Source: Thiovibrio frasassiensis (lineage in GTDB: Bacteria; Desulfobacterota; Desulfobulbia; Desulfobulbales; Desulfurivibrionaceae). From it: a stretch of 64,000 nucleotides of DNA. A program made the translations under genes and the position numbers. Under the pieces are notes generated by a model, which saw only the letters and a list, made by a program, of their open reading frames with translations, was not told the origin of the DNA and ran no database searches. Below are positions 1 through 64,000 of the stretch, piece after piece (the first letter of the stretch is position 1; each line of letters opens with the position of its first letter). Location of the stretch: assembly GCF_029607905.1 (NCBI RefSeq), contig NZ_JAPHEH010000001.1, forward strand, positions 401,530 to 465,529, in the 5' to 3' direction.

Positions 1-51
1 GAAAGATTTTTATCTATACTCATAACTCTCTGTAAATTAAAGGCATTCTAA

Positions 52-1113
<1,062 letters not shown>

Positions 1114-1231
1114 GGCAGCGCGGTCAGGCTGACAGAGTGCTCATTATAGGCAACAAAATCCCCAGGCGCACCTTTCCTCTCTTTACCTTTCAGAGAAACA
1201 TGGCGACATACAACTATTTTCAGAGTCTGTG

Positions 1232-2065
1232 ATGAGGAAAAAAAACAAACGCGCCAGGCAGATCAGACTCTTTCTTTTTTTCGGCCTTCTCCTCGCCCTG
1301 TTCATTATCCTGATTGTCTCCACGGTGGGACGCCAGGAATTTAATGCTCCCCACAAATTAGCCCTTGAGGTCATCGGCACGGCGCAGTATGCCATGACCC
1401 GGATGACCGGCAGCTTCAAAAATGGCTGGCAGAACTATACCGCCCTGATCAACGTCCGGGAAGAAAACGCCCGGCTGCGGGAAGAGCTGCAAAAACACAA
1501 AGCGGTCAACAATGAATACCGGGAAGCCGTGGCAACCAATGTCCGGCTGGCAAAACTGCTTGAGATGAAGGAAACCCTCCCGGCACCCACCCTTACCGCG
1601 GAAATCATCGGGGTGGACCCTTCCCAGTGGTTCAAAACCATCATCATTGACCGGGGCAGCAGCGATGGAGTCCAGGCAGGCATGCCCGCCGTAACGGTGG
1701 AAGGCGTGGTCGGTCAGGTCACCAACACCTCGCCCCATTTTGCCAAGATTCTTCTGGCAACCGACCCGAACAGCGCCCTTGACGGACTGGTCCAGGAAAC
1801 CAGGGTGCAGGGGATTGTCAAAGGTGGCGGCGCCGGATTCCACATGGAATATGTGCTCAAAAACGCCGAGGTGAGCAAAGGCGACAGGATTGTCACCTCC
1901 GGGATCGGAGGGGTTTTCCCAAAAGGGGTGCCGATCGGCACGGTCGCCAAAGCAGAAAAAGCAGGGCGGGGCATGTTCCAGGAAATCGAGATCGAACCTG
2001 CGGCGGATTTCTCGCAACTTGAGTATTTGATCATTGTCATGAAAAAGGATCCGCTGGCAAAATAA
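1232..2065 (+). CDS. mreC: Rod shape-determining protein MreC
   Basis: Bitopic elongasome protein linking MreB/MreD to PBP2. About 277 aa. One membrane segment at residues 12-33, then a periplasmic coiled coil (about residues 65-110, rich in E, R, L with ENARLREEL), then the beta-rich MreC domain containing DRGSSDGVQAGMPAV and GIGGVFPKGVPIG. A GTG lies one codon upstream at 1229, so the true start may be either. The 115-bp gap after mreB shows no clear terminator. It lies between mreB and mreD as in most Gram-negative bacteria. Confidence 0.95.
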   Translation: MRKKNKRARQIRLFLFFGLLLALFIILIVSTVGRQEFNAPHKLALEVIGTAQYAMTRMTGSFKNGWQNYTALINVREENARLREELQKHKAVNNEYREAVATNVRLAKLLEMKETLPAPTLTAEIIGVDPSQWFKTIIIDRGSSDGVQAGMPAVTVEGVVGQVTNTSPHFAKILLATDPNSALDGLVQETRVQGIVKGGGAGFHMEYVLKNAEVSKGDRIVTSGIGGVFPKGVPIGTVAKAEKAGRGMFQEIEIEPAADFSQLEYLIIVMKKDPLAK

Positions 2066-2202
2066 TGGCGCACATTTACCAGAAAAATCCCTCCTCCCTT
2101 CAGGGCACCGCCCTTTCCCCTGAAGATTCGGCCATGCCCCAGGCGGTGCGCCAACCCTTGCCGCCGACAATCTCAACCCAGATCCTATCCCAATGGTTCT
2201 AA
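2065..2202 (+). CDS. Possible 45-aa linker ORF between mreC and mreD
   Basis: A 45-codon frame starts at the TAATG that overlaps the mreC stop and ends 10 nt inside mreD. It begins MAHIYQKNPS, is rich in Pro, Gln and Ser, and has no membrane segment or known motif. The two overlaps suggest it may carry ribosomes from mreC to mreD by translational coupling. It may instead be mere chance in a 127-bp gap. No function is proposed. Confidence 0.3.
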   Translation: MAHIYQKNPSSLQGTALSPEDSAMPQAVRQPLPPTISTQILSQWF

Positions 2203-2729
2203 GTTTTCTTTTTCTCTCAGGAACTATCCTTCTCATCCTGCAGACCACCCTGCTTCATGCCCTACCCGAGTGGTTTGGCCGACCTAACCTTTTGTTTTTG
2301 TTTATTGTTTTTCTTGGCACCTACCTCGATCTCTATAAAGGGGCGATGCTGGCCTTGCTGTTCGGCCTGATTATGGATATCTTCTCCGGGGTCTTTCTTG
2401 GCCTGCACCCCGTGATCTACCTTATTCTCTTCTTTATTCTCCAACTCATTTCCAGGCACCTGGCCATCAATGAGTCGATTCACCAAATCCCGCTCGTTGC
2501 CCTGAGCTACCTGTTTACCGCCAGCAGCATCTTTGTTTTCACCTCAATCCTGTCGCCGGAGAGCAGACTGTACTGGGCCTGGGGCAATGAAATCCTCCAA
2601 GTCCTGATCCTCTCGGTAATCTGTATCCCTTTTTTCAATTTTTTCCTTTGGCTCACCACAGCTTTTGACAGCAAGAACGCGAACAATCCCTTTCGCCGCT
2701 CCAAAACAGGCAACCGCTACCGGATGTAG
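2193..2729 (+). CDS. mreD: Rod shape-determining protein MreD
   Basis: Small polytopic membrane protein of the elongasome. 178 aa, almost entirely hydrophobic, with about five predicted helices. It carries the family-like stretch KGAMLALLFGLIMDIFSG near residues 50-67, and a basic tail. Identified from hydrophobicity, length and its place between mreC and the PBP2 gene, since MreD sequences are poorly conserved. The start lies inside the small upstream frame, so translation may be coupled. Confidence 0.9.
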   Translation: MVLSFLFLSGTILLILQTTLLHALPEWFGRPNLLFLFIVFLGTYLDLYKGAMLALLFGLIMDIFSGVFLGLHPVIYLILFFILQLISRHLAINESIHQIPLVALSYLFTASSIFVFTSILSPESRLYWAWGNEILQVLILSVICIPFFNFFLWLTTAFDSKNANNPFRRSKTGNRYRM

Positions 2730-2749
2730 CAAGGATCTCCTTTAAAAAC

Positions 2750-4654
2750 ATGCCGCCACGTCCCCTTGCCAAAATAAACAAGATCGATCCCGCCGAGCTC
2801 AAGATGCTCAAAAAGCGGATCGATATTGCCATGGTCCTGATCATACTCTCCGCCGCCCTCCTGATCACCAGACTCTGGTATCTTCAGATCTATCGGGGCG
2901 ATGAATACGCAAAACTTTCCGAGATGAACCGCATCCGCATCCAGGATATTGCCGCTCCGCGCGGCAATATCCTGGACCGCACCGGTCAGCCGATCATCAC
3001 CAACCGCCCTCGCTTCAATGTGGTCTGGAGCCGGGAAGACGCACCGAACCCCGATGAGGTCATTAAAGATCTCGCCAGGATCCTCCACGAAGATATCTCC
3101 GTACTCCTGGACAGAATCCGGGCCGCCACGGAAAATCCCCGCTACATGCCCACCAGGCTAAAGGAAGATATCGACTGGGAAACCCTGGCCGCCATCGAGA
3201 ACAAACACCTATCCCTGCCCGGGGTCCGCATCGAGGTTATTCCCTCCCGGGACTACCTCTACGGTGATTTTGCCTCCCATCTGGTTGGCTATCTTGCCGA
3301 GATCAGCCCGCGCGAACTGACGGAAAAACGCTACGCCAGTTACCAAAGCGGCGATCAGGTCGGCAAACAGGGAGTGGAAAAGATCTTTGAAAAGTATCTC
3401 AAGGGCGAAAAAGGCCGCAACTATCTGGAAGTTGACGTCCATGGCTTTGAACAGCGCCAGATGCAGCTGCAGGAACCTTTCCCAGGCAACGACCTGCACC
3501 TGACCCTCGATATCGAGCTGCAGCGGGTCGCGGAAGAAGCGATGGACGGCAGGGCCGGCGCCGTGGTGGTCATGGATGTGAACACCGGCAACCTGCTCGC
3601 CATGTGCAGCTCCCCGCCGCTCCATCTCCAGGAATTTGTCGGCGGCATCTCGCAAACCGCCTGGAACAGGCTGCTCGATGACCCGCTCAACCCGTTGCTC
3701 GACAAAACCATTCAGGGACAATATCCGCCAGGTTCCGTCTTTAAGATCGTTACCGCCCTGGCAGCCATCTCCGAGGGGATCATCACCCCGGACGCCACCT
3801 ATTTCTGCGGCGGCTCCCTGAATTTCGGCAACCGGCGCTACGGCTGCTGGAAGAAAGGCGGCCACGGGACGGTGGATTTCCAGCGGGCCCTGATCGAATC
3901 ATGCGACGTCTATTTTTATTCGGTGGGCATGCGGCTGGGGGTGGACAAAATCGCCAAGTACGCCACCAGCCTGGGACTTGGCAAGAAGACCGGGATAGAA
4001 CTCGAACATGAAAAAGGCGGGATCATTCCTTCCATGGAGTGGAAACAACAACGCTACAAGGAAAAATGGCAGGACGGGGAAACCCTCTCCGTCGCCATCG
4101 GCCAGGGCTATGTGCTGACCACCCCCCTGCAGCTCTGCCGCATGACGGCGGCGGTGGTAAACGGCGGCACCCTCTACCGACCCCAGCTGGTCCAGAGCAT
4201 CACCGCGCCTGACGGAAGAACCCTGAAAACCTTTACCCCGATCAGCGAAGGCAAGATTCTCGGTTCCGCACACTCGCTGGCGCTCATCAAGGAAGCCTTG
4301 GTCGGGGTGGTCAATTCACCGGGCGGCACCGCCAAGGCGGTGAAGCTCCCCGATGTCCTCATCGGCGGCAAGACCGGCACCGCCCAGGTGGTCCGTCTCG
4401 CCCAGGTTGAAGGCATGAGCGAGAAAGCCATCCCCTACAAATACCGGGACCATGCCTGGTTCACCTCCTTCGCCCCCGCGGAAAAACCGGAGATTGCCGT
4501 GACCGTCCTGGTTGAGCATGGCCAGCACGGCGGTTCCGCGGCTGGCCCTATCGCCAGGGCGGTCTACAAGCGCTATTTCGAGCTCAAAAACGGCACACCG
4601 GGGGACGCAGTCGAGACACCACCATCCCTTACCAAGGATGAAAAGGAAGAATAA
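2750..4654 (+). CDS. mrdA: Penicillin-binding protein 2 (peptidoglycan transpeptidase)
   Basis: Class B PBP that cross-links lateral peptidoglycan with RodA as its glycosyltransferase partner. 634 aa. One membrane anchor (about residues 26-45), then the PBP dimerisation domain with APRGNILDR near residue 69, then the transpeptidase domain. Catalytic motifs are present: SxxK as PPGSVFKIV (Ser329, Lys332), SCD at the SxN/SxD position (ESCDVYF), and GGKTGTAQ. The stop overlaps the start of rodA by one base, a sign of coupled translation. Confidence 0.97.
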   Translation: MPPRPLAKINKIDPAELKMLKKRIDIAMVLIILSAALLITRLWYLQIYRGDEYAKLSEMNRIRIQDIAAPRGNILDRTGQPIITNRPRFNVVWSREDAPNPDEVIKDLARILHEDISVLLDRIRAATENPRYMPTRLKEDIDWETLAAIENKHLSLPGVRIEVIPSRDYLYGDFASHLVGYLAEISPRELTEKRYASYQSGDQVGKQGVEKIFEKYLKGEKGRNYLEVDVHGFEQRQMQLQEPFPGNDLHLTLDIELQRVAEEAMDGRAGAVVVMDVNTGNLLAMCSSPPLHLQEFVGGISQTAWNRLLDDPLNPLLDKTIQGQYPPGSVFKIVTALAAISEGIITPDATYFCGGSLNFGNRRYGCWKKGGHGTVDFQRALIESCDVYFYSVGMRLGVDKIAKYATSLGLGKKTGIELEHEKGGIIPSMEWKQQRYKEKWQDGETLSVAIGQGYVLTTPLQLCRMTAAVVNGGTLYRPQLVQSITAPDGRTLKTFTPISEGKILGSAHSLALIKEALVGVVNSPGGTAKAVKLPDVLIGGKTGTAQVVRLAQVEGMSEKAIPYKYRDHAWFTSFAPAEKPEIAVTVLVEHGQHGGSAAGPIARAVYKRYFELKNGTPGDAVETPPSLTKDEKEE

Positions 4655-5766
4655 TGTTACGCTTTGACCGCCGCCTGTTTCTGAATATCGACTGGGTCCT
4701 GATTGGAGCCGTACTTGTTGTCGCCTTCATCGGCCTGGCCAACCTTTACAGTTCAACCCATCTCTACACCAATGTGGGCACCCCGCTCTATCTGAAGGAA
4801 CTCACCTACTACCTTTTCAGCGCGGCCATCCTCCTCCTCATCGTCAGTATCGACTACCGGGTGTTGCTCACCCTGAATTACCCCTTGTATGTGGCGATGA
4901 TTCTCCTCCTGGTCTTCGCCCTGGTTTTCGGTAAAACCATTGGCGGCGCCCAGCGCTGGATCAATCTCGGATTTTTCCGATTGCAGCCGTCGGAACCGGC
5001 CAAGCTCATCCTGGTCATTACCCTGGCAAGCTACTATTACCGCAAAGAAACAGGCAAGGGCTTCACCCTGCTCGACCTGGCAGTGCCTGCCCTGCTGACC
5101 GGCCTGCCCTTCCTGCTCATTGCCAAACAGCCCGACCTCGGCACCGGCCTGTTGCTGGGGTTTGTCTTTATCTCCATGACCCTCTTTGTCAAACTCCGCT
5201 GGACCACCCTGGCCACTCTCTTATGCGGGGGGCTTTCCGCCATCCCCATTGCCTGGAAGTTCTTCCTGAAACCCTACCAGCGCCAGCGGGTTACCACCTT
5301 TCTCAATCCGGAAAACGACCCCCTGGGCACGGGCTATCACATCATCCAGTCAAAAATTGCGGTGGGCAGCGGCTTGATCTTCGGCAAGGGATTTATGAAG
5401 GGTACCCAGGGCCAGCTCGATTTTCTCCCGGAACGGCACACCGACTTCGCCTTTTCGGTCTGGGCCGAGGAGTGGGGGTTTATGGGCTCTGTGGTTCTGG
5501 TGGTCTGCTATTTTTTCATGATCCTCTGGGGGCTGAACATCGCCATCTCGGCCAGGGATAAATTCGGAGTGCTGCTTGCCTTTGGGGTGGTTTCGCTTAT
5601 CTTCTGGCAGGCCTTCATCAACCTGGCCATGGTCATGGGCCTCTTGCCCGTTGTCGGGGTGCCCCTGCCCCTGATCAGCTACGGCGGTTCTTCGCTGCTC
5701 ACCAACCTGGCAGGGCTTGGGCTTTTGATGAATATTCGGATGCGCCGCTATATGGGGTCCAGCTGA
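4654..5766 (+). CDS. mrdB: Peptidoglycan glycosyltransferase RodA
   Basis: SEDS-family polymerase of glycan strands from lipid II, partner of PBP2. 370 aa with about ten membrane helices. Family landmarks include GGAQRWINLG (about residue 90), the QPSEPAKL stretch, KQPDLGTGL, LPERHTDFAF, and the C-terminal LPLISYGGSS. Last gene of the rod-shape operon. It is followed 30 bp downstream by the convergent hemH gene; no good U-tract terminator is visible in that short gap. Confidence 0.97.
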   Translation: MLRFDRRLFLNIDWVLIGAVLVVAFIGLANLYSSTHLYTNVGTPLYLKELTYYLFSAAILLLIVSIDYRVLLTLNYPLYVAMILLLVFALVFGKTIGGAQRWINLGFFRLQPSEPAKLILVITLASYYYRKETGKGFTLLDLAVPALLTGLPFLLIAKQPDLGTGLLLGFVFISMTLFVKLRWTTLATLLCGGLSAIPIAWKFFLKPYQRQRVTTFLNPENDPLGTGYHIIQSKIAVGSGLIFGKGFMKGTQGQLDFLPERHTDFAFSVWAEEWGFMGSVVLVVCYFFMILWGLNIAISARDKFGVLLAFGVVSLIFWQAFINLAMVMGLLPVVGVPLPLISYGGSSLLTNLAGLGLLMNIRMRRYMGSS

Positions 5767-5796
5767 GCGCCGGGGTCCCCGAGCCATCTTCTCATT

Positions 5797-6765
5797 TTAG
5801 AGCCAGCCCTGTTGCCGACAGCAATCAGCAACCAACACCCCCAGCCCGCGGATGAATGCGGGATTGATGTTCAGGGAATCGGTCCGTTCCAGCCGCAGCC
5901 CCAACGAGGCAGCCAGCTCCCGATACTGGATGTCGATCTCATACAGGGTTTCCACGTGGTCGGAAACAAAGCTGATCGGGACCATCAGGACATTCTTTCC
6001 CCCTGCCTTGGCCAAGCGCGCCAGCATCTCCGGGGTCGAAGGGGCAAGCCACTCCACCGGCCCGCTGCGGCTCTGAAAACACAATTCCCCGCCCACCCCG
6101 CTGATTGTTTCCACCGCCTGAATGGTCCGCTTGATCTGCTCCAGGTAAGGATCGCCCTCCCGAATAAAGGAAACCGGCAGGCTGTGCGCGCTGTAGACCA
6201 GCTGCGCCGGTGCCCCGGCAAACCGTGCCAGCCCCTCTTTAATGCTCTGCGCCAGGCACCCGACATAGTCCCGCTGCTCCGGCCATTCCCGAATCTCCGC
6301 CAACTCGAAATCATGCCCTGCGGCAGCAATCGCCTCCCGGAGCGCATCGAGGGACGAGCCGGTGGTGGCCCGGGAATAATGGGGGTAGAGGGTCAGGGCG
6401 ACAATCCGGCGCACCCCGGCCCGAGCAAATTCCGCTAAGGCCTTCTCCGCGTCGGGCTGCCAGTAGCGCATGGCCATGCGCACCGTAAAATTACCTTCCG
6501 CACCCAGCACTGCCTCCAAAGCCCTGCCCTGCTCCCCGGTGATCCGGGCCAAGGGCGAGCCGCCGCCGATCAAGCGGTAGGCCTCGCAACTCTTCGGCGC
6601 CCTACTGGCCGCGATCCTGCGGGCAATGAATTTCTGCAAAAAAGGAAAGGGGGAAAGGCGGATGATGGTGCGGTCGGAGAAGAGATTGCGCAGAAACGGC
6701 TCGACATCGGCCAGGGTTTCCGGCCCGCCGAGATTGAGGAGGATGACGCCGATGGGTTTGTTCAT
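5797..6765 (-). CDS. hemH: Ferrochelatase
   Basis: Inserts Fe(II) into a porphyrin in late heme biosynthesis. 322 aa, normal for the family. The N-terminus reads GVILLNLGGPETLADVEPF, followed by NLFSD and GGSPL motifs. The active-site His lies in LVYSAHSLPVSF and the conserved Glu region in SFVSDHVETLYEID. Its start overlaps the stop of the upstream HD-domain gene by four bases. Last gene of a minus-strand heme operon with hemE. Confidence 0.95.
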   Translation of the reverse strand: MNKPIGVILLNLGGPETLADVEPFLRNLFSDRTIIRLSPFPFLQKFIARRIAASRAPKSCEAYRLIGGGSPLARITGEQGRALEAVLGAEGNFTVRMAMRYWQPDAEKALAEFARAGVRRIVALTLYPHYSRATTGSSLDALREAIAAAGHDFELAEIREWPEQRDYVGCLAQSIKEGLARFAGAPAQLVYSAHSLPVSFIREGDPYLEQIKRTIQAVETISGVGGELCFQSRSGPVEWLAPSTPEMLARLAKAGGKNVLMVPISFVSDHVETLYEIDIQYRELAASLGLRLERTDSLNINPAFIRGLGVLVADCCRQQGWL

Positions 6766-7334
6766 GCACCGAACCCCTCCAAGCGAAAGAGATCCCGGTC
6801 TAATTGCGTCCCCAGCTCCTCCGGGGGAAAATCAAGCTCCGCGAACAGCCGCTCTTCAATGGCATGGGCCTGGGCAAAGTTTTGCCGGATTCTGGTATGG
6901 AGCATCTCGTCCCCGTTGCCGTAACGGTGGAGGATATAGTCAAGCCGGGCCTCAAGCCCCACCACCTGATCGTGGAGTACCCGCTTGTCCGCGTAATAGA
7001 CGACCTCTTTTTCCGAACAGCGCTCCGGCATCCCCCCCTTCAGGATGACATGCTCGGCCACGATTTCTGCCAGCTCATCCAAGCTATGCTTGAGGCAGAT
7101 CTCCCTGCCCAACTCATCATGGCGCAACTCCGTCTCCAGGGTGGCGGTCTTGGCAATATCATGCAGCAGAGCGGAGCTGACGATGAGCTCCAGGGACAGG
7201 GTGTGCCCGGAGCGGGCCAACCCCTGGCCGATGCGTGCCGCCACCCGCCCGACCATCAGGGAGTGGGCCCGGATATTGGGCAGCATCGCATACTGCTCCA
7301 TCAGCGCGAAACATTGGGCAATGGAGGGAATCAT
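6762..7334 (-). CDS. HD-domain metal-dependent phosphohydrolase
   Basis: 190 aa. An HD-superfamily fold is shown by an early His in NIRAHSLMVG (about residue 24), the HD doublet in SALLHDIAKT (about residue 57), a later His in IVAEHVIL and a closing Asp in YADKRV. Such proteins hydrolyse phosphate esters of nucleotides or similar small molecules; the substrate is unknown. It sits between hemE (4-bp gap) and hemH (4-bp overlap), so it is expressed with the heme genes, though a role in heme synthesis is only inferred from position. Confidence 0.8.
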   Translation of the reverse strand: MIPSIAQCFALMEQYAMLPNIRAHSLMVGRVAARIGQGLARSGHTLSLELIVSSALLHDIAKTATLETELRHDELGREICLKHSLDELAEIVAEHVILKGGMPERCSEKEVVYYADKRVLHDQVVGLEARLDYILHRYGNGDEMLHTRIRQNFAQAHAIEERLFAELDFPPEELGTQLDRDLFRLEGFGA

Positions 7335-7338
7335 TTGC

Positions 7339-8376
7339 TCAGCCTTTTTTGCTCAACCGATGCACCGCTTCAACGAAAAATTTCGCCTGCTCCGGCGGAA
7401 TCTCCGGGACGATGCCGTGACCGAGGTTGAAGATATGGCCCCGGGCGCCCTTGGCCTGATCGAGGATATCCTGGATCAGTCGCTCCATCTTGGCCGGCGG
7501 CAGCAGCAGGGCGATGGGATCCATGTTGCCCTGGAGCGAGACCCTCTGCCCCACCACCTTCACCGCCTCGTCCAGCGGCAGCCGCCAGTCAAGGCCCAGC
7601 ACGTCGGCGCCGCTCTCCAGAGACTGAGAGAGCAAGGTCGCGCCGTTGTTGGCGAAGTAGATAATGGGCACCGTCACCTCAGCCGCTTTCAGGGCCGCAA
7701 TGATCCGTTTCACGTACGGGATAGCAAACTCGGCAAAATCGCGGGGCGCCAGCACCCCAGCCCAGGAATCGAAGATCTGCAAAGCCTGGGCTCCGGCCGC
7801 GGCCTGGGCCTTGAGATACTCGATGGTGCAGTCGGTGATCTTGTTCAAGAGCTCCGCATAGAGCACGGGATCGGTGTACATCATCTTCTTGGTGAGAAAA
7901 TAATTCTTGGAAGAGCCGCCCTCAATGAGATAGGTTGCCAGGGTGAAAGGCGCCCCGGAAAAACCGATGAGCGGCACCCGCCCGGCCAGCTCCCGGCGCA
8001 GGATGCGGATGGTCTCCATGACGTAGCCCAGCTCCGCCTCCGGGTCGGGCACGTGCAGCTTCTCCAGCCCGGCCCGGTCCCGGATCGGCTCAAGAAACAC
8101 CGGCCCCCGCTTCTCATGGAACTCCAGGGGAGCCCCCATCTTCTCGAGCGGCACCAGGATGTCGGAGAAAAGGATGGCCGCATCGACCCCCAGGATATCC
8201 ACAGGCTGGATGGTCACCTCCGCCGCGGCCTCCGGGGTCTTGCACAACTCCAGAAAGGTATACTTGCTGCGGACCGTGTGGTACTCGGGCAGATAACGGC
8301 CCGCCTGACGCATGAGCCATACAGGAGTGTACTCGGTCTTTTCCCCGCGACAGGCCTTCAAAAACGTCTCGTTCAT
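7339..8376 (-). CDS. hemE: Uroporphyrinogen decarboxylase
   Basis: Decarboxylates the four acetate side chains of uroporphyrinogen III to give coproporphyrinogen III. 345 aa. The N-terminal signature TPVWLMRQAGRYLPEY is clear, with active-site residues in SDILVPLEKMG, FSGAPFTLATYLIEGG and the C-terminal LGHGI. The start at 8376 (MNETFLKACRG) is chosen over an upstream ATG at 8448 because GGAGG lies 5 nt before it and the extra 24 codons come from repeat-like DNA. Followed 4 bp later by the HD gene. Confidence 0.96.
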   Translation of the reverse strand: MNETFLKACRGEKTEYTPVWLMRQAGRYLPEYHTVRSKYTFLELCKTPEAAAEVTIQPVDILGVDAAILFSDILVPLEKMGAPLEFHEKRGPVFLEPIRDRAGLEKLHVPDPEAELGYVMETIRILRRELAGRVPLIGFSGAPFTLATYLIEGGSSKNYFLTKKMMYTDPVLYAELLNKITDCTIEYLKAQAAAGAQALQIFDSWAGVLAPRDFAEFAIPYVKRIIAALKAAEVTVPIIYFANNGATLLSQSLESGADVLGLDWRLPLDEAVKVVGQRVSLQGNMDPIALLLPPAKMERLIQDILDQAKGARGHIFNLGHGIVPEIPPEQAKFFVEAVHRLSKKG

Positions 8377-8390
8377 GTTTCCTCCAGTTA

Positions 8391-8518
8391 GGAATGCAGA
8401 ATGAAAAATGTAGAATGAAAAATGCCCCCCGCTACAAGGAAGAAACACCCACTCAGGCGCTCATGGCGCCCCTTCACTCTTAACTTTTCACTCTTAACTT
8501 TTCATTTTTCATTTTTTT
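8391..8518. repeat. Degenerate AAAAATG/AAAAGTKA repeat arrays, opposed
   Basis: Two low-complexity arrays face each other in the hemE-radical SAM gap. The left array (8391-8424) reads GAATGAAAAATG-like units on +. The right array (8472-8518) reads CTCTTAACTTTTCA units, the complement of AGTTAAGAGTG. The last codons of the radical SAM gene lie inside the right array and encode its Lys-rich tail ([10 protein letters not shown]). Similar opposed arrays occur at 43776-43857, and a single one near 61690. Confidence 0.6.
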
Positions 8519-9562
8519 CGGGACGTAGGTGCAGTAGGGCTCCTCCGCCATGTAGTCGCCGCTCACGGCATAGGCCCTGGCCCGGCACCCCCCGCAGACG
8601 TTGACATACTCGCAGGAACCGCAGCGGCCCTTGTAGGCCTTGAAATTGCGCAGATCGTGGAACAGCTCCGAATGCTCCCAGATCTCCTTGAAGGATTTCT
8701 CCCGGATGTTGCCTGCGGCCAGGGGGAAATAGCTGCACGGCAGGACGTTGCCGTCCACATCGATCAGGGAGATCAACTGCCCGGCCAGACACCCCTTGGC
8801 GCCGCCGGTGGAAAACTGCAGGGTCCGCCGCTCGAAATCGTCGCCCTGCGCCTTGGCCTGCTGGAGCACGACCCGGTAGTAGTTCGGGGCGCAGGTGGGG
8901 CGGACCAGGATATCCTTTTCTCCCTTTTCCATCTCGTAATGCCAGACCAGGAGCTTCTCGTAATCCTCCGGGGCGATCAATTCGTCCATGATATCCTCGC
9001 CGCGACCGGTGGGTACGATCATGAACATGTACCAGGCCGTGGCCCCGAGCTCCTTGGCGAGATGGTAGATCTTGGGGATCTCCTCCTGGTTGCGCTTGGT
9101 GAAGGAGGAGTTGATCAAAAAGGAGATGCCGTTCTCCTTAAAGAGCTTGGCCGCGTTGATCGTGCCGGCAAAGGCGCCGGGCTGGTTGCGGAAATTATCA
9201 TGCACTGCAGCGCTCGCCCCGTCCAGGCTCAGGGAAACCATGCGGATTCCGGCCGCTTTGATCTTGCCACAGATCTCCTGGGTCACCAGGGTGCCGTTGG
9301 TGGCCAGACACATGCGCAGCCCCAGGTCGGTGCCGTACTGGGCGATCTCAAAGACATCGGCCCGCAGCAGGGGTTCACCACCGGAAAGCACCACCACCGG
9401 CTTGCCGTAGGAGGCGATATCGTCCAGCACCCGCTTGGCCTCGGCCAGGGTGAAATCAGGGTGTCCTTTTGCCTCCAGCCCGGAGGAGGAGCGGCAATGC
9501 ACACATTTGAGATTGCAGCGCCTGGTGATCTCCCAGGCTATCCATTTCGGTTCAAATTCCAC
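8480..9562 (-). CDS. Radical SAM/SPASM protein, heme-operon associated (AhbC/AhbD/NirJ-like)
   Basis: 360 aa. Residues 16-23 read CNLKCVHC, the CX3CX2C loop that binds the SAM-cleaving [4Fe-4S] cluster. [10 protein letters not shown] follows. The C-terminal SPASM region has several Cys ([33 protein letters not shown]) for auxiliary clusters. This architecture fits PqqE/NirJ/AhbD-type enzymes. Its place upstream of hemE and hemH suggests a heme role, but the substrate cannot be read from sequence. Translation starts at a GTG with GAGGAG 5 nt upstream. The last ten residues come from an intergenic repeat. Confidence 0.8.
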
Positions 9563-9647
9563 GGGTACTCCTCAAAATGTTGCATAGTGCCCAATACACA
9601 GCACGTTGGCAGACTATAATCAAAGCCGACAAAAGAACAAGCCCGTA

Positions 9648-10967
9648 TTAGAGAAAATCGGCGGCTACCCCGGCCAGCACGCTCCGCTCGCTTTTGAGCA
9701 GGGTGATGTGGCCGTGAATCTTCTGCTGCTTCAGCCGTTCCACCGCGTAGGCCAGGCCGTTGCTGCTGGTATCGAGATAGGGGTTGTCGATCTGGTACGG
9801 ATCGCCGGTGAGCACCATCTTGGTCCCTTCTCCGGCCCGGCTGATGATGGTTTTCACCTCGTGGGGCGTCAGGTTCTGGGCCTCGTCCACGATGACAAAC
9901 TGACGGGGAATGGAGCGGCCGCGGATATAGGTCAACGCCTCCAGCTCCACCACATGGGATTGCAGGAGCTTGTCCACCTTCTGCTTGGCCGATTCGTCGG
10001 TTTCGTGCTCCTTGCGCTTGGCGCCGTCGGCCATCAGATAGGTGAGATTGTCGAAGATCGGCTGCATCCAATGGGCCAGCTTCTCATCCTTGTCACCGGG
10101 CATGTAGCCCAGGTCCTTGCCCATGGGGATGATGGGCCGGGAGACGAGAATCCGATCGTAGCGCTTCAGGCTGAGCACGCACTCCAGGGCCGCAGCCAGG
10201 GCCAGCAGGGTTTTGCCGGTACCGGCCTGGCCCACCAGGGTCACCAACTGGATGGCCGGGTCCATCAGGAGCTCAAAGGCCATGCGCTGCTCCTTGCTGC
10301 GCGAGCGGATGTTCCAGACCGTTTCGTACTCCTCGTGCAGGGGGCCCAACATCTGCCCCTCCCGGGCGCGGGTCAGGGCGGTATGCTTTTCATCCTCCTC
10401 GTCCCGCAAAAGGACAAACTCGTTGGGCATCAGATCAAGCGCTTCGGTTGCGACCTGTTTCTTCTGGTAAAATTCGTCGATCACCAAGCCGGGCACCAGG
10501 ATCTCCCGCTGCCCCCGGTACAGCTCGTCGATATTGACCTTCTGTTTCTCAAAATCCATCACCTCGATGCCCAGGGCGTCGGCCTTGATCCGGGCATTGA
10601 TGTCCTTGGACACGAAGATGACCGTTTTTCCTTGCTTGAGCAGGGTGAAGGCCACGGCCAGGATCCGGTTGTCCGCCACATGCATGTCCAACCCCGTGTC
10701 GATACATTGGCCCTTTTCCATATAGATCTGCAGGGTGCCGCCGCCGTCCATGACCACCCCTTCACCGAGCCTGCCCTTCTGGCGCAAGGCATCGAGCTGG
10801 CGGATCACATATCTGGCATTGCGGCCCAGTTCGTCGTTATGGCTCTTGAACTTATCCAACTCCTCGATAACCGAGATGGGCAGAACCACGATATTGTCGG
10901 CAAAAGCGGTGAGGGAATCGGCATTGTGCAGGAGGACATTGGTATCGACCACAAAGTATTTTTTCAA
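9648..10967 (-). CDS. PIN domain-PhoH family ATPase
   Basis: 439 aa in two parts. Residues 1-135 form a PIN-like nuclease domain (YFVVDTNVLLH, then acidic residues in VADNRILAVA and FVSKDINARI). Residues 225-439 form a PhoH-type P-loop ATPase with Walker A GQAGTGKTLLALAA, Walker B FVIVDEAQN and the LTGDPYQID motif. Proteins with this order (YlaK type) are thought to act on RNA; the exact role is unsettled. The start is a TTG at 10967 with AGGAG 7 nt upstream. Monocistronic, divergent from nadE. Confidence 0.9.
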   Translation of the reverse strand: MKKYFVVDTNVLLHNADSLTAFADNIVVLPISVIEELDKFKSHNDELGRNARYVIRQLDALRQKGRLGEGVVMDGGGTLQIYMEKGQCIDTGLDMHVADNRILAVAFTLLKQGKTVIFVSKDINARIKADALGIEVMDFEKQKVNIDELYRGQREILVPGLVIDEFYQKKQVATEALDLMPNEFVLLRDEEDEKHTALTRAREGQMLGPLHEEYETVWNIRSRSKEQRMAFELLMDPAIQLVTLVGQAGTGKTLLALAAALECVLSLKRYDRILVSRPIIPMGKDLGYMPGDKDEKLAHWMQPIFDNLTYLMADGAKRKEHETDESAKQKVDKLLQSHVVELEALTYIRGRSIPRQFVIVDEAQNLTPHEVKTIISRAGEGTKMVLTGDPYQIDNPYLDTSSNGLAYAVERLKQQKIHGHITLLKSERSVLAGVAADFL

Positions 10968-11172
10968 GAGGGGCTCCTGAGTGCGAAAAGGCGGCGGCCA
11001 AAGACGCGGCAGTCGGCAGGGATTGTCTGCGGGCGGCGAACACTGCTCCGTAACGGCTCTTAAATTAGCCCGTTACCCTGTTGCTTGGCAAGCAAAATGA
11101 TGCACCAAGATGCCCGCCGGGCCTGACCTTTTTCCATCCCCTTTCCATAATGATTATGCTATGATACCGGCC

Positions 11173-12840
11173 ATGAAAATAGCCCTCATCCAATACAACC
11201 CGGTTATTGGCGACTTTGCCGCAAATATTGCCGCCATCACCACCTGGCTGGACAAGGCCAAGGCGGCGGGATGCCGGCTGGCCATCTTGCCGGAACTTGC
11301 CATCAGCGGCTACCCGCCCCAGGACCTCCTTGAACGGTCGGTCTTTCTCAACGATCAGGACCACGCCTTTGCCCAACTGGTGAAAAAAACCAGCGGAATC
11401 GGTGTGCTCTGCGGCCTGGTCAGCCGCAACCCCGACCCCGCCGGCAAGCCGCTGCACAACAGCGCGGTCCTGTTCAGCGACGGCGAGCTCCTCTGCACCA
11501 CCCACAAACAGCTGCTCCCCTCCTACGATGTCTTTGACGAGGCCCGCTACTTCGAGCCGGGCCATAGCAACGGAACCTTCCGCTACAAGGGATTGCACCT
11601 GGGGGTCACCATCTGCGAGGATATCTGGAACGACAAAAGCCTCTTTCCCCGCCCCCTCTATGCCACTGATCCGGTGGACAGTATGCTGGCCCAGGCCGAG
11701 ACGCCGGTTGATCTCCTGATCAATCTCGCCGCCTCCCCCTTCACCCTGGGCAAGAGCGGCATCCGGCAGAAGATCTTCACCAACCTCTGCCGACGGTACC
11801 AGCTGCCCTTTATCTATGTCAACCAGGTGGGCGGCCAGGATTCCCTGATCTTTGACGGCGACAGCATCGCCCTGGACAAAGCCGGCACGGTTATCGCCCG
11901 GGCCGCCCGCTTCCGCGAAGATCTGGTGGTGGTGGACACCGAGACCTGGCAGGGGGAAATCCACTCCACCCCCGTTGACCCGGAGCAGGAGACCGGCGAG
12001 GTCTGCGAGGCCCTGGTGCTGGGCACCCGCGACTATGTGACAAAATGCGGTTTCAGCAAAGCAGTCATCGGGTTGTCCGGCGGGGTGGATTCGGCCCTGA
12101 CCGCAGCCATCGCCGCCCGCGCCCTGGGACCGGAAAACGTGCTGGGTCTGGCCCTGCCCTCGCCCTACTCCTCCCCGGAAAGCCTGGAGGATGCCGAACA
12201 ACTGGCCAAAAACCTGGGTATCGAATTTTCCATCCTGCCCATCTCCGGGCTCTTCGAGGCCTATCTCGCCGCCCTGGCCCCCGTCTTTGCCGGGGCAGCG
12301 GTGGATGTCACCGAACAGAATATCCAGGCCCGCATCCGGGGCAATCTGCTCATGGCCATCGCCAACAAACAGCGTCGCTTGTTGCTCTCCACCGGCAACA
12401 AGAGCGAAAACGCCGTGGGCTACTGCACCCTGTACGGCGACATGAGCGGCGGCCTGGCGGTGATCGCCGATGTGCCCAAGCAGCTGGTCTACGCGCTCTG
12501 CCGCTTCCTCAACACCGAGCGGGAGGTCATCCCTGTCCGCACCATCGACAAGCCGCCCAGCGCCGAGCTCGCCCCCGAGCAGAAGGATGAAGACGACCTG
12601 CCGCCCTACCCGGTGCTGGACGCAATCCTGGCCGCCTATCTCGAGGAACACCGCTCCATAGCCGAGATCGTGGCCATGGGCTTTGCGCAAACGGTGGTGG
12701 AGGACGTGGTCCGCCGGATCCGGATCAACGAATACAAACGCAAACAGGCTCCCTTAGGCCTCAAGGTCACGACCAAGGCCTTCGGCCAGGGCCGCCGCTA
12801 CCCCACGGCCGAAGGGTACCGGGAAGGGGCGCAACCATGA
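11173..12840 (+). CDS. nadE: Glutamine-dependent NAD+ synthase
   Basis: Amidates deamido-NAD+ using glutamine. About 555 aa. The N-terminal half is a nitrilase-type amidase (PELAISGYPPQDLL with the catalytic Glu, a Lys in TTHKQLLPSYDVF, Cys in VTICEDIW). The C-terminal half is the ATP-dependent synthetase with GLSGGVDSALTAAIA (P-loop SGGxDS) and STGNKSE. The start MKIALIQYNP at 11173 matches the family; an in-frame ATG at 11161 and one at 11110 are alternatives, and no strong ribosome site marks any. The stop overlaps the cytochrome gene start (ATGA). Confidence 0.95.
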   Translation: MKIALIQYNPVIGDFAANIAAITTWLDKAKAAGCRLAILPELAISGYPPQDLLERSVFLNDQDHAFAQLVKKTSGIGVLCGLVSRNPDPAGKPLHNSAVLFSDGELLCTTHKQLLPSYDVFDEARYFEPGHSNGTFRYKGLHLGVTICEDIWNDKSLFPRPLYATDPVDSMLAQAETPVDLLINLAASPFTLGKSGIRQKIFTNLCRRYQLPFIYVNQVGGQDSLIFDGDSIALDKAGTVIARAARFREDLVVVDTETWQGEIHSTPVDPEQETGEVCEALVLGTRDYVTKCGFSKAVIGLSGGVDSALTAAIAARALGPENVLGLALPSPYSSPESLEDAEQLAKNLGIEFSILPISGLFEAYLAALAPVFAGAAVDVTEQNIQARIRGNLLMAIANKQRRLLLSTGNKSENAVGYCTLYGDMSGGLAVIADVPKQLVYALCRFLNTEREVIPVRTIDKPPSAELAPEQKDEDDLPPYPVLDAILAAYLEEHRSIAEIVAMGFAQTVVEDVVRRIRINEYKRKQAPLGLKVTTKAFGQGRRYPTAEGYREGAQP

Positions 12841-14615
12841 AGCTTCCCCCCATCTCCCCCCGCTGGACCATCCTCGCTCTGCTGATGCTGGTGCTGGCCC
12901 TGGTGGTCCGCGAGAATCTGACCAAGAGGCCGGACAAGCTCTACCAGCTGGTCAACGGCCAGGTGGAGATGTGCCTCTCCTGCCATAAGGATGAAAAGCT
13001 CGACCCGGCCCACGGCCGCGAGGTCCTGGGCTGTTCCGCCTGCCATCTCGGCGACCCGCTGGCCATCGAGAAGAAAGCGGCGCATAAGGGCATCGTCATG
13101 AATCCCGGCGACCTGCGGGTAGTGGAGAAAACCTGCGGGGTCGAAGGGTGCCACGCCCAGGATGTCAAGAAGGTGAAAAACTCGCTGATGGCCACCAACC
13201 GCGGGATTCTCGCCACCCTGCTCCACTACTGGGGCGAGGCCCCGGACCAGAACGGCGATTTTTCCGTGGAAAAACTCAACAAAACCGGCAAGACCTCCCT
13301 GGCCATCGACTATTACCGCAAGCTCTGCGCTACCTGCCATCTCTGGAAGGAAAAAGGCGATCTGGAAGGGTTCTTCGGCGAGAAGGGCGGCGGCTGCTCC
13401 GCCTGCCATTACGTCAGGCCCCAGGCCCCGCAGGCAATCAAGCCCTGGGAAACCTTTTTTAAGTTCGGCCAGCTCAAGAAAAAGCCCCACCCGCTCATCA
13501 ACAAAAAGGTGCCCATGGAGAACTGCATCCGCTGCCATAACCGGAGCGGCAGGGTGGGCACCTCGTTTATCGGGGTCTACGAGGGGGAGAGCTACGGCAC
13601 CCCCTACGAAAAAGGGAGCCCCTCGAAAAAAGAGCTGCCCGGCGACCGCTTCTACCTCGATCTGCCCTCGGACATCCACCACCAGAAGGGCATGGCCTGC
13701 ATCGACTGCCACACCCGCGACGAGATCATGGGCGACGGCACCAATTACCCCCATTACGAAAAGGCCCTGGAGATCTCCTGCGCCCTCTGCCACGTGAACC
13801 CCAAGGAGGGCAAACCCGGCCTCACCCGCAAGAACAAGAAGCTCAACAACCTCGAACAGACCCCGGAGGGGAAATATCTCCTCATCGGCAAGCTCAGCGA
13901 GAAGAAGCACCCCCTCAACCCGCCCAAGAGCGGGACCTGCGATTACCCGGGGCACAAGCGGATGGGCTGCCAATCCTGCCATTCCAGCTGGATCCCGCAA
14001 TGCTACGGCTGCCACGCCAAGCGGGACATGCGGGAAACCCATCTCGACAAGTTGACCGGCAAGGAAACCCCGGGCTGGTGGGAAGAGGGCCGCTCCTATC
14101 TCCGCTACGAAAAACCCATGCTCGCCATCTGGAAGGACAAGATCGTCACCGTCACCCCCGGCTGTCAGGACTTCGTGACCCTGATCGATAAGGAGGGCAA
14201 AGCGGCAGGCTCCTTCAACTCCCTGACCATGGCGGCCCTCAGCCCCCACACCACCCAAAAAGAGGGCCGCACCTGCGCGGACTGCCACACCTCCACCAAG
14301 ACCGTGGGCTTGGGCGAGGGCACGGCCTGGAAGGAAAAGGGAGAGTGGCGGTTCAGCGGGGTTGACCAAGGCATCACCACCGAGGCTGGCCCCACCCCGC
14401 CCCTGGACGGCTACGTGGACATCAACGGCAAACCCTTGCAAAAAAGCGCCCGCCCCGACCTGCGCCCCTTCAACAAAAAAGAACTGGCCCGCATCCTGCG
14501 GGTGGGACAATGTTTGCCCTGCCACAAGGATTACAGCGACAAGATCTACACCAATTACACGCCGGAGCGGAAATGCCCGGTGTTTGACGAGGAGTCCGGA
14601 ACGACGAAACGATAA
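12837..14615 (+). CDS. Membrane-anchored multiheme c-type cytochrome (about 12 hemes)
   Basis: 592 aa. One N-terminal membrane anchor (about residues 10-24), then a periplasmic domain with eleven CXXCH motifs (CLSCH, CSACH twice, CATCH, CIRCH, CIDCH, CALCH, CQSCH, CYGCH, CADCH, CLPCH) plus one CX4CH (CGVEGCH, about residue 100). Twelve covalent hemes are therefore possible. Likely moves electrons between the quinone pool or periplasm and a partner not seen here. It overlaps nadE by four bases, which may be only genomic convenience. A decayed copy of its last 25 codons lies at 22648. Confidence 0.9.
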   Translation: MKLPPISPRWTILALLMLVLALVVRENLTKRPDKLYQLVNGQVEMCLSCHKDEKLDPAHGREVLGCSACHLGDPLAIEKKAAHKGIVMNPGDLRVVEKTCGVEGCHAQDVKKVKNSLMATNRGILATLLHYWGEAPDQNGDFSVEKLNKTGKTSLAIDYYRKLCATCHLWKEKGDLEGFFGEKGGGCSACHYVRPQAPQAIKPWETFFKFGQLKKKPHPLINKKVPMENCIRCHNRSGRVGTSFIGVYEGESYGTPYEKGSPSKKELPGDRFYLDLPSDIHHQKGMACIDCHTRDEIMGDGTNYPHYEKALEISCALCHVNPKEGKPGLTRKNKKLNNLEQTPEGKYLLIGKLSEKKHPLNPPKSGTCDYPGHKRMGCQSCHSSWIPQCYGCHAKRDMRETHLDKLTGKETPGWWEEGRSYLRYEKPMLAIWKDKIVTVTPGCQDFVTLIDKEGKAAGSFNSLTMAALSPHTTQKEGRTCADCHTSTKTVGLGEGTAWKEKGEWRFSGVDQGITTEAGPTPPLDGYVDINGKPLQKSARPDLRPFNKKELARILRVGQCLPCHKDYSDKIYTNYTPERKCPVFDEESGTTKR

Positions 14616-14746
14616 TCCCGCTGCGCCGTTGGCTCAACAGCGGGAGGTACAACCTGCAATCAACGCATGGGGCTCCCGCTAAACTCTTGCACAATGCTTC
14701 GCGGTGCAGCCCCTATGCCTTTAAGGACCAAACCCGGAGGACCACA

Positions 14747-16012
14747 ATGCGCAACCCCATCTTCTTGTGGAGCATAACCACCCTTTTGCTGGCCGGATGC
14801 GCGGTGGAACAGCCGCCCGCGCCGCTGTCCGTTGCCCCGCATGCAACCACGCCAAGCACAAGGACAAACATTGCCCAAAATCCGGGTACGCCGACCGCCC
14901 CGGCCCATACTGCTGCGCCGCAACCAACGGTGGGGCAAAAAACCCGCGCCACCGGCACGCCGGAAGATGCCCGGCGCCATATGCTTCGCGGCATGGCCGC
15001 CATTGAAATGGCCAAATCCAACGATGACCTGGCCCTGGCCGAAGACGAGTTCCGCCTGGCCACCGAGATTGCCCCGCGGATGGCCATTGCCTGGTTCAAC
15101 CTAGGCAAGGCCCAAACCCAGTTGGGACGCAATAACGAGGCCATGGCCAGCTTTCGCCAATACCTGACCCTTGCCCCCGACGCCAAAGACGCGCAAACCG
15201 TGCGCGATGAAATCGTCAAACTCGAATTCCGGAGGGAACTGGCGGCCAAGGCCCAGGCGCGGGTGGGACTCTGGGTGGGGCAGGACGGCTCTTTTTACCG
15301 CCTGACCCTCAACGGCAATCGGCTGACCCTTAAAACCGACCAGCGGCGGGTGCCGGAAGAGGAAGTCCGCTCCACCTATTCCCTGGTCGGCGATGTCCCG
15401 GTCTCGGGGTACACCCCGGCGGAATACCAGCTCACCCTGCAGGGCAACCGTCTCACCGGCACCTGGAGCCGGGGGGGTGTGCGCGCGGACAAATGCATGA
15501 TCCCCCCGGACACCTCGGAGGCCGCCGGCGAACTGAACGACCGTGAGGGCAAGATCGTCCTGCACCATGAGAGCACGAGCTACCAGGCTTCCACGCAGAT
15601 GTCCCTTCTGGGCGACGACAGTTGCGGCGGCGTCGTTGCCGTCGGGAAGAAAACAGCGGAAGACACGCTCTACGGCCCCCTCGGAAAAGGCTGGCTGGAC
15701 GTGACCCTCTCGGGACTCACGCAATGGTGGGATGGCGGTTTCTCCATGGTCCAATACGGCTGGCAGGGACGCTTGAAAGTGGGGGTGAAGCCGGGAACCC
15801 CGGCCTTTGAGGCGGGATTGCGCGACGAGGATGAGATCCTGGCCATCGACGGCGTGGCAGTGAAAAGCCTCTCCGCGGGCCAAGCCGTGGTCCGACTGTA
15901 CGGCGAGCCTGGGAGCACCGTCACGCTGGAGCTCTGGCGGAAAGGCAACCAAGCCCCCTTTACCCTCGCCATCCAGCGCATCGATGTCTCTTCGCTACAA
16001 GCCAAGCAATGA
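14747..16012 (+). CDS. TPR-PDZ lipoprotein (copy A1)
   Basis: 421 aa. A lipobox (LLLAGC, Cys about residue 17) marks a lipoprotein; a Pro/Thr/Ala-rich linker follows. Residues about 75-165 hold TPR-like helices (AWFNLGKAQTQLGRNNEA). The middle is beta-rich and unassigned. A PDZ-like domain ends the protein (AGLRDEDEILAIDGVAV, about residues 365-381). The start at 14747 has CGGAGG 5 nt upstream; a longer frame from 14687 lacks one. Paralogue of the gene at 17103. Likely a periplasmic scaffold; partners unknown. Confidence 0.75.
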   Translation: MRNPIFLWSITTLLLAGCAVEQPPAPLSVAPHATTPSTRTNIAQNPGTPTAPAHTAAPQPTVGQKTRATGTPEDARRHMLRGMAAIEMAKSNDDLALAEDEFRLATEIAPRMAIAWFNLGKAQTQLGRNNEAMASFRQYLTLAPDAKDAQTVRDEIVKLEFRRELAAKAQARVGLWVGQDGSFYRLTLNGNRLTLKTDQRRVPEEEVRSTYSLVGDVPVSGYTPAEYQLTLQGNRLTGTWSRGGVRADKCMIPPDTSEAAGELNDREGKIVLHHESTSYQASTQMSLLGDDSCGGVVAVGKKTAEDTLYGPLGKGWLDVTLSGLTQWWDGGFSMVQYGWQGRLKVGVKPGTPAFEAGLRDEDEILAIDGVAVKSLSAGQAVVRLYGEPGSTVTLELWRKGNQAPFTLAIQRIDVSSLQAKQ

Positions 16013-16087
16013 TGCGCCAGGATACTGTCTGAACGGAACAGCCGCACTCTTCGTATCAATCTGAAAACAGCGGGAGGAAAAAATAGT

Positions 16088-17044
16088 ATGTCTCGGTTGA
16101 AAGCGCTCTTGGCATTCACTCTGTCTTTTTCCATCATAGCCGCTTTGCCGGGCTGCGCTCCCATGGATTCCGGCGGGAGCCAGCCCAAGGACGTTATCCC
16201 GGCAGGGTACACCTATCACCCCAAGCCCCGGCCCGAAATTGTGAGCCCTGAGGCGGCGAAGAAGGATCTGGCCGCGCTGCTGGCCGGCAGCAAAAACCCC
16301 GGCATCAAATACCATGGGCAACCCGGCCTTAACAATAGTGCCAATGAGGAGGCGTTAACGGCATTCATCCGGGGCAAAAGCGGCCCGATCACCTTCTGGT
16401 ACGACCCGCAGAACGAACTGCTATTCATGGCCTTTTCAGGCAGTAGCGCCCTGGATGACCGGATCGAGGTGCACCCCCGTATCCTCTTTTTCTATGCCGA
16501 TCTCTTGGACCAACCCATCGTGGTTATAAAAACAACGGAATGGCCCTCCTGGGGCCGCCATGTTGTGGAAAAGAACATGGAAGGGATTGTGCGCCCCTAT
16601 AAAATCCATTTCCCGGGGCTGATGTCCTTTGTCTTCGAAGGCCTGCCCGATGCGCAACGGTTTGCCGACGACCTCTTTGTTATCCAGCAGGCATTGCAGA
16701 AGAAGCATGACGAACGGCTCGCTCTTTTTCAGGCAAAGGCGACGCAATATCGCGGGATGAAGGTCAAACCGCCGGTCTCCGAGGAGCAGCGGAAATACAT
16801 CGTGCAGGCCAATGCCCTGAATCAACGAAAAGAGTATGCCGGGGCCATTGATCTGTACAGCAAGGTCATCGACGTCGATCCGGTCTCTTTCCCGCCGGCC
16901 TATTTCAACCTGGCCCTGCTTTGTGCCCAGATGCAGCGGTTCCAACCGGCCATTGCTTATATGAAACAGTATCTGCTTTTGGTGCCGGACGCCAACGATG
17001 CCCGCGCTGCTCAAGACAAGATCTACGAATGGGAATTGAAATAG
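16088..17044 (+). CDS. TPR-containing lipoprotein (copy B1)
   Basis: 318 aa. Signal peptide with lipobox AALPGC (Cys about residue 23). The central part is unassigned. The C-terminal 90 residues hold a TPR pair starting PVSEEQRKYIVQANALN and ending AAQDKIYEWE. GGGAGGA lies 10 nt upstream of the start. The C-terminal third is nearly the same as that of the gene at 18401, so the two are paralogues. It follows the TPR-PDZ gene A1 with a 75-bp gap and probably shares its transcript. Confidence 0.7.
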   Translation: MSRLKALLAFTLSFSIIAALPGCAPMDSGGSQPKDVIPAGYTYHPKPRPEIVSPEAAKKDLAALLAGSKNPGIKYHGQPGLNNSANEEALTAFIRGKSGPITFWYDPQNELLFMAFSGSSALDDRIEVHPRILFFYADLLDQPIVVIKTTEWPSWGRHVVEKNMEGIVRPYKIHFPGLMSFVFEGLPDAQRFADDLFVIQQALQKKHDERLALFQAKATQYRGMKVKPPVSEEQRKYIVQANALNQRKEYAGAIDLYSKVIDVDPVSFPPAYFNLALLCAQMQRFQPAIAYMKQYLLLVPDANDARAAQDKIYEWELK

Positions 17045-17102
17045 AGCCGCACAACTCGCGCGTCTCGCGCTAACGTCCCTTTATATCTCCGGGAGAAGAC
17101 CT

Positions 17103-18245
17103 ATGCATCGAGCTTATTTTTCTTTGCTGCTTACGATTTCCCTTGTCCTAGCCTTGGCTGCACCAGCCTTGGCCCAGAGCAATCCCGAGGACGCCCATAC
17201 ATACATGGTGCGCGGCATGGCTGCCGTAGAAATGGCGAAGAGCAATGACGAGTTGGCGGCAGCCGTCAAGGAGTTCAGGAAAGCCACCGAGATTGCCCCC
17301 ACCTTGGCGCCCGCCTGGTACAATCTGGGGTTGGCACAGGCCAAGATAGGGCAATTGAAGGATGCCATTGAAAGCTATCGCAAATACGTTGCCTTGGCGC
17401 CGAAGGCGAATGACGCTCAGAAGGTCAAGGACGAGATCATTAAACTGGAATATCGGCTCGAACAGATAGAGCAGATTAACGCCTTTGCTGGAGAATGGGT
17501 GGCAGCCGACGGCACATTGAGGGCCTCCATCGTTGCTGAAGGTAACAAATTGACGATTACAATGAATACCACTGTTACATTTTCCGGCAGCACCGCGGCC
17601 TGGATTTATGATAATCCAATTCCTTCTCCCAACGTATACGACAATAAAAGCCTTGTCTTTCACCTTGAGTCGAGGGGAAGCAAGTTGCTGGGAACGCTTG
17701 AGTCGCCGGAGATACCTCCTTACACGACGGGAGCATGCTCCCTGCCCCCCGAAAAAAACCAGGCCGAAGGAACGTGGGAGAATGGCCGCATTATGCTCAA
17801 GTCGACTGTGATGAAATTTAAAATGATCATGAACAGCAATGACAGCCTGTTTGCCGACCCGAAAGTGCGTTGTGACGGGGTTGCAGCAATCGGCACCATG
17901 CCGTTTGCGCTCGCCCTCATCGGGCCATTAGGTACGGGGGGAATTGGTGCCGGTGTCTCTTCCGGCGCAGCGGGTGGCCTGATGATTACAGAGGTAATTG
18001 CGGGGGCGCCGGCTGAACAGGCAGGATTGAGGAAAGGAGACGAAATTGTTGCCGTCGATGGAAGCGAATTGTCTCTTCTCAAGGGAGATGGAGAAAAACT
18101 CATGAAGCTGCGGGGGCAACCAGGGAGCATGGTGCAACTGGTTGTGAAACGGGTAAACGAAAAATCCGATAGTTCTCCAGCAACGGAAAGAGGGAATACG
18201 CTTACCCTTTCTGTCGCTCGGGTGGATATTTCAGCTCGGAAATAG
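17103..18245 (+). CDS. Secreted TPR-PDZ protein (copy A2)
   Basis: 380 aa. A cleavable signal peptide (residues 1-25, ending APALAQS) rather than a lipobox. TPR helices at about residues 33-120 (AWYNLGLAQAKIGQLKDA) match copy A1 closely (both read RGMAA.EMAKSNDEL-like). A beta-rich middle follows, then a C-terminal PDZ-like domain (AGLRKGDEIVAVDGSEL). GGGAG lies 8 nt before the start. The loss of the lipid anchor against A1 is the main difference: A1 is membrane-bound and A2 probably soluble in the periplasm. Confidence 0.72.
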   Translation: MHRAYFSLLLTISLVLALAAPALAQSNPEDAHTYMVRGMAAVEMAKSNDELAAAVKEFRKATEIAPTLAPAWYNLGLAQAKIGQLKDAIESYRKYVALAPKANDAQKVKDEIIKLEYRLEQIEQINAFAGEWVAADGTLRASIVAEGNKLTITMNTTVTFSGSTAAWIYDNPIPSPNVYDNKSLVFHLESRGSKLLGTLESPEIPPYTTGACSLPPEKNQAEGTWENGRIMLKSTVMKFKMIMNSNDSLFADPKVRCDGVAAIGTMPFALALIGPLGTGGIGAGVSSGAAGGLMITEVIAGAPAEQAGLRKGDEIVAVDGSELSLLKGDGEKLMKLRGQPGSMVQLVVKRVNEKSDSSPATERGNTLTLSVARVDISARK

Positions 18246-18274
18246 GGAAATCAACGCTGAAAGGGAGGAAGCTG

Positions 18275-18325
18275 GATGCCCGCAGCGCCAGGGAGGAGAT
18301 TTACGAATGGGAAGCCTCGATAAAA
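18275..18325 (+). pseudogene. Relic 3' end of a third B-type TPR gene
   Basis: Right after A2, the + strand reads DARSAREEIYEWEAS, the same ending as copies B1 (DARAAQDKIYEWE) and B2 (DARSGQDKIYEWE). It is in frame with B2 downstream but has no start or upstream TPR. This is best read as the tail of a lost B copy fused by deletion to the 5' side of B2. Confidence 0.6.
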
Positions 18326-18400
18326 CAATACGCAATAAGCGTCGTGAATATCCATCATGATGCCTTTTGCCAGAGAAATTGCACGGAAGAGGAACCGGTT

Positions 18401-19204
18401 ATGAGGTATCAGGCCAAAACTGTTCTCGTTTTCAGTAGTTATATTATGCTCATGGTTACATTAACAGGATGTGCAGGGGTGGGCAAGGTAGCATATCGTC
18501 CTGTTCCTCGGCCGGATATGACCTGTGCCGTTGCCGTGGATGATATTCTGAACGCTGCACGCGCCGGCAAGATATATACGGCGACAGGACCGTTTACACC
18601 TGTGCGTCACATTACCAACATCATTGTTAATGAAAACGGGACGGTGAGGTGGGAGCTTACCCCTGAACCGGGCCTTCCCCGTGCTTTCGACATCTCCTTG
18701 TTAGCGCCCAGGCAGGATTTCGCTGTCAATGAGTGGGGGCCGAGCTGGGCAATCACACTTCCCGGTTTCATGATCGCAGGAAGTCTGCCGAACTTAACAA
18801 AAGTCGCAGATGACCTTTATGTTATCCAACAAAGTGTGGAGAACCTGACGGAGAGACAGAATAAGGAGCTTGCTCTTTTCCAGACAATCGCCGCCAAGTA
18901 CCGAGCCCTTGCCATCAAGCCCCCGGTATCGGAAGAGCAGAGAAAATTTGTCGTGCAGGCCAATGCCTTCAATGAACGAAAGGAGTATACGAAGGCAATT
19001 GATCTGTACCAGAAGGCCATCGAGGTGGACCCGGTTTCCTACCCGCCCGCCTATTTCAATCTGGCCCTGCTCTCCGCGCAGATACAGTGGTTCAAGTCGG
19101 CAATCCGGTATATGAAGCAGTATCTCCTCTTGGTCCCCGACGCCAAGGACGCTCGCAGCGGGCAGGACAAGATCTATGAGTGGGAAGCCATGGTGAACAA
19201 GTAA
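18401..19204 (+). CDS. TPR-containing lipoprotein (copy B2)
   Basis: 267 aa from the start at 18401. Lipobox TLTGC (Cys about residue 25 of this start). The C-terminal 90 residues are a TPR pair almost the same as in B1 (PPAYFNLALLSAQIQ and MKQYLLLVPDAKDAR). The N-terminal half differs and is shorter than in B1 (318 aa). An in-frame GTG at 18344 would give a longer product, but that stretch is relic DNA and would put the signal peptide inside the protein. Function unknown; probably part of the same envelope module. Confidence 0.7.
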   Translation: MRYQAKTVLVFSSYIMLMVTLTGCAGVGKVAYRPVPRPDMTCAVAVDDILNAARAGKIYTATGPFTPVRHITNIIVNENGTVRWELTPEPGLPRAFDISLLAPRQDFAVNEWGPSWAITLPGFMIAGSLPNLTKVADDLYVIQQSVENLTERQNKELALFQTIAAKYRALAIKPPVSEEQRKFVVQANAFNERKEYTKAIDLYQKAIEVDPVSYPPAYFNLALLSAQIQWFKSAIRYMKQYLLLVPDAKDARSGQDKIYEWEAMVNK

Positions 19205-19224
19205 AACGGGATGGGACTCGCACG

Positions 19225-20712
19225 ATGAACATACAAGCAAAACATTTTTTTGAGCATCTTCTGATTTTCTGTTGCGTGCTCTTGCCCCTGCCGGCTTTGG
19301 CAGGGCCGGCGCTTGATTGCGAAGGATCGGCCAAGGCGTATGCGTTGCAGGGAATCCCGTGCACCTGTGTGAACGGACAGATCGTGTGCGATAAACCTGC
19401 CGGGGGGCACAAAACCAAGAAGCATGGCGTTACATCCGGGGATATCAACGCCATGGTCGTGGGTACTATCTTCCAGGGGTTGCTGACCTCCATGTTCGCG
19501 CCCCCGACCAGCTCGAACAATGCACAGGAAGTCCTTGTTGCCCAGCAAAAGGCCGCCGCCCTTGCCGCCCAGCAGGCGGCTGCGCACCAGCGCGCCCAGG
19601 AGGCAGCCTTCCAGGCCGAACACAACAAGATGATGCAGTCGTTCAAGCAATTGGATGGTTCCCAGGGCGTGGCCTTCAAAAGTTTGTCGGATGCTTCCCT
19701 TGCCTTTAAAACCCTGGACGATGACCCGGAAACCCTTGCCGCCGATGCCCGGAAACCCTTCGACACCGCCGCCGAGCCAAGACCGCCCACCCCCTTCTTC
19801 GGGGACACCATGCCGCTCAAGGACATTCAGTTTCTGGTCAACCCAGAGAACGACCCCAGGGTTGTCGATCTGAAAAACGCCAACACCTATGTGACCAAGA
19901 ATCTAAAGAATGAGGGCGATGGCTCTGCTCCAGCCACGAAGCCGCGCGACGGAAAGGCTGACGGCAAGCCCATAACCAAGGCGCCGGATTGCGCCAAGCT
20001 GAACCGGAAATTGCAGGGGTTCCTCACCCAGAGGGGCAAGTTCCACAACACCATCACCATGGCGCAGGAACAGGTAACCACCTGGGAAACCGCCAACCGC
20101 AACGCCCTGCTCAATGCGGCCAAGGACGGCATCGAATATTTCACCGGCCAATTGCTGGAAGGGGTTGCCAACCGAGGCAAAGCGGCGGATCGCTTGCAGC
20201 ATATTTACGAAAAGAATGCCGCGCAGATGGCGCAGGATGGCTTGGATATCGCCGCACTTGAGGCCAAGATAAAACGGTTAAAAATGCTCTCTTCCGCAGG
20301 CAAAATCTCCGAACTCACCAGCAACATCCTCGACTGGCAAACCTTCATCAAGGATGGGATGTCCGGCCTGATGGCGCAGTTGACCTCTTCAAACCAGGAA
20401 GTCCACGCGTTGCTTGAAGATCCGCAACTGCAAAAATATTTCGAGACAGAGGCGCCGGAGTTGAAGGCCCTGCTCGATATTTCGAAGATAGCCGCGGCCA
20501 ATAAGGTTTTTGGCAAATGGGTCGCGAAAAAGGTCCCCCTCATCGCGGGGGTCGAGCTTGCGATCAACCAATCCTACAACGGGCTGGATTGGATATTGAG
20601 CTTCAAGCGCATGACCGAGGCCAACAAGATCAACGGCAAGGTTCTGGCTTCAGCCAAAGCGCTTCAGCAACATATTGATGATACCTCCTGGGCCTTGCGG
20701 GACTGTCCCTGA
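19225..20712 (+). CDS. Secreted coiled-coil protein of unknown function
   Basis: 495 aa from 19225. Signal peptide (residues 1-26, ending LPALAG), followed by a Cys-rich patch (DCEGSAKAYALQG, PCTCVNGQIVCD). Residues about 90-150 are rich in Ala and Gln and likely form a coiled coil. The rest is helical with no motif I recognise; one weakly hydrophobic stretch lies near residue 440. Twenty bases separate it from copy B2, so it is probably cotranscribed with the TPR module. The longer frame from 19180 overlaps B2 and would bury the signal peptide. Confidence 0.6.
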   Translation: MNIQAKHFFEHLLIFCCVLLPLPALAGPALDCEGSAKAYALQGIPCTCVNGQIVCDKPAGGHKTKKHGVTSGDINAMVVGTIFQGLLTSMFAPPTSSNNAQEVLVAQQKAAALAAQQAAAHQRAQEAAFQAEHNKMMQSFKQLDGSQGVAFKSLSDASLAFKTLDDDPETLAADARKPFDTAAEPRPPTPFFGDTMPLKDIQFLVNPENDPRVVDLKNANTYVTKNLKNEGDGSAPATKPRDGKADGKPITKAPDCAKLNRKLQGFLTQRGKFHNTITMAQEQVTTWETANRNALLNAAKDGIEYFTGQLLEGVANRGKAADRLQHIYEKNAAQMAQDGLDIAALEAKIKRLKMLSSAGKISELTSNILDWQTFIKDGMSGLMAQLTSSNQEVHALLEDPQLQKYFETEAPELKALLDISKIAAANKVFGKWVAKKVPLIAGVELAINQSYNGLDWILSFKRMTEANKINGKVLASAKALQQHIDDTSWALRDCP

Positions 20713-20751
20713 AAACGGAAGCGATAAGCACAAAAATGCCACTCATACCGC

Positions 20752-20780
20752 TTGACAATAATATCGCCAAGCAATATTAT
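20752..20780 (+). promoter_or_regulatory. higBA promoter with overlapping inverted-repeat operator
   Basis: TTGACA (20752-20757), 17-bp spacer, TATTAT (20775-20780). The perfect inverted repeat ATAATAT-N9-ATATTAT covers 20758-20780, between and over the -35/-10. The -10 ends only 5 bp before the higB ATG, so the mRNA may be leaderless. A HigA/HigB complex binding this site would repress its own operon, as is usual for the family. Confidence 0.65.
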
Positions 20781-20785
20781 ATTCC

Positions 20786-21067
20786 ATGATCACCGCATTC
20801 CACGACAGCGACACGGAAAAGGTGTGGCGCGGCGAATTTTCGCGGCGTTTGCCCAATCAGATTCAGGCCGTCGCCCGCCGCAAGCTGAGAATGCTGAACA
20901 ACGCCCGTGCTCTCGACGACCTGCGCATCCCCCCGGCCAACCGGCTTGAACGGCTTACCGGAGACCGGGACGGACAATGGAGCATCCGGATCAATGACCA
21001 ATGGCGCGTCTGCTTTGCCTGGGCGGACGGCAACGCGGAGCAGGTCGAAATCTGCGACTATCACTGA
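20786..21067 (+). CDS. higB: HigB-type toxin (RelE/ParE superfamily mRNA endonuclease)
   Basis: 93 aa, the usual size. Features of the HigB/RelE fold: ARRKLRMLNNA helix, a PPANRLERLTGDRDGQWSIRIN core and the strand RVCFAWADGNAEQVEICDYH with the closing Tyr-His. HigB toxins cut mRNA on the ribosome. Toxin precedes antitoxin, the order typical of higBA. It starts just after its own -10 box with no ribosome site, which fits leaderless translation. Functional state cannot be judged from sequence, but no residue is obviously broken. Confidence 0.88.
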   Translation: MITAFHDSDTEKVWRGEFSRRLPNQIQAVARRKLRMLNNARALDDLRIPPANRLERLTGDRDGQWSIRINDQWRVCFAWADGNAEQVEICDYH

Positions 21068-21079
21068 CAGGAGGCAACC

Positions 21080-21370
21080 ATGAACAGACTGCCCAACATC
21101 CATCCCGGCGAGATACTGCGGGAAGAATTTCTCAAACCCATGGGGCTCAGCCAATACCGCTTGGCCAAGGCCATCGGCGTTCCGGCCATGCGCATCAGCG
21201 AGATTTGCGCCGGGAAGCGTTCGGTCACCGCCGACACCGCCCTGCGGTTTTCCCGCGCCTTCGGCACCACACCGGGGTTCTGGCTTGGCTTGCAGGCCGA
21301 CTACGACACCGAGGAAGCTGAAAAAATCGCCGGGGAATCGCTTGCCCGCATCACGCCATTGGCTGCATGA
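21080..21370 (+). CDS. higA: HigA-type antitoxin (XRE-family HTH)
   Basis: 96 aa. The typical opening IHPGEILREEFL is followed by an HTH (SQYRLAKAIGVPAMRISEI, about residues 23-41) and FGTTPGFWLGLQADYD. It neutralises HigB and represses the operon. AGGAGG lies 6 nt upstream, a much stronger start than higB has, which would favour antitoxin excess. The stop overlaps the next ATG (ATGA), so the HicB-like gene is joined to this operon. Confidence 0.92.
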   Translation: MNRLPNIHPGEILREEFLKPMGLSQYRLAKAIGVPAMRISEICAGKRSVTADTALRFSRAFGTTPGFWLGLQADYDTEEAEKIAGESLARITPLAA

Positions 21371-21594
21371 GAAGAAACCGAGCCATGGCCGAGACCATCA
21401 AATATTCTTTCGAGGTGCGCCCATTGTCAAACGAGGACGGTCGGGGCTATCTGGTGACTTTCCCCGACCTGCCCGGGTGCATGTCCGATGGCGAGACCAT
21501 CGAAGAGGCCATTGCCAACGCCATGGACGCAGAGCACTCATGGCTTGCAACGGCTAGGGAGTTCGGCGATGCCGTGCCCAGGCCTGGGAACTAG
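21367..21594 (+). CDS. HicB-like antitoxin, without a HicA partner
   Basis: 75 aa. The HicB fold shows as YSFEVRPLSNEDGRGYLV, FPDLPGCMSDGETIEEA and IANAMDAEHSWL. Full HicB antitoxins carry a C-terminal DNA-binding part; here the protein ends soon after the HicB core (AREFGDAVPRPGN). No hicA is present on either side. The 5' end overlaps higA by 4 bp. It may be an orphan antitoxin recruited to the higBA operon, or the remains of a damaged hicAB pair. Confidence 0.7.
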   Translation: MRRNRAMAETIKYSFEVRPLSNEDGRGYLVTFPDLPGCMSDGETIEEAIANAMDAEHSWLATAREFGDAVPRPGN

Positions 21595-21682
21595 ACAAAT
21601 GGGGAAAGATGACAAAGGCCATGAACTTGAACCCGATCAGCTATAACTTCTTGACAATAATTAAGTAAGATGTCCCCGGAAT

Positions 21683-21826
21683 AACCGCCAGGCCGAGGTT
21701 GCCGAACGGGCCGGAATTTCTCAGGCCGCGCTCTCTCAAATGGAGTCTGGCGAGGCCAAGCTGCGCAAAGCCACACGGGAGAAGCTGGCGCAGGCCATGG
21801 GCTTGAACCCGGAGCAGTTGGCATAG
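21683..21826 (+). pseudogene. 3' remnant of an XRE-family antitoxin
   Basis: 48 codons read as the end of an HTH antitoxin (NRQAEVAERAGISQAALSQM, then EKLAQAMGLNPEQLA and stop). There is no start codon and a stop lies 6 codons upstream. A CTTGACAATAAT element at 21650, the same 12-mer as the higBA -35 region, precedes it. At 21619-21646 a frameshifted version of the same tail (AMNLNP) is seen. These are remains of at least one more toxin-antitoxin locus. Confidence 0.65.
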
Positions 21827-21914
21827 CCGGACAAAGCCAGAGTTCATTAAAAAACAGGGAGATGTCCCCAGATTTCCTTCACCAGGACCAAATAGATCAA
21901 TTCTAATCTTAACA

Positions 21915-22577
21915 ATGAAATTAGCTCTTTTCAGCGATACCCATGCAACACACGGGAGAATAAATATCCCCGATGCAGATATTTTAATATTTGCCGGCGA
22001 TATGACCCATTGCAGAACTTCGCAAGATGTTGCGAACTTTAACAACTTCCTGGGAACTCTTCCCCATAAGCATAAAATTGTCATTGGAGGCAATCACGAC
22101 CACAGGCTGGCACGTGACCCGGGAAAGGCCAAAGCTCTTTTATCTAACGCGGTATATCTTCAGGATGAAGGTGTTGTTCTTTCCGGGATCACTCTCTACG
22201 GAACGCCTTGGCAACCAACATTTAATGACTATGCTTGCGATGCCTTTGCCTTGCCACGAGGGCAAGCCCTGAAAGAAAAATGGGATATGATCCCAGCAAA
22301 AATCGATATCTTGGTCACCCACGCCCCACCGTTAGGCATTTTCGACCAAGATGGCCCTGTATCGCATGGCTGCTCCGAGCTTGCCGCTGCCGTGGCCAAA
22401 CTCAAACCCAAATATCATATTTTCGGCCATATCCACAGTCATCACGGAATGATCAAAATTGACTCTACAAGTTATATAAATTGTAACGTCCAAGGGAAAA
22501 ACGGTGTGTTACGATCCGCACTATTGCTTGACTACTACTCAGGAGAGCTCCTTAAAGTTGAAAGCAATAAAGAATGA
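21915..22577 (+). CDS. Calcineurin-like metallophosphoesterase
   Basis: 220 aa. All five motifs of the fold are seen in order: SDTH (residues 8-11), GDM in IFAGDMTHC, GNHDH (about residue 60), THAPP (about residue 136) and GHIHSHHG (about residue 176). These hold a two-metal site for phosphoester cleavage; the substrate is unknown. No strong ribosome site is seen. It stands alone among decayed toxin-antitoxin pieces, with an 11-bp repeat (GACAAATGGGG) at 21594 and 22587 on either side, so it may have arrived as cargo. Confidence 0.85.
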   Translation: MKLALFSDTHATHGRINIPDADILIFAGDMTHCRTSQDVANFNNFLGTLPHKHKIVIGGNHDHRLARDPGKAKALLSNAVYLQDEGVVLSGITLYGTPWQPTFNDYACDAFALPRGQALKEKWDMIPAKIDILVTHAPPLGIFDQDGPVSHGCSELAAAVAKLKPKYHIFGHIHSHHGMIKIDSTSYINCNVQGKNGVLRSALLLDYYSGELLKVESNKE

Positions 22578-22647
22578 AATAAACCGGACAAATGGGGCAC
22601 AATGCGCTTAAGCAGGGCAGAAAACCGGACTCCGTCCCTAATTATTT

Positions 22648-22722
22648 CAGATCTACACCAATTACACGCCCGAGCGGAAATGCCGAGTATTTGACAAGGA
22701 AAGTGGAGCGGCGAGAAAATAG
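22648..22722 (+). pseudogene. Decayed 3' end of a multiheme cytochrome gene
   Basis: 25 codons (QIYTNYTPERKCRVFDKESG then four residues and stop) match the end of the cytochrome gene at 14541-14615 (KIYTNYTPERKCPVFDEESG). The first 22 bases after the first codon base are identical; the rest drifts to roughly 80 percent. No upstream coding part remains. It marks the right boundary of the 14.7-22.6 kb accessory block. Confidence 0.7.
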
Positions 22723-23006
22723 CCGTTCTCGTTCTCCTAGCTTGACGCGCAGCCATTGAATGTGCGATGCTCCATGCAGCTGTTTGGTGGGTAGATAACA
22801 CCCCTGACTATTTTTAGCCGGAATTATATAGCTAGCTCGATAACACCCCCATACGGGGTGGATATGTAGCTATTTAAGCAAAAAAATGCTCACAAATTGC
22901 CCAGAAAAATCAATTAAAGGGCTAAAAATCGAGCAGAAAAAAACAACTCGAGCTAGCTCGATAATATTATTGTTATAGCATCTAAGATCCGTGGCTTGTA
23001 TTTGTA
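22723..23006. other. AT-rich noncoding leader of the cassette region
   Basis: No gene. It holds a 14-bp direct repeat AGCTAGCTCGATAA (22830-22843 and 22951-22964), a small hairpin CACCCC-N5-GGGGTG (22844-22860), and GTTATAGC at 22972-22979, which could be the cassette junction before the next gene. The sharp fall in GC begins here. A promoter for the cassettes may lie in this stretch, but none is convincing. Confidence 0.4.
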
Positions 23007-23918
23007 ATGAATAAAAAACTCCGAAAAATTCTATCCAAGGTCGATTATTACTTTATTTCTTCAGGAATAACCTTCCTTGATAATATGCTAATGACTTTGG
23101 ATGATAAGTATTATCTCCATCGTATTGAGCATCCACCTTCTCCTCTCTTTATTTGTACTATTGATGGCACAAAACCTAATCTGAATGATATTGTATTTTA
23201 TAATGATTGCTTAGCATATCTGCATGATGTTCCTTTTATCTTTCGTTCTGCTAAACAGTCAAAAAACTCACCACATAAGCCTATAAAACCAATCAAAAAG
23301 AACAAGTATATCACAAAAGATACATCATACTACGATACCAATATTCAAAATGTATTTGATGCTATTACTGATATAAAATTCAATGGAAACATTCTGTTTT
23401 TGTGGGAAGAGTCGTATCTCAAAGCCGTTAATATAAATTTACACAGTAAATACAGGTCTGTTTTAAAAGAGATACAGCTATATAGTATGGCGCTGAAACA
23501 AGTTGATCCATTGACAGAATTCTTATGCTATTACCGGGTGATAGAAAGTGTTTCAGGAAACAATGGAAAGACATGGATAAGAAACAACTTAGGAGATTCT
23601 ATTCAATTTGATTATGGTTTCGTGGAGATAATTGAAAGTTATACACTCAATCCTCCATCCAGAAGAAGAAACTTATTTACAGCATACAAGACTAGAGCAA
23701 GAAGGCGAATAGCACACCTGAACAGTTCCTTAGGTACTACTCCAATCGAGAAGTATTTATATAATGAAATAAGGTGTGGAGTAGCTCACGGAAAGGACAA
23801 TGTTGTGACATATGATTACGATACAAACCTTAAAGAAATTTCAAAAGACATATTCATAATCAAATTACTTGCACGCTACGCAATTGAAAAGAAAGCTATA
23901 ACCAGCGGGTCAAGTTGA
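23007..23918 (+). CDS. AT-rich cassette gene 1, HEPN-like protein of unknown function
   Basis: 303 aa, Lys/Ile/Asn-rich, with base use unlike its GC-rich surroundings. No signal peptide or membrane segment. Near the C-terminus YNEIRCGVAHGK contains R256-X4-H261, the catalytic motif form of HEPN RNases, set in a helical region. I do not recognise the N-terminal 150 residues. The stop codon lies inside an attC-like hairpin, as is usual for integron cassettes. HEPN membership is inferred from one motif; the protein could be another helical fold. Confidence 0.6.
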   Translation: MNKKLRKILSKVDYYFISSGITFLDNMLMTLDDKYYLHRIEHPPSPLFICTIDGTKPNLNDIVFYNDCLAYLHDVPFIFRSAKQSKNSPHKPIKPIKKNKYITKDTSYYDTNIQNVFDAITDIKFNGNILFLWEESYLKAVNINLHSKYRSVLKEIQLYSMALKQVDPLTEFLCYYRVIESVSGNNGKTWIRNNLGDSIQFDYGFVEIIESYTLNPPSRRRNLFTAYKTRARRRIAHLNSSLGTTPIEKYLYNEIRCGVAHGKDNVVTYDYDTNLKEISKDIFIIKLLARYAIEKKAITSGSS

Positions 23919-23985
23919 CCGGAAGAGGCTCGGCGTCGCTAATCGCGGCAGGCACGGGGCCGGCAACTTACCCTTAACGTTAACC
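23898..23985 (+). repeat. attC-like recombination site 1
   Basis: Starts TATAACC and ends GTTAACC (23979-23985). Arm GGGTCAAGTTGACCGG (23907-23922) pairs with CCGGCAACTTACCC (23960-23973); pairing is complete except for an extra C and an extra A in the first arm. Unpaired bases on one side of an imperfect hairpin are a hallmark of integron attC sites. The hairpin overlaps the stop of the upstream gene and lies 16 bp before the next start. Confidence 0.65.
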
Positions 23986-24001
23986 AAACAAGATAGAAAC
24001 T

Positions 24002-24958
24002 ATGTACATAGATAGCAAAAAATTTGACTATAAAGAATTCGCTTACCCAGATGCTGATCGCCTCATCGAGAGAGATAAAAAATTTGCTCAGGAATCTTAC
24101 CGTAACTGGCTAAATGAATCCATTGAGGCAATTGTCGAAAGGCAATGGGAAATAGATGACATAGGTGCAATAGGGCAAGTTGGTGATTTCGTAAAGCTAC
24201 TCAAGGAAGCGGAATTTACTTACTCAATTGGTGCATATACAAGCACTATAGCTCTTGTTGGCGTATGCGCTGAAGATCTATGCCGTTTTTTTGCAACAAG
24301 TGCCGGACACAACCTTGATTCACAATCCCAATTTAACCGTGTTAACACATTATTGGGGTTTGGCGCCATCACTCAAGACGTAGCCGACAAATTCCATATT
24401 ATTCGGGGCCTTAGAAATGATTGTCTTCATTTCAACCAAGGTTTCAAGCAAAAGAACCAAGAGGCATTAAATTCCGACGCATTAAATGCCTTAAATTCAA
24501 TCAAAGCTATATATGCGCAAATAATGGGCGCAATTGATTACAAAACTATCGACTCTTCAAAGTTTTCAGAGATGGTTAACATAATTGCAAATGAAGCAGC
24601 TGGCACTGAAGTAGGAACCTTAGGTGTTGATGAAGCACTAACTCGTACCAGAAATATTTTTGCAAGTGCTTTCGGGATTGATATATCAATGAATAACTTA
24701 GGTCGTCCTGTTTACAAGACATCAATCTATGTTGTGGAGGAAATTGACGCCGAAGGTGAGCCCTTCGAGTTAACGCTCAAAGATTTTGCCGTTGGAGCCT
24801 ACGTGATCGTAGATATTAACGAAAATGAACTAACTGCTATACGAGAAAAAAGTATTACAGAGGGGGACATTGTTGCCGTTTCTTTAATGTCTGTACCAAA
24901 TAAATTGGAAACCACAGGAACTTGGCATTTGTGGTCTGAAATTAAAAAACTTACCTAG
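24002..24958 (+). CDS. AT-rich cassette gene 2, HEPN-like protein of unknown function
   Basis: 318 aa, soluble. Residues about 55-160 are helical and carry GLRNDCLHF with R138-X4-H143, the HEPN RNase motif form. The preceding CAEDLCRFFATSAG helix and the VADKFHIIRGLRN helix fit a HEPN bundle as in RiboL-PSP, Abi or Swt1 type proteins. The C-terminal 100 residues form a separate, probably beta-rich domain. Flanked on both sides by attC-like sites. No neighbour that would act as a nucleotidyltransferase partner is seen. Confidence 0.62.
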   Translation: MYIDSKKFDYKEFAYPDADRLIERDKKFAQESYRNWLNESIEAIVERQWEIDDIGAIGQVGDFVKLLKEAEFTYSIGAYTSTIALVGVCAEDLCRFFATSAGHNLDSQSQFNRVNTLLGFGAITQDVADKFHIIRGLRNDCLHFNQGFKQKNQEALNSDALNALNSIKAIYAQIMGAIDYKTIDSSKFSEMVNIIANEAAGTEVGTLGVDEALTRTRNIFASAFGIDISMNNLGRPVYKTSIYVVEEIDAEGEPFELTLKDFAVGAYVIVDINENELTAIREKSITEGDIVAVSLMSVPNKLETTGTWHLWSEIKKLT

Positions 24959-25026
24959 CTTCAACTTTGAAGTGCGACAATTTTAATAAAAAAAACGAGC
25001 CAATAATCACCTAAGTACTTGAAATT

Positions 25027-25149
25027 GGTTAACAAATCAATCAACCCGACTTGCGAGCACGCGCGTTCTCTTGAGTTGGCTTCAATAATTATAACCGTTT
25101 AAAATTGGTAGCCAGCTGGTTGGCAAGCCGGTTATCTCGGCCGTTATAT
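25027..25149 (+). repeat. attC-like recombination site 2
   Basis: Starts GGTTAAC (25027-25033) and ends GTTATAT (25143-25149). Arm AACCCGACTTGC (25043-25054) pairs with GCAAGCCGGTT (25123-25133) with an extrahelical base. The long loop (about 70 nt) recalls the long attC sites of chromosomal integrons. It shares GCGAGCACGC with attC-like site 3. The next cassette gene starts 13 bp later. Confidence 0.55.
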
Positions 25150-25161
25150 TTTGGATAATCC

Positions 25162-25755
25162 ATGTCAGATAATTCGGACCTAATAAATGAAAAAAGAATA
25201 ATGGACGTGGTTTCTGGGAGTATCTATTCTTTAAATTTCCTGAAGAATATTACTGAAGCCATAACAAACCCATCGTTGGGCGATGAATCAGTTTCGGGAA
25301 TCTATGCAGCGTGGAAAAGAATGTGTGGTGGCGTTGATTGGCTTCCATATAATTTAGGATCCATTATTGGCAACCTTTATTGTGGAATTTTACTGGCAAA
25401 AGAGCATTGGTACAATCTTCTCCCGGAAGACAAAATTGAATCAGCAGACCCCAAATGGGGATTTGAAAATGTTCAGTATGAATCACCAAAGAAATCAAAC
25501 CCAACAATTCGGTATTCATTTCGGAGAATAAGGAACGCTTTAGGACATGGAAATTTTGAAATTCATTTTCCACCTAATTACCAACGAGATATTAATGACA
25601 AAGCTGATTTTGAAAAAAATCTTACACTAAAATTTCATGACACAAACCCTCATGACAATGAAGACACCTTTGATATTGAAATTTCACTTTTAGGCCTTTT
25701 GACGTGTATAAGAGAATTTCACAAAATCGCTTACGAACATGTGACTTCGAAGTAA
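25162..25755 (+). CDS. AT-rich cassette gene 3, HEPN-family protein
   Basis: 197 aa, soluble. The block SFRRIRNALGHGNFEI holds R124-X4-H129, the HEPN catalytic motif. An N-terminal helix pair (residues 10-85) precedes it. The layout resembles small HEPN nucleases found on plasmids and in defence loci, though I cannot name the subfamily with certainty. No ribosome site is obvious. Followed by attC-like site 3. Third RX4H protein in a row, which makes chance less likely. Confidence 0.65.
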   Translation: MSDNSDLINEKRIMDVVSGSIYSLNFLKNITEAITNPSLGDESVSGIYAAWKRMCGGVDWLPYNLGSIIGNLYCGILLAKEHWYNLLPEDKIESADPKWGFENVQYESPKKSNPTIRYSFRRIRNALGHGNFEIHFPPNYQRDINDKADFEKNLTLKFHDTNPHDNEDTFDIEISLLGLLTCIREFHKIAYEHVTSK

Positions 25756-25769
25756 CTATATGAAATAAA

Positions 25770-25888
25770 TATAACAATTCGCTCAAGCACGACGCGCGAG
25801 CACGCCAGTTTTATCGGCTTCGGCCAACTCATTTCAACCAGAACTTACTCAACCTCGGCTAGGCGCGCGTCTTAGCTTTGCGTTGTAG
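25770..25888 (+). repeat. attC-like recombination site 3
   Basis: Starts TATAACAATTCGCTCAAGC, a beginning much like known attC sites, and ends GCGTTGTAG. The arms GACGCGCG (25791-25798) and CGCGCGTC (25864-25871) pair perfectly, and AAGC pairs with GCTT just outside with a bulge. GCGAGCACGC is shared with site 2. It closes the third cassette. Confidence 0.6.
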
Positions 25889-25991
25889 GAAAACTAGGGA
25901 CACTCCCCTATTTTCCTCTACTCTCCCCAACTCGTCGACCACCTCCTGCCCCCTTTTTTTTAACAGTCTACAAATCATGCCCTTGCTTTTT

Positions 25992-26009
25992 CGTACGATA
26001 TGTCGTACG
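25992..26009 (+). promoter_or_regulatory. Palindromic operator of the yefM-yoeB locus
   Basis: CGTACGA-N4-TCGTACG, a perfect 7-bp inverted repeat 23 bp upstream of the antitoxin start. YefM/Phd antitoxins bind palindromes of this kind next to their promoters. A T-rich tract precedes it; no clear -35/-10 pair is seen. Confidence 0.6.
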
Positions 26010-26032
26010 GTTTATTCGGGAGGCAACATATT

Positions 26033-26275
26033 ATGACAACACTTACTATTTCCGAAGCAAGGGCCAAGTTGTACGGGTTGGTGGATGAAGTCGCGTCCGA
26101 GCACAAGCCAGTCACAATCAAGGGCAAAAGGGCAAACGCCGTATTAGTGTCGGAAAATGATTGGGAAGCAATCCAAGAAACTCTTTACCTTACTGCAATC
26201 CCAGGCATGAGAAAATCCATACAAGAAGGATTAAAAACCCCAGTAGAGGAATGTGCTGAGGATTTAGATTGGTGA
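26033..26275 (+). CDS. yefM: YefM/Phd-family antitoxin
   Basis: 80 aa. The N-terminal Phd/YefM fold reads LTISEARAKLYGLVDEVASE, HKPVTIKGKRANAVLVSENDWEAI. The C-terminal acidic tail (TPVEECAEDLDW) would wrap the toxin. The start at 26033 has GGGAGG 10 nt upstream; an ATG at 26000 falls inside the operator. The stop overlaps the toxin start by 4 bp, giving coupled translation. Toxin-antitoxin pairs are common cargo of chromosomal integrons, and this one follows three cassette-like genes. Confidence 0.92.
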   Translation: MTTLTISEARAKLYGLVDEVASEHKPVTIKGKRANAVLVSENDWEAIQETLYLTAIPGMRKSIQEGLKTPVEECAEDLDW

Positions 26276-26535
26276 GCTGGAAAATAGTGTTCACCAAAAT
26301 CGCTCAAAAAGATGCAAAAAAGATCAAAAGAGCCGGGTTGAAGCCAAAGGTAGAAGAGCTGCTTTCATTCATCACAGAAAACCCCTTCCAGAATCCACCC
26401 TCATACGAAAAACTCGTTGGAGATCTAACCGGGGCTTATTCTCGCAGGATCAATATTCACCACAGATTGGTCTATCAGGTTATTGCCGAAGAAAAAGCCG
26501 TAAAGGTTCTTCGCATGTGGACACATTACGAGTAA
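26272..26535 (+). CDS. yoeB: YoeB/Txe-family toxin (ribosome-dependent mRNA interferase)
   Basis: 87 aa. Family features: WKIVFTKIAQKDAKKIKRAG, EELLSFITENPFQNPPSYEKL, the YSRRINIHHRLVYQV core with catalytic Arg/His, and the C-terminal RMWTHYE (canonical ending is SMWTHY). The start is a GTG at 26272 that overlaps the antitoxin stop; a TTG one codon earlier is also open. All the usual active-site residues appear intact. Confidence 0.93.
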   Translation: MSWKIVFTKIAQKDAKKIKRAGLKPKVEELLSFITENPFQNPPSYEKLVGDLTGAYSRRINIHHRLVYQVIAEEKAVKVLRMWTHYE

Positions 26536-26649
26536 CTTACTGAAATAAAAAAGTAAGGGGTAGATCTCTCTGTCCTCTTTTTCAGTTGCCAAGTTGGACA
26601 TTTTCCGGGCCTGTCTCGCCCTTAAACACAACAACTTACGGCCATCCAT

Positions 26650-27669
26650 ATGAAATACAACTACATCGGAAAAAGCGGCCTGAGAGTCTCCAACATCTGC
26701 ATGGGGACCATGACCTTCGGGAAAAAATGCGATAAAAAAATATCGTTTGAAATCCTGGATAAGGCCTATGCCAATGGCGTTAACTTTTACGATACGGCTG
26801 AGGTCTATCCCGTTCCACCCACCGCGGAAACCTACGGGATCACGGAAGCGATCTTTGGGGAGTGGCTGGCAGGCAAGCCTCGGGATTCAGTGATCGTTGC
26901 CACGAAGGTCGCAGGCGCGGCCAATGGCTGGTTCGTCCCCCCGGTGCGGCATGGCCTAACGGCCATCGATGCCTTTCATATAACCACCGCCGTCGAGGGG
27001 AGCTTACGAAGGCTCAAGACCGATTACCTCGATCTCTACCAGGTCCACTGGCCCGACACCGTCGTACCCATTGAAGAGAGCCTGGAAGCGCTCGACCAAC
27101 TCGTACGCAGCGGGAAGGTGCGCTATATCGGGACCTCAAACGAGAACGCCTACGGGTTGACCAAAGCCTTGGAGACCAGCCGCTATCGGGGCTTCAAGCG
27201 ATTCGAGAGCATCCAGAACAACTTCTCCCTGCTCAACCGACGCTTCCTGGATGAAATTGCCATCGTCTGCAAAAAAGAGCAGGTCGGGTTGCTCCCATTT
27301 TCGCCGCTGGCCGGCGGGGTGTTGAGCGGCAAGTACAAGTCCGACCGAAATTGGGACGGATTTCGCTTCGGGGAGTACCTGAACAATCCCGACCCGAGGA
27401 TGAAAGCGCAGGCCGGACGATTCGCCAATGACCGCTCCATTGCGGCGGCACAAAAATATGCCGCCATCGCCATGAAACACGGGCTTGCCCCGGCAACCAT
27501 GGCGGCAGCCTGGACGCTCAGTTTTGATTTTGTCCCCAGCACCATCGTCGGGGCAACGCATCCTTCGCAGCTTGACGATACCCTCAAAGCCTCGGAAACT
27601 GTCCTTTCCCCAGAACTCCTGCAAGAGTGCGACAGCGTCAATCAAGAAATTCTTTACCCGATGGGATGA
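26650..27669 (+). CDS. Aldo/keto reductase
   Basis: 339 aa, NADP(H)-dependent oxidoreductase of the TIM-barrel family, close in layout to Tas/YajO-type members. Catalytic tetrad positions are seen: FYDTAEVYP (Asp, Tyr), VIVATKV (Lys) and YQVHWPD (His). The cofactor end reads GVLSGKYK and STIVGATHPSQL. The substrate is unknown. The stop overlaps the next gene by 4 bp (ATGA). Base use is again that of the GC-rich chromosome, so the foreign stretch ends before here. Confidence 0.93.
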   Translation: MKYNYIGKSGLRVSNICMGTMTFGKKCDKKISFEILDKAYANGVNFYDTAEVYPVPPTAETYGITEAIFGEWLAGKPRDSVIVATKVAGAANGWFVPPVRHGLTAIDAFHITTAVEGSLRRLKTDYLDLYQVHWPDTVVPIEESLEALDQLVRSGKVRYIGTSNENAYGLTKALETSRYRGFKRFESIQNNFSLLNRRFLDEIAIVCKKEQVGLLPFSPLAGGVLSGKYKSDRNWDGFRFGEYLNNPDPRMKAQAGRFANDRSIAAAQKYAAIAMKHGLAPATMAAAWTLSFDFVPSTIVGATHPSQLDDTLKASETVLSPELLQECDSVNQEILYPMG

Positions 27670-27977
27670 GCGGGATGACGGGAAGACCCTTTTACACTTG
27701 GGACGGCGACGTTCTGGTCCTCAATATCCTCGGCACCCCCAATGCCAAGAAAGACGCCATCGGCAAGGTCAAGGGACATCAGCTCTGCGTCAGCGTCAAG
27801 GCGGTGCCGCGGGGCGGAAAGGCGACCGACTACATGGTGCGCTTTCTGGCCGAGGAGTTTGGGGTTGCGGTGCGGGATATTGAGGTCGTGACCGGCAGGA
27901 TGAATGTCAATAAGGTGCTCAGGATCAAGTCTCCCCAACGGCTGCCAGGGGTTATCGGGCAGCGGAAGTTGTTTTAG
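27666..27977 (+). CDS. DUF167/YggU-family protein
   Basis: 103 aa. The family pattern is visible: VLVLNILGTPNAKKDAIGKV, LCVSVKAVPRGGKATDYMVRFLAEEFGV and VTGRMNVNKVLRI (the usual GxxSRxK region). Function of the family is unknown; it is a small alpha/beta protein. The start at 27666 is chosen because it overlaps the reductase stop (ATGA). An in-frame ATG at 27675 is an alternative. Confidence 0.82.
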   Translation: MSGMTGRPFYTWDGDVLVLNILGTPNAKKDAIGKVKGHQLCVSVKAVPRGGKATDYMVRFLAEEFGVAVRDIEVVTGRMNVNKVLRIKSPQRLPGVIGQRKLF

Positions 27978-28044
27978 TCTCTTCGCAGGGATGCCCCAGA
28001 TTTTTCCGCCTCTTTTCCCGCCGCTCACCAACCGCGACAAGCAC

Positions 28045-28635
28045 TCAACAAAAATTCTGGGTGATCAGCACCTTGCCGTTCTTCCCGATGGCGATGCCAA
28101 TCCCCTCCCGCCGGTAGTGACGGGTCAGGATATTGCGCCGATGGCTGGGACTCGTCATCCATTGCCTGACTACGGCGGCGGCAAACTGCGCCTCCGCGTC
28201 CGCCTGTCCATTCCGACGCACGATGGCGCTGGAGAGATGATTATAGGCAATGTTTTCGCCCCCAAGATTGGTGCTAATGCCAAAGAAGAAGCCCTTTCTG
28301 ATGGCGCACTTGAATCCGGCCCGCCGGTAACGCTGGACAAAATTGCGGCCTTCCGGATCGGTGTGGGAGAAAAAGTTCCGCGTCGCCATATCCTGGCTGT
28401 AATTGCGGGCGATCTGTTGCAGGGCTTGATTCCATGCCAGCGCCGGCAGCCCTGCATTCTTTCGCTCCTGGTTGATGAGGTCATGGATTCTACTTTCCAG
28501 CCTGGCAACATCGACGGCGGGTTGTCCAGCGGAGCGCGAATCATTACGGTTCGCCGCGCTCGCGACTGGCCCGGCCAGCCAGCAGAAACTGAACAGCACA
28601 AGAAGCATGGGGATACGAATTGTATTTTTTCGCAT
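28045..28635 (-). CDS. Secreted CAP/SCP-domain protein (YkwD-like)
   Basis: 196 aa. Signal peptide (residues 1-28, ending GPVASA), then a CAP domain from about residue 45. Motifs: HDLINQERKNAGLPALAWN, ARNYSQDMATRNFFSHTDP with the conserved His, LGGENIAYN (GEN motif) and WMTSPSHRRNIL with the second His. Bacterial CAP proteins are extracytoplasmic; their activity is mostly unknown. Single gene, convergent with the DUF167 gene; no strong ribosome site is seen. Confidence 0.88.
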   Translation of the reverse strand: MRKNTIRIPMLLVLFSFCWLAGPVASAANRNDSRSAGQPAVDVARLESRIHDLINQERKNAGLPALAWNQALQQIARNYSQDMATRNFFSHTDPEGRNFVQRYRRAGFKCAIRKGFFFGISTNLGGENIAYNHLSSAIVRRNGQADAEAQFAAAVVRQWMTSPSHRRNILTRHYRREGIGIAIGKNGKVLITQNFC

Positions 28636-29090
28636 GGCGACCAGGAGGATACTATTTCCTAAAATGGGGTGACAACGCCGATCTGTATCTTAACAGTAGC
28701 AGAAACGCTCCGGTTGGGCGAGTTGCGTTACAGTTTTTCGTCACAAGGCCAGATGAAGCCGGATTGCGGGGGCAATCGCCGTGATCAGCCGCGTCTTGCC
28801 CCTTGAACCGAGGAGACTGGGGGCGTGTTTGGCCTCTCTCGGTTCACCGACCATCCCCGCCTGTTCCCACGCCCTTCTTTTCCCCAACCCCCAAAATAGT
28901 CCAGCAAACCATCGGGCTCGGTTCCCCATGTGCCGTTGCCGGAAATCTCCCGCGACAAACTGCCGCACGCACAACATTTTGACATTTTTCCCTTCGCCCT
29001 ATACCCTGAAAACAGGACGCCAGACCGCGCCACTCCTGACATTCAGAGGCAGCGAGCATTTATTTCCGAGACCGACCAAGGAGGCAAAAA
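28636..29090. other. Intergenic region with no gene
   Basis: 455 bp between two divergent genes. No convincing frame, tRNA or strong hairpin. An AGGAGG site at the right end serves the gene at 29091. Promoters for both neighbours must lie here but cannot be assigned with confidence. Confidence 0.5.
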
Positions 29091-30299
29091 ATGGGCCCGC
29101 GCCAGACATCACCGGCCATGACTTTTTTTCTCAGCCTGATCGCCACGATCACCATGGCTGCCAGCGCCCTTGCTGCCGACCCCGCGAAAAAACCGGTGAT
29201 CGTCGGCTTCGACGCCGAGGTCGGCCATACCACCAGTACCTCGGATGACGCCATCCGGATGGGAATCCTCACCGCCATCCACGAAATCAATGCGGCGGGC
29301 GGGGTGCTGGGCGGCAGGCCGCTGGAGCTGCTGATCAAGGACCACCGCTCCGTGCCCGCCCGGGGAATCAAGAATATCGAGGAATTCGCCGAGATCCCAG
29401 ATCTGGTCGCGGTGGTGGGCGGCAAATTCACTCCGGTGATGCAGGAAGAGGTACCGATTCTCCATGAGAAAAAGGTGATCCTCCTCGATGCCTGGGGCGC
29501 GGCCGACAACATCGTCGACAATGACCGCACGCCGAACTACTGCTTCCGCCTTTCCCTCAAAGACAGCTGGGCCATCCAGACCATGCTGAATCACGCCGCG
29601 AAAAAAGGGGCCAAACGGTTTGGGGTGCTGCTGCCCACCACCGGCTGGGGCCGCAGCTGCGAAAAGGCGATCAAGACGTCTCTCGCCGCGCACCCGGACC
29701 GGAACGTCACCACGATCCAGTGGTACATGTGGGGCGACAAGTCCCTGCTCGACAAGTACGAAGCGGCCCGCAACTCCGGGGCAGAGACGATCATCCTGGT
29801 GGCCAACGAGGCCGAGGGTTCGATCCTGGTCAAGGAGGTGGCTGCCCTGCCCCAGGAAAAACGCCTTCCCATTGTCAGCCATTGGGGGGTCACTGGCGGC
29901 GACTTCAGCAAAATGACCGGCGAGGCCATCAATCAGATCGATTTCTCCGTGGTGCAGACCTACAGTTTTTTCGACAACCACCGGGAGCAGAAGCTGAAAC
30001 AGTTTTACAAAACCGCCGGAGCGCTCTTCAAGATCAACAGGCCGGAGGATATCCCCTCGCCGGTGGGCATGGCCCACGCCTATGACCTGACCCACATCCT
30101 GGCCCTGGCCATCACCAAGGCCGGAACAACCGACCGGGTCAAGATTCGCAACGCCCTGGAGCAGGTGCGGAACTATGACGGCCTGATCAAAGCCTACCCC
30201 CGGCCATTCACCGCCGAACGCCACGAAGCCCTGGACCCCGGAGACCTGTTCATGAGCCGCTTCCGGAGTGATGGCGCCATCCTGCGGATTCGGGAGTAA
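29091..30299 (+). CDS. Periplasmic substrate-binding protein (branched-chain amino acid receptor type)
   Basis: 402 aa. Signal peptide (residues 1-28, ending SALAA), then a type I periplasmic binding fold: VIVGFDAEVGH, AIHEINAAGGVLGGRPLEL (classic of LivJ/Leu-Ile-Val receptors), and VPILHEKKVILLDAWG. AGGAGG lies 6 nt before the start. No permease or ATPase genes are near. Instead a sensor kinase starts 8 bp downstream, so this is probably the ligand receptor of a signalling system rather than of a transporter. Ligand unknown. Confidence 0.85.
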   Translation: MGPRQTSPAMTFFLSLIATITMAASALAADPAKKPVIVGFDAEVGHTTSTSDDAIRMGILTAIHEINAAGGVLGGRPLELLIKDHRSVPARGIKNIEEFAEIPDLVAVVGGKFTPVMQEEVPILHEKKVILLDAWGAADNIVDNDRTPNYCFRLSLKDSWAIQTMLNHAAKKGAKRFGVLLPTTGWGRSCEKAIKTSLAAHPDRNVTTIQWYMWGDKSLLDKYEAARNSGAETIILVANEAEGSILVKEVAALPQEKRLPIVSHWGVTGGDFSKMTGEAINQIDFSVVQTYSFFDNHREQKLKQFYKTAGALFKINRPEDIPSPVGMAHAYDLTHILALAITKAGTTDRVKIRNALEQVRNYDGLIKAYPRPFTAERHEALDPGDLFMSRFRSDGAILRIRE

Positions 30300-30306
30300 G
30301 CAGCCC

Positions 30307-32052
30307 ATGCCCCGGAGCATTGCCAACAAGATCTCCCTTGCCGCCCTGTCGCTCACCATGGCCGTGGTCCTGACCCTGGGCACGGCGAGCTATCTCTTCA
30401 CCCGGCACACCCTCAAGGAGCAAATTAAAGAAAAGCTCTCCTTTGAGGCGGCCCTGATCAGCCACCGGCTGGAAGCGCGCCTGGACAACATCAACAACGA
30501 CATGCGCAACATGTCGGCAAATCTCATTGTGGTCAATGCCCTCGTCGATTCGGCGGGACGGGAGATGTACGTTGAGCCGTTTCTCCGCAGCTACCATCTC
30601 CCGCAAAACATCCCCTGCCTGCTCACCCTCTGCGATTTTTCCGGACACCCGATTATCTCCTGCCAGGGGCCGGAAAAATTACGGGTTTACTCGGATCAAC
30701 CCCTGCTGACCCAAGTGATCACCCACCAGCGTCCCTTGGCGCGCCTCGAGCAGAACGAACAGGGAAGCAATCTGCTTATCGCCTACCCTGTTCTCTATGG
30801 CGCCACCGGCCAGGCCGAAGGGTTGCTGGTCCTGGAGCTGCCGCTCAGCCCCCTTGTCAGCGCTTGCCTGCCAAAGATCCCCGGCGCAGAAGGTCACATC
30901 TTCAAGCTCTCGGACAAGGACGGCGAGATCTGGACAACCGCCAAGGACCATACCCCGTCCATATTAAGCACCACAATCCAACTCAAGGGCCAAGCCCCCC
31001 TCGACCAACTGGCCCTGGCCCTGACCGTTGGCCAAGAAAGCAGGCTGGCATATGCCTCACTCACAACCTTGACGGGCATCTATCTTGTCATTGGCATCTT
31101 GATCCTCCAGTTAACCATTGCCGCATCACGGTTCATGGCGAAAAAACTTACCGCCCCCCTCGTCGCCCTGACCATAACCGCCGATCAGGTGACCAAGAGT
31201 AACGATCCAACCAGCCAGATCACCGTTACCAGCCACGATGAAATCACCCAGCTGGCCTCTTCGTTCAAAACCATGCTCGCCCGTCTCCAGGAATCGCACG
31301 ATTCCCTGGAACAACGGGTAGCGGAACGCACCAAAGAACTGCACTCCCTGAATGCAGAGCTGGTGAATGAAGTGGCTGAACGCATTCGTGCCGAGGCAAA
31401 AACGCGGGAGTATGTCGAGACACAGGCCGTACTCCTCCGGGAGGTGAACCACCGGGTCAAAAACAATCTGGTCGCCATCATCAGCATGCTGCACCAGGAG
31501 GAGGACCGGGCCAGGGAAAAGGGGATGCAGGAATACGAGCACCGCATCCAGGAAGTGGTCTGGCGGGTGGCTGGGCTGCTCACCGTACACCGGCTCCTTT
31601 CCTCCTCGGAGTGGAAACCCTTGCCGCTGAGCCAGCTCTGCGAAAGCGTGATTCAGGAGACCCTCAAGGGATTATCCGCATCCTCCTCGATTCGCCTGAG
31701 TGTTTCTCCCTCTGACCTCTGCGTGGATAGCGATCAGGCCCATTCCCTGGCCATGGTTTTAAACGAATTGAGCACCAACACCATGAAGTATGCCCTCTGC
31801 GGGCGGGATACCGCCAGTATTAGCGTAGCCATCGAGCCACGGGACGGTTCGATCCAGCTCACCTACCAGGATGACGGCCCCGGCTTTCCCGAACCGCTCC
31901 TGCGGGGGGACTTCTCCGACAGCGGGATCGGCATCACTCTGGTGAACGGACTGGTGACAAGAAACATGCAGGGAACAATTACACTGGCCAACGACAACGG
32001 GGGGGTGGCCCGCATTTCCTTCCCGGCAAAAGCCCCTGAGCCGGCGGCTTGA
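30307..32052 (+). CDS. Membrane sensor histidine kinase (HisKA_2 type)
   Basis: 581 aa. Two membrane helices (about residues 8-30 and 250-272) enclose a periplasmic sensor domain of about 220 residues. A HAMP linker follows (KKLTAPLVALTITADQVTK), then a coiled coil. The dimerisation helix reads LREVNHRVKNNLVAIISM with the phosphorylatable His, typical of HisKA_2/HWE-like kinases. The ATPase part has NELSTNTMKYAL, DDGPGFPE and GIGITLVNGL. The start at 30307 gives a proper N-terminal membrane helix. Likely reads the binding protein encoded just upstream and phosphorylates the regulator downstream. Confidence 0.88.
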   Translation: MPRSIANKISLAALSLTMAVVLTLGTASYLFTRHTLKEQIKEKLSFEAALISHRLEARLDNINNDMRNMSANLIVVNALVDSAGREMYVEPFLRSYHLPQNIPCLLTLCDFSGHPIISCQGPEKLRVYSDQPLLTQVITHQRPLARLEQNEQGSNLLIAYPVLYGATGQAEGLLVLELPLSPLVSACLPKIPGAEGHIFKLSDKDGEIWTTAKDHTPSILSTTIQLKGQAPLDQLALALTVGQESRLAYASLTTLTGIYLVIGILILQLTIAASRFMAKKLTAPLVALTITADQVTKSNDPTSQITVTSHDEITQLASSFKTMLARLQESHDSLEQRVAERTKELHSLNAELVNEVAERIRAEAKTREYVETQAVLLREVNHRVKNNLVAIISMLHQEEDRAREKGMQEYEHRIQEVVWRVAGLLTVHRLLSSSEWKPLPLSQLCESVIQETLKGLSASSSIRLSVSPSDLCVDSDQAHSLAMVLNELSTNTMKYALCGRDTASISVAIEPRDGSIQLTYQDDGPGFPEPLLRGDFSDSGIGITLVNGLVTRNMQGTITLANDNGGVARISFPAKAPEPAA

Positions 32053-32070
32053 TCGCAAGGAGAAACAATC

Positions 32071-32691
32071 ATGAATGATCGACATATCCGATTGGTGGTG
32101 GCGGAGGATGATTTTCTGGTCTGCGAGGAAATAAAACGCATCCTGCGGGGAAGCGCCTATGAAGTGATAGGCGAGGCAGGCAACGGCGGGCAGGCAGTCC
32201 GGCTGGTTGCCGAACTGCACCCCGATGCCGTGCTCATGGATATCAAGATGCCAGAAATGGATGGCTTAGAGGCCTCGCGCCGCATCACGGAAACATGCCC
32301 CACCCCCATCGTGATCATGACCGCTTACGAAACCGCGGATCTGGTCGAAACGGCGAGTAAGACCGGGGTTGCCGCCTTCCTGACCAAGCCGCCGGTGCTG
32401 GCGGAAATCGACCGCGCCATCACCATCGCCCTGGCCCGCCATGCCGATCTGATGGAACTGCGCCGGGTCAATCAGGAACTCCAGACCGCCCTCGGGGAAA
32501 TCAAGACCCTGCGGGGCATCTTGCCGCTGTGCAGCTTCTGCAAAAAGATCCGCACCGCGGAGGGAACCTGGGAAAATGTCGATGTGTATATCCACAAACA
32601 TACCGAGGCGGACATCAGCCACGGCCTGTGCCCGGACTGCCTGAAGGAACACTATCCGGACATATATCTTGCCATGCCGCACGACACATAG
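32071..32691 (+). CDS. Response regulator with C-terminal Cys-rich motif
   Basis: 206 aa. Residues 1-125 form a receiver domain: acidic pair EDD, phospho-Asp in VLMDIKMPEMDG, Thr/Ala in IVIMTAYE and Lys in FLTKPPV. The C-terminus has no DNA-binding domain. After a helix it carries LPLCSFCKKIR and GLCPDCLKEHY, two CX2C pairs that could bind a metal. Similar tails are common in Desulfobacterota regulators, with unknown role. GGAG lies 10 nt upstream. Forms a trio with the binding protein and kinase. Confidence 0.85.
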   Translation: MNDRHIRLVVAEDDFLVCEEIKRILRGSAYEVIGEAGNGGQAVRLVAELHPDAVLMDIKMPEMDGLEASRRITETCPTPIVIMTAYETADLVETASKTGVAAFLTKPPVLAEIDRAITIALARHADLMELRRVNQELQTALGEIKTLRGILPLCSFCKKIRTAEGTWENVDVYIHKHTEADISHGLCPDCLKEHYPDIYLAMPHDT

Positions 32692-32763
32692 AAGCGCCCG
32701 CGTCCAGGCCTTGGCTCCACGCCGGGGCTGAATTCGGCACATCCTTGCCCGCCGCAAAGCCCC

Positions 32764-34116
32764 TTACTTCTTTTCGCCAAAACCCAAGGTAATCCAGAAC
32801 ACCCTGGCAAGGGAACGCACGGGCTGGCCCGGATGGATCAGATGACGCAGCTCGCCGATGGGGGGCTTGCCCTCCTCCGGGGACAGTCCGAACATGCAAG
32901 AGGCCGCAGCCAGCCCGAGCCCCCCGGCGATGCAAAAACAGAGGCGGAACCCGAGCAGCCCCAGATGGTCGATGAGCAGACCGGCCAGGATCGGCGGCAG
33001 GCCGTTGGCGGTGGAGACCCCGAGAATCCAGAGGCTGGTGTAGGCCACCCGTCCCTCGTCGCGCACCCGGCAGAGCATGCCGCGGGCGCTGACCATGGTG
33101 AAGGCGACATTGAAGATGGCGCTGAACACGATAATCGGCAAGGCGAGCAACCCGGTCATTCTGCCGCCCGGCAGCAGCCCCCACCAGGCGAAGGCCAGCA
33201 GGGCATGCGCCACGAGAAGCTGGATCATGGCCGGCACGCTGCCGAAGCGGTCCGCCGCCCTGCCCCAGAAATGGACGGTGCAGGCCACCCCGATCCCGCC
33301 CGCTCCAAGAAGAAGCATGATCCTGGTTTCGGAATAGAAGAGCATGTCGCGCAGGTACATGACCGAGGCGGCATTGAGCCACATGAGCGAAGCGATCCCC
33401 AGCATGGCGAGGAAGAAAAAGCGCCGGTACTCTCGATCCGCCAGCGCCTCGCGCAGGGCCGGGCTCCGACCACCAACCCCGATCTCCGCCACGCGCCGCT
33501 TGCCGCCCGGGATCTTTCGCAACAGCTGCACGCTCCATAAGCCAGCGGTGATGCCCGCCCCGTAGAGGAGGAAGAAACGGCTCAGCCCCTGGCCCAGGCC
33601 GAGGATCAGGGCCATGCTGACGGCAACGACGATCATGATCACCTGGCTCATGGCCGCCTCGATGGAGAAGTAGGAACCAAGGAGCGGCCGGGGCACGATC
33701 TCGTGCAGCCAGGGATACCAGGCGCCCACCCCCACGGCCCGGATCAGGGAGAAGGCCAGGGTGGCGAAGAGCAGCACCTGCCAACCGGCCGCCTCCCCCC
33801 AGCGGAGCACCGCCCAGGGGAGGAGAAACACCGAGAGGGCCAGGATGTTTCTCCCAAGCCAGGTCCACATCAGCAGCTTGCGGGGCCCAAGCCACTCCAC
33901 CAAGGGCACGGCGAAGACCACCAGCAGCATGGAGATGGGGAGAAAGGAAAGGAGCAGCCCGACCCAGGCCGGGGGCATGTTCAGGGCCCGGGCAAAGAGG
34001 ACCAGCGCCTGCCCGGCGATGCATTGCCAGGAAAAGACGTTGACCGCCGTAAAGATCAGAAAAAGACGGGGCGGCTGGGGAAGCTCCCGCACCGCCGTAA
34101 GATAGGAACGCAACAT
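32764..34116 (-). CDS. Major facilitator superfamily transporter
   Basis: 450 aa with about twelve membrane helices and the central cytoplasmic loop near residues 195-225 (rich in Arg, Lys, Gly). The loop RKLLMWTWLGR after helix 2 is a weak form of the family's motif A. The protein lacks features that would fix the substrate. Single gene, convergent with the response regulator gene and divergent from hisD. The start has only a weak ribosome site. Confidence 0.8.
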   Translation of the reverse strand: MLRSYLTAVRELPQPPRLFLIFTAVNVFSWQCIAGQALVLFARALNMPPAWVGLLLSFLPISMLLVVFAVPLVEWLGPRKLLMWTWLGRNILALSVFLLPWAVLRWGEAAGWQVLLFATLAFSLIRAVGVGAWYPWLHEIVPRPLLGSYFSIEAAMSQVIMIVVAVSMALILGLGQGLSRFFLLYGAGITAGLWSVQLLRKIPGGKRRVAEIGVGGRSPALREALADREYRRFFFLAMLGIASLMWLNAASVMYLRDMLFYSETRIMLLLGAGGIGVACTVHFWGRAADRFGSVPAMIQLLVAHALLAFAWWGLLPGGRMTGLLALPIIVFSAIFNVAFTMVSARGMLCRVRDEGRVAYTSLWILGVSTANGLPPILAGLLIDHLGLLGFRLCFCIAGGLGLAAASCMFGLSPEEGKPPIGELRHLIHPGQPVRSLARVFWITLGFGEKK

Positions 34117-34365
34117 GGTGTACCCCGGAAAAAAGGAAAGAGGTCAGACAACCCCCAACAGATCTTAGTTTAGCCGCCCACCGGCCTCTTGGCAATGCCA
34201 AGCAGGGCCGGGAATCTTGCCCATTTCCGCGAAGAGGGCTTTTCTTCCCCTCTAATCGCTGGTATAGAAAGAACTGGTATCAGAACAGCAACCACCATTA
34301 AAAAAACGCGACCTAAATCCCCAGGCTGCGCCCTCGCCTGCCGCTGAACATTAGAAAGGTGCACC

Positions 34366-35676
34366 ATGCTCATCACCCCCGTTGCCACGACCGCCGCCAA
34401 AGGCAAAAAAATCCTCGCCACCCTGCGCAACCGTTTTCAGCTGGCCGACCCAGCCTGCCAAGAGGCGGTGTCCGGGATCATCGGTGAGATCCGCCAGCGC
34501 GGCGACGAGGCGTTGGTGGAATACATCCGCAAGTTCGATGCGCCCAAGATGAGCGTCAAACAGCTGCGGGTCAGCGACCAGGAGCTGCACGACGCCCTGG
34601 AGTCGGCGGAGGACGAGTTTCTCGACACCCTGGAGCTCGCCATCGAGCGGATCTACACCTTTCACGAGCGGGAGAAGGAACAGTCCTGGATGGTCACCCG
34701 GGAAGACGGCACCATCACCGGCCGGCTCGTGCAGCCGGTGGATTCCGCCGGCCTCTATGTGCCGGGCGGCCAGGGGGGGAAAACGCCCCTGGTTTCTTCC
34801 GTATTGATGAACGGCATCCCCGCGGCCATCGCCGGGGTGGAGCGGCGGGTGATGATGACCCCGCCGGATAAAAACGGCAAGGTCAACCCGGCCCTGCTGG
34901 TGGCGGCGCAGGAAATCGGGATCACCGAGATCTACAAGGCGGGGAGCGCCTGGGCCATCGCGGCCCTGGCCTACGGCACCAAGACCATCCCTGCGGTGGA
35001 CGTGATCGTCGGCCCCGGCAACCAGTATGTAACCGAGGCCAAGCGCCAGGTTGCAGGGAGAGTGCGCATCGACATGATCGCCGGACCCAGCGAGATATTG
35101 ATCATCGCCGATGAAACCGGCGAGCCCTCCTATATCGCCGCCGACATGCTGGCCCAGGCCGAGCACGACCCGTTGGCTCTGGCCATGTGCATCACCACCA
35201 GCGAGAAATTGGCTGGCCAGATCGTCAAACAGCTGGAAAAACAGCTGGCCAAGCTGAGCCGGGCCGAGATCGCCAAAAAATCCCTGGGCGAGCGCGGGGT
35301 GATCTTGGTGGCCAAGAACCTGGACGAGGCCATCACCCTGGCCAACGACATCGCCGCCGAGCATCTGGAGCTGATGGTCGCCGAGCCCTTCCACTGGCTG
35401 ACCCGGGTCCGCCATGCCGGGGCGATCTTCCTCGGCCGCCACACCCCGGAATCGGCCGGCGATTACCTGGCCGGCCCCAACCATGTGCTGCCGACCATGG
35501 GCACGGCCCGCTTCTCCTCGGCCCTGGGGGTGGAAACCTTCATCAAGAAATCGAGCCTGATCGCCTACTCCGAAGAGGCCTTAAAGGCGGACAGCGCCCA
35601 TATCCAGCTGCTCGCCAAATTGGAAGGGCTCACCGCCCATGCCAATTCCGTGGCCATCCGGACCAAGAAAAAATAG
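34366..35676 (+). CDS. hisD: Histidinol dehydrogenase
   Basis: Last enzyme of histidine biosynthesis (L-histidinol to L-histidine, two NAD+-linked steps). 436 aa. Family signature DVIVGPGNQYVTEAKRQV and DMIAGPSEILIIAD near residues 210-245; the catalytic Glu-His pair lies in AEHLELMVAEPFHW; zinc ligands include the Gln-His of LAQAEHDP. AAGGTG lies upstream of the start. It is alone here, without other his genes. The gap before it (34117-34365) holds no gene. Confidence 0.96.
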   Translation: MLITPVATTAAKGKKILATLRNRFQLADPACQEAVSGIIGEIRQRGDEALVEYIRKFDAPKMSVKQLRVSDQELHDALESAEDEFLDTLELAIERIYTFHEREKEQSWMVTREDGTITGRLVQPVDSAGLYVPGGQGGKTPLVSSVLMNGIPAAIAGVERRVMMTPPDKNGKVNPALLVAAQEIGITEIYKAGSAWAIAALAYGTKTIPAVDVIVGPGNQYVTEAKRQVAGRVRIDMIAGPSEILIIADETGEPSYIAADMLAQAEHDPLALAMCITTSEKLAGQIVKQLEKQLAKLSRAEIAKKSLGERGVILVAKNLDEAITLANDIAAEHLELMVAEPFHWLTRVRHAGAIFLGRHTPESAGDYLAGPNHVLPTMGTARFSSALGVETFIKKSSLIAYSEEALKADSAHIQLLAKLEGLTAHANSVAIRTKKK

Positions 35677-35772
35677 AGCGAAGGGGCCAGGAATCGCCGC
35701 GCATCCCTAACATACGACAGGGCGAAAAAAAGCACCGATATTTTTTTGCTTCCCCCCCCTTTTCGGAGTATA

Positions 35773-35800
35773 TTGACTACCGAGTATCCCGTAGTACTAT
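35773..35800 (+). promoter_or_regulatory. Likely sigma-70 promoter of the CheY/HD-GYP pair
   Basis: TTGACT (35773-35778), 16-bp spacer, TACTAT (35795-35800), 29 bp before the regulator start. The spacer edges form ACTAC-N10-GTAGT, a small inverted repeat that could be an operator. Confidence 0.5.
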
Positions 35801-35829
35801 TGTTACCTGAGAGATTGCAAACAAGGTCC

Positions 35830-36201
35830 ATGCTAAAAACCATCCTCATAGTCGACGATTCCGCCATGATCCGACGCATCGTCAGCCAGCTTGTCCAACA
35901 ACTGGGGCACCAATCCATCACCGCGGAAAACGGCCTTCTGGGGTTCGAACTGGCCGTCAAGAGCCAGCCGGACATGATTATCATGGACATCGAAATGCCG
36001 ATCATGGGTGGCTTCGAGGCAACCTGGAAAATCAAGGCGGACCATCGCACCTCCCATATTCCCGTGGCCTTTTTTACCGCCCTGGGGAGTGAAGAGAGTA
36101 TCGTCCAGGCCAAGGAAGCGGGCGGCATCGGCTTTTTAAACAAGCCGATCTGCCGGGAAGAACTCTCCCAGGCCATCCACGACATCATCGGGACGGCCTG
36201 A
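35830..36201 (+). CDS. CheY-like single-domain response regulator
   Basis: 123 aa, receiver domain only: ILIVDDSAMIRR (acidic pair), IIMDIEMPIMGG (phospho-Asp), VAFFTALGSEES and FLNKPI (Lys). No output domain. The start at 35830 is supported by a promoter and an AAGG site; the longer frame from 35746 would cover the promoter. It lies 6 bp before an HD-GYP gene, so it probably tunes c-di-GMP breakdown or a related output. Confidence 0.9.
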   Translation: MLKTILIVDDSAMIRRIVSQLVQQLGHQSITAENGLLGFELAVKSQPDMIIMDIEMPIMGGFEATWKIKADHRTSHIPVAFFTALGSEESIVQAKEAGGIGFLNKPICREELSQAIHDIIGTA

Positions 36202-36207
36202 ACAGAC

Positions 36208-37647
36208 ATGGCCTCTATCCGCGACCATCTCTTCGACAGCTCTTTTTTAGACCAATCCATCGCCTATCTGGCCGAGGCGCATAAGCTCGCGATCACCGTG
36301 CTCGACAGCGACGGCGCCACCGTGGCCAGCCGCCGGAGCGAGGGCAGCGACACCCCGACCAGCCGCGCCTATCCCTTCAGCTTTTCCTCCGACATCGGCA
36401 GTATGGTCTGCGGGGCGCCAAACCCGGAGCAGCTGGAGCAGGCGGAACCGCACATCCGCTATTGCCTGTCCGCCTTGAACAGCCAGCTGATGCGCGAGAC
36501 CGAACTCCAGGAAACCACCGAGGAGATGCTGCAGCTCGCCAGCCAGATGAACTTCCTGTTCAAGGTGGCCAAGCAGATCATCGGCATCGATGATCTGCAG
36601 AAATGCTACCAGATCATCCTGGAGGAAATCGCCAAGGCGACCAAGGCGGACCAGGGGTTTATCCAGACCAAGGGGCGGTGGGACGAGGAAATCTGCGTCA
36701 CCCACCGGATGAGCGAGGCGGAAGTTGCCGCAAGCCGGGAGAGCAGCAACCTGCAGCGCTCCGCAGGCGTCTCCACCATCATCTGCGCCCGGGAGGACGG
36801 CGCCTCGCTGCTCTACTCGCCGATCAAGGAAAAGGACGGATTGAGCGGCCAGATGCTCTTTATCCGCGCCCTGGGGCACCGCGCTTTTTCCGCCTCCGAA
36901 AAACAGCTGGTCGCGATCATCGAAAACATCATCTCGCCGACCTTTGAAACCCTGCGCCTGTATGACAGCCTGCAGGATCTCTACCTGAACACGGTCAAGG
37001 CGTTGGCTGCGGCCATTGACGCCAAGGACCAGTACACCCACGGCCATTCCTTCCGGGTGGCCAAGTATGCCATGGCCATCGGCGGAGAATTGGGGATCGA
37101 CAGCCAGCAGCTCAATGACCTGGAAATCGCCGGCTACATGCATGACCTGGGCAAGATCGGCATCTCGGAACTGATCCTGGGCAAGCCCGGCAAGCTCACC
37201 AGCGAAGAGTTCTGCCTCATTCAGCAACACCCGGTTTTTACCGACAAGATCCTCCAGCCCATCAAGCTGCCGCCCCACATCCTCGAAGGGGCAACCCAGC
37301 ACCATGAACGGATGGACGGCACCGGCTATCCCGGCGGCCTGGTGGGCATGGACATCTCCCGGTTCGGTCGGATCATCGCGGTGGCGGATGTTTTCGATGC
37401 CCTTACCTCCAAACGCCCTTACCGGGACGCCTTGCCGGTGGAAGAAGCACTCCAGAAGCTGTGCGAAGGGATCGACACCCTGTTCGATCGCGAAATGATC
37501 CTCGCCTTTATTGCCGCCTTGCAGTCGGACCGGAGCAAGGAGGTTTTGGGCGAGATCAACATGAGCCTGCGCCACAACGACCTCCAGAACTTGAATCACT
37601 TTCTCGTCGAACTGACCGAATTCGCCATGACCAGCAAGCGCGACTAA
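36208..37647 (+). CDS. GAF-like sensor with HD-GYP phosphodiesterase domain
   Basis: 479 aa. Residues about 1-100 form an unassigned sensor part, about 110-245 a GAF-like domain, and 255-450 an HD-GYP domain. The HD-GYP signature is intact: GHSFRVAKYAM, HDLGKIGI (HD pair, about residue 312), QHPVFT, QHHERMDGTGYPGGL (HHExxDGxGYP) and VADVFDALTSKRPYR. HD-GYP enzymes usually degrade cyclic di-GMP. No membrane segment, so cytoplasmic. Probably works with the CheY-like regulator upstream; no ribosome site is seen, so translation may be coupled. Confidence 0.92.
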   Translation: MASIRDHLFDSSFLDQSIAYLAEAHKLAITVLDSDGATVASRRSEGSDTPTSRAYPFSFSSDIGSMVCGAPNPEQLEQAEPHIRYCLSALNSQLMRETELQETTEEMLQLASQMNFLFKVAKQIIGIDDLQKCYQIILEEIAKATKADQGFIQTKGRWDEEICVTHRMSEAEVAASRESSNLQRSAGVSTIICAREDGASLLYSPIKEKDGLSGQMLFIRALGHRAFSASEKQLVAIIENIISPTFETLRLYDSLQDLYLNTVKALAAAIDAKDQYTHGHSFRVAKYAMAIGGELGIDSQQLNDLEIAGYMHDLGKIGISELILGKPGKLTSEEFCLIQQHPVFTDKILQPIKLPPHILEGATQHHERMDGTGYPGGLVGMDISRFGRIIAVADVFDALTSKRPYRDALPVEEALQKLCEGIDTLFDREMILAFIAALQSDRSKEVLGEINMSLRHNDLQNLNHFLVELTEFAMTSKRD

Positions 37648-37680
37648 CCCTCTTAGACAGAGCACAACGCAAGGAAATCC

Positions 37681-38310
37681 ATGCAGGTTCTCAAGCATCT
37701 TTTCGACAACAACAAGAACTGGGCCGCCAACATCAAGAAGGCGGAGCCGGACTTCTTCAGCAAACTCGCGAGCCAGCAGCGGCCGGAATACCTTTGGATC
37801 GGCTGCGCCGACAGCCGGGTGCCGGCCAACGAGATCGTCAACATGCTGCCGGGCGAGATCTTCGTGCACCGCAACATCGCCAACGTGGTGGTGCATACCG
37901 ACCTCAACTGCCTCTCGGTGATTCAGTACGCAGTGGACGTGCTCAAGGTCAAACACATCATTGTCTGCGGCCATTACGACTGCGGCGGCATTACCGCCGC
38001 CCTGGAAAACAGCGAACACGGCCTCATCGACAACTGGCTGCGACACATCAAGGATGTCTACCGCTTTCACAAGAAAGAGATCGACGCGCAAACCACGGAA
38101 AAAGAGAAGCTCGACCTGCTCTGCGAACTGAACGTGATGGAGCAGGTGGCCAATGTCTGCCATACCACCATGGTCCAGAATGCCTGGAAATCAGGGCAGG
38201 AACTGGCGGTGCACGGCTGGATCTACCGGGTGAGCGACGGCATCCTCAAGGATCTCAATGTCTGCACCACCGGGATCCACGAGATCCCCACCATCCAGCG
38301 GATCGTCTGA
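37681..38310 (+). CDS. can: Beta-class carbonic anhydrase
   Basis: 209 aa. Interconverts CO2 and bicarbonate. Zinc ligands are seen as Cys42 and Asp44 (CADSRVPANEI), His98 and Cys101 (CGHYDCGGI). The Asp44-Arg46 dyad fits the family, which in many members lets the enzyme switch to an inactive state. AAGGAA lies upstream of the start. Lies 33 bp after the HD-GYP gene and is convergent with nifA. Confidence 0.96.
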   Translation: MQVLKHLFDNNKNWAANIKKAEPDFFSKLASQQRPEYLWIGCADSRVPANEIVNMLPGEIFVHRNIANVVVHTDLNCLSVIQYAVDVLKVKHIIVCGHYDCGGITAALENSEHGLIDNWLRHIKDVYRFHKKEIDAQTTEKEKLDLLCELNVMEQVANVCHTTMVQNAWKSGQELAVHGWIYRVSDGILKDLNVCTTGIHEIPTIQRIV

Positions 38311-38362
38311 CCCCAGGGGCAGCAACCTGCCAGCGCCGCTCATCACTGCCAGCCTCTTGTAT

Positions 38363-40018
38363 TCAAGAAAACTCCGGCAGGACAATGTCGTATTTTTTGA
38401 TCCGGTACCCCATCTGCCGCTGGGTGAGCCCGAGTTCCCGGGCCGCCCTGGCCTGTACCCACCCGTGTCGCCGCAACGCCGCCACCACCTCTTCTTTCTC
38501 CATATCCTTTAAAAACTTATGCGTTCCCTTTTCCTCCGCAACCCCGCCGGTCAATGCCTGGTACCCGACGCCGGCTCCCTCAATGCGGCAAAAAGGCGCG
38601 GCTGACTCCTCCGTTTCCGTGACTGCGGTGATGTAGCTGGGCAACTCCCGGGAAACGATGCTCTCGCGATCCGCCATGATCACCAACCGCTCGATAAGAT
38701 TCTGCAACTCGCGGACATTGCCCGGCCAGTTGTAACCACAGAGGAGCTGAAGCACGGAGCTCGAAAGATGGACCTCCCGCTGGTTCATGCGATTGCTCTC
38801 CTTCAGAAAATGATCGAGGAGCAGGGGGATGTCTTCCCGGCGCTCCCGGAGGGGGGGCAAAATTACCGGGACGACGTTGAGGCGGTAGTAAAGATCCGCC
38901 CGAAAACTCCCCTGCTCGACACATGCTTCCAGGCTTCGGTTGGTGGCGGCAATGACCCGAACATTGACCGTGATGGTCTGGATGCCGCCCAGCCGTTCAA
39001 ACATCTGCTCCTGCAGCACCCGCAGCAGTTTGGCCTGCAGGGCCAGGGGGAGCTCCCCGACCTCATCAAGAAAAATAGTGCCGCCGTCCGCCAGCTCGAA
39101 ACGCCCCTTTTTGAGGGCGGCCGCCCCGGTGAAGGCGCCCTTCTCATGGCCGAGCAGCTCGCTTTCCAAAAGATTTTCCGGCAGGGCCGCGCAGTTGATT
39201 TTGATAAAGGGCTTGTTTGCCCGAGGGCTTGCCAGGTGGATGGCCCGGGCGACCAGTTCCTTGCCGGTGCCGGACTCTCCCAGGATCAAGGCGGTGGCCC
39301 GGCTGGGGGCGACCTTGTCGATGTAGTTGTACACATCCTGGATCCGCTTGCACTGGCCGATGATGTTGTGTTGGTTGTAGCGGTTGCGCAGCTCCTTTTT
39401 GAGCAGCAGGTTCTCTTCCACCAGCACCTGCTGCCTGTGGGAGACCGCCTTGTGCAGCCGCAGGAACTGGGCGATGAGCATGGCAACCACGGTGAGAAAA
39501 CGGATGTCTTCCTCAAAGGAGATCTCCGGACCGAAGAGCCGGTCCACGGAGAGAACGCCCACCGGTCCCTCGGGCAGCATGACCGGCACGCCGATAAAGG
39601 AGATCTCCCCCTTGGGCAGATTGGCCCGGGCCCCGGTTCGGTTCAGGAAAAGCGGTTCGCTGTGGATGTCCGGCACCACGAAAGGATAGCCGCTCTGAAA
39701 GATGCGGCCGATCACCCCCTCGTTGGGTCGGTAAATCCCGCGTCGCTCCTCCGCTTTGCTGAGCCCGTATGAGGCAGCGATGGAGAGCTGCTCGCCGCCT
39801 TCTTCCTGGAGGACCAGGGTCGCCCGCTCCATACGCAGGGTTTCGTGGAGGATCCCCAATACCTCCGCAAGGGTTTTCTTGATATCCAGAGCCGAGCCGA
39901 TGAGCTGGCTTATCTGGTACAGAGCCTGCAGCTCAAGGCGTTCGGTTGGGTAGTCGGGTTTGCTCATGATCTGTATCAGCCTTTGTCTTTGATTCGCCGA
40001 AACGGAAACTTCCGGCAT
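38363..40018 (-). CDS. nifA: Nif-specific transcriptional activator NifA (sigma-54 dependent)
   Basis: 551 aa from the first ATG; an in-frame ATG at 39964 would give 533. Domains: N-terminal GAF (about residues 28-180), AAA+ domain (about 215-450) with Walker [17 protein letters not shown], the sigma-54 contact loop [14 protein letters not shown], and Walker [13 protein letters not shown], then a C-terminal Fis-type HTH ([20 protein letters not shown]). No Cys-rich interdomain linker is evident, so it may resemble the less oxygen-sensitive NifA class. It diverges from nifH and faces two matching NifA sites in the island. Confidence 0.92.
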
Positions 40019-40258
40019 TACTTCTTTGTGTATGAAATAAGCAATAAATGTTCCAATACTTCAAAATTGTAACATTATAGACGGAATCACCACATAACAT
40101 GCCGAAATTTAAGTTAAATTAAAAACAGACCGTGCCGAGGCACCGAAACAACAAACACACAAAAGTTACATTTTGCGTAATATCAATTTAAATAAATACA
40201 CACAAATGTAATTAAATACCTCCACAGCACCTTGCTCGCGCGGTTCATCGACCTTCCT

Positions 40259-41294
<1,036 letters not shown>

Positions 41295-41377
41295 GAGGCA
41301 GCTGACAACCGTAAGCTGCCAGCGAGGGTTAACCCAACAGCAGCGAGCAACACCAAAAAAATAATGGAGAAACAACC

Positions 41378-41734
41378 ATGTTGACTATGATCAGAGCAAT
41401 TGTCCGGCCGGAAAAAGCAGACAAGGTCCTTGCCGCCCTCATGGAGGCGGGCTATCCGGCGGTAACCAAGTATTCCGTGGCAGGCCGCGGCAAACAGCGC
41501 GGCATCAAGATCGGCGAGGTCACCTACGACGAACTGCCGAAGGTTATGCTGATGAGCGTTATCAACCCCTCGGACAAGGAGTTTTTCATCGAGACCGTGA
41601 TGAATACGGCCCGCTCCACCGGCAAGGGCGCCTTCGGCGACGGCAAGATTTTTGTTTCCGAGGTGGAGGAATCCTACACCATCAGCTCCGGCGTCAAGGA
41701 GACAGATTATGTCAAGGAGGGGGTGACGCCATGA
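41378..41734 (+). CDS. nifI1: NifI1, PII-like regulator of nitrogenase activity
   Basis: 118 aa. PII fold: MIRAIVRPEKADKVLAALME, a T-loop region around KYSVAGRGKQRGIKIGEVTYD and the C-loop GAFGDGKIFVSEVEESYTI. In NifI1/NifI2 systems of methanogens and anaerobes the two proteins form a complex that blocks NifDK when 2-oxoglutarate is low. Its place between nifH and nifD is diagnostic. GGAG lies 9 nt upstream. The stop overlaps nifI2 by 4 bp. Confidence 0.93.
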   Translation: MLTMIRAIVRPEKADKVLAALMEAGYPAVTKYSVAGRGKQRGIKIGEVTYDELPKVMLMSVINPSDKEFFIETVMNTARSTGKGAFGDGKIFVSEVEESYTISSGVKETDYVKEGVTP

Positions 41735-42105
41735 AAGAGGTGATTGCCATCGTGCGGATAAACATGATGAATCAAACCAAACAGGCCCTCACCGACTGCG
41801 GAGTGGATGCCTTCTTTGCCCATGAGGCCCAAGGCCGCGGCGTAGGCTTTGTCAGCCCGGCAGTTCTGGAAGGGGCCGTGCAGGGGTATGAAGAGGCCGC
41901 CGCACTTTTGGGGGAAAAGGGCAAGCTCTACCCGAAACGAATGATCACCGCGGTGGTGGAAGACTCCATGGTGGGCTGCGTGGTGGAAACCATTATCAAT
42001 ACGAATCAGACCGGTCTGCCTGGCGACGGCAAGGTTTTTGTTTTGCCTCTCACCGATGCGGTCCGGGTCAGGACAGGCGAGACGGGCGTTAAATCCATCT
42101 CATAA
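41731..42105 (+). CDS. nifI2: NifI2, PII-like regulator of nitrogenase activity
   Basis: 124 aa. PII fold: VIAIVRINMMNQTKQALTDC, a longer T-loop segment after AHEAQGRGVGFV, and the C-loop TGLPGDGKVFVLPLTDAVRVRTGETG, which matches the classical PII signature. Partner of NifI1 by overlap (ATGA) and by family. Twelve bases separate it from nifD. Direct control of nitrogenase activity by ammonium, without ADP-ribosylation, is the likely role. Confidence 0.93.
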   Translation: MKEVIAIVRINMMNQTKQALTDCGVDAFFAHEAQGRGVGFVSPAVLEGAVQGYEEAAALLGEKGKLYPKRMITAVVEDSMVGCVVETIINTNQTGLPGDGKVFVLPLTDAVRVRTGETGVKSIS

Positions 42106-42116
42106 GGAGAAATACA

Positions 42117-43757
42117 ATGGCAACAGCAACAAAGAACAAGCTGGTGCAGTGGGGTCCTGCCGAGGTCAAGTCGGCACTCCTTGAGAAGTATCCGCCCAAG
42201 GTAGGCCGTAAGCGCGCCAAGCAGATCATGATCAACGAAGCCCTGCAGAACGAGACCCCGGAGCTCACCGCAAACGTGCGCACCATTCCCGGCATCATCA
42301 CCATGCGCGGCTGCACCTATGCCGGCTGCAAGGGCGTTATCATGGGGCCGACCCGCGACATCGTCAATCTGGTGCACGGCCCCATCGGCTGCAGCTTTTA
42401 TGCCTGGCTGACCCGGAGAAACCAGACCGATGCGGGGCCTACCGGGGAAAATTACATGAACTACTGCTTTTCCACGGACATGCAGGAGCAGGACATCATC
42501 TTCGGCGGCGAAAAGAAGCTGGCCCAGGCGATCCAGGAGGCGTACGACCTCTTTCACCCCAAATCCATCGCCGTGTTCGCCACCTGTCCGGTGGGGTTGA
42601 TCGGGGACGATATCCATACCGTGTCCAAGAACATGAAGGAAAAATTCGGCGACTGCAACGTCTACGCCTTTTCCTGCGAAGGGTACAAGGGGGTGAGCCA
42701 GTCCGCGGGCCATCACATCGCCAACAACCAGGTGTTCAGGCATCTGGTGGGCCAGAACGACGAGGTGAAGCCGGGCAAGTACAAGATCAACCTCTTGGGC
42801 GAGTACAACATCGGCGGCGACGGCTTCGAGATCGACCGGATCTTCAAGAAATGCGGGATCACCTGCATCTCGACCTTTTCCGGCAACTCGACCTACGACC
42901 AGTTCGCCTCCTCCCATACCGCGGATCTCAATGCGGTCATGTGCCACCGCTCCATCAACTATGTGGCGGACATGATGGAGACCAAGTACGGCATTCCCTG
43001 GGTCAAGGTGAATTTCATCGGCGCCAAGGCCACGGCCAAGAGCCTGCGCAAGATCGCCGAATATTTCGGGGAAAAGGAGCTCATCGATACGGTGGAAAAG
43101 GTGATCGCCGAGGAGATGCCCGGAGTAGAGGCGGCCCTGGCCGAGATCACTCCCCGGACAGAAAATAAGACCGTCATGATGTTTGTCGGCGGCTCCCGGG
43201 CCCATCATTACAAGGAACTCTTTGACGAGCTCAAGATGAAAACCATCTCGGCCGGCTATGAGTTCGGGCATGAGGACGATTACGAGGGTCGCCAGGTGCT
43301 GCCCAACATCAAGCTGGATGCGGACAGCCGCAACATTGAGGAGCTCGAGGTTGAGCCGGATGAAACCCGCTTCAAGCCGCGCAAAAGCGACAAGGAGATG
43401 AAGGCCCTGGACAAGGCGGGCTACAAGTTCAAGCAATATGACGGCCTGGCCGCGGACATGGACAAGGGCACGCTGATTATCGACGATCTGAACCAGTACG
43501 AGGCGGAAAAACTGGTGGAACTGATGAAGCCGGATCTTTTCTGTGCCGGCATCAAGGAGAAATACTCCATTCAGAAACTGGGCGTGCCCATGAAACAGCT
43601 CCATAGTTACGACTCCGGCGGCCCCTATGCCGGTTTTCTGGGGGCGGTCAACTTCTACCAGGAGATCGACCGCTTGGTGAACTCCAAGGTCTGGGGCTAT
43701 ATGAAGGCTCCCTGGCAGAAGAACCCGCAGTTGTCTGGTTCCTTTGCCTGGGAGTAA
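42117..43757 (+). CDS. nifD: Nitrogenase MoFe protein alpha chain
   Basis: 546 aa. P-cluster Cys lie in MRGCTYAGCKG, HGPIGCS and ATCPVG. The substrate-pocket stretch CEGYKGVSQSAGHHIANN holds the conserved Gln and His. FeMo-cofactor ligands are expected at the Cys of NAVMCHRSINY and the His of KQLHSYDSGGPY. The latter motif, with GFLGAVNFYQEIDRLVN, resembles the nitrogenases of strict anaerobes rather than the Azotobacter type. GGAG precedes the start. An anaerobe-type insertion of about 50 residues lies near residues 400-450. Confidence 0.97.
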   Translation: MATATKNKLVQWGPAEVKSALLEKYPPKVGRKRAKQIMINEALQNETPELTANVRTIPGIITMRGCTYAGCKGVIMGPTRDIVNLVHGPIGCSFYAWLTRRNQTDAGPTGENYMNYCFSTDMQEQDIIFGGEKKLAQAIQEAYDLFHPKSIAVFATCPVGLIGDDIHTVSKNMKEKFGDCNVYAFSCEGYKGVSQSAGHHIANNQVFRHLVGQNDEVKPGKYKINLLGEYNIGGDGFEIDRIFKKCGITCISTFSGNSTYDQFASSHTADLNAVMCHRSINYVADMMETKYGIPWVKVNFIGAKATAKSLRKIAEYFGEKELIDTVEKVIAEEMPGVEAALAEITPRTENKTVMMFVGGSRAHHYKELFDELKMKTISAGYEFGHEDDYEGRQVLPNIKLDADSRNIEELEVEPDETRFKPRKSDKEMKALDKAGYKFKQYDGLAADMDKGTLIIDDLNQYEAEKLVELMKPDLFCAGIKEKYSIQKLGVPMKQLHSYDSGGPYAGFLGAVNFYQEIDRLVNSKVWGYMKAPWQKNPQLSGSFAWE

Positions 43758-43775
43758 GGCGGCTGTGCCGGGCTG

Positions 43776-43857
43776 GAAATGAAAAGTTAAAAATGAAAAG
43801 TGAAAAGTGGAGGATGGCGAAGAGAATTTTCTCATTCTTCACTCTTCATTCTTCACC
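43776..43857. repeat. Opposed degenerate AAAAGTGA repeats between nifD and nifK
   Basis: Left array (43776-43809) GAAATGAAAAGTTAAAAATG-type units on +, right array (43830-43857) CATTCTTCACTCTTC-type units. Same style as the element at 8391-8518. It lies inside the nif operon without a terminator-like U tract and separates nifD and nifK, which usually overlap or nearly touch. Confidence 0.55.
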
Positions 43858-43877
43858 CACCACTAGAGGATACAACA

Positions 43878-45251
43878 ATGCTCTTACGACATACACCCAC
43901 AGAGATTACAGAGCGCACGGCCCTGACCATTAATCCGGCCAAGACCTGTCAGCCCATCGGCGCCATGTATGCGGCTCTCGGCATCCACGGATGCCTGCCG
44001 CACAGCCATGGCTCCCAGGGTTGCTGCGCGTATCACCGCTCCGCCCTGACCCGGCATTACAAGGAGCCGGTCTCCGCCTCCACCAGCTCTTTTACCGAAG
44101 GTGCCTCGGTTTTCGGCGGCCAGGCCAATATGCTCCAGGCCATCAACAACATCTTCACCGTCTATAACCCCGAGGTGATAGCGATCCACACCACCTGCCT
44201 CTCCGAGACCATCGGCGACGATCTGCCCCAGATCAAGAAAAAGGCGGTCGCGGAAGGAAAGGTTCCCGAGGGCAGGTATTTGATCAGCGCCTCCACCCCG
44301 AGCTACGCGGGATCGCACGTCACCGGTTTTTCCAACATGGTCAAGGCCATGGCCGGGATGGCGGAGCCAACCGGGAAAAAAAACGGCAAGGTCAACATCA
44401 TCCCCGGCTGGGTGGAGCCTGCCGACATGGAGGAGATCAAGCGGATCACCGGAATGATCGGGGTGAAAACCATCCTTTTCCCGGACACCTCCGGCGTGCT
44501 CAACGGCCCGCTCTCCGGCGAGTACAAGATGTTTCCCGACGGCGGCACCACCGTGGCCGAGTTGAAGTCCACCGGGGACTCCAAGGGAACCCTGGCTCTG
44601 GGAGAATGGTGTTCCGCCGATGCGGCCCGTGAACTCGACAAGCAGCACAAGGTTCCCTGCAGCGTCTTGGACATGCCCTTTGGCCTTATGGCCACAGACC
44701 GGTTCATCGATGCCCTGCGGACCATCGCCGGGGTGTCCATCCCCGATGTGATTGTCAATGAACGCGGCCAGCTGGTGGACATGATTTCGGACATGCACCA
44801 GTATCTCTACGGCAAAAAGGTGGCCCTGGTCGGCGACCCGGATCAGCTCATCGCCATGACCGAGTTTCTGGTCTCCATGGATATGAAGCCGATCCATATC
44901 GTCACCGGTACCCCGGGCAAGAAGTTTGAAAAGCGGATCAAGGAACTCACCAAGGAGATGGGGCGTGAGGTCAACGTCAAGGCCAAAGGGGATATGTTCC
45001 TGCTCCATCAGTGGATCAAGAACGAGCCGGTGGACCTGATCATCGGCAATACCTACTGCAAGTATATCGCCCGGGACGAGGACATTCCCTACGTGCGTTG
45101 GGGTTTCCCCATTCTGGATCGGCAGGGGCATCAGTACTTCCCCACCGTGGGCTACAAAGGCGGCCTCAGGCTGCTGGAAAAGATCCTCGGTGTGTTGCTC
45201 GATCGTAAAGACCGGGATGATTCCGAGTCGAAGTTCGAGCTGGTGCTTTAG
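43878..45251 (+). CDS. nifK: Nitrogenase MoFe protein beta chain
   Basis: 457 aa, the short form without the N-terminal extension of Azotobacter NifK, as in anaerobes. P-cluster Cys lie in AKTCQPIGAM, GCLPHSHGSQGC and HTTCLSETIGDD. The conserved Ser of the P-cluster region lies in SASTSSFTEG. The start at 43878 is set by AGAGGA 9 nt upstream; the longer frame from 43800 reads through repeat DNA. Partner of NifD in the heterotetramer. Confidence 0.97.
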   Translation: MLLRHTPTEITERTALTINPAKTCQPIGAMYAALGIHGCLPHSHGSQGCCAYHRSALTRHYKEPVSASTSSFTEGASVFGGQANMLQAINNIFTVYNPEVIAIHTTCLSETIGDDLPQIKKKAVAEGKVPEGRYLISASTPSYAGSHVTGFSNMVKAMAGMAEPTGKKNGKVNIIPGWVEPADMEEIKRITGMIGVKTILFPDTSGVLNGPLSGEYKMFPDGGTTVAELKSTGDSKGTLALGEWCSADAARELDKQHKVPCSVLDMPFGLMATDRFIDALRTIAGVSIPDVIVNERGQLVDMISDMHQYLYGKKVALVGDPDQLIAMTEFLVSMDMKPIHIVTGTPGKKFEKRIKELTKEMGREVNVKAKGDMFLLHQWIKNEPVDLIIGNTYCKYIARDEDIPYVRWGFPILDRQGHQYFPTVGYKGGLRLLEKILGVLLDRKDRDDSESKFELVL

Positions 45252-45368
45252 TTCCGACAAAATTGGGGCCAGATTCCAAATCTCTCCCCATCCTGAAGAG
45301 AGTACAACTGGCGGTGGCGGGGGAAGTGATTCCCCCGCCGCTCCTTGCGCATTACGCCGGAGGCCGGG

Positions 45369-46514
45369 ATGACCATTATTCATTTACCCAAGACCAAACA
45401 AGGGTGCGGCACCAAGATTCCCCAGCGGCTTATCCTGCCGGTGGCCCCTCAGGCGGCAGCCCGGATCCGTTTCTGCGGTGAGGATCCCCTGCCCCAGGCG
45501 GTGCCCCTCCGGGGAGCGCTTACCTGGATTGCGGATTTGCTGGGTCAGGGAAGCGATCTTGCCGGGTTGGACCTCCATGGTCCGGGGGACCCTCTGGCCA
45601 CCGTGACCATGACCCGGGACATCCTGGCCATGCTGCGGGAGCACTATCCTGATTTGCCCCTGGGCATTACCACCCTGGGGCTGGGGTTGGCCGAGCATGC
45701 CGGAGTGTTGGCCGAGCAGGGTGTTTCCAGGGTTACCCTGCTGCTGGATGCGGTTACCCCGCAGACCATCAAGAAAATCTACACCTGGATCCGGCCGGGC
45801 AAACGGAATACCCCCCTGGCGGAAGCGGCGGAGATCCTGATCGAATCGCAAGCCAAGGGAATCTCGGCCTGCAAGGCGGCAGGCATTGCGGTCTCTATCC
45901 AGACTACGGTGTATGGCGGGATCAATGAAGAGGAAATTGAAGAAATTGCCCGCCAGGCTTCCGGTCTCGGCGCAGACTCCATCAGCCTGCTGCCCGGGAA
46001 GGGATGGCTGAACAAGGAAGAGAAACTGCCCCTGCCCTCAGAAGAGACGATGGCGGCTCTGGCACAGAAGGCGGGCCAGCACCTCTCGGTTGTCTGCCTG
46101 CCGGAGCAAGCGCTCCAGGGCGAGGGTATCCCCTCGGCAGACGCAGGAGTCCTGTCCGTGCCCAAGCCGACCACGGCCAGACCCAATGTGGCCGTGCTCA
46201 GCGCCAACGGCATGGATATCGATCTCCATCTCGGGCAAGCCATCAAGGCGCTGATCTATGGGCCGAGGGAAGACGGCCTCCCCTGTCTGCTCGGGACCCG
46301 GGATCTCCCAGAGCCCGGCAGTGGTGACAACCGCTGGCAGCAGGTGGCGGAAATTTTAAACGATTGTTTTGTGCTTATGGCCGCCAGCGCGGGACAAAAG
46401 CCGCGGGATATTTTATCAAGCCACGGCCTGAGCGTACTTTTGCTGGAGGACAATGTCGAGGGCACGGTGGATGTGCTCTACGGCGGCGGCAAGAAAGGAA
46501 AAAACAGGAAGTAG
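45369..46514 (+). CDS. NifB-like protein lacking the radical SAM cysteines, fused to a NifX-like domain
   Basis: 381 aa. Residues about 15-250 align by eye with NifB: ILPVAPQAAARIRFCGED replaces NifB's LPVAPNCNIKCNYCDRK, then GPGDPLA, DAVTPQTIKKIYTWIRPGK and GINEEEIEEIA. The CX3CX2C cluster loop is lost (Ala-Ala-Ala-Arg-Ile-Arg-Phe-Cys), and the later Cys that hold the K clusters are missing. The C-terminal 110 residues form a NifX/NafY-like cofactor-binding domain (LSANGMDIDLHLGQA). It cannot cleave SAM in the normal way, so a carrier, scaffold or regulatory role is inferred. GGAGG 5 nt upstream. Lies between nifK and the ferredoxin gene. Confidence 0.8.
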   Translation: MTIIHLPKTKQGCGTKIPQRLILPVAPQAAARIRFCGEDPLPQAVPLRGALTWIADLLGQGSDLAGLDLHGPGDPLATVTMTRDILAMLREHYPDLPLGITTLGLGLAEHAGVLAEQGVSRVTLLLDAVTPQTIKKIYTWIRPGKRNTPLAEAAEILIESQAKGISACKAAGIAVSIQTTVYGGINEEEIEEIARQASGLGADSISLLPGKGWLNKEEKLPLPSEETMAALAQKAGQHLSVVCLPEQALQGEGIPSADAGVLSVPKPTTARPNVAVLSANGMDIDLHLGQAIKALIYGPREDGLPCLLGTRDLPEPGSGDNRWQQVAEILNDCFVLMAASAGQKPRDILSSHGLSVLLLEDNVEGTVDVLYGGGKKGKNRK

Positions 46515-46540
46515 TATTCACAATAGAGGAGATACTCAAA

Positions 46541-46846
46541 ATGGCCATACCAGCGCGTCAGATCATCGTTTGCCAGAGTTTCCGGGTCGCCGGCGACAAG
46601 AAGGGCATTTGCCACAAGCAGACCGAAGGGTTTCTGCAATACATCGAAGAAGAGGTGCTCGATCGGGGGCTGGACTGCCTGATCAGCGCCACCACCTGCC
46701 TCAAGCAATGCGACTCCGGGCCCATCATGGTGATTCAGCCGGAGAACTGGTGGTTCAAGGGGGTGGACAGCGAAGAGGCCATCGACGCGATCCTGGACGG
46801 CCTTGAGGATGGCGAGCCTCCTGCCAAGTACCTGATTACCGCATAG
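46541..46846 (+). CDS. Thioredoxin-like [2Fe-2S] ferredoxin
   Basis: 101 aa. Four Cys fit the thioredoxin-like ferredoxin pattern: Cys11 (IIVCQSF), Cys24 (KGICHKQ), and the CX3C pair TTCLKQCDSGP. The end has MVIQPENWWFKGVDSEEA, typical of this family near nif genes, including the clostridial and Azotobacter FeSII-like group. It may donate electrons to nitrogenase or its cofactor enzymes, or protect them. GAGGAG lies upstream of the start; the longer frame from 46364 overlaps the NifB-like gene. Confidence 0.85.
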   Translation: MAIPARQIIVCQSFRVAGDKKGICHKQTEGFLQYIEEEVLDRGLDCLISATTCLKQCDSGPIMVIQPENWWFKGVDSEEAIDAILDGLEDGEPPAKYLITA

Positions 46847-46858
46847 GGTGGAGAGCAG

Positions 46859-47044
46859 ATGACCTTTCGATCCTATCTGGAGTCAGGGGGCACCACTTGC
46901 CCTAAATGCGGTTCCAAGGCGATCAAGGCGAGTGCGCCACCGGAAAAAACCGGGCCCGGCCAGGTGCAGGTGTCCATGCTGTGCGCGACCTGCGGCGCCA
47001 GATGGCGGGATACGTATATCCTCAGTAAGTCCGAGGAGTTATGA
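46859..47044 (+). CDS. Small zinc-ribbon protein, nif-associated
   Basis: 61 aa. Two CX2C pairs (TTCPKCGSK and MLCATCGARWRD) separated by 26 residues form a zinc ribbon like that of TFIIS-type fingers. GTGGAG lies upstream. The stop overlaps an ATG at 47041. No known Nif name fits; it could bind a metal or a nucleic acid. It is cotranscribed with the nif genes by position. Confidence 0.65.
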   Translation: MTFRSYLESGGTTCPKCGSKAIKASAPPEKTGPGQVQVSMLCATCGARWRDTYILSKSEEL

Positions 47045-47091
47045 CCTACAGAGAAAATTGTGCACACAGAGCACGAGGGGGGGAGTTCGCC

Positions 47092-47391
47092 ATGGGTCTC
47101 AAACCGCTGGGAAAGGTCAAAACCATAGTCGAGGCGGCGGGGATGGGTATCTCCTATGCCTATGATGATCTGGTCTTTCTGGAGCACAACTCCTTTTTGC
47201 TCCAGTTCACCGACAACGACCATGAGATCATGATCCACGTGAACAGCGAGGCGGACGAGGCCACGGTGCACGGCGATATAGAGAGACTGCAGGAGGTTGC
47301 TCGCAACCAGGCCATGCAATTCAGCCGCGGAACGCACTACACCTTGATCCCGGCGGGAGAGGATGCCATCCGCATCGAGTTCAGTGGCTAG
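47092..47391 (+). CDS. Small nif-operon protein of unknown function
   Basis: 99 aa from the ATG at 47092, which has GGGGGGAG 9 nt upstream; an ATG at 47041 overlaps the zinc-ribbon stop (ATGA) and would give 116. Alpha/beta composition, no Cys, no membrane segment. Segments such as MGISYAYDDLVFLEHNSFLL and EIMIHVNSEADE do not match a family I know. It lies 14 bp before the GNAT gene. Confidence 0.6.
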   Translation: MGLKPLGKVKTIVEAAGMGISYAYDDLVFLEHNSFLLQFTDNDHEIMIHVNSEADEATVHGDIERLQEVARNQAMQFSRGTHYTLIPAGEDAIRIEFSG

Positions 47392-47405
47392 GTCGGGAGG
47401 GTTAC

Positions 47406-47855
47406 ATGACACAAGCAGTGATACGACCCGCCAACCCTGGTGATCTTGACGCCCTGGTGGATCTGCTCCGCATGCTTTTTGGTATCGAAACGGACTTTGA
47501 TTTTGCTGCAGCCCGGCAGCGTCGGGGGCTGGCAATGCTTTTGGCCCATGAGACAGCGGTTATTTTGGTCGCCGAGACAGCGGGACAGGTCATTGGTATG
47601 TGTTCCGGGCAACTGACCATCTCCACGGCAGAGGGGGGATTTTCTTTGTTGGTGGAGGATATGGTGGTTGCCGAACCATGGCAAGGGAGGGGGATAGGAC
47701 GAGAATTGCTGACAACCCTGGAGCAATGGGCTGCAAGCAGAAAGGTCGGGCGGTTGCAGCTTCTGGCCGACCGGAACAATACCGCGGCTCTGGAGTTTTA
47801 CCGCAAGCTCGGTTGGCAGCCCACCGAGCTTATCTGCCAACGCAGACGACTATAA
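47406..47855 (+). CDS. GNAT-family N-acetyltransferase
   Basis: 149 aa. GNAT fold: RPANPGDLDALVDLLRML, VAETAGQVIGMCSGQL, MVVAEPWQGRGIGRELLTTL (the Q/RxxGxG/A acetyl-CoA loop) and LLADRNNTAALEFYRKLGW. Acetylates a small molecule or a protein; the target is unknown. GGGAGG lies 6 nt upstream. Sits inside the nif operon, so the acceptor may be a Nif-linked protein or peptide such as the Nif11 peptide two genes on, which is speculation. Confidence 0.85.
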   Translation: MTQAVIRPANPGDLDALVDLLRMLFGIETDFDFAAARQRRGLAMLLAHETAVILVAETAGQVIGMCSGQLTISTAEGGFSLLVEDMVVAEPWQGRGIGRELLTTLEQWAASRKVGRLQLLADRNNTAALEFYRKLGWQPTELICQRRRL

Positions 47856-47872
47856 CCCGAGGAGGGAGAAGC

Positions 47873-48322
47873 ATGGCGGAATCAGGGAAAGTTGTTACCC
47901 TGGCAGGGTTTCCCGAGGTCAAAAGCGAACCCATCAAGGGATGGCAAGAGTTTCTCCAGGAGGGCAATCAGTTTCTGGCCACGGCCAACAATGCCTATAC
48001 GCAACGGCGAAAACCGTTCACCACCGAGATTCTTTACAATCTGGTGGCCATGGCCGTTGAAAAACTGATCATGGCCTTGCTCATGAAAAGCGGCAAGCTG
48101 CCGTATAACCACACCATGCACGATCTGGTGGAGTCTGTTGATGAGTTTCTACCCGGCGAACTGGCGGGTCTGGGGACAGACCTTAAGGCCTGGGATGGAT
48201 TTCAGGATATCTGCGATATAGAGAGCTACTCCATCACTCCCCCGACCATGGGGCAGATAGGCGGCATGCTCAAACTTGCCTTGGAAGTTCAGTCGCGAAT
48301 TATGACCTCTGTTATTAATTGA
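47873..48322 (+). CDS. Helical HEPN-like protein, nif-associated
   Basis: 149 aa, helical. The segment YNLVAMAVEKLIMALLMKSG followed by HTMHDLVESV recalls the non-catalytic HEPN bundle (A-E-K-A pattern, then a His-containing helix). No RX4-6H motif, so it is probably not a nuclease. GAGGAGGGAG lies just upstream. The role next to nitrogenase genes is unknown. The longer frame from 47600 overlaps the GNAT gene and is not used. Confidence 0.6.
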   Translation: MAESGKVVTLAGFPEVKSEPIKGWQEFLQEGNQFLATANNAYTQRRKPFTTEILYNLVAMAVEKLIMALLMKSGKLPYNHTMHDLVESVDEFLPGELAGLGTDLKAWDGFQDICDIESYSITPPTMGQIGGMLKLALEVQSRIMTSVIN

Positions 48323-48344
48323 TTGTATTATAAGGAGAAAGACC

Positions 48345-48566
48345 ATGGCGAGAAAAGATGTAGAGGCATTGCTGATTGCCGGCGGCGGAGACAAACATGT
48401 CCGGGCCAAATATGATGTCCCTGGTACCCGAGAGGAGTTTGTCGCTCTGGCCGCGGAAGACGGCTATCATTTCACCGTTGAGGAGCTTGATGTGGTGCTG
48501 AAAGAGTCAGGCGATGTCTTTGAAAAAAACGGCAACCCGGCCAAGCGCCAGATCTGGTGGGTGTGA
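48345..48566 (+). CDS. Nif11-family small protein
   Basis: 73 aa. The Nif11 pattern is clear: GTREEFVALAAEDGYHFTVE followed by EELDVVLKESGD. Nif11 proteins occur as small nif-operon proteins and as leader parts of ribosomally made peptides. Here there is no GG cleavage site and no Cys/Ser/Thr-rich core; it ends in RQIWWV. A free-standing Nif11 role is therefore likelier than a natural-product precursor. AAGGAG lies upstream. Last gene before the terminator. Confidence 0.8.
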   Translation: MARKDVEALLIAGGGDKHVRAKYDVPGTREEFVALAAEDGYHFTVEELDVVLKESGDVFEKNGNPAKRQIWWV

Positions 48567-48678
48567 GGGGGGACTTTCATCCTGTTTTGCCAATGAGCAA
48601 GGCATGGCAAGAAGGTGCATTGACAGGCAGACCACCCCGCTGCTCTGCCTGAGCAGATATCTGTTGCAGTAAGAACCC

Positions 48679-48716
48679 GAAGGGGCCAGACAAAAATGTC
48701 TGGCCCCTTCTTTTTT
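48679..48716 (+). terminator. Strong intrinsic terminator after the first nif operon
   Basis: A 14-bp perfect stem (GAAGGGGCCAGACA at 48679-48692 pairing with 48697-48710) with an AAAA loop, followed by a T run (48711-48716). It ends the nifH-to-nif11 transcript, so nifE needs its own promoter. Confidence 0.92.
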
Positions 48717-48731
48717 GTCGCAAAGGTTACA
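48716..48731 (+). promoter_or_regulatory. NifA upstream activator sequence of nifE
   Basis: TGT-N10-ACA (48716-48718 and 48729-48731). It begins on the last T of the terminator and lies 98 bp upstream of the sigma-54 element, nearly the same spacing as at nifH. Confidence 0.78.
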
Positions 48732-48828
48732 CAACCCTCCTTCGCCTCTTTTTCCTCCCGAGTCTTTCCGCCAAGATTAATCCGTATAACAGCAAGTAAT
48801 CACTTGATAAAATAATATTTTCCCTGCG

Positions 48829-48843
48829 TGGCACACCCCTTGC
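48829..48843 (+). promoter_or_regulatory. Sigma-54 promoter of the nifE operon
   Basis: TGGCAC-ACCCC-TTGC, matching the nifH element except for the spacer. About 40 bp upstream of nifE. The 318-bp gap before nifE holds only the terminator, the NifA site and this element. Confidence 0.9.
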
Positions 48844-48884
48844 TCTTATACCTTTGCAAATCATAGCACAGGAGTATGAAAGCC

Positions 48885-50222
48885 ATGGAAGCAGCCTTAC
48901 TGGAACGACAGGATTCGATACACCGCACCGGGGAGGCCCCCTTTGCCATGGACTGCAACAAGGACAGCCTGGCTGGGGCGGTGAGCCAGCGGGCCTGCGT
49001 CTTCTGCGGTTCCCGGGTGGTGCTCTATCCCATTGCCGACGCCCTGCATCTGGTGCACGGCCCCATCGGCTGCGCGGTCTACACCTGGGATATCCGGGGC
49101 GCGCTCTCCTCCGGCCCGGAGTTGCACCGGATGAGCTTTTCCACGGATATGCAGGAGATTGACGTCATCTTCGGCGGCGAGAAAAAACTCCACAACGCCC
49201 TGGTTGAACTCATCGACCGGCACAGCCCCAAGGCGGCCTTTGTCTATTCCACCTGCATCGTGGGGATCATCGGCGATGACATGCAGGCGGTATGCCGCAA
49301 GGTGAGCGAAGAAAAAGGGATTCCGGTCCTGCCCGTGCAGTCGGAAGGGTTCAAGGGCAACAAGCGGGCCGGCTACCAAGCTGCCTGCAATGCCATGCGG
49401 CAACTGGTGGGCATGGGCGATATCAGCGGAATCTCCAAGTACAGCCTCAATATCCTGGGCGATTTCAATCTCGCCGGGGAGATCTGGCTGATCCGCGAAT
49501 ACTTCAGCCGGATGGGCGTCGAGGTGGTGGCCAATATCACCGGTGACGGCAGGGTGGGAGATATCCAGCGGGCCCACGGCGCCGCACTCAATGTGGTGCA
49601 GTGCTCCGGTTCCACCATGGATCTGGCCCGGATGATGGAAAAAGACTACGGGATCCCCTCGTTGCGGGTCTCCTATTTCGGGGTGGAGGACATGGCCGAG
49701 TCGCTCTATGCGGTGGCCGAGTTTTTCAAGGATGAAGAGATGATGCAGCGCACCCGGGAGCTGGTCAAGGAGGAGCTTTCCCTGATCATGCCGGAACTCA
49801 TGCGGTACCGGAAGGCCCTTGCCGGCAAGCGGGCGGCCATCTATGTGGGCGGCGCCTTCAAGGCGTTTTCCCTGGTCAAAGCGTTCCGCACCATCGGCAT
49901 GCAGGTGGTTATGGTCGGTTCCCAGACCGGGACCCCGGAGGATTATGAAGAGCTGGCCGAGATCACCGATCCGGGCACCATCATCGTCGACGATTCAAAT
50001 CCCCTGGAGCTCTCCGCCTTTCTCCGGGAAAAGGATGTGGACATCTTTGTGGGCGGGGTCAAGGAGCGGCCCATTGCCTATAAGCTGGGGGTTGCCTTTT
50101 GCGACCATAACCACGAGCGCAAGGAGATGCTCGCCGGCTTCAGCGGCATGCTCAACTTTGCCCGCGAGGTCTACTCCTCGGTGATGAGCCCGGTCTGGCG
50201 CTTTGTGCCCCGGAAAGAATAG
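48885..50222 (+). CDS. nifE: Nitrogenase cofactor scaffold NifE
   Basis: 445 aa from 48885; the ATG at 48876 is one base from the AGGAG site, so 48885 (10 nt) is preferred. NifD-like fold: RACVFCGSRVVL, VHGPIGCAVYTWD, YSTCIVGIIGDD and SEGFKGNKRAGYQAACNAM. The Cys of the first three motifs hold the P-cluster-like [4Fe-4S] site. NifD's FeMo-cofactor ligand His region is replaced by FCDHNHERKEM. With NifN it matures the NifB product into FeMo-cofactor. Confidence 0.95.
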   Translation: MEAALLERQDSIHRTGEAPFAMDCNKDSLAGAVSQRACVFCGSRVVLYPIADALHLVHGPIGCAVYTWDIRGALSSGPELHRMSFSTDMQEIDVIFGGEKKLHNALVELIDRHSPKAAFVYSTCIVGIIGDDMQAVCRKVSEEKGIPVLPVQSEGFKGNKRAGYQAACNAMRQLVGMGDISGISKYSLNILGDFNLAGEIWLIREYFSRMGVEVVANITGDGRVGDIQRAHGAALNVVQCSGSTMDLARMMEKDYGIPSLRVSYFGVEDMAESLYAVAEFFKDEEMMQRTRELVKEELSLIMPELMRYRKALAGKRAAIYVGGAFKAFSLVKAFRTIGMQVVMVGSQTGTPEDYEELAEITDPGTIIVDDSNPLELSAFLREKDVDIFVGGVKERPIAYKLGVAFCDHNHERKEMLAGFSGMLNFAREVYSSVMSPVWRFVPRKE

Positions 50223-50223
50223 A

Positions 50224-50319
50224 CCCTCACCCCACCCCTCTCCCCGAGGGAGAGGGAGATTCTGCAAAGAAACCGGGTTGAGGCGTCCCTTCTCCCTGGG
50301 GGAGAAGGACAGGATGAGG
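50224..50319. repeat. Double-hairpin REP-like repeat between nifE and nifN
   Basis: Two hairpins: CCCTCTCCC-CGA-GGGAGAGGG (50236-50256) and CCTTCTCCC-N3-GGGAGAAGG (50288-50308), bounded by CCCTCA (50224) and TGAGGG (50314). Repeats of this style are widespread in GC-rich bacteria. It lies inside the nifE-nifN gap and could alter the mRNA level of nifN. Confidence 0.75.
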
Positions 50320-50363
50320 GGGGAGAAGACCTGCCCCGCAAGCGTTAGAAGAGGTTAACCGAG

Positions 50364-51722
50364 ATGACCAAAATGCCCCCCCAGTATGTCTCCACCACCA
50401 ATGCCTGCAAGCTGTGCAAGCCGCTGGGCGCCAGCCTCGCCTTTCGGGGCGTGGAAGGGGCGGTCCCCTTTCTCCACGGCTCCCAGGGCTGCGCCACCTA
50501 CATGCGGCGCTATATCATCAGCCATTTCAACGAGCCCATCGACATCGCCTCCTCCTCGCTGGGGGAGAAGAACGCCGTTTACGGCGGCGGCGCGAACCTG
50601 AAGCTTGGGTTGAAAAACGTGACGGAGAAGTACCACCCGGCGCTCATCGGCATAGCCACCACCTGCCTCACCGAAACCATCGGTGACGATGTGAAGAGGT
50701 TGCTCTTCGAGTACCGGCAGGAGTTTATGCAGGACGGCGGCCCGCTCTTGGTGCAGGTTTCCACCCCGAGCTATTCGGGCACCCATATGGAGGGGTTTCA
50801 TGCGGCGGTGCGGGCTCTGGTCGAGCAGCTGACCAAGGAGAGCGCACCGAACGGTACGGTGAACATCCTGCCCGGCTTCCTCTCGGCCGCAGACCTCCGG
50901 AGCCTCAAAGAGATTGCCTGTGATTGCGGTCTGATTGCCACCGTGCTCCCTGACTTTTCCGAAACCCTCGATGGTCCGGCCCTGCGGGACTATCCCCTGA
51001 TCCCCGAGGGTGGGACGAAGATCAAGGATATCCAGGCGATGAGCGGCGCCAAGGCAACGGTGGAGTTCGGCTATACCCTGCCGGATCAGCTCTCCGGCGG
51101 CGTCCATCTGGAAAAGACTTACAAGGTGCCCCTGCACCGGTTGGGCATGCCGGTGGGCATCCGGGAAACGGACCGGTTTTTCGAGGTGCTGAGCGAGCTT
51201 TCCGGCAAGCCCGTGCCGGAGAAGTACAGCATGGCCCGGGGGAGGTTGGTGGACAGCCTGGTGGACGGGCATAAGTACGTGTTCGGCAAACGGGCCGTGG
51301 TGTACGGCGAAGAGGATCTGGTCATCGGCCTGACCTCCTTTTTGGCCGAGATCGGGGTACAGCCGGTGCTTTGTGCCTCGGGCGGCACCAGCGGCTCCTT
51401 TGTCAAGGCCATCGAAAATGCGGTGACAGGCTTTCCCGTGGAAATGCCCCGAGTGCATGAGGGCATGGATTTCCACGAGATCGGCGAGCTGGCCGCGGAA
51501 CTCAAACCCGACTTCTTCCTCGGCCACAGCAAGGGTTACCCTCTGGCGCGGGACTTGAATATCCCGCTCATCCGGATGGGCTTTCCCATCCACGACCGGG
51601 TGGGCGGCCAGCGGCTGCTGCATATCGGCTACCACGGCGCGCAGCAGCTTTTCGACCTCATCGCCAATGCGATGATCATGGCCAAGCAGGACGGGTCGGA
51701 TGTCGGATACAGCTATATGTGA
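50364..51722 (+). CDS. nifN: Nitrogenase cofactor scaffold NifN
   Basis: 452 aa. NifK-like fold: NACKLCKPLGASLAFRGVEG, LHGSQGCATYMRRYI, FNEPIDIASSSLGEKNAVYGG and ATTCLTETIGDD. Partner of NifE. The C-terminal part ends IRMGFPIHDRVGGQRLLHIG, as in NifK/NifN. No NifB domain is fused to it, as happens in some anaerobes (NifN-B); nifB is a separate gene downstream. GAGG precedes the start. Confidence 0.95.
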   Translation: MTKMPPQYVSTTNACKLCKPLGASLAFRGVEGAVPFLHGSQGCATYMRRYIISHFNEPIDIASSSLGEKNAVYGGGANLKLGLKNVTEKYHPALIGIATTCLTETIGDDVKRLLFEYRQEFMQDGGPLLVQVSTPSYSGTHMEGFHAAVRALVEQLTKESAPNGTVNILPGFLSAADLRSLKEIACDCGLIATVLPDFSETLDGPALRDYPLIPEGGTKIKDIQAMSGAKATVEFGYTLPDQLSGGVHLEKTYKVPLHRLGMPVGIRETDRFFEVLSELSGKPVPEKYSMARGRLVDSLVDGHKYVFGKRAVVYGEEDLVIGLTSFLAEIGVQPVLCASGGTSGSFVKAIENAVTGFPVEMPRVHEGMDFHEIGELAAELKPDFFLGHSKGYPLARDLNIPLIRMGFPIHDRVGGQRLLHIGYHGAQQLFDLIANAMIMAKQDGSDVGYSYM

Positions 51723-51741
51723 TGGGGCTTTGGCAACAGCC

Positions 51742-51809
51742 CTTCGACAGGCTCAGCACGAACGGAAATTTCTCAACGTATTGCTCCGTTCGTGCTGAGC
51801 CTGTCGAAG
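51742..51809. repeat. 25-bp perfect inverted repeat after nifN
   Basis: Arm CTTCGACAGGCTCAGCACGA and five more bases (51742-51766) pairs perfectly with 51785-51809; the loop is 18 nt. This sequence type is a familiar dispersed intergenic repeat in many genomes. In the nifN-nifB gap (212 bp) it could act as an mRNA processing or attenuation hairpin. Confidence 0.85.
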
Positions 51810-51934
51810 CACAGATTTGAGAAAGGGAAAAAAAGACAAAAGTCTGGGCGCTGAACCGACGGAGGTCGGGTTGCTGTTCGTACCCCGCCCTGTGTGTCCC
51901 AGTCTGTCAATTTATAGAAATAAGGGAGAAAATC

Positions 51935-53209
51935 ATGAGCGAGATCCACAAAGACCTGAACAAACATCCCTGCTTTAATCCGGCCATGAAAGGACAGGCC
52001 GGGCGCGTCCATCTGCCGGTGGCGCCCAACTGCAATATCAAATGCAATTACTGCGACCGCAAGTACGACTGCGTCAACGAGTCGCGGCCCGGGGTGACCA
52101 GCACCATCCTGACCCCCGAGCAGGCCCTGGTCTACATGGGCAAGGTTCTTGAGAAGGAGCCGCGCATCACCGTGGCCGGCATTGCCGGACCCGGCGATCC
52201 ATTTGCCAATGCGGAAGCGACCATGGAAACCATGCGGCTGATCAATAAAAATTACCCGCAGATGATCCTCTGTCTGGCCAGCAACGGCTTGGCCATCGGT
52301 CCCTATATCCCGGAGTTGGCGGAGCTCAACGTCTCCCACGTGACCGTCACCATCAATGCCGTCGATCCGGAGGTGGGCGCCAAGATTTACGGCTGGGTAC
52401 GCGACGGCAAGGTTGCCTATCAAGGGAGGCAAGCGGCGGAACTGCTGCTCTCCCGCCAGCTGGAGGCGGTCAAATCCCTGAAGGCCCACGGCATCACAGT
52501 GAAGATCAACTCTATCCTGATCCCGGGGATCAATGACCGGCATATCCTCAAGGTCGCGGAAACCATGCGGGAATTGGGGGCGGATCTCTTCAACTGCATG
52601 GCCATGTTCCCCAATGTGGGCACTCCCTTTGGCACAATCCGCGAGCCGTCCAAGGAGGAGGTCGGCGCGATGCGCACCGAGGCGGAGAAGTTCCTGCCCC
52701 AGATGCGCCACTGCACCCGCTGCCGGGCCGACGCGGTGGGTCTGCTCGATCAGGATCGGACCGAGGAGATGCGCGGCTGTCTGTCGGCCTGCGCCCAGCT
52801 CCCTGCCCTGCCGCCGGAAATCCGACCCTATGTGGCCGTGGCCACCATGGAGGGGGTGCTGGTCAATCAGCATCTTGGCGAGGCCAATCGCTTCCAGATC
52901 TACGAGCGCAAGGGAGATGAGTATCTGCTGGTGGAAGAGCGGCCCGCGCCCAAGGTGAGCGGCGGCCTGCAGCGCTGGACCTCGCTGGCCCGGGCCTTGA
53001 ACGATTGCCGGGCGGTTCTGGTGAGCAACGTGGGCGAGACGCCCCGCGGGATTCTTGAAAAAGCCGGGGTAAAGCCGGTGGAAATGGGCGGCTTTATTGT
53101 GGATGGGGTGAAGGCGATCTACGAAGGCACCAATGTCGCGCCCCTGCAAAAACGAAAGAAGTCATGCGCCTCCGGCGGGTGTGTCGGCTCGGGCGGCGGG
53201 TGCTCTTAA
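51935..53209 (+). CDS. nifB: FeMo-cofactor biosynthesis radical SAM protein NifB
   Basis: 424 aa. HLPVAPNCNIKCNYCDRKYDC holds the CX3CX2C SAM-cluster loop (about residues 33-40). GIAGPGDPFAN follows. Cys of the K1/K2 cluster sites are seen in RHCTRCRADAVG. The C-terminal NifX-like domain covers about residues 290-405 and ends in a Cys-rich tail (CASGGCVGSGGGCS). It makes the 8Fe-9S-C precursor of FeMo-cofactor. AGGGAG precedes the start. Intact, in contrast to the NifB-like gene at 45369. Confidence 0.97.
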   Translation: MSEIHKDLNKHPCFNPAMKGQAGRVHLPVAPNCNIKCNYCDRKYDCVNESRPGVTSTILTPEQALVYMGKVLEKEPRITVAGIAGPGDPFANAEATMETMRLINKNYPQMILCLASNGLAIGPYIPELAELNVSHVTVTINAVDPEVGAKIYGWVRDGKVAYQGRQAAELLLSRQLEAVKSLKAHGITVKINSILIPGINDRHILKVAETMRELGADLFNCMAMFPNVGTPFGTIREPSKEEVGAMRTEAEKFLPQMRHCTRCRADAVGLLDQDRTEEMRGCLSACAQLPALPPEIRPYVAVATMEGVLVNQHLGEANRFQIYERKGDEYLLVEERPAPKVSGGLQRWTSLARALNDCRAVLVSNVGETPRGILEKAGVKPVEMGGFIVDGVKAIYEGTNVAPLQKRKKSCASGGCVGSGGGCS

Positions 53210-53213
53210 AAGG

Positions 53214-53259
53214 GTAACTGTCCAGCACCACCGCATCTGCGGCAGTGCTGAACAGTTAC
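53214..53259. repeat. Long hairpin after nifB
   Basis: GTAACTGT-C-CAGCAC pairs with GTGCTG-A-ACAGTTAC, and an inner CCGCA-TC-TGCGG forms the tip. Mismatches are symmetric. It has only a weak T-rich tail (TTTCTTGG), so it looks more like a mobile palindromic repeat or processing site than a plain terminator. It shares the CCGCATCTGC core with the element at 59542. Confidence 0.7.
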
Positions 53260-53327
53260 ATTTCTTGGTTTTCTCTCTATTCCGGCATTAAGCTGGATAG
53301 TTATAAAAAAACTGAAAGAGGTGATGT

Positions 53328-53579
53328 ATGAAGGCTACCTGGGAAAAGGTGTTTGAGTATTCTTCCATGCCGGTGCAAGGAACCATGTCCCGCAAGCTGC
53401 GCAAGGGCTTATCGGTGCAGGTGAACGAAGGCAAGGTGTACGAAAAGGCGGTGATTTTTCTCGGCGAAGAGTTTGTCCGGGTGACGGAAGAGGGGAAAAC
53501 CGGGCAGACTTTCAACACCTATTACGACTGGACAAAGATCGACTCGGTTCGGACCTGTAGCGCCAAGGAGAAGGAATAA
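53328..53579 (+). CDS. 83-aa nif-associated protein of unknown function
   Basis: 83 aa, beta-rich, basic, with one Cys near the C-terminus (VRTCSAKEKE). GAGGTGAT lies 4 nt upstream, a very strong ribosome site, so high expression is likely. Segments such as GTMSRKLRKGLSVQVNEGKV and VIFLGEEFVRVTEEG suggest a small barrel. I recognise no family. It lies between nifB and nifV; no nif name fits. Confidence 0.65.
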   Translation: MKATWEKVFEYSSMPVQGTMSRKLRKGLSVQVNEGKVYEKAVIFLGEEFVRVTEEGKTGQTFNTYYDWTKIDSVRTCSAKEKE

Positions 53580-53737
53580 CGCGAGACGTTGTCGGCAAAA
53601 AGGATTGCACACTACCCTTTGCCCGTTTGCCTCGCGCCCTTTCCAGGCCGAAGTAGACGGGTTTTTTTGCCTACAGCGGTTTACGCTTTTGTTCTATTTC
53701 GCCGCGCATTTCTTTAGGCCGGCAAAAGGTATCGGAG

Positions 53738-54862
53738 ATGAGAGACATGGAGCATGTACGAGGTTTAGTGGACAGCACCCTGCGCGAGGGCAGCCAGACG
53801 GTGGGCGTTGCCTTTACCCTGGAAGAGAAGCTCTCCCATGCCCACCATCTCGTGCGGGTCGGGATCGAAGAGGTGGAGGTGGGTATCGCCTCCCCGCTGG
53901 ACAAAGAGCTTCCCTCCTTGGTTGACCGCTGTCGCCGCGAGACAGGGTTGCGCCGCTTAGGACTCTGGTGCCGCTGCCAAGAGGATGATCTTGCCTGCGC
54001 TCTGAGATTGGCCCCGGATGTGCTTTCCCTCTCGGTGCCGGTTTCCGATCTGCATATCGCCGTCAAGTTGAAGCTTAAGCGGGCGGCAGTGCTCAAGATG
54101 GTGGCCAGGTCGGTCTCTCAGGCACGGACGGCGGTGGAGTATGTTTCCCTCGGCTTGGAGGATGCGACCCGGGCCGACCCGGACTTCCTGCGCGAGGTCG
54201 TCACCGTTGCCTGTGCCAACGGGGTGGACCGCATCCGGATCGCCGACACCGTGGGAGTCGCCACCCCCACCACCATTGCTACCCTGGTCCGCGAGCTGCG
54301 CCGCAATTTTGAAGTGGAGATCGGGGTGCATATGCACAACGATTTCGGCATGGCCACGGCCAATGCCATTGCCGCCCTGGAAGCGGGGGCCCATTGGGCC
54401 GACGTAACTGTCTTGGGACTGGGTGAACGGGCGGGAAACAGCCGACTGGAAGAGGTGGCCGGGTATCTTGCCCTGCAGTGCGGCAGGCCCTATGAGACCA
54501 CCCTGCTCAAAAGGCTCTCCCGGTTGACCGCGGACTGTTCGGGACGGAAGATCGAGGCACATCGACCGGTGGTCGGCGAGGGAATCTTTGCCTGTGAAAC
54601 AGGTCTGCACCTTGCCGGAATCGCTAAGGACCCTAAAACCTACGAGCCCTATGAACCGATGCTGGTCGGGGCACGGAGAAAATTATCCTATGGGGCCAAG
54701 GTCGGACGGCAGGGCGTAGCCGACCGTTTGCGGGAGTTGGGCTTGTCGTGCCAGGAAGCGGAGCTCTCTCGGCTGGCCGAAACCTTTCGCCGTCAATGCC
54801 AGGCCTTGGGCAGACCCCTCCATGATCTGGAGGTGCATCAGCTCGTGGCCGCATACAATTAA
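53738..54862 (+). CDS. nifV: Homocitrate synthase
   Basis: 374 aa. Condenses acetyl-CoA with 2-oxoglutarate to give homocitrate, the organic ligand of FeMo-cofactor. DSTLREGSQTVGVAFTLEEK (about residues 12-31) is the HMG-CoA-lyase-like active site; metal-binding residues lie in GVHMHNDFGMATANAIAALE. DTVGVATP and GERAGNSRLEEV also fit the family. ATG at 53747 (GGAG 9 nt upstream) is an equally likely start. Last nif gene before the terminator. The context separates it from leuA. Confidence 0.93.
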   Translation: MRDMEHVRGLVDSTLREGSQTVGVAFTLEEKLSHAHHLVRVGIEEVEVGIASPLDKELPSLVDRCRRETGLRRLGLWCRCQEDDLACALRLAPDVLSLSVPVSDLHIAVKLKLKRAAVLKMVARSVSQARTAVEYVSLGLEDATRADPDFLREVVTVACANGVDRIRIADTVGVATPTTIATLVRELRRNFEVEIGVHMHNDFGMATANAIAALEAGAHWADVTVLGLGERAGNSRLEEVAGYLALQCGRPYETTLLKRLSRLTADCSGRKIEAHRPVVGEGIFACETGLHLAGIAKDPKTYEPYEPMLVGARRKLSYGAKVGRQGVADRLRELGLSCQEAELSRLAETFRRQCQALGRPLHDLEVHQLVAAYN

Positions 54863-54865
54863 ACC

Positions 54866-54894
54866 AGAAAGGGCTTCCGCGGGAAGCCCTTTCT
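54866..54894 (+). terminator. Intrinsic hairpin terminator after nifV
   Basis: AGAAAGGGCTTCC (54866-54878) pairs perfectly with 54882-54894 across a GCG loop; the 3' side of the stem contains TTTCT but no long U run follows. It lies 3 bp after the nifV stop and in front of a convergent gene. Confidence 0.75.
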
Positions 54895-54918
54895 GCCGGG
54901 CATTCCGCCACTTCGGTT

Positions 54919-55638
54919 TCAAGAAATAATTTTCAGATAATCGGCGAAAAAACGGAAAAAATCCTGTTGGATCTGCGCCCGCAACCGCATGGCATCGGCA
55001 AGCATATCCGCGGGCCGCACCACCAGGGAGCGAAAAGAAGCCAGCCACTGCCAGTCTTTTTCCAGCCAAGTGGCGATGTCCTCGATCAGGGCAGCCTGGT
55101 TGTCAAACTGCATCCCGAGGATATGCGGTCTCTGCGCCAAGGAAAAGGCTTCCACCTGGCACTGTTCCGAGGTGGCAAGCAGGGAAAAATGCTTGGGTAA
55201 CGGCTCCAGGACCATCTGGCTATGCCATTTAAAGAGGGGGAGAATCTTGGGAAGATTGACGAAGGCCGGATGTTCCCGGCCATTATGGGTCAGATGCCCC
55301 TGCACAAACCCGATACTCGGCTTCACATTCGGCCCGACCTGGGCACCCAGGACCGAGGCCAGCAGCTGGTGCCCCAGGCAAAACCCCAGTATCGGCTTAT
55401 CCGCAGCAATGGCTCTTTTGATAAACCGTTTTTCCTCGACGAGAAAGGGGAACTTTTCCTCCTCATCAACATTGGGCGCCCCGCCCAAAAGGATAATGCC
55501 GTTGTAGTCATTGAAATCAGGAATCCAATCCTCCCACACCCTGACCACATCAAAGGCAATCAGGTGGGCGTCCAGCGCAGCCAAGAGCAGCCGGCCGGGT
55601 TCTGCCCAGGAAGTATGTTGCAGGATGAGAAATTTCAT
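54919..55638 (-). CDS. Class I glutamine amidotransferase-like protein with altered triad
   Basis: 239 aa. The oxyanion strand and nucleophile are seen (ILLGGAPNVDEE, then LGFCLGHQLLASVLGA with Cys about residue 85). The third motif, usually QFHPE, reads GMQFDNQ, so the catalytic His and Glu are not in their normal places. The protein may be inactive or use other residues. The start at 55638 has AGGGGAA upstream. It follows amtB on the same strand after a hairpin. Substrate unknown. Confidence 0.75.
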   Translation of the reverse strand: MKFLILQHTSWAEPGRLLLAALDAHLIAFDVVRVWEDWIPDFNDYNGIILLGGAPNVDEEEKFPFLVEEKRFIKRAIAADKPILGFCLGHQLLASVLGAQVGPNVKPSIGFVQGHLTHNGREHPAFVNLPKILPLFKWHSQMVLEPLPKHFSLLATSEQCQVEAFSLAQRPHILGMQFDNQAALIEDIATWLEKDWQWLASFRSLVVRPADMLADAMRLRAQIQQDFFRFFADYLKIIS

Positions 55639-55714
55639 TGAGACGGTTCCCCTTACAAGTTTGGAGTGACCGGGAAACAAGCCCCCTGATGGTGACGTGA
55701 ACTCTTCAGGAACC

Positions 55715-55754
55715 AAGCGGCACGCTGCGACTATGAGAAGGCAGCGTGCCGCTT
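55715..55754 (-). terminator. Stem-loop downstream of amtB
   Basis: AAGCGGCACGCTGC (55715-55728) pairs perfectly with GCAGCGTGCCGCTT (55741-55754), 12-nt loop. Read on -, it lies 22 bp after the amtB stop. The U tract is poor (TTGGTT), so it may end only part of the transcripts. Confidence 0.65.
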
Positions 55755-55775
55755 GTTATTTTACAGAGACTGCAA

Positions 55776-57107
55776 CTACGCCTGCTTGGATCCCATCTGG
55801 AAGTCAAAGTAGGAATGGCCACCGTGCTCGGCGATATCAAGCCCTTCCATTTCTTCCTCTTCGGTAACGCGCAAGCCGATGACCGCCTTGATGATTTTGA
55901 AGAGGATAAAGCAGGTCCCGAAAGACCAGGCAAAAGCCGTGGCAATACCGATCAACTGGACGCCGACGATGGCAGAAGTTGCCCCTTCGATATTGAAAAG
56001 ACCCGCAGCCAGGGTGCCCCAAGCGCCGCAGACACCGTGGACGGAAACCGCGCCGACCGGATCATCCACGCCAATCCTGTCAAAGAAAAGAACCGCAAGA
56101 ACCACGAGCACTCCGGCGATGGCGCCAATCACGATGGAACTGCCCGGGGTAACGTTGGCGCAGCCGGCGGTAATCCCAACCAGCCCGGCCAGGGCGCCGT
56201 TCAGACTCATGCCGATCTCTGCCTTCTTGAAGATAATCCAAGAAGTGAGCATGCCCATAATACAGCCTGCCGCAGCAGCCAGATTGGTGTTGACAAAGAT
56301 CATGGCGATATCCTTGTTGCCTGCGGTGGTGGATCCGGGATTGAAGCCGAACCAACCAAGCCAGAGGATAAAGACGCCCACGGCGGCCATGGGGATGTTA
56401 TGCCCGGGAATAGCGCGGGGCTTGCCATCTTTCCCGTATTTCCCGAGGCGCGGCCCAAGCACGATGGCCCCGGCCAGGGCTGCCCAGCCGCCGATGGAAT
56501 GCACCACGGTTGAGCCGGCAAAATCGATGAAGCCCATTTTTTCCAGCCAGCCGCCGCCATGAAAGAGGCTGCCCCAGGCCCAGCTGCCGAAGATCGGATA
56601 GATAAAGGCCGAGATCACCGCGCTGTAGAGCAGGTAGCTGACAAATTTAGTCCGCTCGGCCATGGCCCCGGAAACAATGGTCGCGGCCGTAGCGGCAAAC
56701 ACACACTGAAACATCCAGAAAGCCAGAACCCAGGGGTCACCGCCCACGGTGAAGTCACTGAGCATGAAGCCGGTGGTGCCGAACCAGCCCGTGGTGGTCA
56801 CGCCGAACATCAGCCCGAAACCGACGAGCCAGAAGGCAATTGAGCCCACAGCAAAATCCATCAGATTCTTCATCATGATGTTGATTGCATTCTTCGCCCG
56901 GGTGAAACCTGCCTCAACCATGGCAAAACCTGCCTGCATGAAGAAAACCAGGGCAGCTGCCACCAGGGTCCAGACATAATCGAGATGGGTCTGCACCCCC
57001 TTAATGGCCTCGGCATTTGAAGCGATGGTCGGCACAGCTTCCTCCGCCCCAAAGGCGATGGCCGGGACAGCCAGCAAAGCCAGGGCCAGCAGTAATTTCT
57101 TTTTCAT
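55776..57107 (-). CDS. amtB: Ammonium transporter AmtB
   Basis: 443 aa with a signal peptide (residues 1-20, ending IAFG) and about eleven membrane helices. Family motifs: DYVWTLVAAALVFFMQAGFA, FAGSTVVHSIGGWAALAG (first pore His) and SVHGVCGAWGTLAAG (second pore His). The start at 57107 has AGGAGGAG 7 nt upstream; a GTG two codons earlier is less likely. It follows glnK by 62 bp on the same strand, the usual glnK-amtB pairing for ammonium sensing. Confidence 0.96.
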   Translation of the reverse strand: MKKKLLLALALLAVPAIAFGAEEAVPTIASNAEAIKGVQTHLDYVWTLVAAALVFFMQAGFAMVEAGFTRAKNAINIMMKNLMDFAVGSIAFWLVGFGLMFGVTTTGWFGTTGFMLSDFTVGGDPWVLAFWMFQCVFAATAATIVSGAMAERTKFVSYLLYSAVISAFIYPIFGSWAWGSLFHGGGWLEKMGFIDFAGSTVVHSIGGWAALAGAIVLGPRLGKYGKDGKPRAIPGHNIPMAAVGVFILWLGWFGFNPGSTTAGNKDIAMIFVNTNLAAAAGCIMGMLTSWIIFKKAEIGMSLNGALAGLVGITAGCANVTPGSSIVIGAIAGVLVVLAVLFFDRIGVDDPVGAVSVHGVCGAWGTLAAGLFNIEGATSAIVGVQLIGIATAFAWSFGTCFILFKIIKAVIGLRVTEEEEMEGLDIAEHGGHSYFDFQMGSKQA

Positions 57108-57169
57108 TTTCACTCCTCCTTAAATCTCTCATTACGGAAGGCCTGCCCGGCCTCCGTTCCTTAGCCCTG

Positions 57170-57580
<411 letters not shown>

Positions 57581-57591
57581 TTATTGTTTTT

Positions 57592-57606
57592 ACAAGGAAT
57601 GTGCCA
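57592..57606 (-). promoter_or_regulatory. Candidate sigma-54 promoter of glnK-amtB
   Basis: On the minus strand: TGGCAC-ATTCC-TTGT. The -24 part is perfect; the -12 part has T in place of the conserved C. About 84 bp upstream of glnK. No TGT-N10-ACA was found beyond it. The remaining 57607-57790 is AT-rich with no gene on either strand. Confidence 0.5.
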
Positions 57607-57790
57607 CCTCGCTAAAAAAACACAAAAAAACAGACAACGTCTTGATATTAAATAATTTTTCATACAACTATCGGGCCTGCTTGTTTTCAAAAAAAACACA
57701 TAATTGTTTTATTTTTTGTCATGGTCATCTTTTTTATTACACATTTGTAGTCATCTGGCAGGGTGTCCGCACAGAGGGGAAGGGAAAACA

Positions 57791-57967
57791 ATGGCCATCT
57801 TTGACCATGTTCGTGATGTGCTCGAGTCGAACTCCGCCGCCGGAAAAACAATCCCGCCTTTTTACGAAAGGACCATTACAAAAAAGGAATGGCCGGGCCA
57901 GCGGACGATTACGGGCACAATTCCTTCCGTCACTCGGACACCTTGGCCATGCCTGTTTTTCAACTGA
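57791..57967 (+). CDS. Possible 58-aa protein overlapping aat
   Basis: Starts MAIFDHVRDVLESNSAAGKT with AGGGGAAGGGA 5-9 nt upstream, a strong ribosome site, and ends 19 nt inside aat. Short, soluble, no known motif. aat itself has no clear ribosome site, so this frame may serve to couple translation. It could also be a chance frame; the Thr-rich end (TITGTIPSVTRT) looks unconstrained. Confidence 0.4.
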   Translation: MAIFDHVRDVLESNSAAGKTIPPFYERTITKKEWPGQRTITGTIPSVTRTPWPCLFFN

Positions 57968-58632
57968 ACGAAAATTTACTTTTTCCGCCTCCGGCCCTTG
58001 CCCGGGAAGACGGTCTGCTGGCGGTAGGCGGCGACCTCTCGGTGCCGCGTTTGCTTCTCGCCTACCAGAACGGCATTTTCCCCTGGTACTCGCCCGGCGA
58101 CCCGATCCTCTGGTGGTCGCCCAGCCCCCGCCTTGTCCTGATCCCGGAAGAATTTCATCTGCAAAAACGCTTAGCCCGCACCATCCGGCAGCACCGTTTC
58201 GAGATCACCTTTGACACCGATTTCGCCGCGGTTATTCGCGCCTGCGCCCAAACCCGCACCAGCAAGGGAGAAGGCACCTGGTTGGACGAAACGATGATCG
58301 AGGCATACTGCCGGCTGCATGCTCTGGGCTACGCCCATTCGGTGGAATGTCGTCAGAAAGGGGAACTGGTCGGCGGCTTGTACGGGGTAGCGCTGGGAGG
58401 GGTGTTTTTCGGGGAATCCATGTTCAGTGTGGTGCGCGACAGCTCAAAGGCAGGATTGGCCGCCCTGGTTGAGCGGTTGCGAGGATGGGATTTTGCGATG
58501 ATTGATTGCCAGGTCGGCACCGGCCACCTGCAGCGATTGGGGGCCAGGGAGATTTCCGGAGAGGAGTTTTCCGCCCGGCTGGCGGACGCGCTGGAGATGG
58601 CACCCCACCAAGGCAGATGGAGCACCCCCTAA
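57949..58632 (+). CDS. aat: Leucyl/phenylalanyl-tRNA-protein transferase
   Basis: 227 aa. Adds Leu or Phe from aminoacyl-tRNA to proteins with N-terminal Arg or Lys, marking them for ClpAP. Family motifs: LLFPPPALAREDGLLAVGGD, YQNGIFPWYSPGDPILWWSP, TWLDETMIEAYCRLHALGYA and the C-terminal MFSVVRDSSKAGL then DCQVGTGHLQRLGA. The start at 57949 fits the family length. No clpA or clpS is next to it. Convergent with gluQ (8-bp gap). Confidence 0.95.
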   Translation: MPVFQLNENLLFPPPALAREDGLLAVGGDLSVPRLLLAYQNGIFPWYSPGDPILWWSPSPRLVLIPEEFHLQKRLARTIRQHRFEITFDTDFAAVIRACAQTRTSKGEGTWLDETMIEAYCRLHALGYAHSVECRQKGELVGGLYGVALGGVFFGESMFSVVRDSSKAGLAALVERLRGWDFAMIDCQVGTGHLQRLGAREISGEEFSARLADALEMAPHQGRWSTP

Positions 58633-58640
58633 AAAAGCGC

Positions 58641-59513
58641 TCAAACCGTTTGGCAAAATTTGCGGAGCAGATCCTCAAGGGTAACAATGTCGGCCGGATC
58701 CAGCCCTGCCTGCCGTGCCACGACCCGATACACCTGCGCCGAGGAAACCCCTGTCTCCCGCAGGGCGGCAAGGGAGAGGGCATCGTCCGACTTGGAGAGC
58801 TTTCGGCCATCCTCACCCCGGATGAGCGGGTGATGGAGGAAGCGGGTTGCCGCAAAGAGATTGTCCCCATGCAAGCGGGCAAGAAAAAGCTGGGCAGCGG
58901 TGGAGGCGAGGAGATCCTGACCGCGGACAATGCAATTGATCCGGTCATCAAGATCATCGACCAGACTGACCAGTTGATAGGCGGGAAGATCCTCCTTCCG
59001 CCAGAGCACAAAATCCCCCATCTCCTTGCACAGGGCGACCTCCTGCCCCTCCACCCGGAACACGCTCCCCTCCGAAACCCGCACCCGGAGCGCCTCTCCC
59101 GGCATAGGCCCTCCGGCGCGGCTCCGGCAGAACCCAGGATACACCCCATCCACCGCGTGTTCCCTGATCTTGCTCCGCGAGCAACCGCAGGGATAGAGAT
59201 GCCCGAGGCGGTCAAGTTCGGCCAAAAATTCACGGTACCGCTCCAGCCGAAGCTGCTGGGAAAACCGGCGACAAAAATCATCCGGGCCGGTCGGGCCCTC
59301 ATCCCAGGTAAGCTTGAGCCAATCGAGCTGGCGGAAGATATCCTCAAGATATTCCTGCTTGGCGCGAAGGCAATCGGCGTCATCGATGCGCAGCCGCAAC
59401 GTGCCGCCCGCCTTGCGCACCATCAGCCAGGTGAGGATAAAATTGACCGCGTTGCCGAGATGGAGCAGGCCGCTGGGGGTGGGAGCAATGCGGGAACGGA
59501 GCATCATGTGCAT
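58641..59513 (-). CDS. gluQ: Glutamyl-Q tRNA(Asp) synthetase-like enzyme
   Basis: 290 aa, the catalytic half of a glutamyl-tRNA synthetase without an anticodon-binding domain. HIGH-like motif in RIAPTPSGLLHLGNA; KMSKS-like motif GRKLSKSDD. A zinc-binding site typical of GluQ is seen as YPCGCSRSKI with later Tyr/Cys (YPGFCRSR). GluQ loads Glu on queuosine of tRNA(Asp). Starts at the next ATGs (59507, 59504) are also possible. Confidence 0.85.
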   Translation of the reverse strand: MHMMLRSRIAPTPSGLLHLGNAVNFILTWLMVRKAGGTLRLRIDDADCLRAKQEYLEDIFRQLDWLKLTWDEGPTGPDDFCRRFSQQLRLERYREFLAELDRLGHLYPCGCSRSKIREHAVDGVYPGFCRSRAGGPMPGEALRVRVSEGSVFRVEGQEVALCKEMGDFVLWRKEDLPAYQLVSLVDDLDDRINCIVRGQDLLASTAAQLFLARLHGDNLFAATRFLHHPLIRGEDGRKLSKSDDALSLAALRETGVSSAQVYRVVARQAGLDPADIVTLEDLLRKFCQTV

Positions 59514-59541
59514 TCTCTAACTAATGACGGGTAAGCCCAAA

Positions 59542-59651
59542 AGTAAACGGCCACAGGGTGCCGCAGATGCAAGGAAGAGGCCTGCGAAGTGTGCAATTGC
59601 ACATAAGCAGACCGATGACGCGGCAGATGCGGTGCCATGTGGCCGTTTACT
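59542..59651. repeat. Palindromic repeat element between gluQ and the DUF3786 gene
   Basis: Outer arms AGTAAACGGCCACA (59542-59555) and 59638-59651 pair perfectly (14 bp). The centre holds the palindrome TGTGCAATTGCACA. GCAGATGC occurs twice in direct order near the arms. The right arm runs into the stop codon of the DUF3786 gene. The CCGCAGATGC core is shared with the hairpin at 53214. Confidence 0.75.
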
Positions 59652-60469
59652 CAGAAGAGCTTGCCGTCTCGGCTGTGCCGGAGAATGAGCTGGCGAAACA
59701 TCTCGATAATGCCACGGGCCAGCAGGTTGACGGATTGGGCATTGATATTCTCGCCGGCCGTCCGGTCGAGCAGGATGTTCAATTTTGAGGGAAACCCCTC
59801 TTCCGGCTCCCAGTAGTTGATCAAAAAAGGCACCTTGGGCAGGGGCAGGATCACGAGAGAATGGTCCGCCCCTCCGGACAGGGTTGCCGGTTTTGCCCCG
59901 AAAAGGTGGAGCATCTCAAAAACCAGATCGCTGTGGGCATCGGCCAGCTGCCGCAAAGGTTCTTCGCAGCGGTGGCTGAAGTATTGGCTCCACTCCGAGG
60001 CGCCGGGCAAGGTGCTGTATGGGACCCACTCGCCCAGGGGTTCCTTGCCCTGACATACAATAACATAATGGAGCAGGGGAACATAAACCCAGTGATTGAG
60101 ATGGCATTCGGAAACCATTTCTCCCGCCGGGGTGATAATAAAATCCTTCCCCAGAGAGTTGATCGCCAGATTCCCATCCACCAGCCTCGCGCCAAGACAC
60201 GGGGCACGGAGAGAAAAATCAAGCCCGGCCACTTGCTGCTGCAGCTGGCTGATGGCCTGCTGATGGTCGTCTTCCAGGGAGCGGCGCTGGACAATATTCT
60301 GGCTCAGCCGAGCCATGGCGGCAGGGTCGAGATAGGGACAGGCAACCAGCTTTTTTTGTCCCTGGAGCACAGCAGCGGCAAAAGCCATGCAGGACGGAAC
60401 CCCGCACTCGCCGCAATTGGTCTTGGCCAAGGCACCATAGATCTCCAGAGGATTTTTTATCTCGGACAT
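59651..60469 (-). CDS. DUF3786-like protein with N-terminal 4Fe-4S motif
   Basis: 272 aa. Residues about 10-45 read AKTNCGECGVPSCMAFAAAV, with a further Cys in VACPYL, a [4Fe-4S] domain like that of the corrinoid iron-sulfur protein large subunit. The remaining part resembles the DUF3786 family seen in anaerobes (HWVYVPLLHYVIVC, LPKVPFLINYWEPEEGFPS, LNILLDRTAGENI). Cytoplasmic. Such proteins are linked to one-carbon or electron-transfer metabolism, but no partner is seen here. Confidence 0.75.
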   Translation of the reverse strand: MSEIKNPLEIYGALAKTNCGECGVPSCMAFAAAVLQGQKKLVACPYLDPAAMARLSQNIVQRRSLEDDHQQAISQLQQQVAGLDFSLRAPCLGARLVDGNLAINSLGKDFIITPAGEMVSECHLNHWVYVPLLHYVIVCQGKEPLGEWVPYSTLPGASEWSQYFSHRCEEPLRQLADAHSDLVFEMLHLFGAKPATLSGGADHSLVILPLPKVPFLINYWEPEEGFPSKLNILLDRTAGENINAQSVNLLARGIIEMFRQLILRHSRDGKLF

Positions 60470-60580
60470 GCGCTGTGCTTCTCGAAAAAATTCATATTTT
60501 CAATCGCTCCGTTTTACACCGCCCATAAAAAAAGAGGCCGCCAGGCCCCTTTTTCACACGCAGCCTGTCACCCAAAACAA

Positions 60581-61633
60581 TCAGGCAAGCTTGTTCCAGC
60601 TTGCGGATTTCTTGAAACCGCCATCCTGGGCAACGACAAAACATTCGCAGCCCGGCAGACTGTCGGCAAAACGAATCCCATCAGCGGGCGACATAACCAT
60701 GATCCCGGTGGCCAGGGCATCGACATCCATAACCGAAGCCCCCTTCACCGTCACGCTGGTAGCAAGCCTCGGGGAATGGCCGGTTTGGGGGGTGACGATG
60801 TGGTGGAACATTTTCTCCCGGTCATAAAACACCTCATAGCTGCCGGAGGTGGAGATGGCCCCGGTACCCATGGCCAAGACCTCGGGATAGGCTTTCTGCT
60901 TGGCCGGATCCTGGATGGCCACGGACCAGGGCTTGCCCTTGGCTGCCGTCCCGCTGGTGCGGATATCACCGCTGCAGTTGATGAGATGATTGGTGATCCC
61001 CTTGTCCACAAGCAGCGCGGAAACCCGGTCAACGATATAGCCGGGAGCGATACCGTCCAGGGTGATACCCATGCCCTGCTTGGCAAAAGAGATGTCGCCG
61101 CCCGCAAAGCGAATATGCTCGGAACCGACCTTCGGCAGGAGTGCACTGATCTCCGCCTCCGAGGGTTTCACCCCGGCAGCGAAACGATCCTGGTAGAGAT
61201 CGATCAGAGGCTTGACCGTAATATCAAAGGCTCCGCCGCTCGTCCGGTGATGATACAGAGAGCGGGCCACAACCTCGAGAAGTTCGGGCGGCGCCTTGGG
61301 CAAAACCCCGGTACTGTTGAGCTGCGATACCGGAGTGCTGGAATCATGGCGGCTCAACAGCTTGCCCAACCGATCAATTTCCTCCCAGGCAAGACCAATG
61401 GCGTTTTCCGCCTCATCCCGTGAGGAATGGATGGCGGTAATGGACAAAAAAGAACCCATGGAAAGCCTGGTCGAAGAGACCTTGTACTCCTTGGGGCCGA
61501 AAAGTATCGCCTCAGCCCGGGCAGCAGGCAGCAGGGCCACAGTGGCAGCGCCAAGACCAAGAAGGCCGGAGAGCTTTAACAAGGATCTTCTCTGCTGATT
61601 GCACGGGTGCGGCATGGTCGATTTATTCTTCAT
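60581..61633 (-). CDS. apbE: FAD:protein FMN transferase ApbE
   Basis: 350 aa. Tat-type signal (QQRRSLLKLSG, cleavage near AARA, residue 40), then the ApbE domain: MGSFLSITAIH, FDITVKPLID, ITLDGIAPGYIVDRV (Mg/FAD site), INCSGDIRTSG and GSYEVFYD. It transfers FMN from FAD to Thr of exported flavoproteins, here most likely RnfG and RnfD. GAGGG lies before the start. It ends the rnf gene run on -, 92 bp after rnfB. Confidence 0.93.
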   Translation of the reverse strand: MKNKSTMPHPCNQQRRSLLKLSGLLGLGAATVALLPAARAEAILFGPKEYKVSSTRLSMGSFLSITAIHSSRDEAENAIGLAWEEIDRLGKLLSRHDSSTPVSQLNSTGVLPKAPPELLEVVARSLYHHRTSGGAFDITVKPLIDLYQDRFAAGVKPSEAEISALLPKVGSEHIRFAGGDISFAKQGMGITLDGIAPGYIVDRVSALLVDKGITNHLINCSGDIRTSGTAAKGKPWSVAIQDPAKQKAYPEVLAMGTGAISTSGSYEVFYDREKMFHHIVTPQTGHSPRLATSVTVKGASVMDVDALATGIMVMSPADGIRFADSLPGCECFVVAQDGGFKKSASWNKLA

Positions 61634-61725
61634 TGTTTCCCTCTCTCAAGGCGATAAAAAAAGGATTGGGGGAGACTCCCCTTTCGCCCTTCACTTTAAA
61701 CTTTTCACGCATCATTTTTCACGAT

Positions 61726-62598
61726 CTAGGAAGCCATCTTCAGCCCTTCCGGCTGACGGGCAATTGCCGCTCTCCCCTCATATTTCCGCATGATATTGCG
61801 GGGACATTTTTCCACACAGATCTCCTGGCATTCCGCACCATAGGCGATGCATTTCGGGTGATCGACAACGATCAACCCGTCGGTATACGCAACGGCTTCG
61901 GCCGGACATTTCTTCACGCACATCTGACAGGAGATACAGCCCACCTCGCAGACCTTGCGGACATTCTTGCCAAGATCCTTGGTGGAGCACGGCACATACA
62001 CCCTGGCCTTGAGGCTCATGAGTTCGATAACCCGCTTGGGACAGGCGCGGACGCAAGTGCCGCAGGCCACACACTTGTCGGGGTTCACCACCGGAAAGCT
62101 GTCCACCATGGTAATGGCATCAAAGGGACAGCTCGCGGCGCATTCACCGAGACCGATACAGGAATAGTTACAGGATGACGGCCCGCCGAAACCGAGATTG
62201 GCCGCGGTGCAGGAGGCAAAGCCAATATACTCATGCTTGTGGCTGACCCGCCCTTCCTTGCGGGAACAGCGAACCAGGGCGATCATATCCTCTAGCTCCG
62301 CCATCTTCTTGCCGGTGAGGAGGGCCACCCGCTCGGCAACCTTTTCCTTGCCGGGATAACACAGATTGGGCGGGACTTCCGGATTGGTGACCACCGCGAT
62401 GGCGTATCCCTCGCAGCCGGGATAACCGCAGCCGCCGCACTGGGCGCCGGCCAAAGACTCCAGGACCTCTTCGATCAGGGGGTTTGCCTCAACCGCGAAT
62501 CTATGCGCCGCCAGGGCCAGGCCTATGCCGAAGAAGAGGCCGATGCAGCCCAGAAGAGCGATGCCCCCCAGGGCGAGTTTTACTAATGCTGGATCCAT
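61726..62598 (-). CDS. rnfB: Rnf complex subunit RnfB (multi-cluster ferredoxin)
   Basis: 290 aa. One N-terminal membrane helix (about residues 7-30), then a [4Fe-4S] domain (AGAQCGGCGYPGCEGYA), then several ferredoxin-type motifs: CIGLGECAASCPFDAI, CVACGTCVRACPKRVI, CISCQMCVKKCPAEAV and a last CQEICVEKCPRNI. It takes electrons from soluble ferredoxin for the complex. Extra Cys in VRCSRK may hold another site. The tail beyond the last cluster is short. Confidence 0.95.
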   Translation of the reverse strand: MDPALVKLALGGIALLGCIGLFFGIGLALAAHRFAVEANPLIEEVLESLAGAQCGGCGYPGCEGYAIAVVTNPEVPPNLCYPGKEKVAERVALLTGKKMAELEDMIALVRCSRKEGRVSHKHEYIGFASCTAANLGFGGPSSCNYSCIGLGECAASCPFDAITMVDSFPVVNPDKCVACGTCVRACPKRVIELMSLKARVYVPCSTKDLGKNVRKVCEVGCISCQMCVKKCPAEAVAYTDGLIVVDHPKCIAYGAECQEICVEKCPRNIMRKYEGRAAIARQPEGLKMAS

Positions 62599-62698
62599 TT
62601 ACACACCTACCCCACGTAAACCGCAGAAAATTATTCCTAAACCACCAAGCCGTTACAGGAGAACATCTTGCAAAAACGAGGTTCTTGCCTAACGGCTC

Positions 62699-63646
62699 CT
62701 AAAAAAGAGTGAGCCCGGAGAATCCGAGAAACGCCAGGGCAAACTGTCCGGCAACAATAAAGGCAATGGGCACGCCCTTGAAGGTCGTCGGAATATTGGC
62801 CAGCTCCATCCTCTCCCGCACCGAACTCATCAGATAGAGGGCCAGAAGAAAGCCGCCACCTGCCCCCAGGGCAAGCATGAAGGACTCGAGAAAATTGTAT
62901 TCGTTGTCAGCCAAGATCAGCGGCACCGCGATGATCACGCAGTTGGCGATAACCAGCACCAGATAGACGCCGAAGGCATTGAACAGGGCGGGGTTCACCT
63001 TGCGCAACACCGTGTCCACCGCCTGGACGGTGAGGGAGACCAGGCCGATGAAGACCACGATCTGGAGAAAATTCAGGTCATAGGGCTTGAGGATGAACTG
63101 ATAAAAAAACCAGCTCATGATGGCGCTGACCACGATGACCATGGTGAAGGTGAGCCCCATGCCCTTGGCGGTATCCTTTCGCTTGGAGGTGCCGAAAAAG
63201 ACGCAAAGGCCGAGATACTTGGTGAAAACAAAGTTGTTGATCAAAAGCGCGCTGACCAGAATGGAAAGCAGGTAGCCGAGATAGGGCTTCATCACCTTAA
63301 AGGTCGCCGCCGCCCCGCTTTCGTCGAGACTCTTGATGGTGACCACATGGGGCAGCCTGGCGTTGAGCGGCTCCTTAAAACTCAGGGTGGCGGTTTTCTG
63401 GTCATCGGCAAGAACGACCTTCGCCAGCTCCAGCTTGATGTCCGGATCCTGCTCCTCGTACACCTGGTAGTTTGCCGGATCCTCAACCACCGCCCGATCC
63501 ACGGGTGCAGCAAAGGTGACAACCATCTCGTTCTTCGCCTTGCCGAAGGACTTTCCGGCAATCAATTCCTGGGCCTGCGCCGGAAGCGGCAGGCTCAGGA
63601 GCAGAACGAGAGAAAGCAGTATCCGTTTGATCGTAATTGTCTTCAT
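62699..63646 (-). CDS. rnfA: RnfA with an N-terminal exported Ig-like extension
   Basis: 315 aa, against about 190 for typical RnfA. Residues 1-26 form a signal peptide (ending PAQAQ). Residues about 30-118 form a beta-rich Ig-like domain (MVVTFAAPVDRAVVEDPANY, KTATLSFKEPL). From about 121 the normal six-helix RnfA follows: LLINNFVFTKYLGLCVFFG, AVDTVLRKVNPALFNAFGVY and LALGAGGGFLLALYLMSSV. The extension would sit on the periplasmic side. Three bases separate it from rnfE. Confidence 0.93.
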   Translation of the reverse strand: MKTITIKRILLSLVLLLSLPLPAQAQELIAGKSFGKAKNEMVVTFAAPVDRAVVEDPANYQVYEEQDPDIKLELAKVVLADDQKTATLSFKEPLNARLPHVVTIKSLDESGAAATFKVMKPYLGYLLSILVSALLINNFVFTKYLGLCVFFGTSKRKDTAKGMGLTFTMVIVVSAIMSWFFYQFILKPYDLNFLQIVVFIGLVSLTVQAVDTVLRKVNPALFNAFGVYLVLVIANCVIIAVPLILADNEYNFLESFMLALGAGGGFLLALYLMSSVRERMELANIPTTFKGVPIAFIVAGQFALAFLGFSGLTLF

Positions 63647-63649
63647 GGT

Positions 63650-64000
63650 TCAGGCCCGTTTGGCTCGCTTGTAGACTATCTCGATATAGTTGAAAAAGGC
63701 CATCATCAGGCCGACACAGAAGAACCCGGCAAAAGGAAGGACGAAGAACAAGAGCGGCTTAAAGCCCAGCACGTCGTAGCCGAGCAGGGTGCCCATGCCC
63801 AACAGCTCGCGGACAAAGCCCAGGGCCATCATCCCGAACATAAAGCCCAGCCCCATGCCGATGCCGTCCCAAAACGAGGCGTTGACGCTCTCCTTACTGG
63901 CGAACATCTCCAAGCGCATGGTGATGATGGCGAAGGCCACGATGAGTTTGATGAAGATGCCCATCTTGGCGTAGGCCTCGGGCAGGTATGCGGCGAGAAC
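63650..64000 (-). CDS. rnfE: Rnf complex subunit RnfE (3' part; runs off the window)
   Basis: The visible 117 C-terminal residues begin VLAAYLPEAYAKMGIFIKLI and contain the RnfE/RnfA-family stretch DGIGMGLGFMFGMMALGFVRELLG, then LLFFVLPFAGFFCVGLMMA and a basic end. The 5' part lies beyond the right edge, along with the expected rnfC, rnfD and rnfG. The order E-A-B agrees with the usual rnfCDGEAB. Confidence 0.92.
   Translation of the reverse strand, partial: VLAAYLPEAYAKMGIFIKLIVAFAIITMRLEMFASKESVNASFWDGIGMGLGFMFGMMALGFVRELLGMGTLLGYDVLGFKPLLFFVLPFAGFFCVGLMMAFFNYIEIVYKRAKRA

Follow-up and report, generated by a model that had tools for sequence, protein, structure and literature searches.

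The window analyzed here, a stretch of 64,000 nucleotides from the Thiovibrio frasassiensis contig NZ_JAPHEH010000001.1, harbors a nif cluster in the order nifH-nifI1-nifI2-nifD-nifK-PNB-[2Fe-2S] ferredoxin gene-gene for an unknown 99-aa protein-GNAT-HEPN-like-Nif11-nifE-nifN-nifB. PNB (pseudo-NifB) is the name coined in this study for the family represented by the open reading frame (ORF) at positions 45369–46514 of the forward strand, which was delimited by ORF reading and comparison with its orthologues. By direct reading, its ATG start codon lies at 45369 and its stop codon at 46512–46514, and a GGAGG ribosome-binding site is located at 45359–45363 on the same strand, so that the good ribosome site and the intact frame of 381 aa claimed in the original prediction were both recovered. 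According to the neighbor survey, nifK (43875–45251) is located directly upstream and a [2Fe-2S] ferredoxin gene (46541–46846; NF041612, 53 bits) directly downstream, while an intact nifB featuring CNIKCNYC and HCTRC follows at 51935–53209 (TIGR01290, 402.5 bits), all of them being encoded on the forward strand. ORF reading, Pfam, and NCBIfam confirmed that the gene between nifK and the ferredoxin gene represents a NifB paralogue; apart from the intact NifB, this genome encodes no other paralogue of this kind.

PNB shares the two-domain order of NifB. Residues 19–243 (45423–46097, forward strand) constitute a radical-SAM-type barrel with the NifB fold devoid of its cluster ligands, as deduced from the AlphaFold2 model and VIA-align, and residues 268–376 (46170–46496, forward strand) form a NifX/NafY-like cofactor domain, which was recognized by Pfam, profile, structure, and alignment and is the best-conserved part of PNB. 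At residues 28–36 (45450–45476, forward strand; direct reading and alignment), the degenerate radical-SAM loop QAAARIRFC occupies the position of NCNIKCNYC in the intact NifB, just as had been reported for the CX3CX2C loop, and reading of the window protein sequence revealed no HCxxC, in agreement with the proposed loss of the C-terminal RHCTRC site. As a remnant of the radical-SAM core, the GPGDP motif (NifB: AGPGDP) is kept at 45579–45593 (forward strand; alignment); WxR and PGIN motifs are also shared with NifB. In the tail, the His287 codon (46227–46229, forward strand; DLHLG) aligns with H311 of NifB and falls within the HFG-type motif to which H121 of NafY and H35 of NifX belong, for which a ligand role was described (PMC8496260, PMC13128457). 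The Cys333 codon (46365–46367, forward strand; DCF) is invariant in the family (72/72) and common to NifB (28/29). The alignment furthermore revealed a basic C-terminal tail (46491–46511, forward strand), represented by KGKNRK in the window PNB and GGGKKGK in the family.

The Radical_SAM model of Pfam matched residues 81–196 of the window protein with 30.9 bits, just above the cut-off, and Nitro_FeMo-Co (PF02579) matched residues 281–364 with 20 bits, which is under the cut-off of 26.3 passed by most relatives. The NifB model TIGR01290 (NCBIfam) matched all 30 family members tested, but the window PNB scored 111 bits and thus stayed far under the cut-off of 343.65. For the NifX model TIGR02663, no match was obtained for the window PNB at E-values up to 10, nor for any of the 30 members at 0.001, and PHROGs returned no match for PNB. 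The identity to the NifB of the same genome amounts to approximately 31%. The claim that the gene follows NifB over its whole length is slightly overstated, as this identity spans residues 48–373 and the ExRP segment of NifB is deleted.

Functional NifB was previously defined by six fingerprint motifs (Arragain et al., 2017; PMC5715403), and the ligands of its three clusters were assigned in PMC6053413. To describe their fate, 72 non-redundant PNBs were aligned with 29 NifBs. Within CX3CX2C, the first and the second cysteine were found in none of the 72 PNBs and the third in 16 of them, no PNB having two or more of these residues, whereas each was present in 29/29 NifBs. The HPC motif is likewise missing, with the histidine in 2/72 and a cysteine at the aligned N-terminal position in 39/72 PNBs; 71 of the 72 PNBs, that of the window included, have lost the ExRP segment; and in CX2CRxDAxG, the CxxC near the barrel end, the first cysteine is absent throughout (0/72) and the second was detected in 4/72. 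The TxTxN motif is not preserved either, its second T being L in 50 and its N being D in 58 of the 72 sequences. Regarding AGPG, the GPG is kept in 71–72/72 PNBs and the alanine is replaced in most, the residues of GPGDP being retained in 72 (G), 71 (P), 71 (G), and 70 (D) sequences; Asn186 occurs in 71/72. Among the cysteine and histidine residues conserved in NifB, only the tail histidine (72/72 PNBs, as HLG or HMG; 29/29 NifBs) and the cysteine of the tail DC (72/72) are invariant in PNB. Because the radical-SAM cluster ligands and nearly all K-cluster ligands are missing, PNB is, judged by its residues, unable to carry out NifB chemistry.

Structure prediction was in line with this relationship to NifB. 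The AlphaFold2 model of PNB reached a mean pLDDT of 76.5, with high values in the barrel, and its best match was NifB (7jma; Z 28.8, rmsd 1.7 over 213 residues, VIA-align), followed by radical-SAM proteins at Z values of approximately 18. A sequence profile of PNB matched NifB structures at an E-value of about 1e-38. Barrel fold and sequence homology place PNB in the NifB superfamily by descent. When modelled alone, the tail was predicted with moderate confidence (mean pLDDT 69.7); its best match in the PDB was NifX in the NifEN-NifX complex (9ian_F), with the NafY core (1p90) on rank 5, these matches being weak (best E-value 0.007). By sequence profile, the NafY core 1p90 was matched at 4e-4. 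The loop carrying the histidine was poorly modelled (pLDDT <50 at residues 281–283 and 285–290). Together with the weak Nitro_FeMo-Co match and the invariant histidine, the NafY core profile match bears out the proposal that a NifX-like cofactor domain was kept.

Concerning the distribution of the family, profile searches identified full-length PNBs in 142 out of 159 NifB-type-positive genomes of the window’s order, with orthologues present in the window’s family, while the remaining 17 genomes encode only a NifB, a fragment, or a tail-only copy. Beyond the order, the profile search recovered PNB from three other families within the phylum (f29, f54, and f91). The scan of GTDB contigs was performed with the window protein as the only query and reaches close relatives only, the profile having been applied within the phylum; it yielded 37 named loci with PNB, nearly all originating from deltaproteobacterial/Desulfobulbaceae-type MAGs, with Desulfopila aestuarii and Desulfogranum japonicum among the isolates. 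In the phylogenetic tree, a single branch (SH-aLRT 100) separates all PNBs from NifB, with the caveat that some branches are long. Every ORF scoring higher for PNB than for NifB is without both motifs, and full-length ORFs scoring higher for NifB have them; the few deviating cases are contig-end fragments or a frame that is split. On this basis, the possibility that live and dead copies are mixed at the PNB position was rejected. A candidate PNB on a plasmid of Nitratidesulfovibrio vulgaris was also dismissed, as it represents the sole NifB of that nif cluster and its cysteines are intact. In strain RCH1 (L142, 11971–13452; plasmid pDEVAL01), this nifB, the only one found on the cluster, appeared as a two-piece match and carries no annotation other than that of a short NifX-like gene, unlike in strains L2 and DP4, where the same nifB is whole.

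Comparison with 11 close orthologues revealed dN/dS values of 0.14–0.25 for the whole PNB gene, 0.13–0.26 for the barrel, and 0.06–0.14 for the tail. The mean pairwise identity of PNBs amounts to 40% in the barrel and 62% in the tail, and the tail is the more identical part in 99.9% of all PNB pairs; for NifB, the corresponding values are 66% and 59%. As the ranking of barrel and tail is reversed between both families, the strongest selection has shifted away from the barrel, the catalytic part of NifB, and now acts on the NifX-like domain. A sequencing error in the loop, which might have undermined the original prediction, was ruled out because the first two loop cysteines are missing in every orthologue, and the same observation together with the dN/dS values speaks against recent decay; a chance local loss of the motifs is excluded. 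No orthologue keeping the radical-SAM cysteines at the same operon position occurred among the 72 non-redundant sequences, and the notion of a conserved dead paralogue under selection has therefore held. PNB constitutes its own clade beside the two-domain NifB and is subject to purifying selection among nif genes. A genome of the same genus (G010) features a 144-aa ORF (L022, 1435–1869) between nifK and the ferredoxin gene, which has an N-terminus of the PNB kind (MQIIPFPK) and the NifX-like tail but no barrel; among the PNBs listed for the order, no other copy is barrel-less. It has kept the histidine and the DC but lost some otherwise invariant tail residues, and originates from one MAG; it is thus supporting evidence, but no proof, that the tail is important.

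In all 72 fetched loci, nifK is located directly 5' of PNB, and the ferredoxin gene lies directly 3' in each of the 69 loci that are not cut off by a contig edge. In three complete genomes (G082, G083, and G156), nifB is encoded far from nifHDK, and PNB is still found behind nifK. An invariable position behind nifK, although valid for the 72 fetched loci, had to be rejected, because it is broken in genomes of genus g27 with scattered nif genes. There, PNB is unlinked from nifK in four genomes (G104 and G108; G109 and G110 by position) and still heads the series ferredoxin-GNAT-HEPN-Nif11. In G104 and G108 (L162, L163, L160, and L161), nifDK, nifE, nifN, and nifB are dispersed along the chromosome rather than clustered, and PNB and the ferredoxin gene remain together. 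In summary of these loci, the position of PNB is independent of nifB and in most cases directly behind nifK, and PNB stays with the ferredoxin gene wherever visible. The related genome G002 and the plasmid cluster of N. vulgaris feature nifK followed by the ferredoxin gene without PNB, indicating that PNB is not required by every nitrogenase of this kind. The region downstream of the ferredoxin gene (47092–48322), encoding the 99-aa protein without family match, the GNAT acetyltransferase, and the HEPN-like protein, is found in this place in the majority of PNB loci, including those with nifHDK at another site. The adjacent Nif11-type (leader-peptide-like) protein of 73 aa (48345–48566) is 94–97% identical among the closest relatives and thus more conserved than PNB.

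Regarding the function of PNB, a catalytically dead NifB paralogue acting as a metallocluster escort in nitrogenase assembly is the reading preferred here, and we give it about an even chance of being correct. In this process, the NifX-like domain would bind NifB-co or FeMo-co through His287, and the cluster-free barrel would serve as a docking or prop module, comparable to the N-terminal domain of NafY for apo-NifDK, before the cluster is handed on to a partner. As the target, the apo-NifDK end (NafY/NifY-like) is preferred over NifEN because PNB usually sits behind nifK, this being the least certain step. That PNB binds a cluster, to which partner it docks, and in which direction it delivers are inferences. 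NifX H35 was reported to hold an apical iron of NifB-co during transfer to NifEN, and the C-terminal helix of NifX contacts a positive patch in binding NifE (PMC13128457); FeMo-co is held in NafY chiefly by H121 of the HFG motif, and the N-terminal domain of NafY binds apo-NifDK (PMC8496260); and both NafY and NifY co-purify with MoFe protein lacking FeMo-co (PMC6016461). Of the roles originally proposed, namely cofactor carrier, NifB-interacting scaffold, or regulator, the carrier is favored because the tail histidine is invariant, the tail is the most conserved part, and one relative has retained only the tail. A scaffold bound to NifB is less favored, since PNB stays with nifK and the ferredoxin gene, or with the latter, where nifB has moved. 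Several observations count against an escort of this kind: His287 and Cys333 are common to NifB, and their conservation may be inherited; the histidine loop is poorly modelled and the structural matches of the tail are weak; PNB does not substitute for a nif-linked NifX; PNB has a basic C-terminus where NifX carries its NifE-binding helix; PNB and nifK are unlinked in the four g27 genomes; the barrel-less copy, known from one MAG, lacks some tail residues that are invariant elsewhere; and certain nif genomes, such as G002, manage without PNB.

PNB was compared with its closest known counterparts. From NifB, it differs not only in the missing motifs and the separate clade, but also in conserving the tail rather than the barrel. 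NafY of Azotobacter vinelandii, which binds apo-NifDK and escorts FeMo-co, resembles PNB in combining a C-terminal cofactor domain of the NafY-core type, including the ligand histidine, with a separate N-terminal module; however, this module is all-helical in NafY (PMC8496260), whereas that of PNB is a dead radical-SAM barrel, for which NifDK binding is putative. NifX, the escort of NifB-co to NifEN, shares the fold of the cofactor domain and the histidine, but is small, stand-alone, and equipped with the NifE-binding C-terminal helix, whereas PNB possesses the added barrel and the basic C-terminus. NifEN represents a dead NifDK paralogue turned scaffold. PNB would have followed the same evolutionary route, with an enzyme paralogue being reused in cofactor assembly, although both proteins are unrelated and the duplicated core of NifEN still binds clusters, which the PNB barrel cannot do by the same ligands.

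The cofactor domain of PNB would also fit a NifX-like carrier or store conveying NifB-co from NifB to NifEN without acting on NifDK. Not only is the NifX of the NifEN-NifX complex the best PDB match of the tail, but the barrel, being homologous to NifB, might have retained a surface directed towards NifB or NifEN, and 21 out of 24 PNB genomes lack a recognizable nif-linked stand-alone NifX. Read from gene positions, a stand-alone NifX-like gene beside nifB occurs in 3/24 genomes with PNB, but also in just 1/24 nif genomes without PNB, so that PNB-free genomes mostly lack it too and there is no sign of a replacement; PNB as a substitute for nif-linked NifX was rejected, as PNB-plus and PNB-minus genomes are not complementary in this respect. 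Since PNB, moreover, is usually located behind nifK and does not accompany distant nifENB or nifB, and since the NifE-binding helix of NifX is not evident in it, we consider delivery to NifEN possible but rather improbable. A pseudoenzyme partner or regulator of NifB, acting as heterodimer, decoy, or SAM sensor via the retained SAM-type core, appears unlikely to us: the largely kept GPGDP and Asn186 are compatible with it, and the dN/dS of the barrel indicates that this domain is not mere ballast, but the barrel is the fast-evolving part, was dropped by one relative, and does not follow nifB in rearranged genomes. Binding of an Fe–S cluster by other ligands for a different reaction, for which the N-terminal cysteine aligned with that of HPC, Cys333, and the remaining loop cysteine might be considered, is very improbable, given that the family has no three conserved cysteines and that the first two radical-SAM cysteines are absent throughout. 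A decaying duplicate without function, to which the barrel-less copy and the relatives devoid of the gene might point, is already contradicted by the dN/dS values, the presence in 142 genomes of the order, the open frames, and the retention in scattered nif clusters, and can practically be discarded.

With the cofactor escort as the preferred reading, chances are balanced that PNB represents an undescribed class of assembly factor, namely a radical-SAM paralogue without clusters that would escort FeMo-co or NifB-co and dock by its dead barrel, occurring in Desulfobulbales that are diazotrophic and in part of the remaining Desulfobacterota, the majority of these carriers having no recognizable nif-linked NifX. 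We regard PNB as a new branch of pseudoenzymes within the NifB/NifX superfamily. In the open-access literature, to which the search was confined, no description of a conserved cysteine-less NifB was found. Likewise, no curated model naming the PNB family was found. The proteins handling NifB-co and FeMo-co between NifB, NifEN, and NifDK are still being worked out, the cited work dealing mostly with Azotobacter. If the proposed role is true, a phylum with many strict anaerobes would have arrived independently at a second design of escort. Pseudo-NifB would then exemplify how an enzyme can become a chaperone, and it might be employed as a component in the engineering of nitrogenase. Furthermore, homology-based annotation of nifB can capture a non-enzyme; Arragain et al. 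(2017) dropped 28% of the putative NifB sequences for missing motifs (PMC5715403).

Two further observations were made during the survey. In family f54, the NifB-type match at L155 (4445–5584) is part of a 938-aa frame starting at approximately 2834, representing a NifN-NifB fusion with intact radical-SAM cysteines, an architecture first described from Clostridia (PMC5715403). Finally, strong intercistronic hairpins of varying sequence were detected in most relatives, both in the nifK-PNB gap (window positions 45316–45339; mean z -3.1) and in the nifD-nifK gap (mean z -3.2). A hairpin specific to PNB was therefore rejected, as those of the nifD-nifK gap are equally strong, and their occurrence suggests a control of mRNA processing or stability along the operon.
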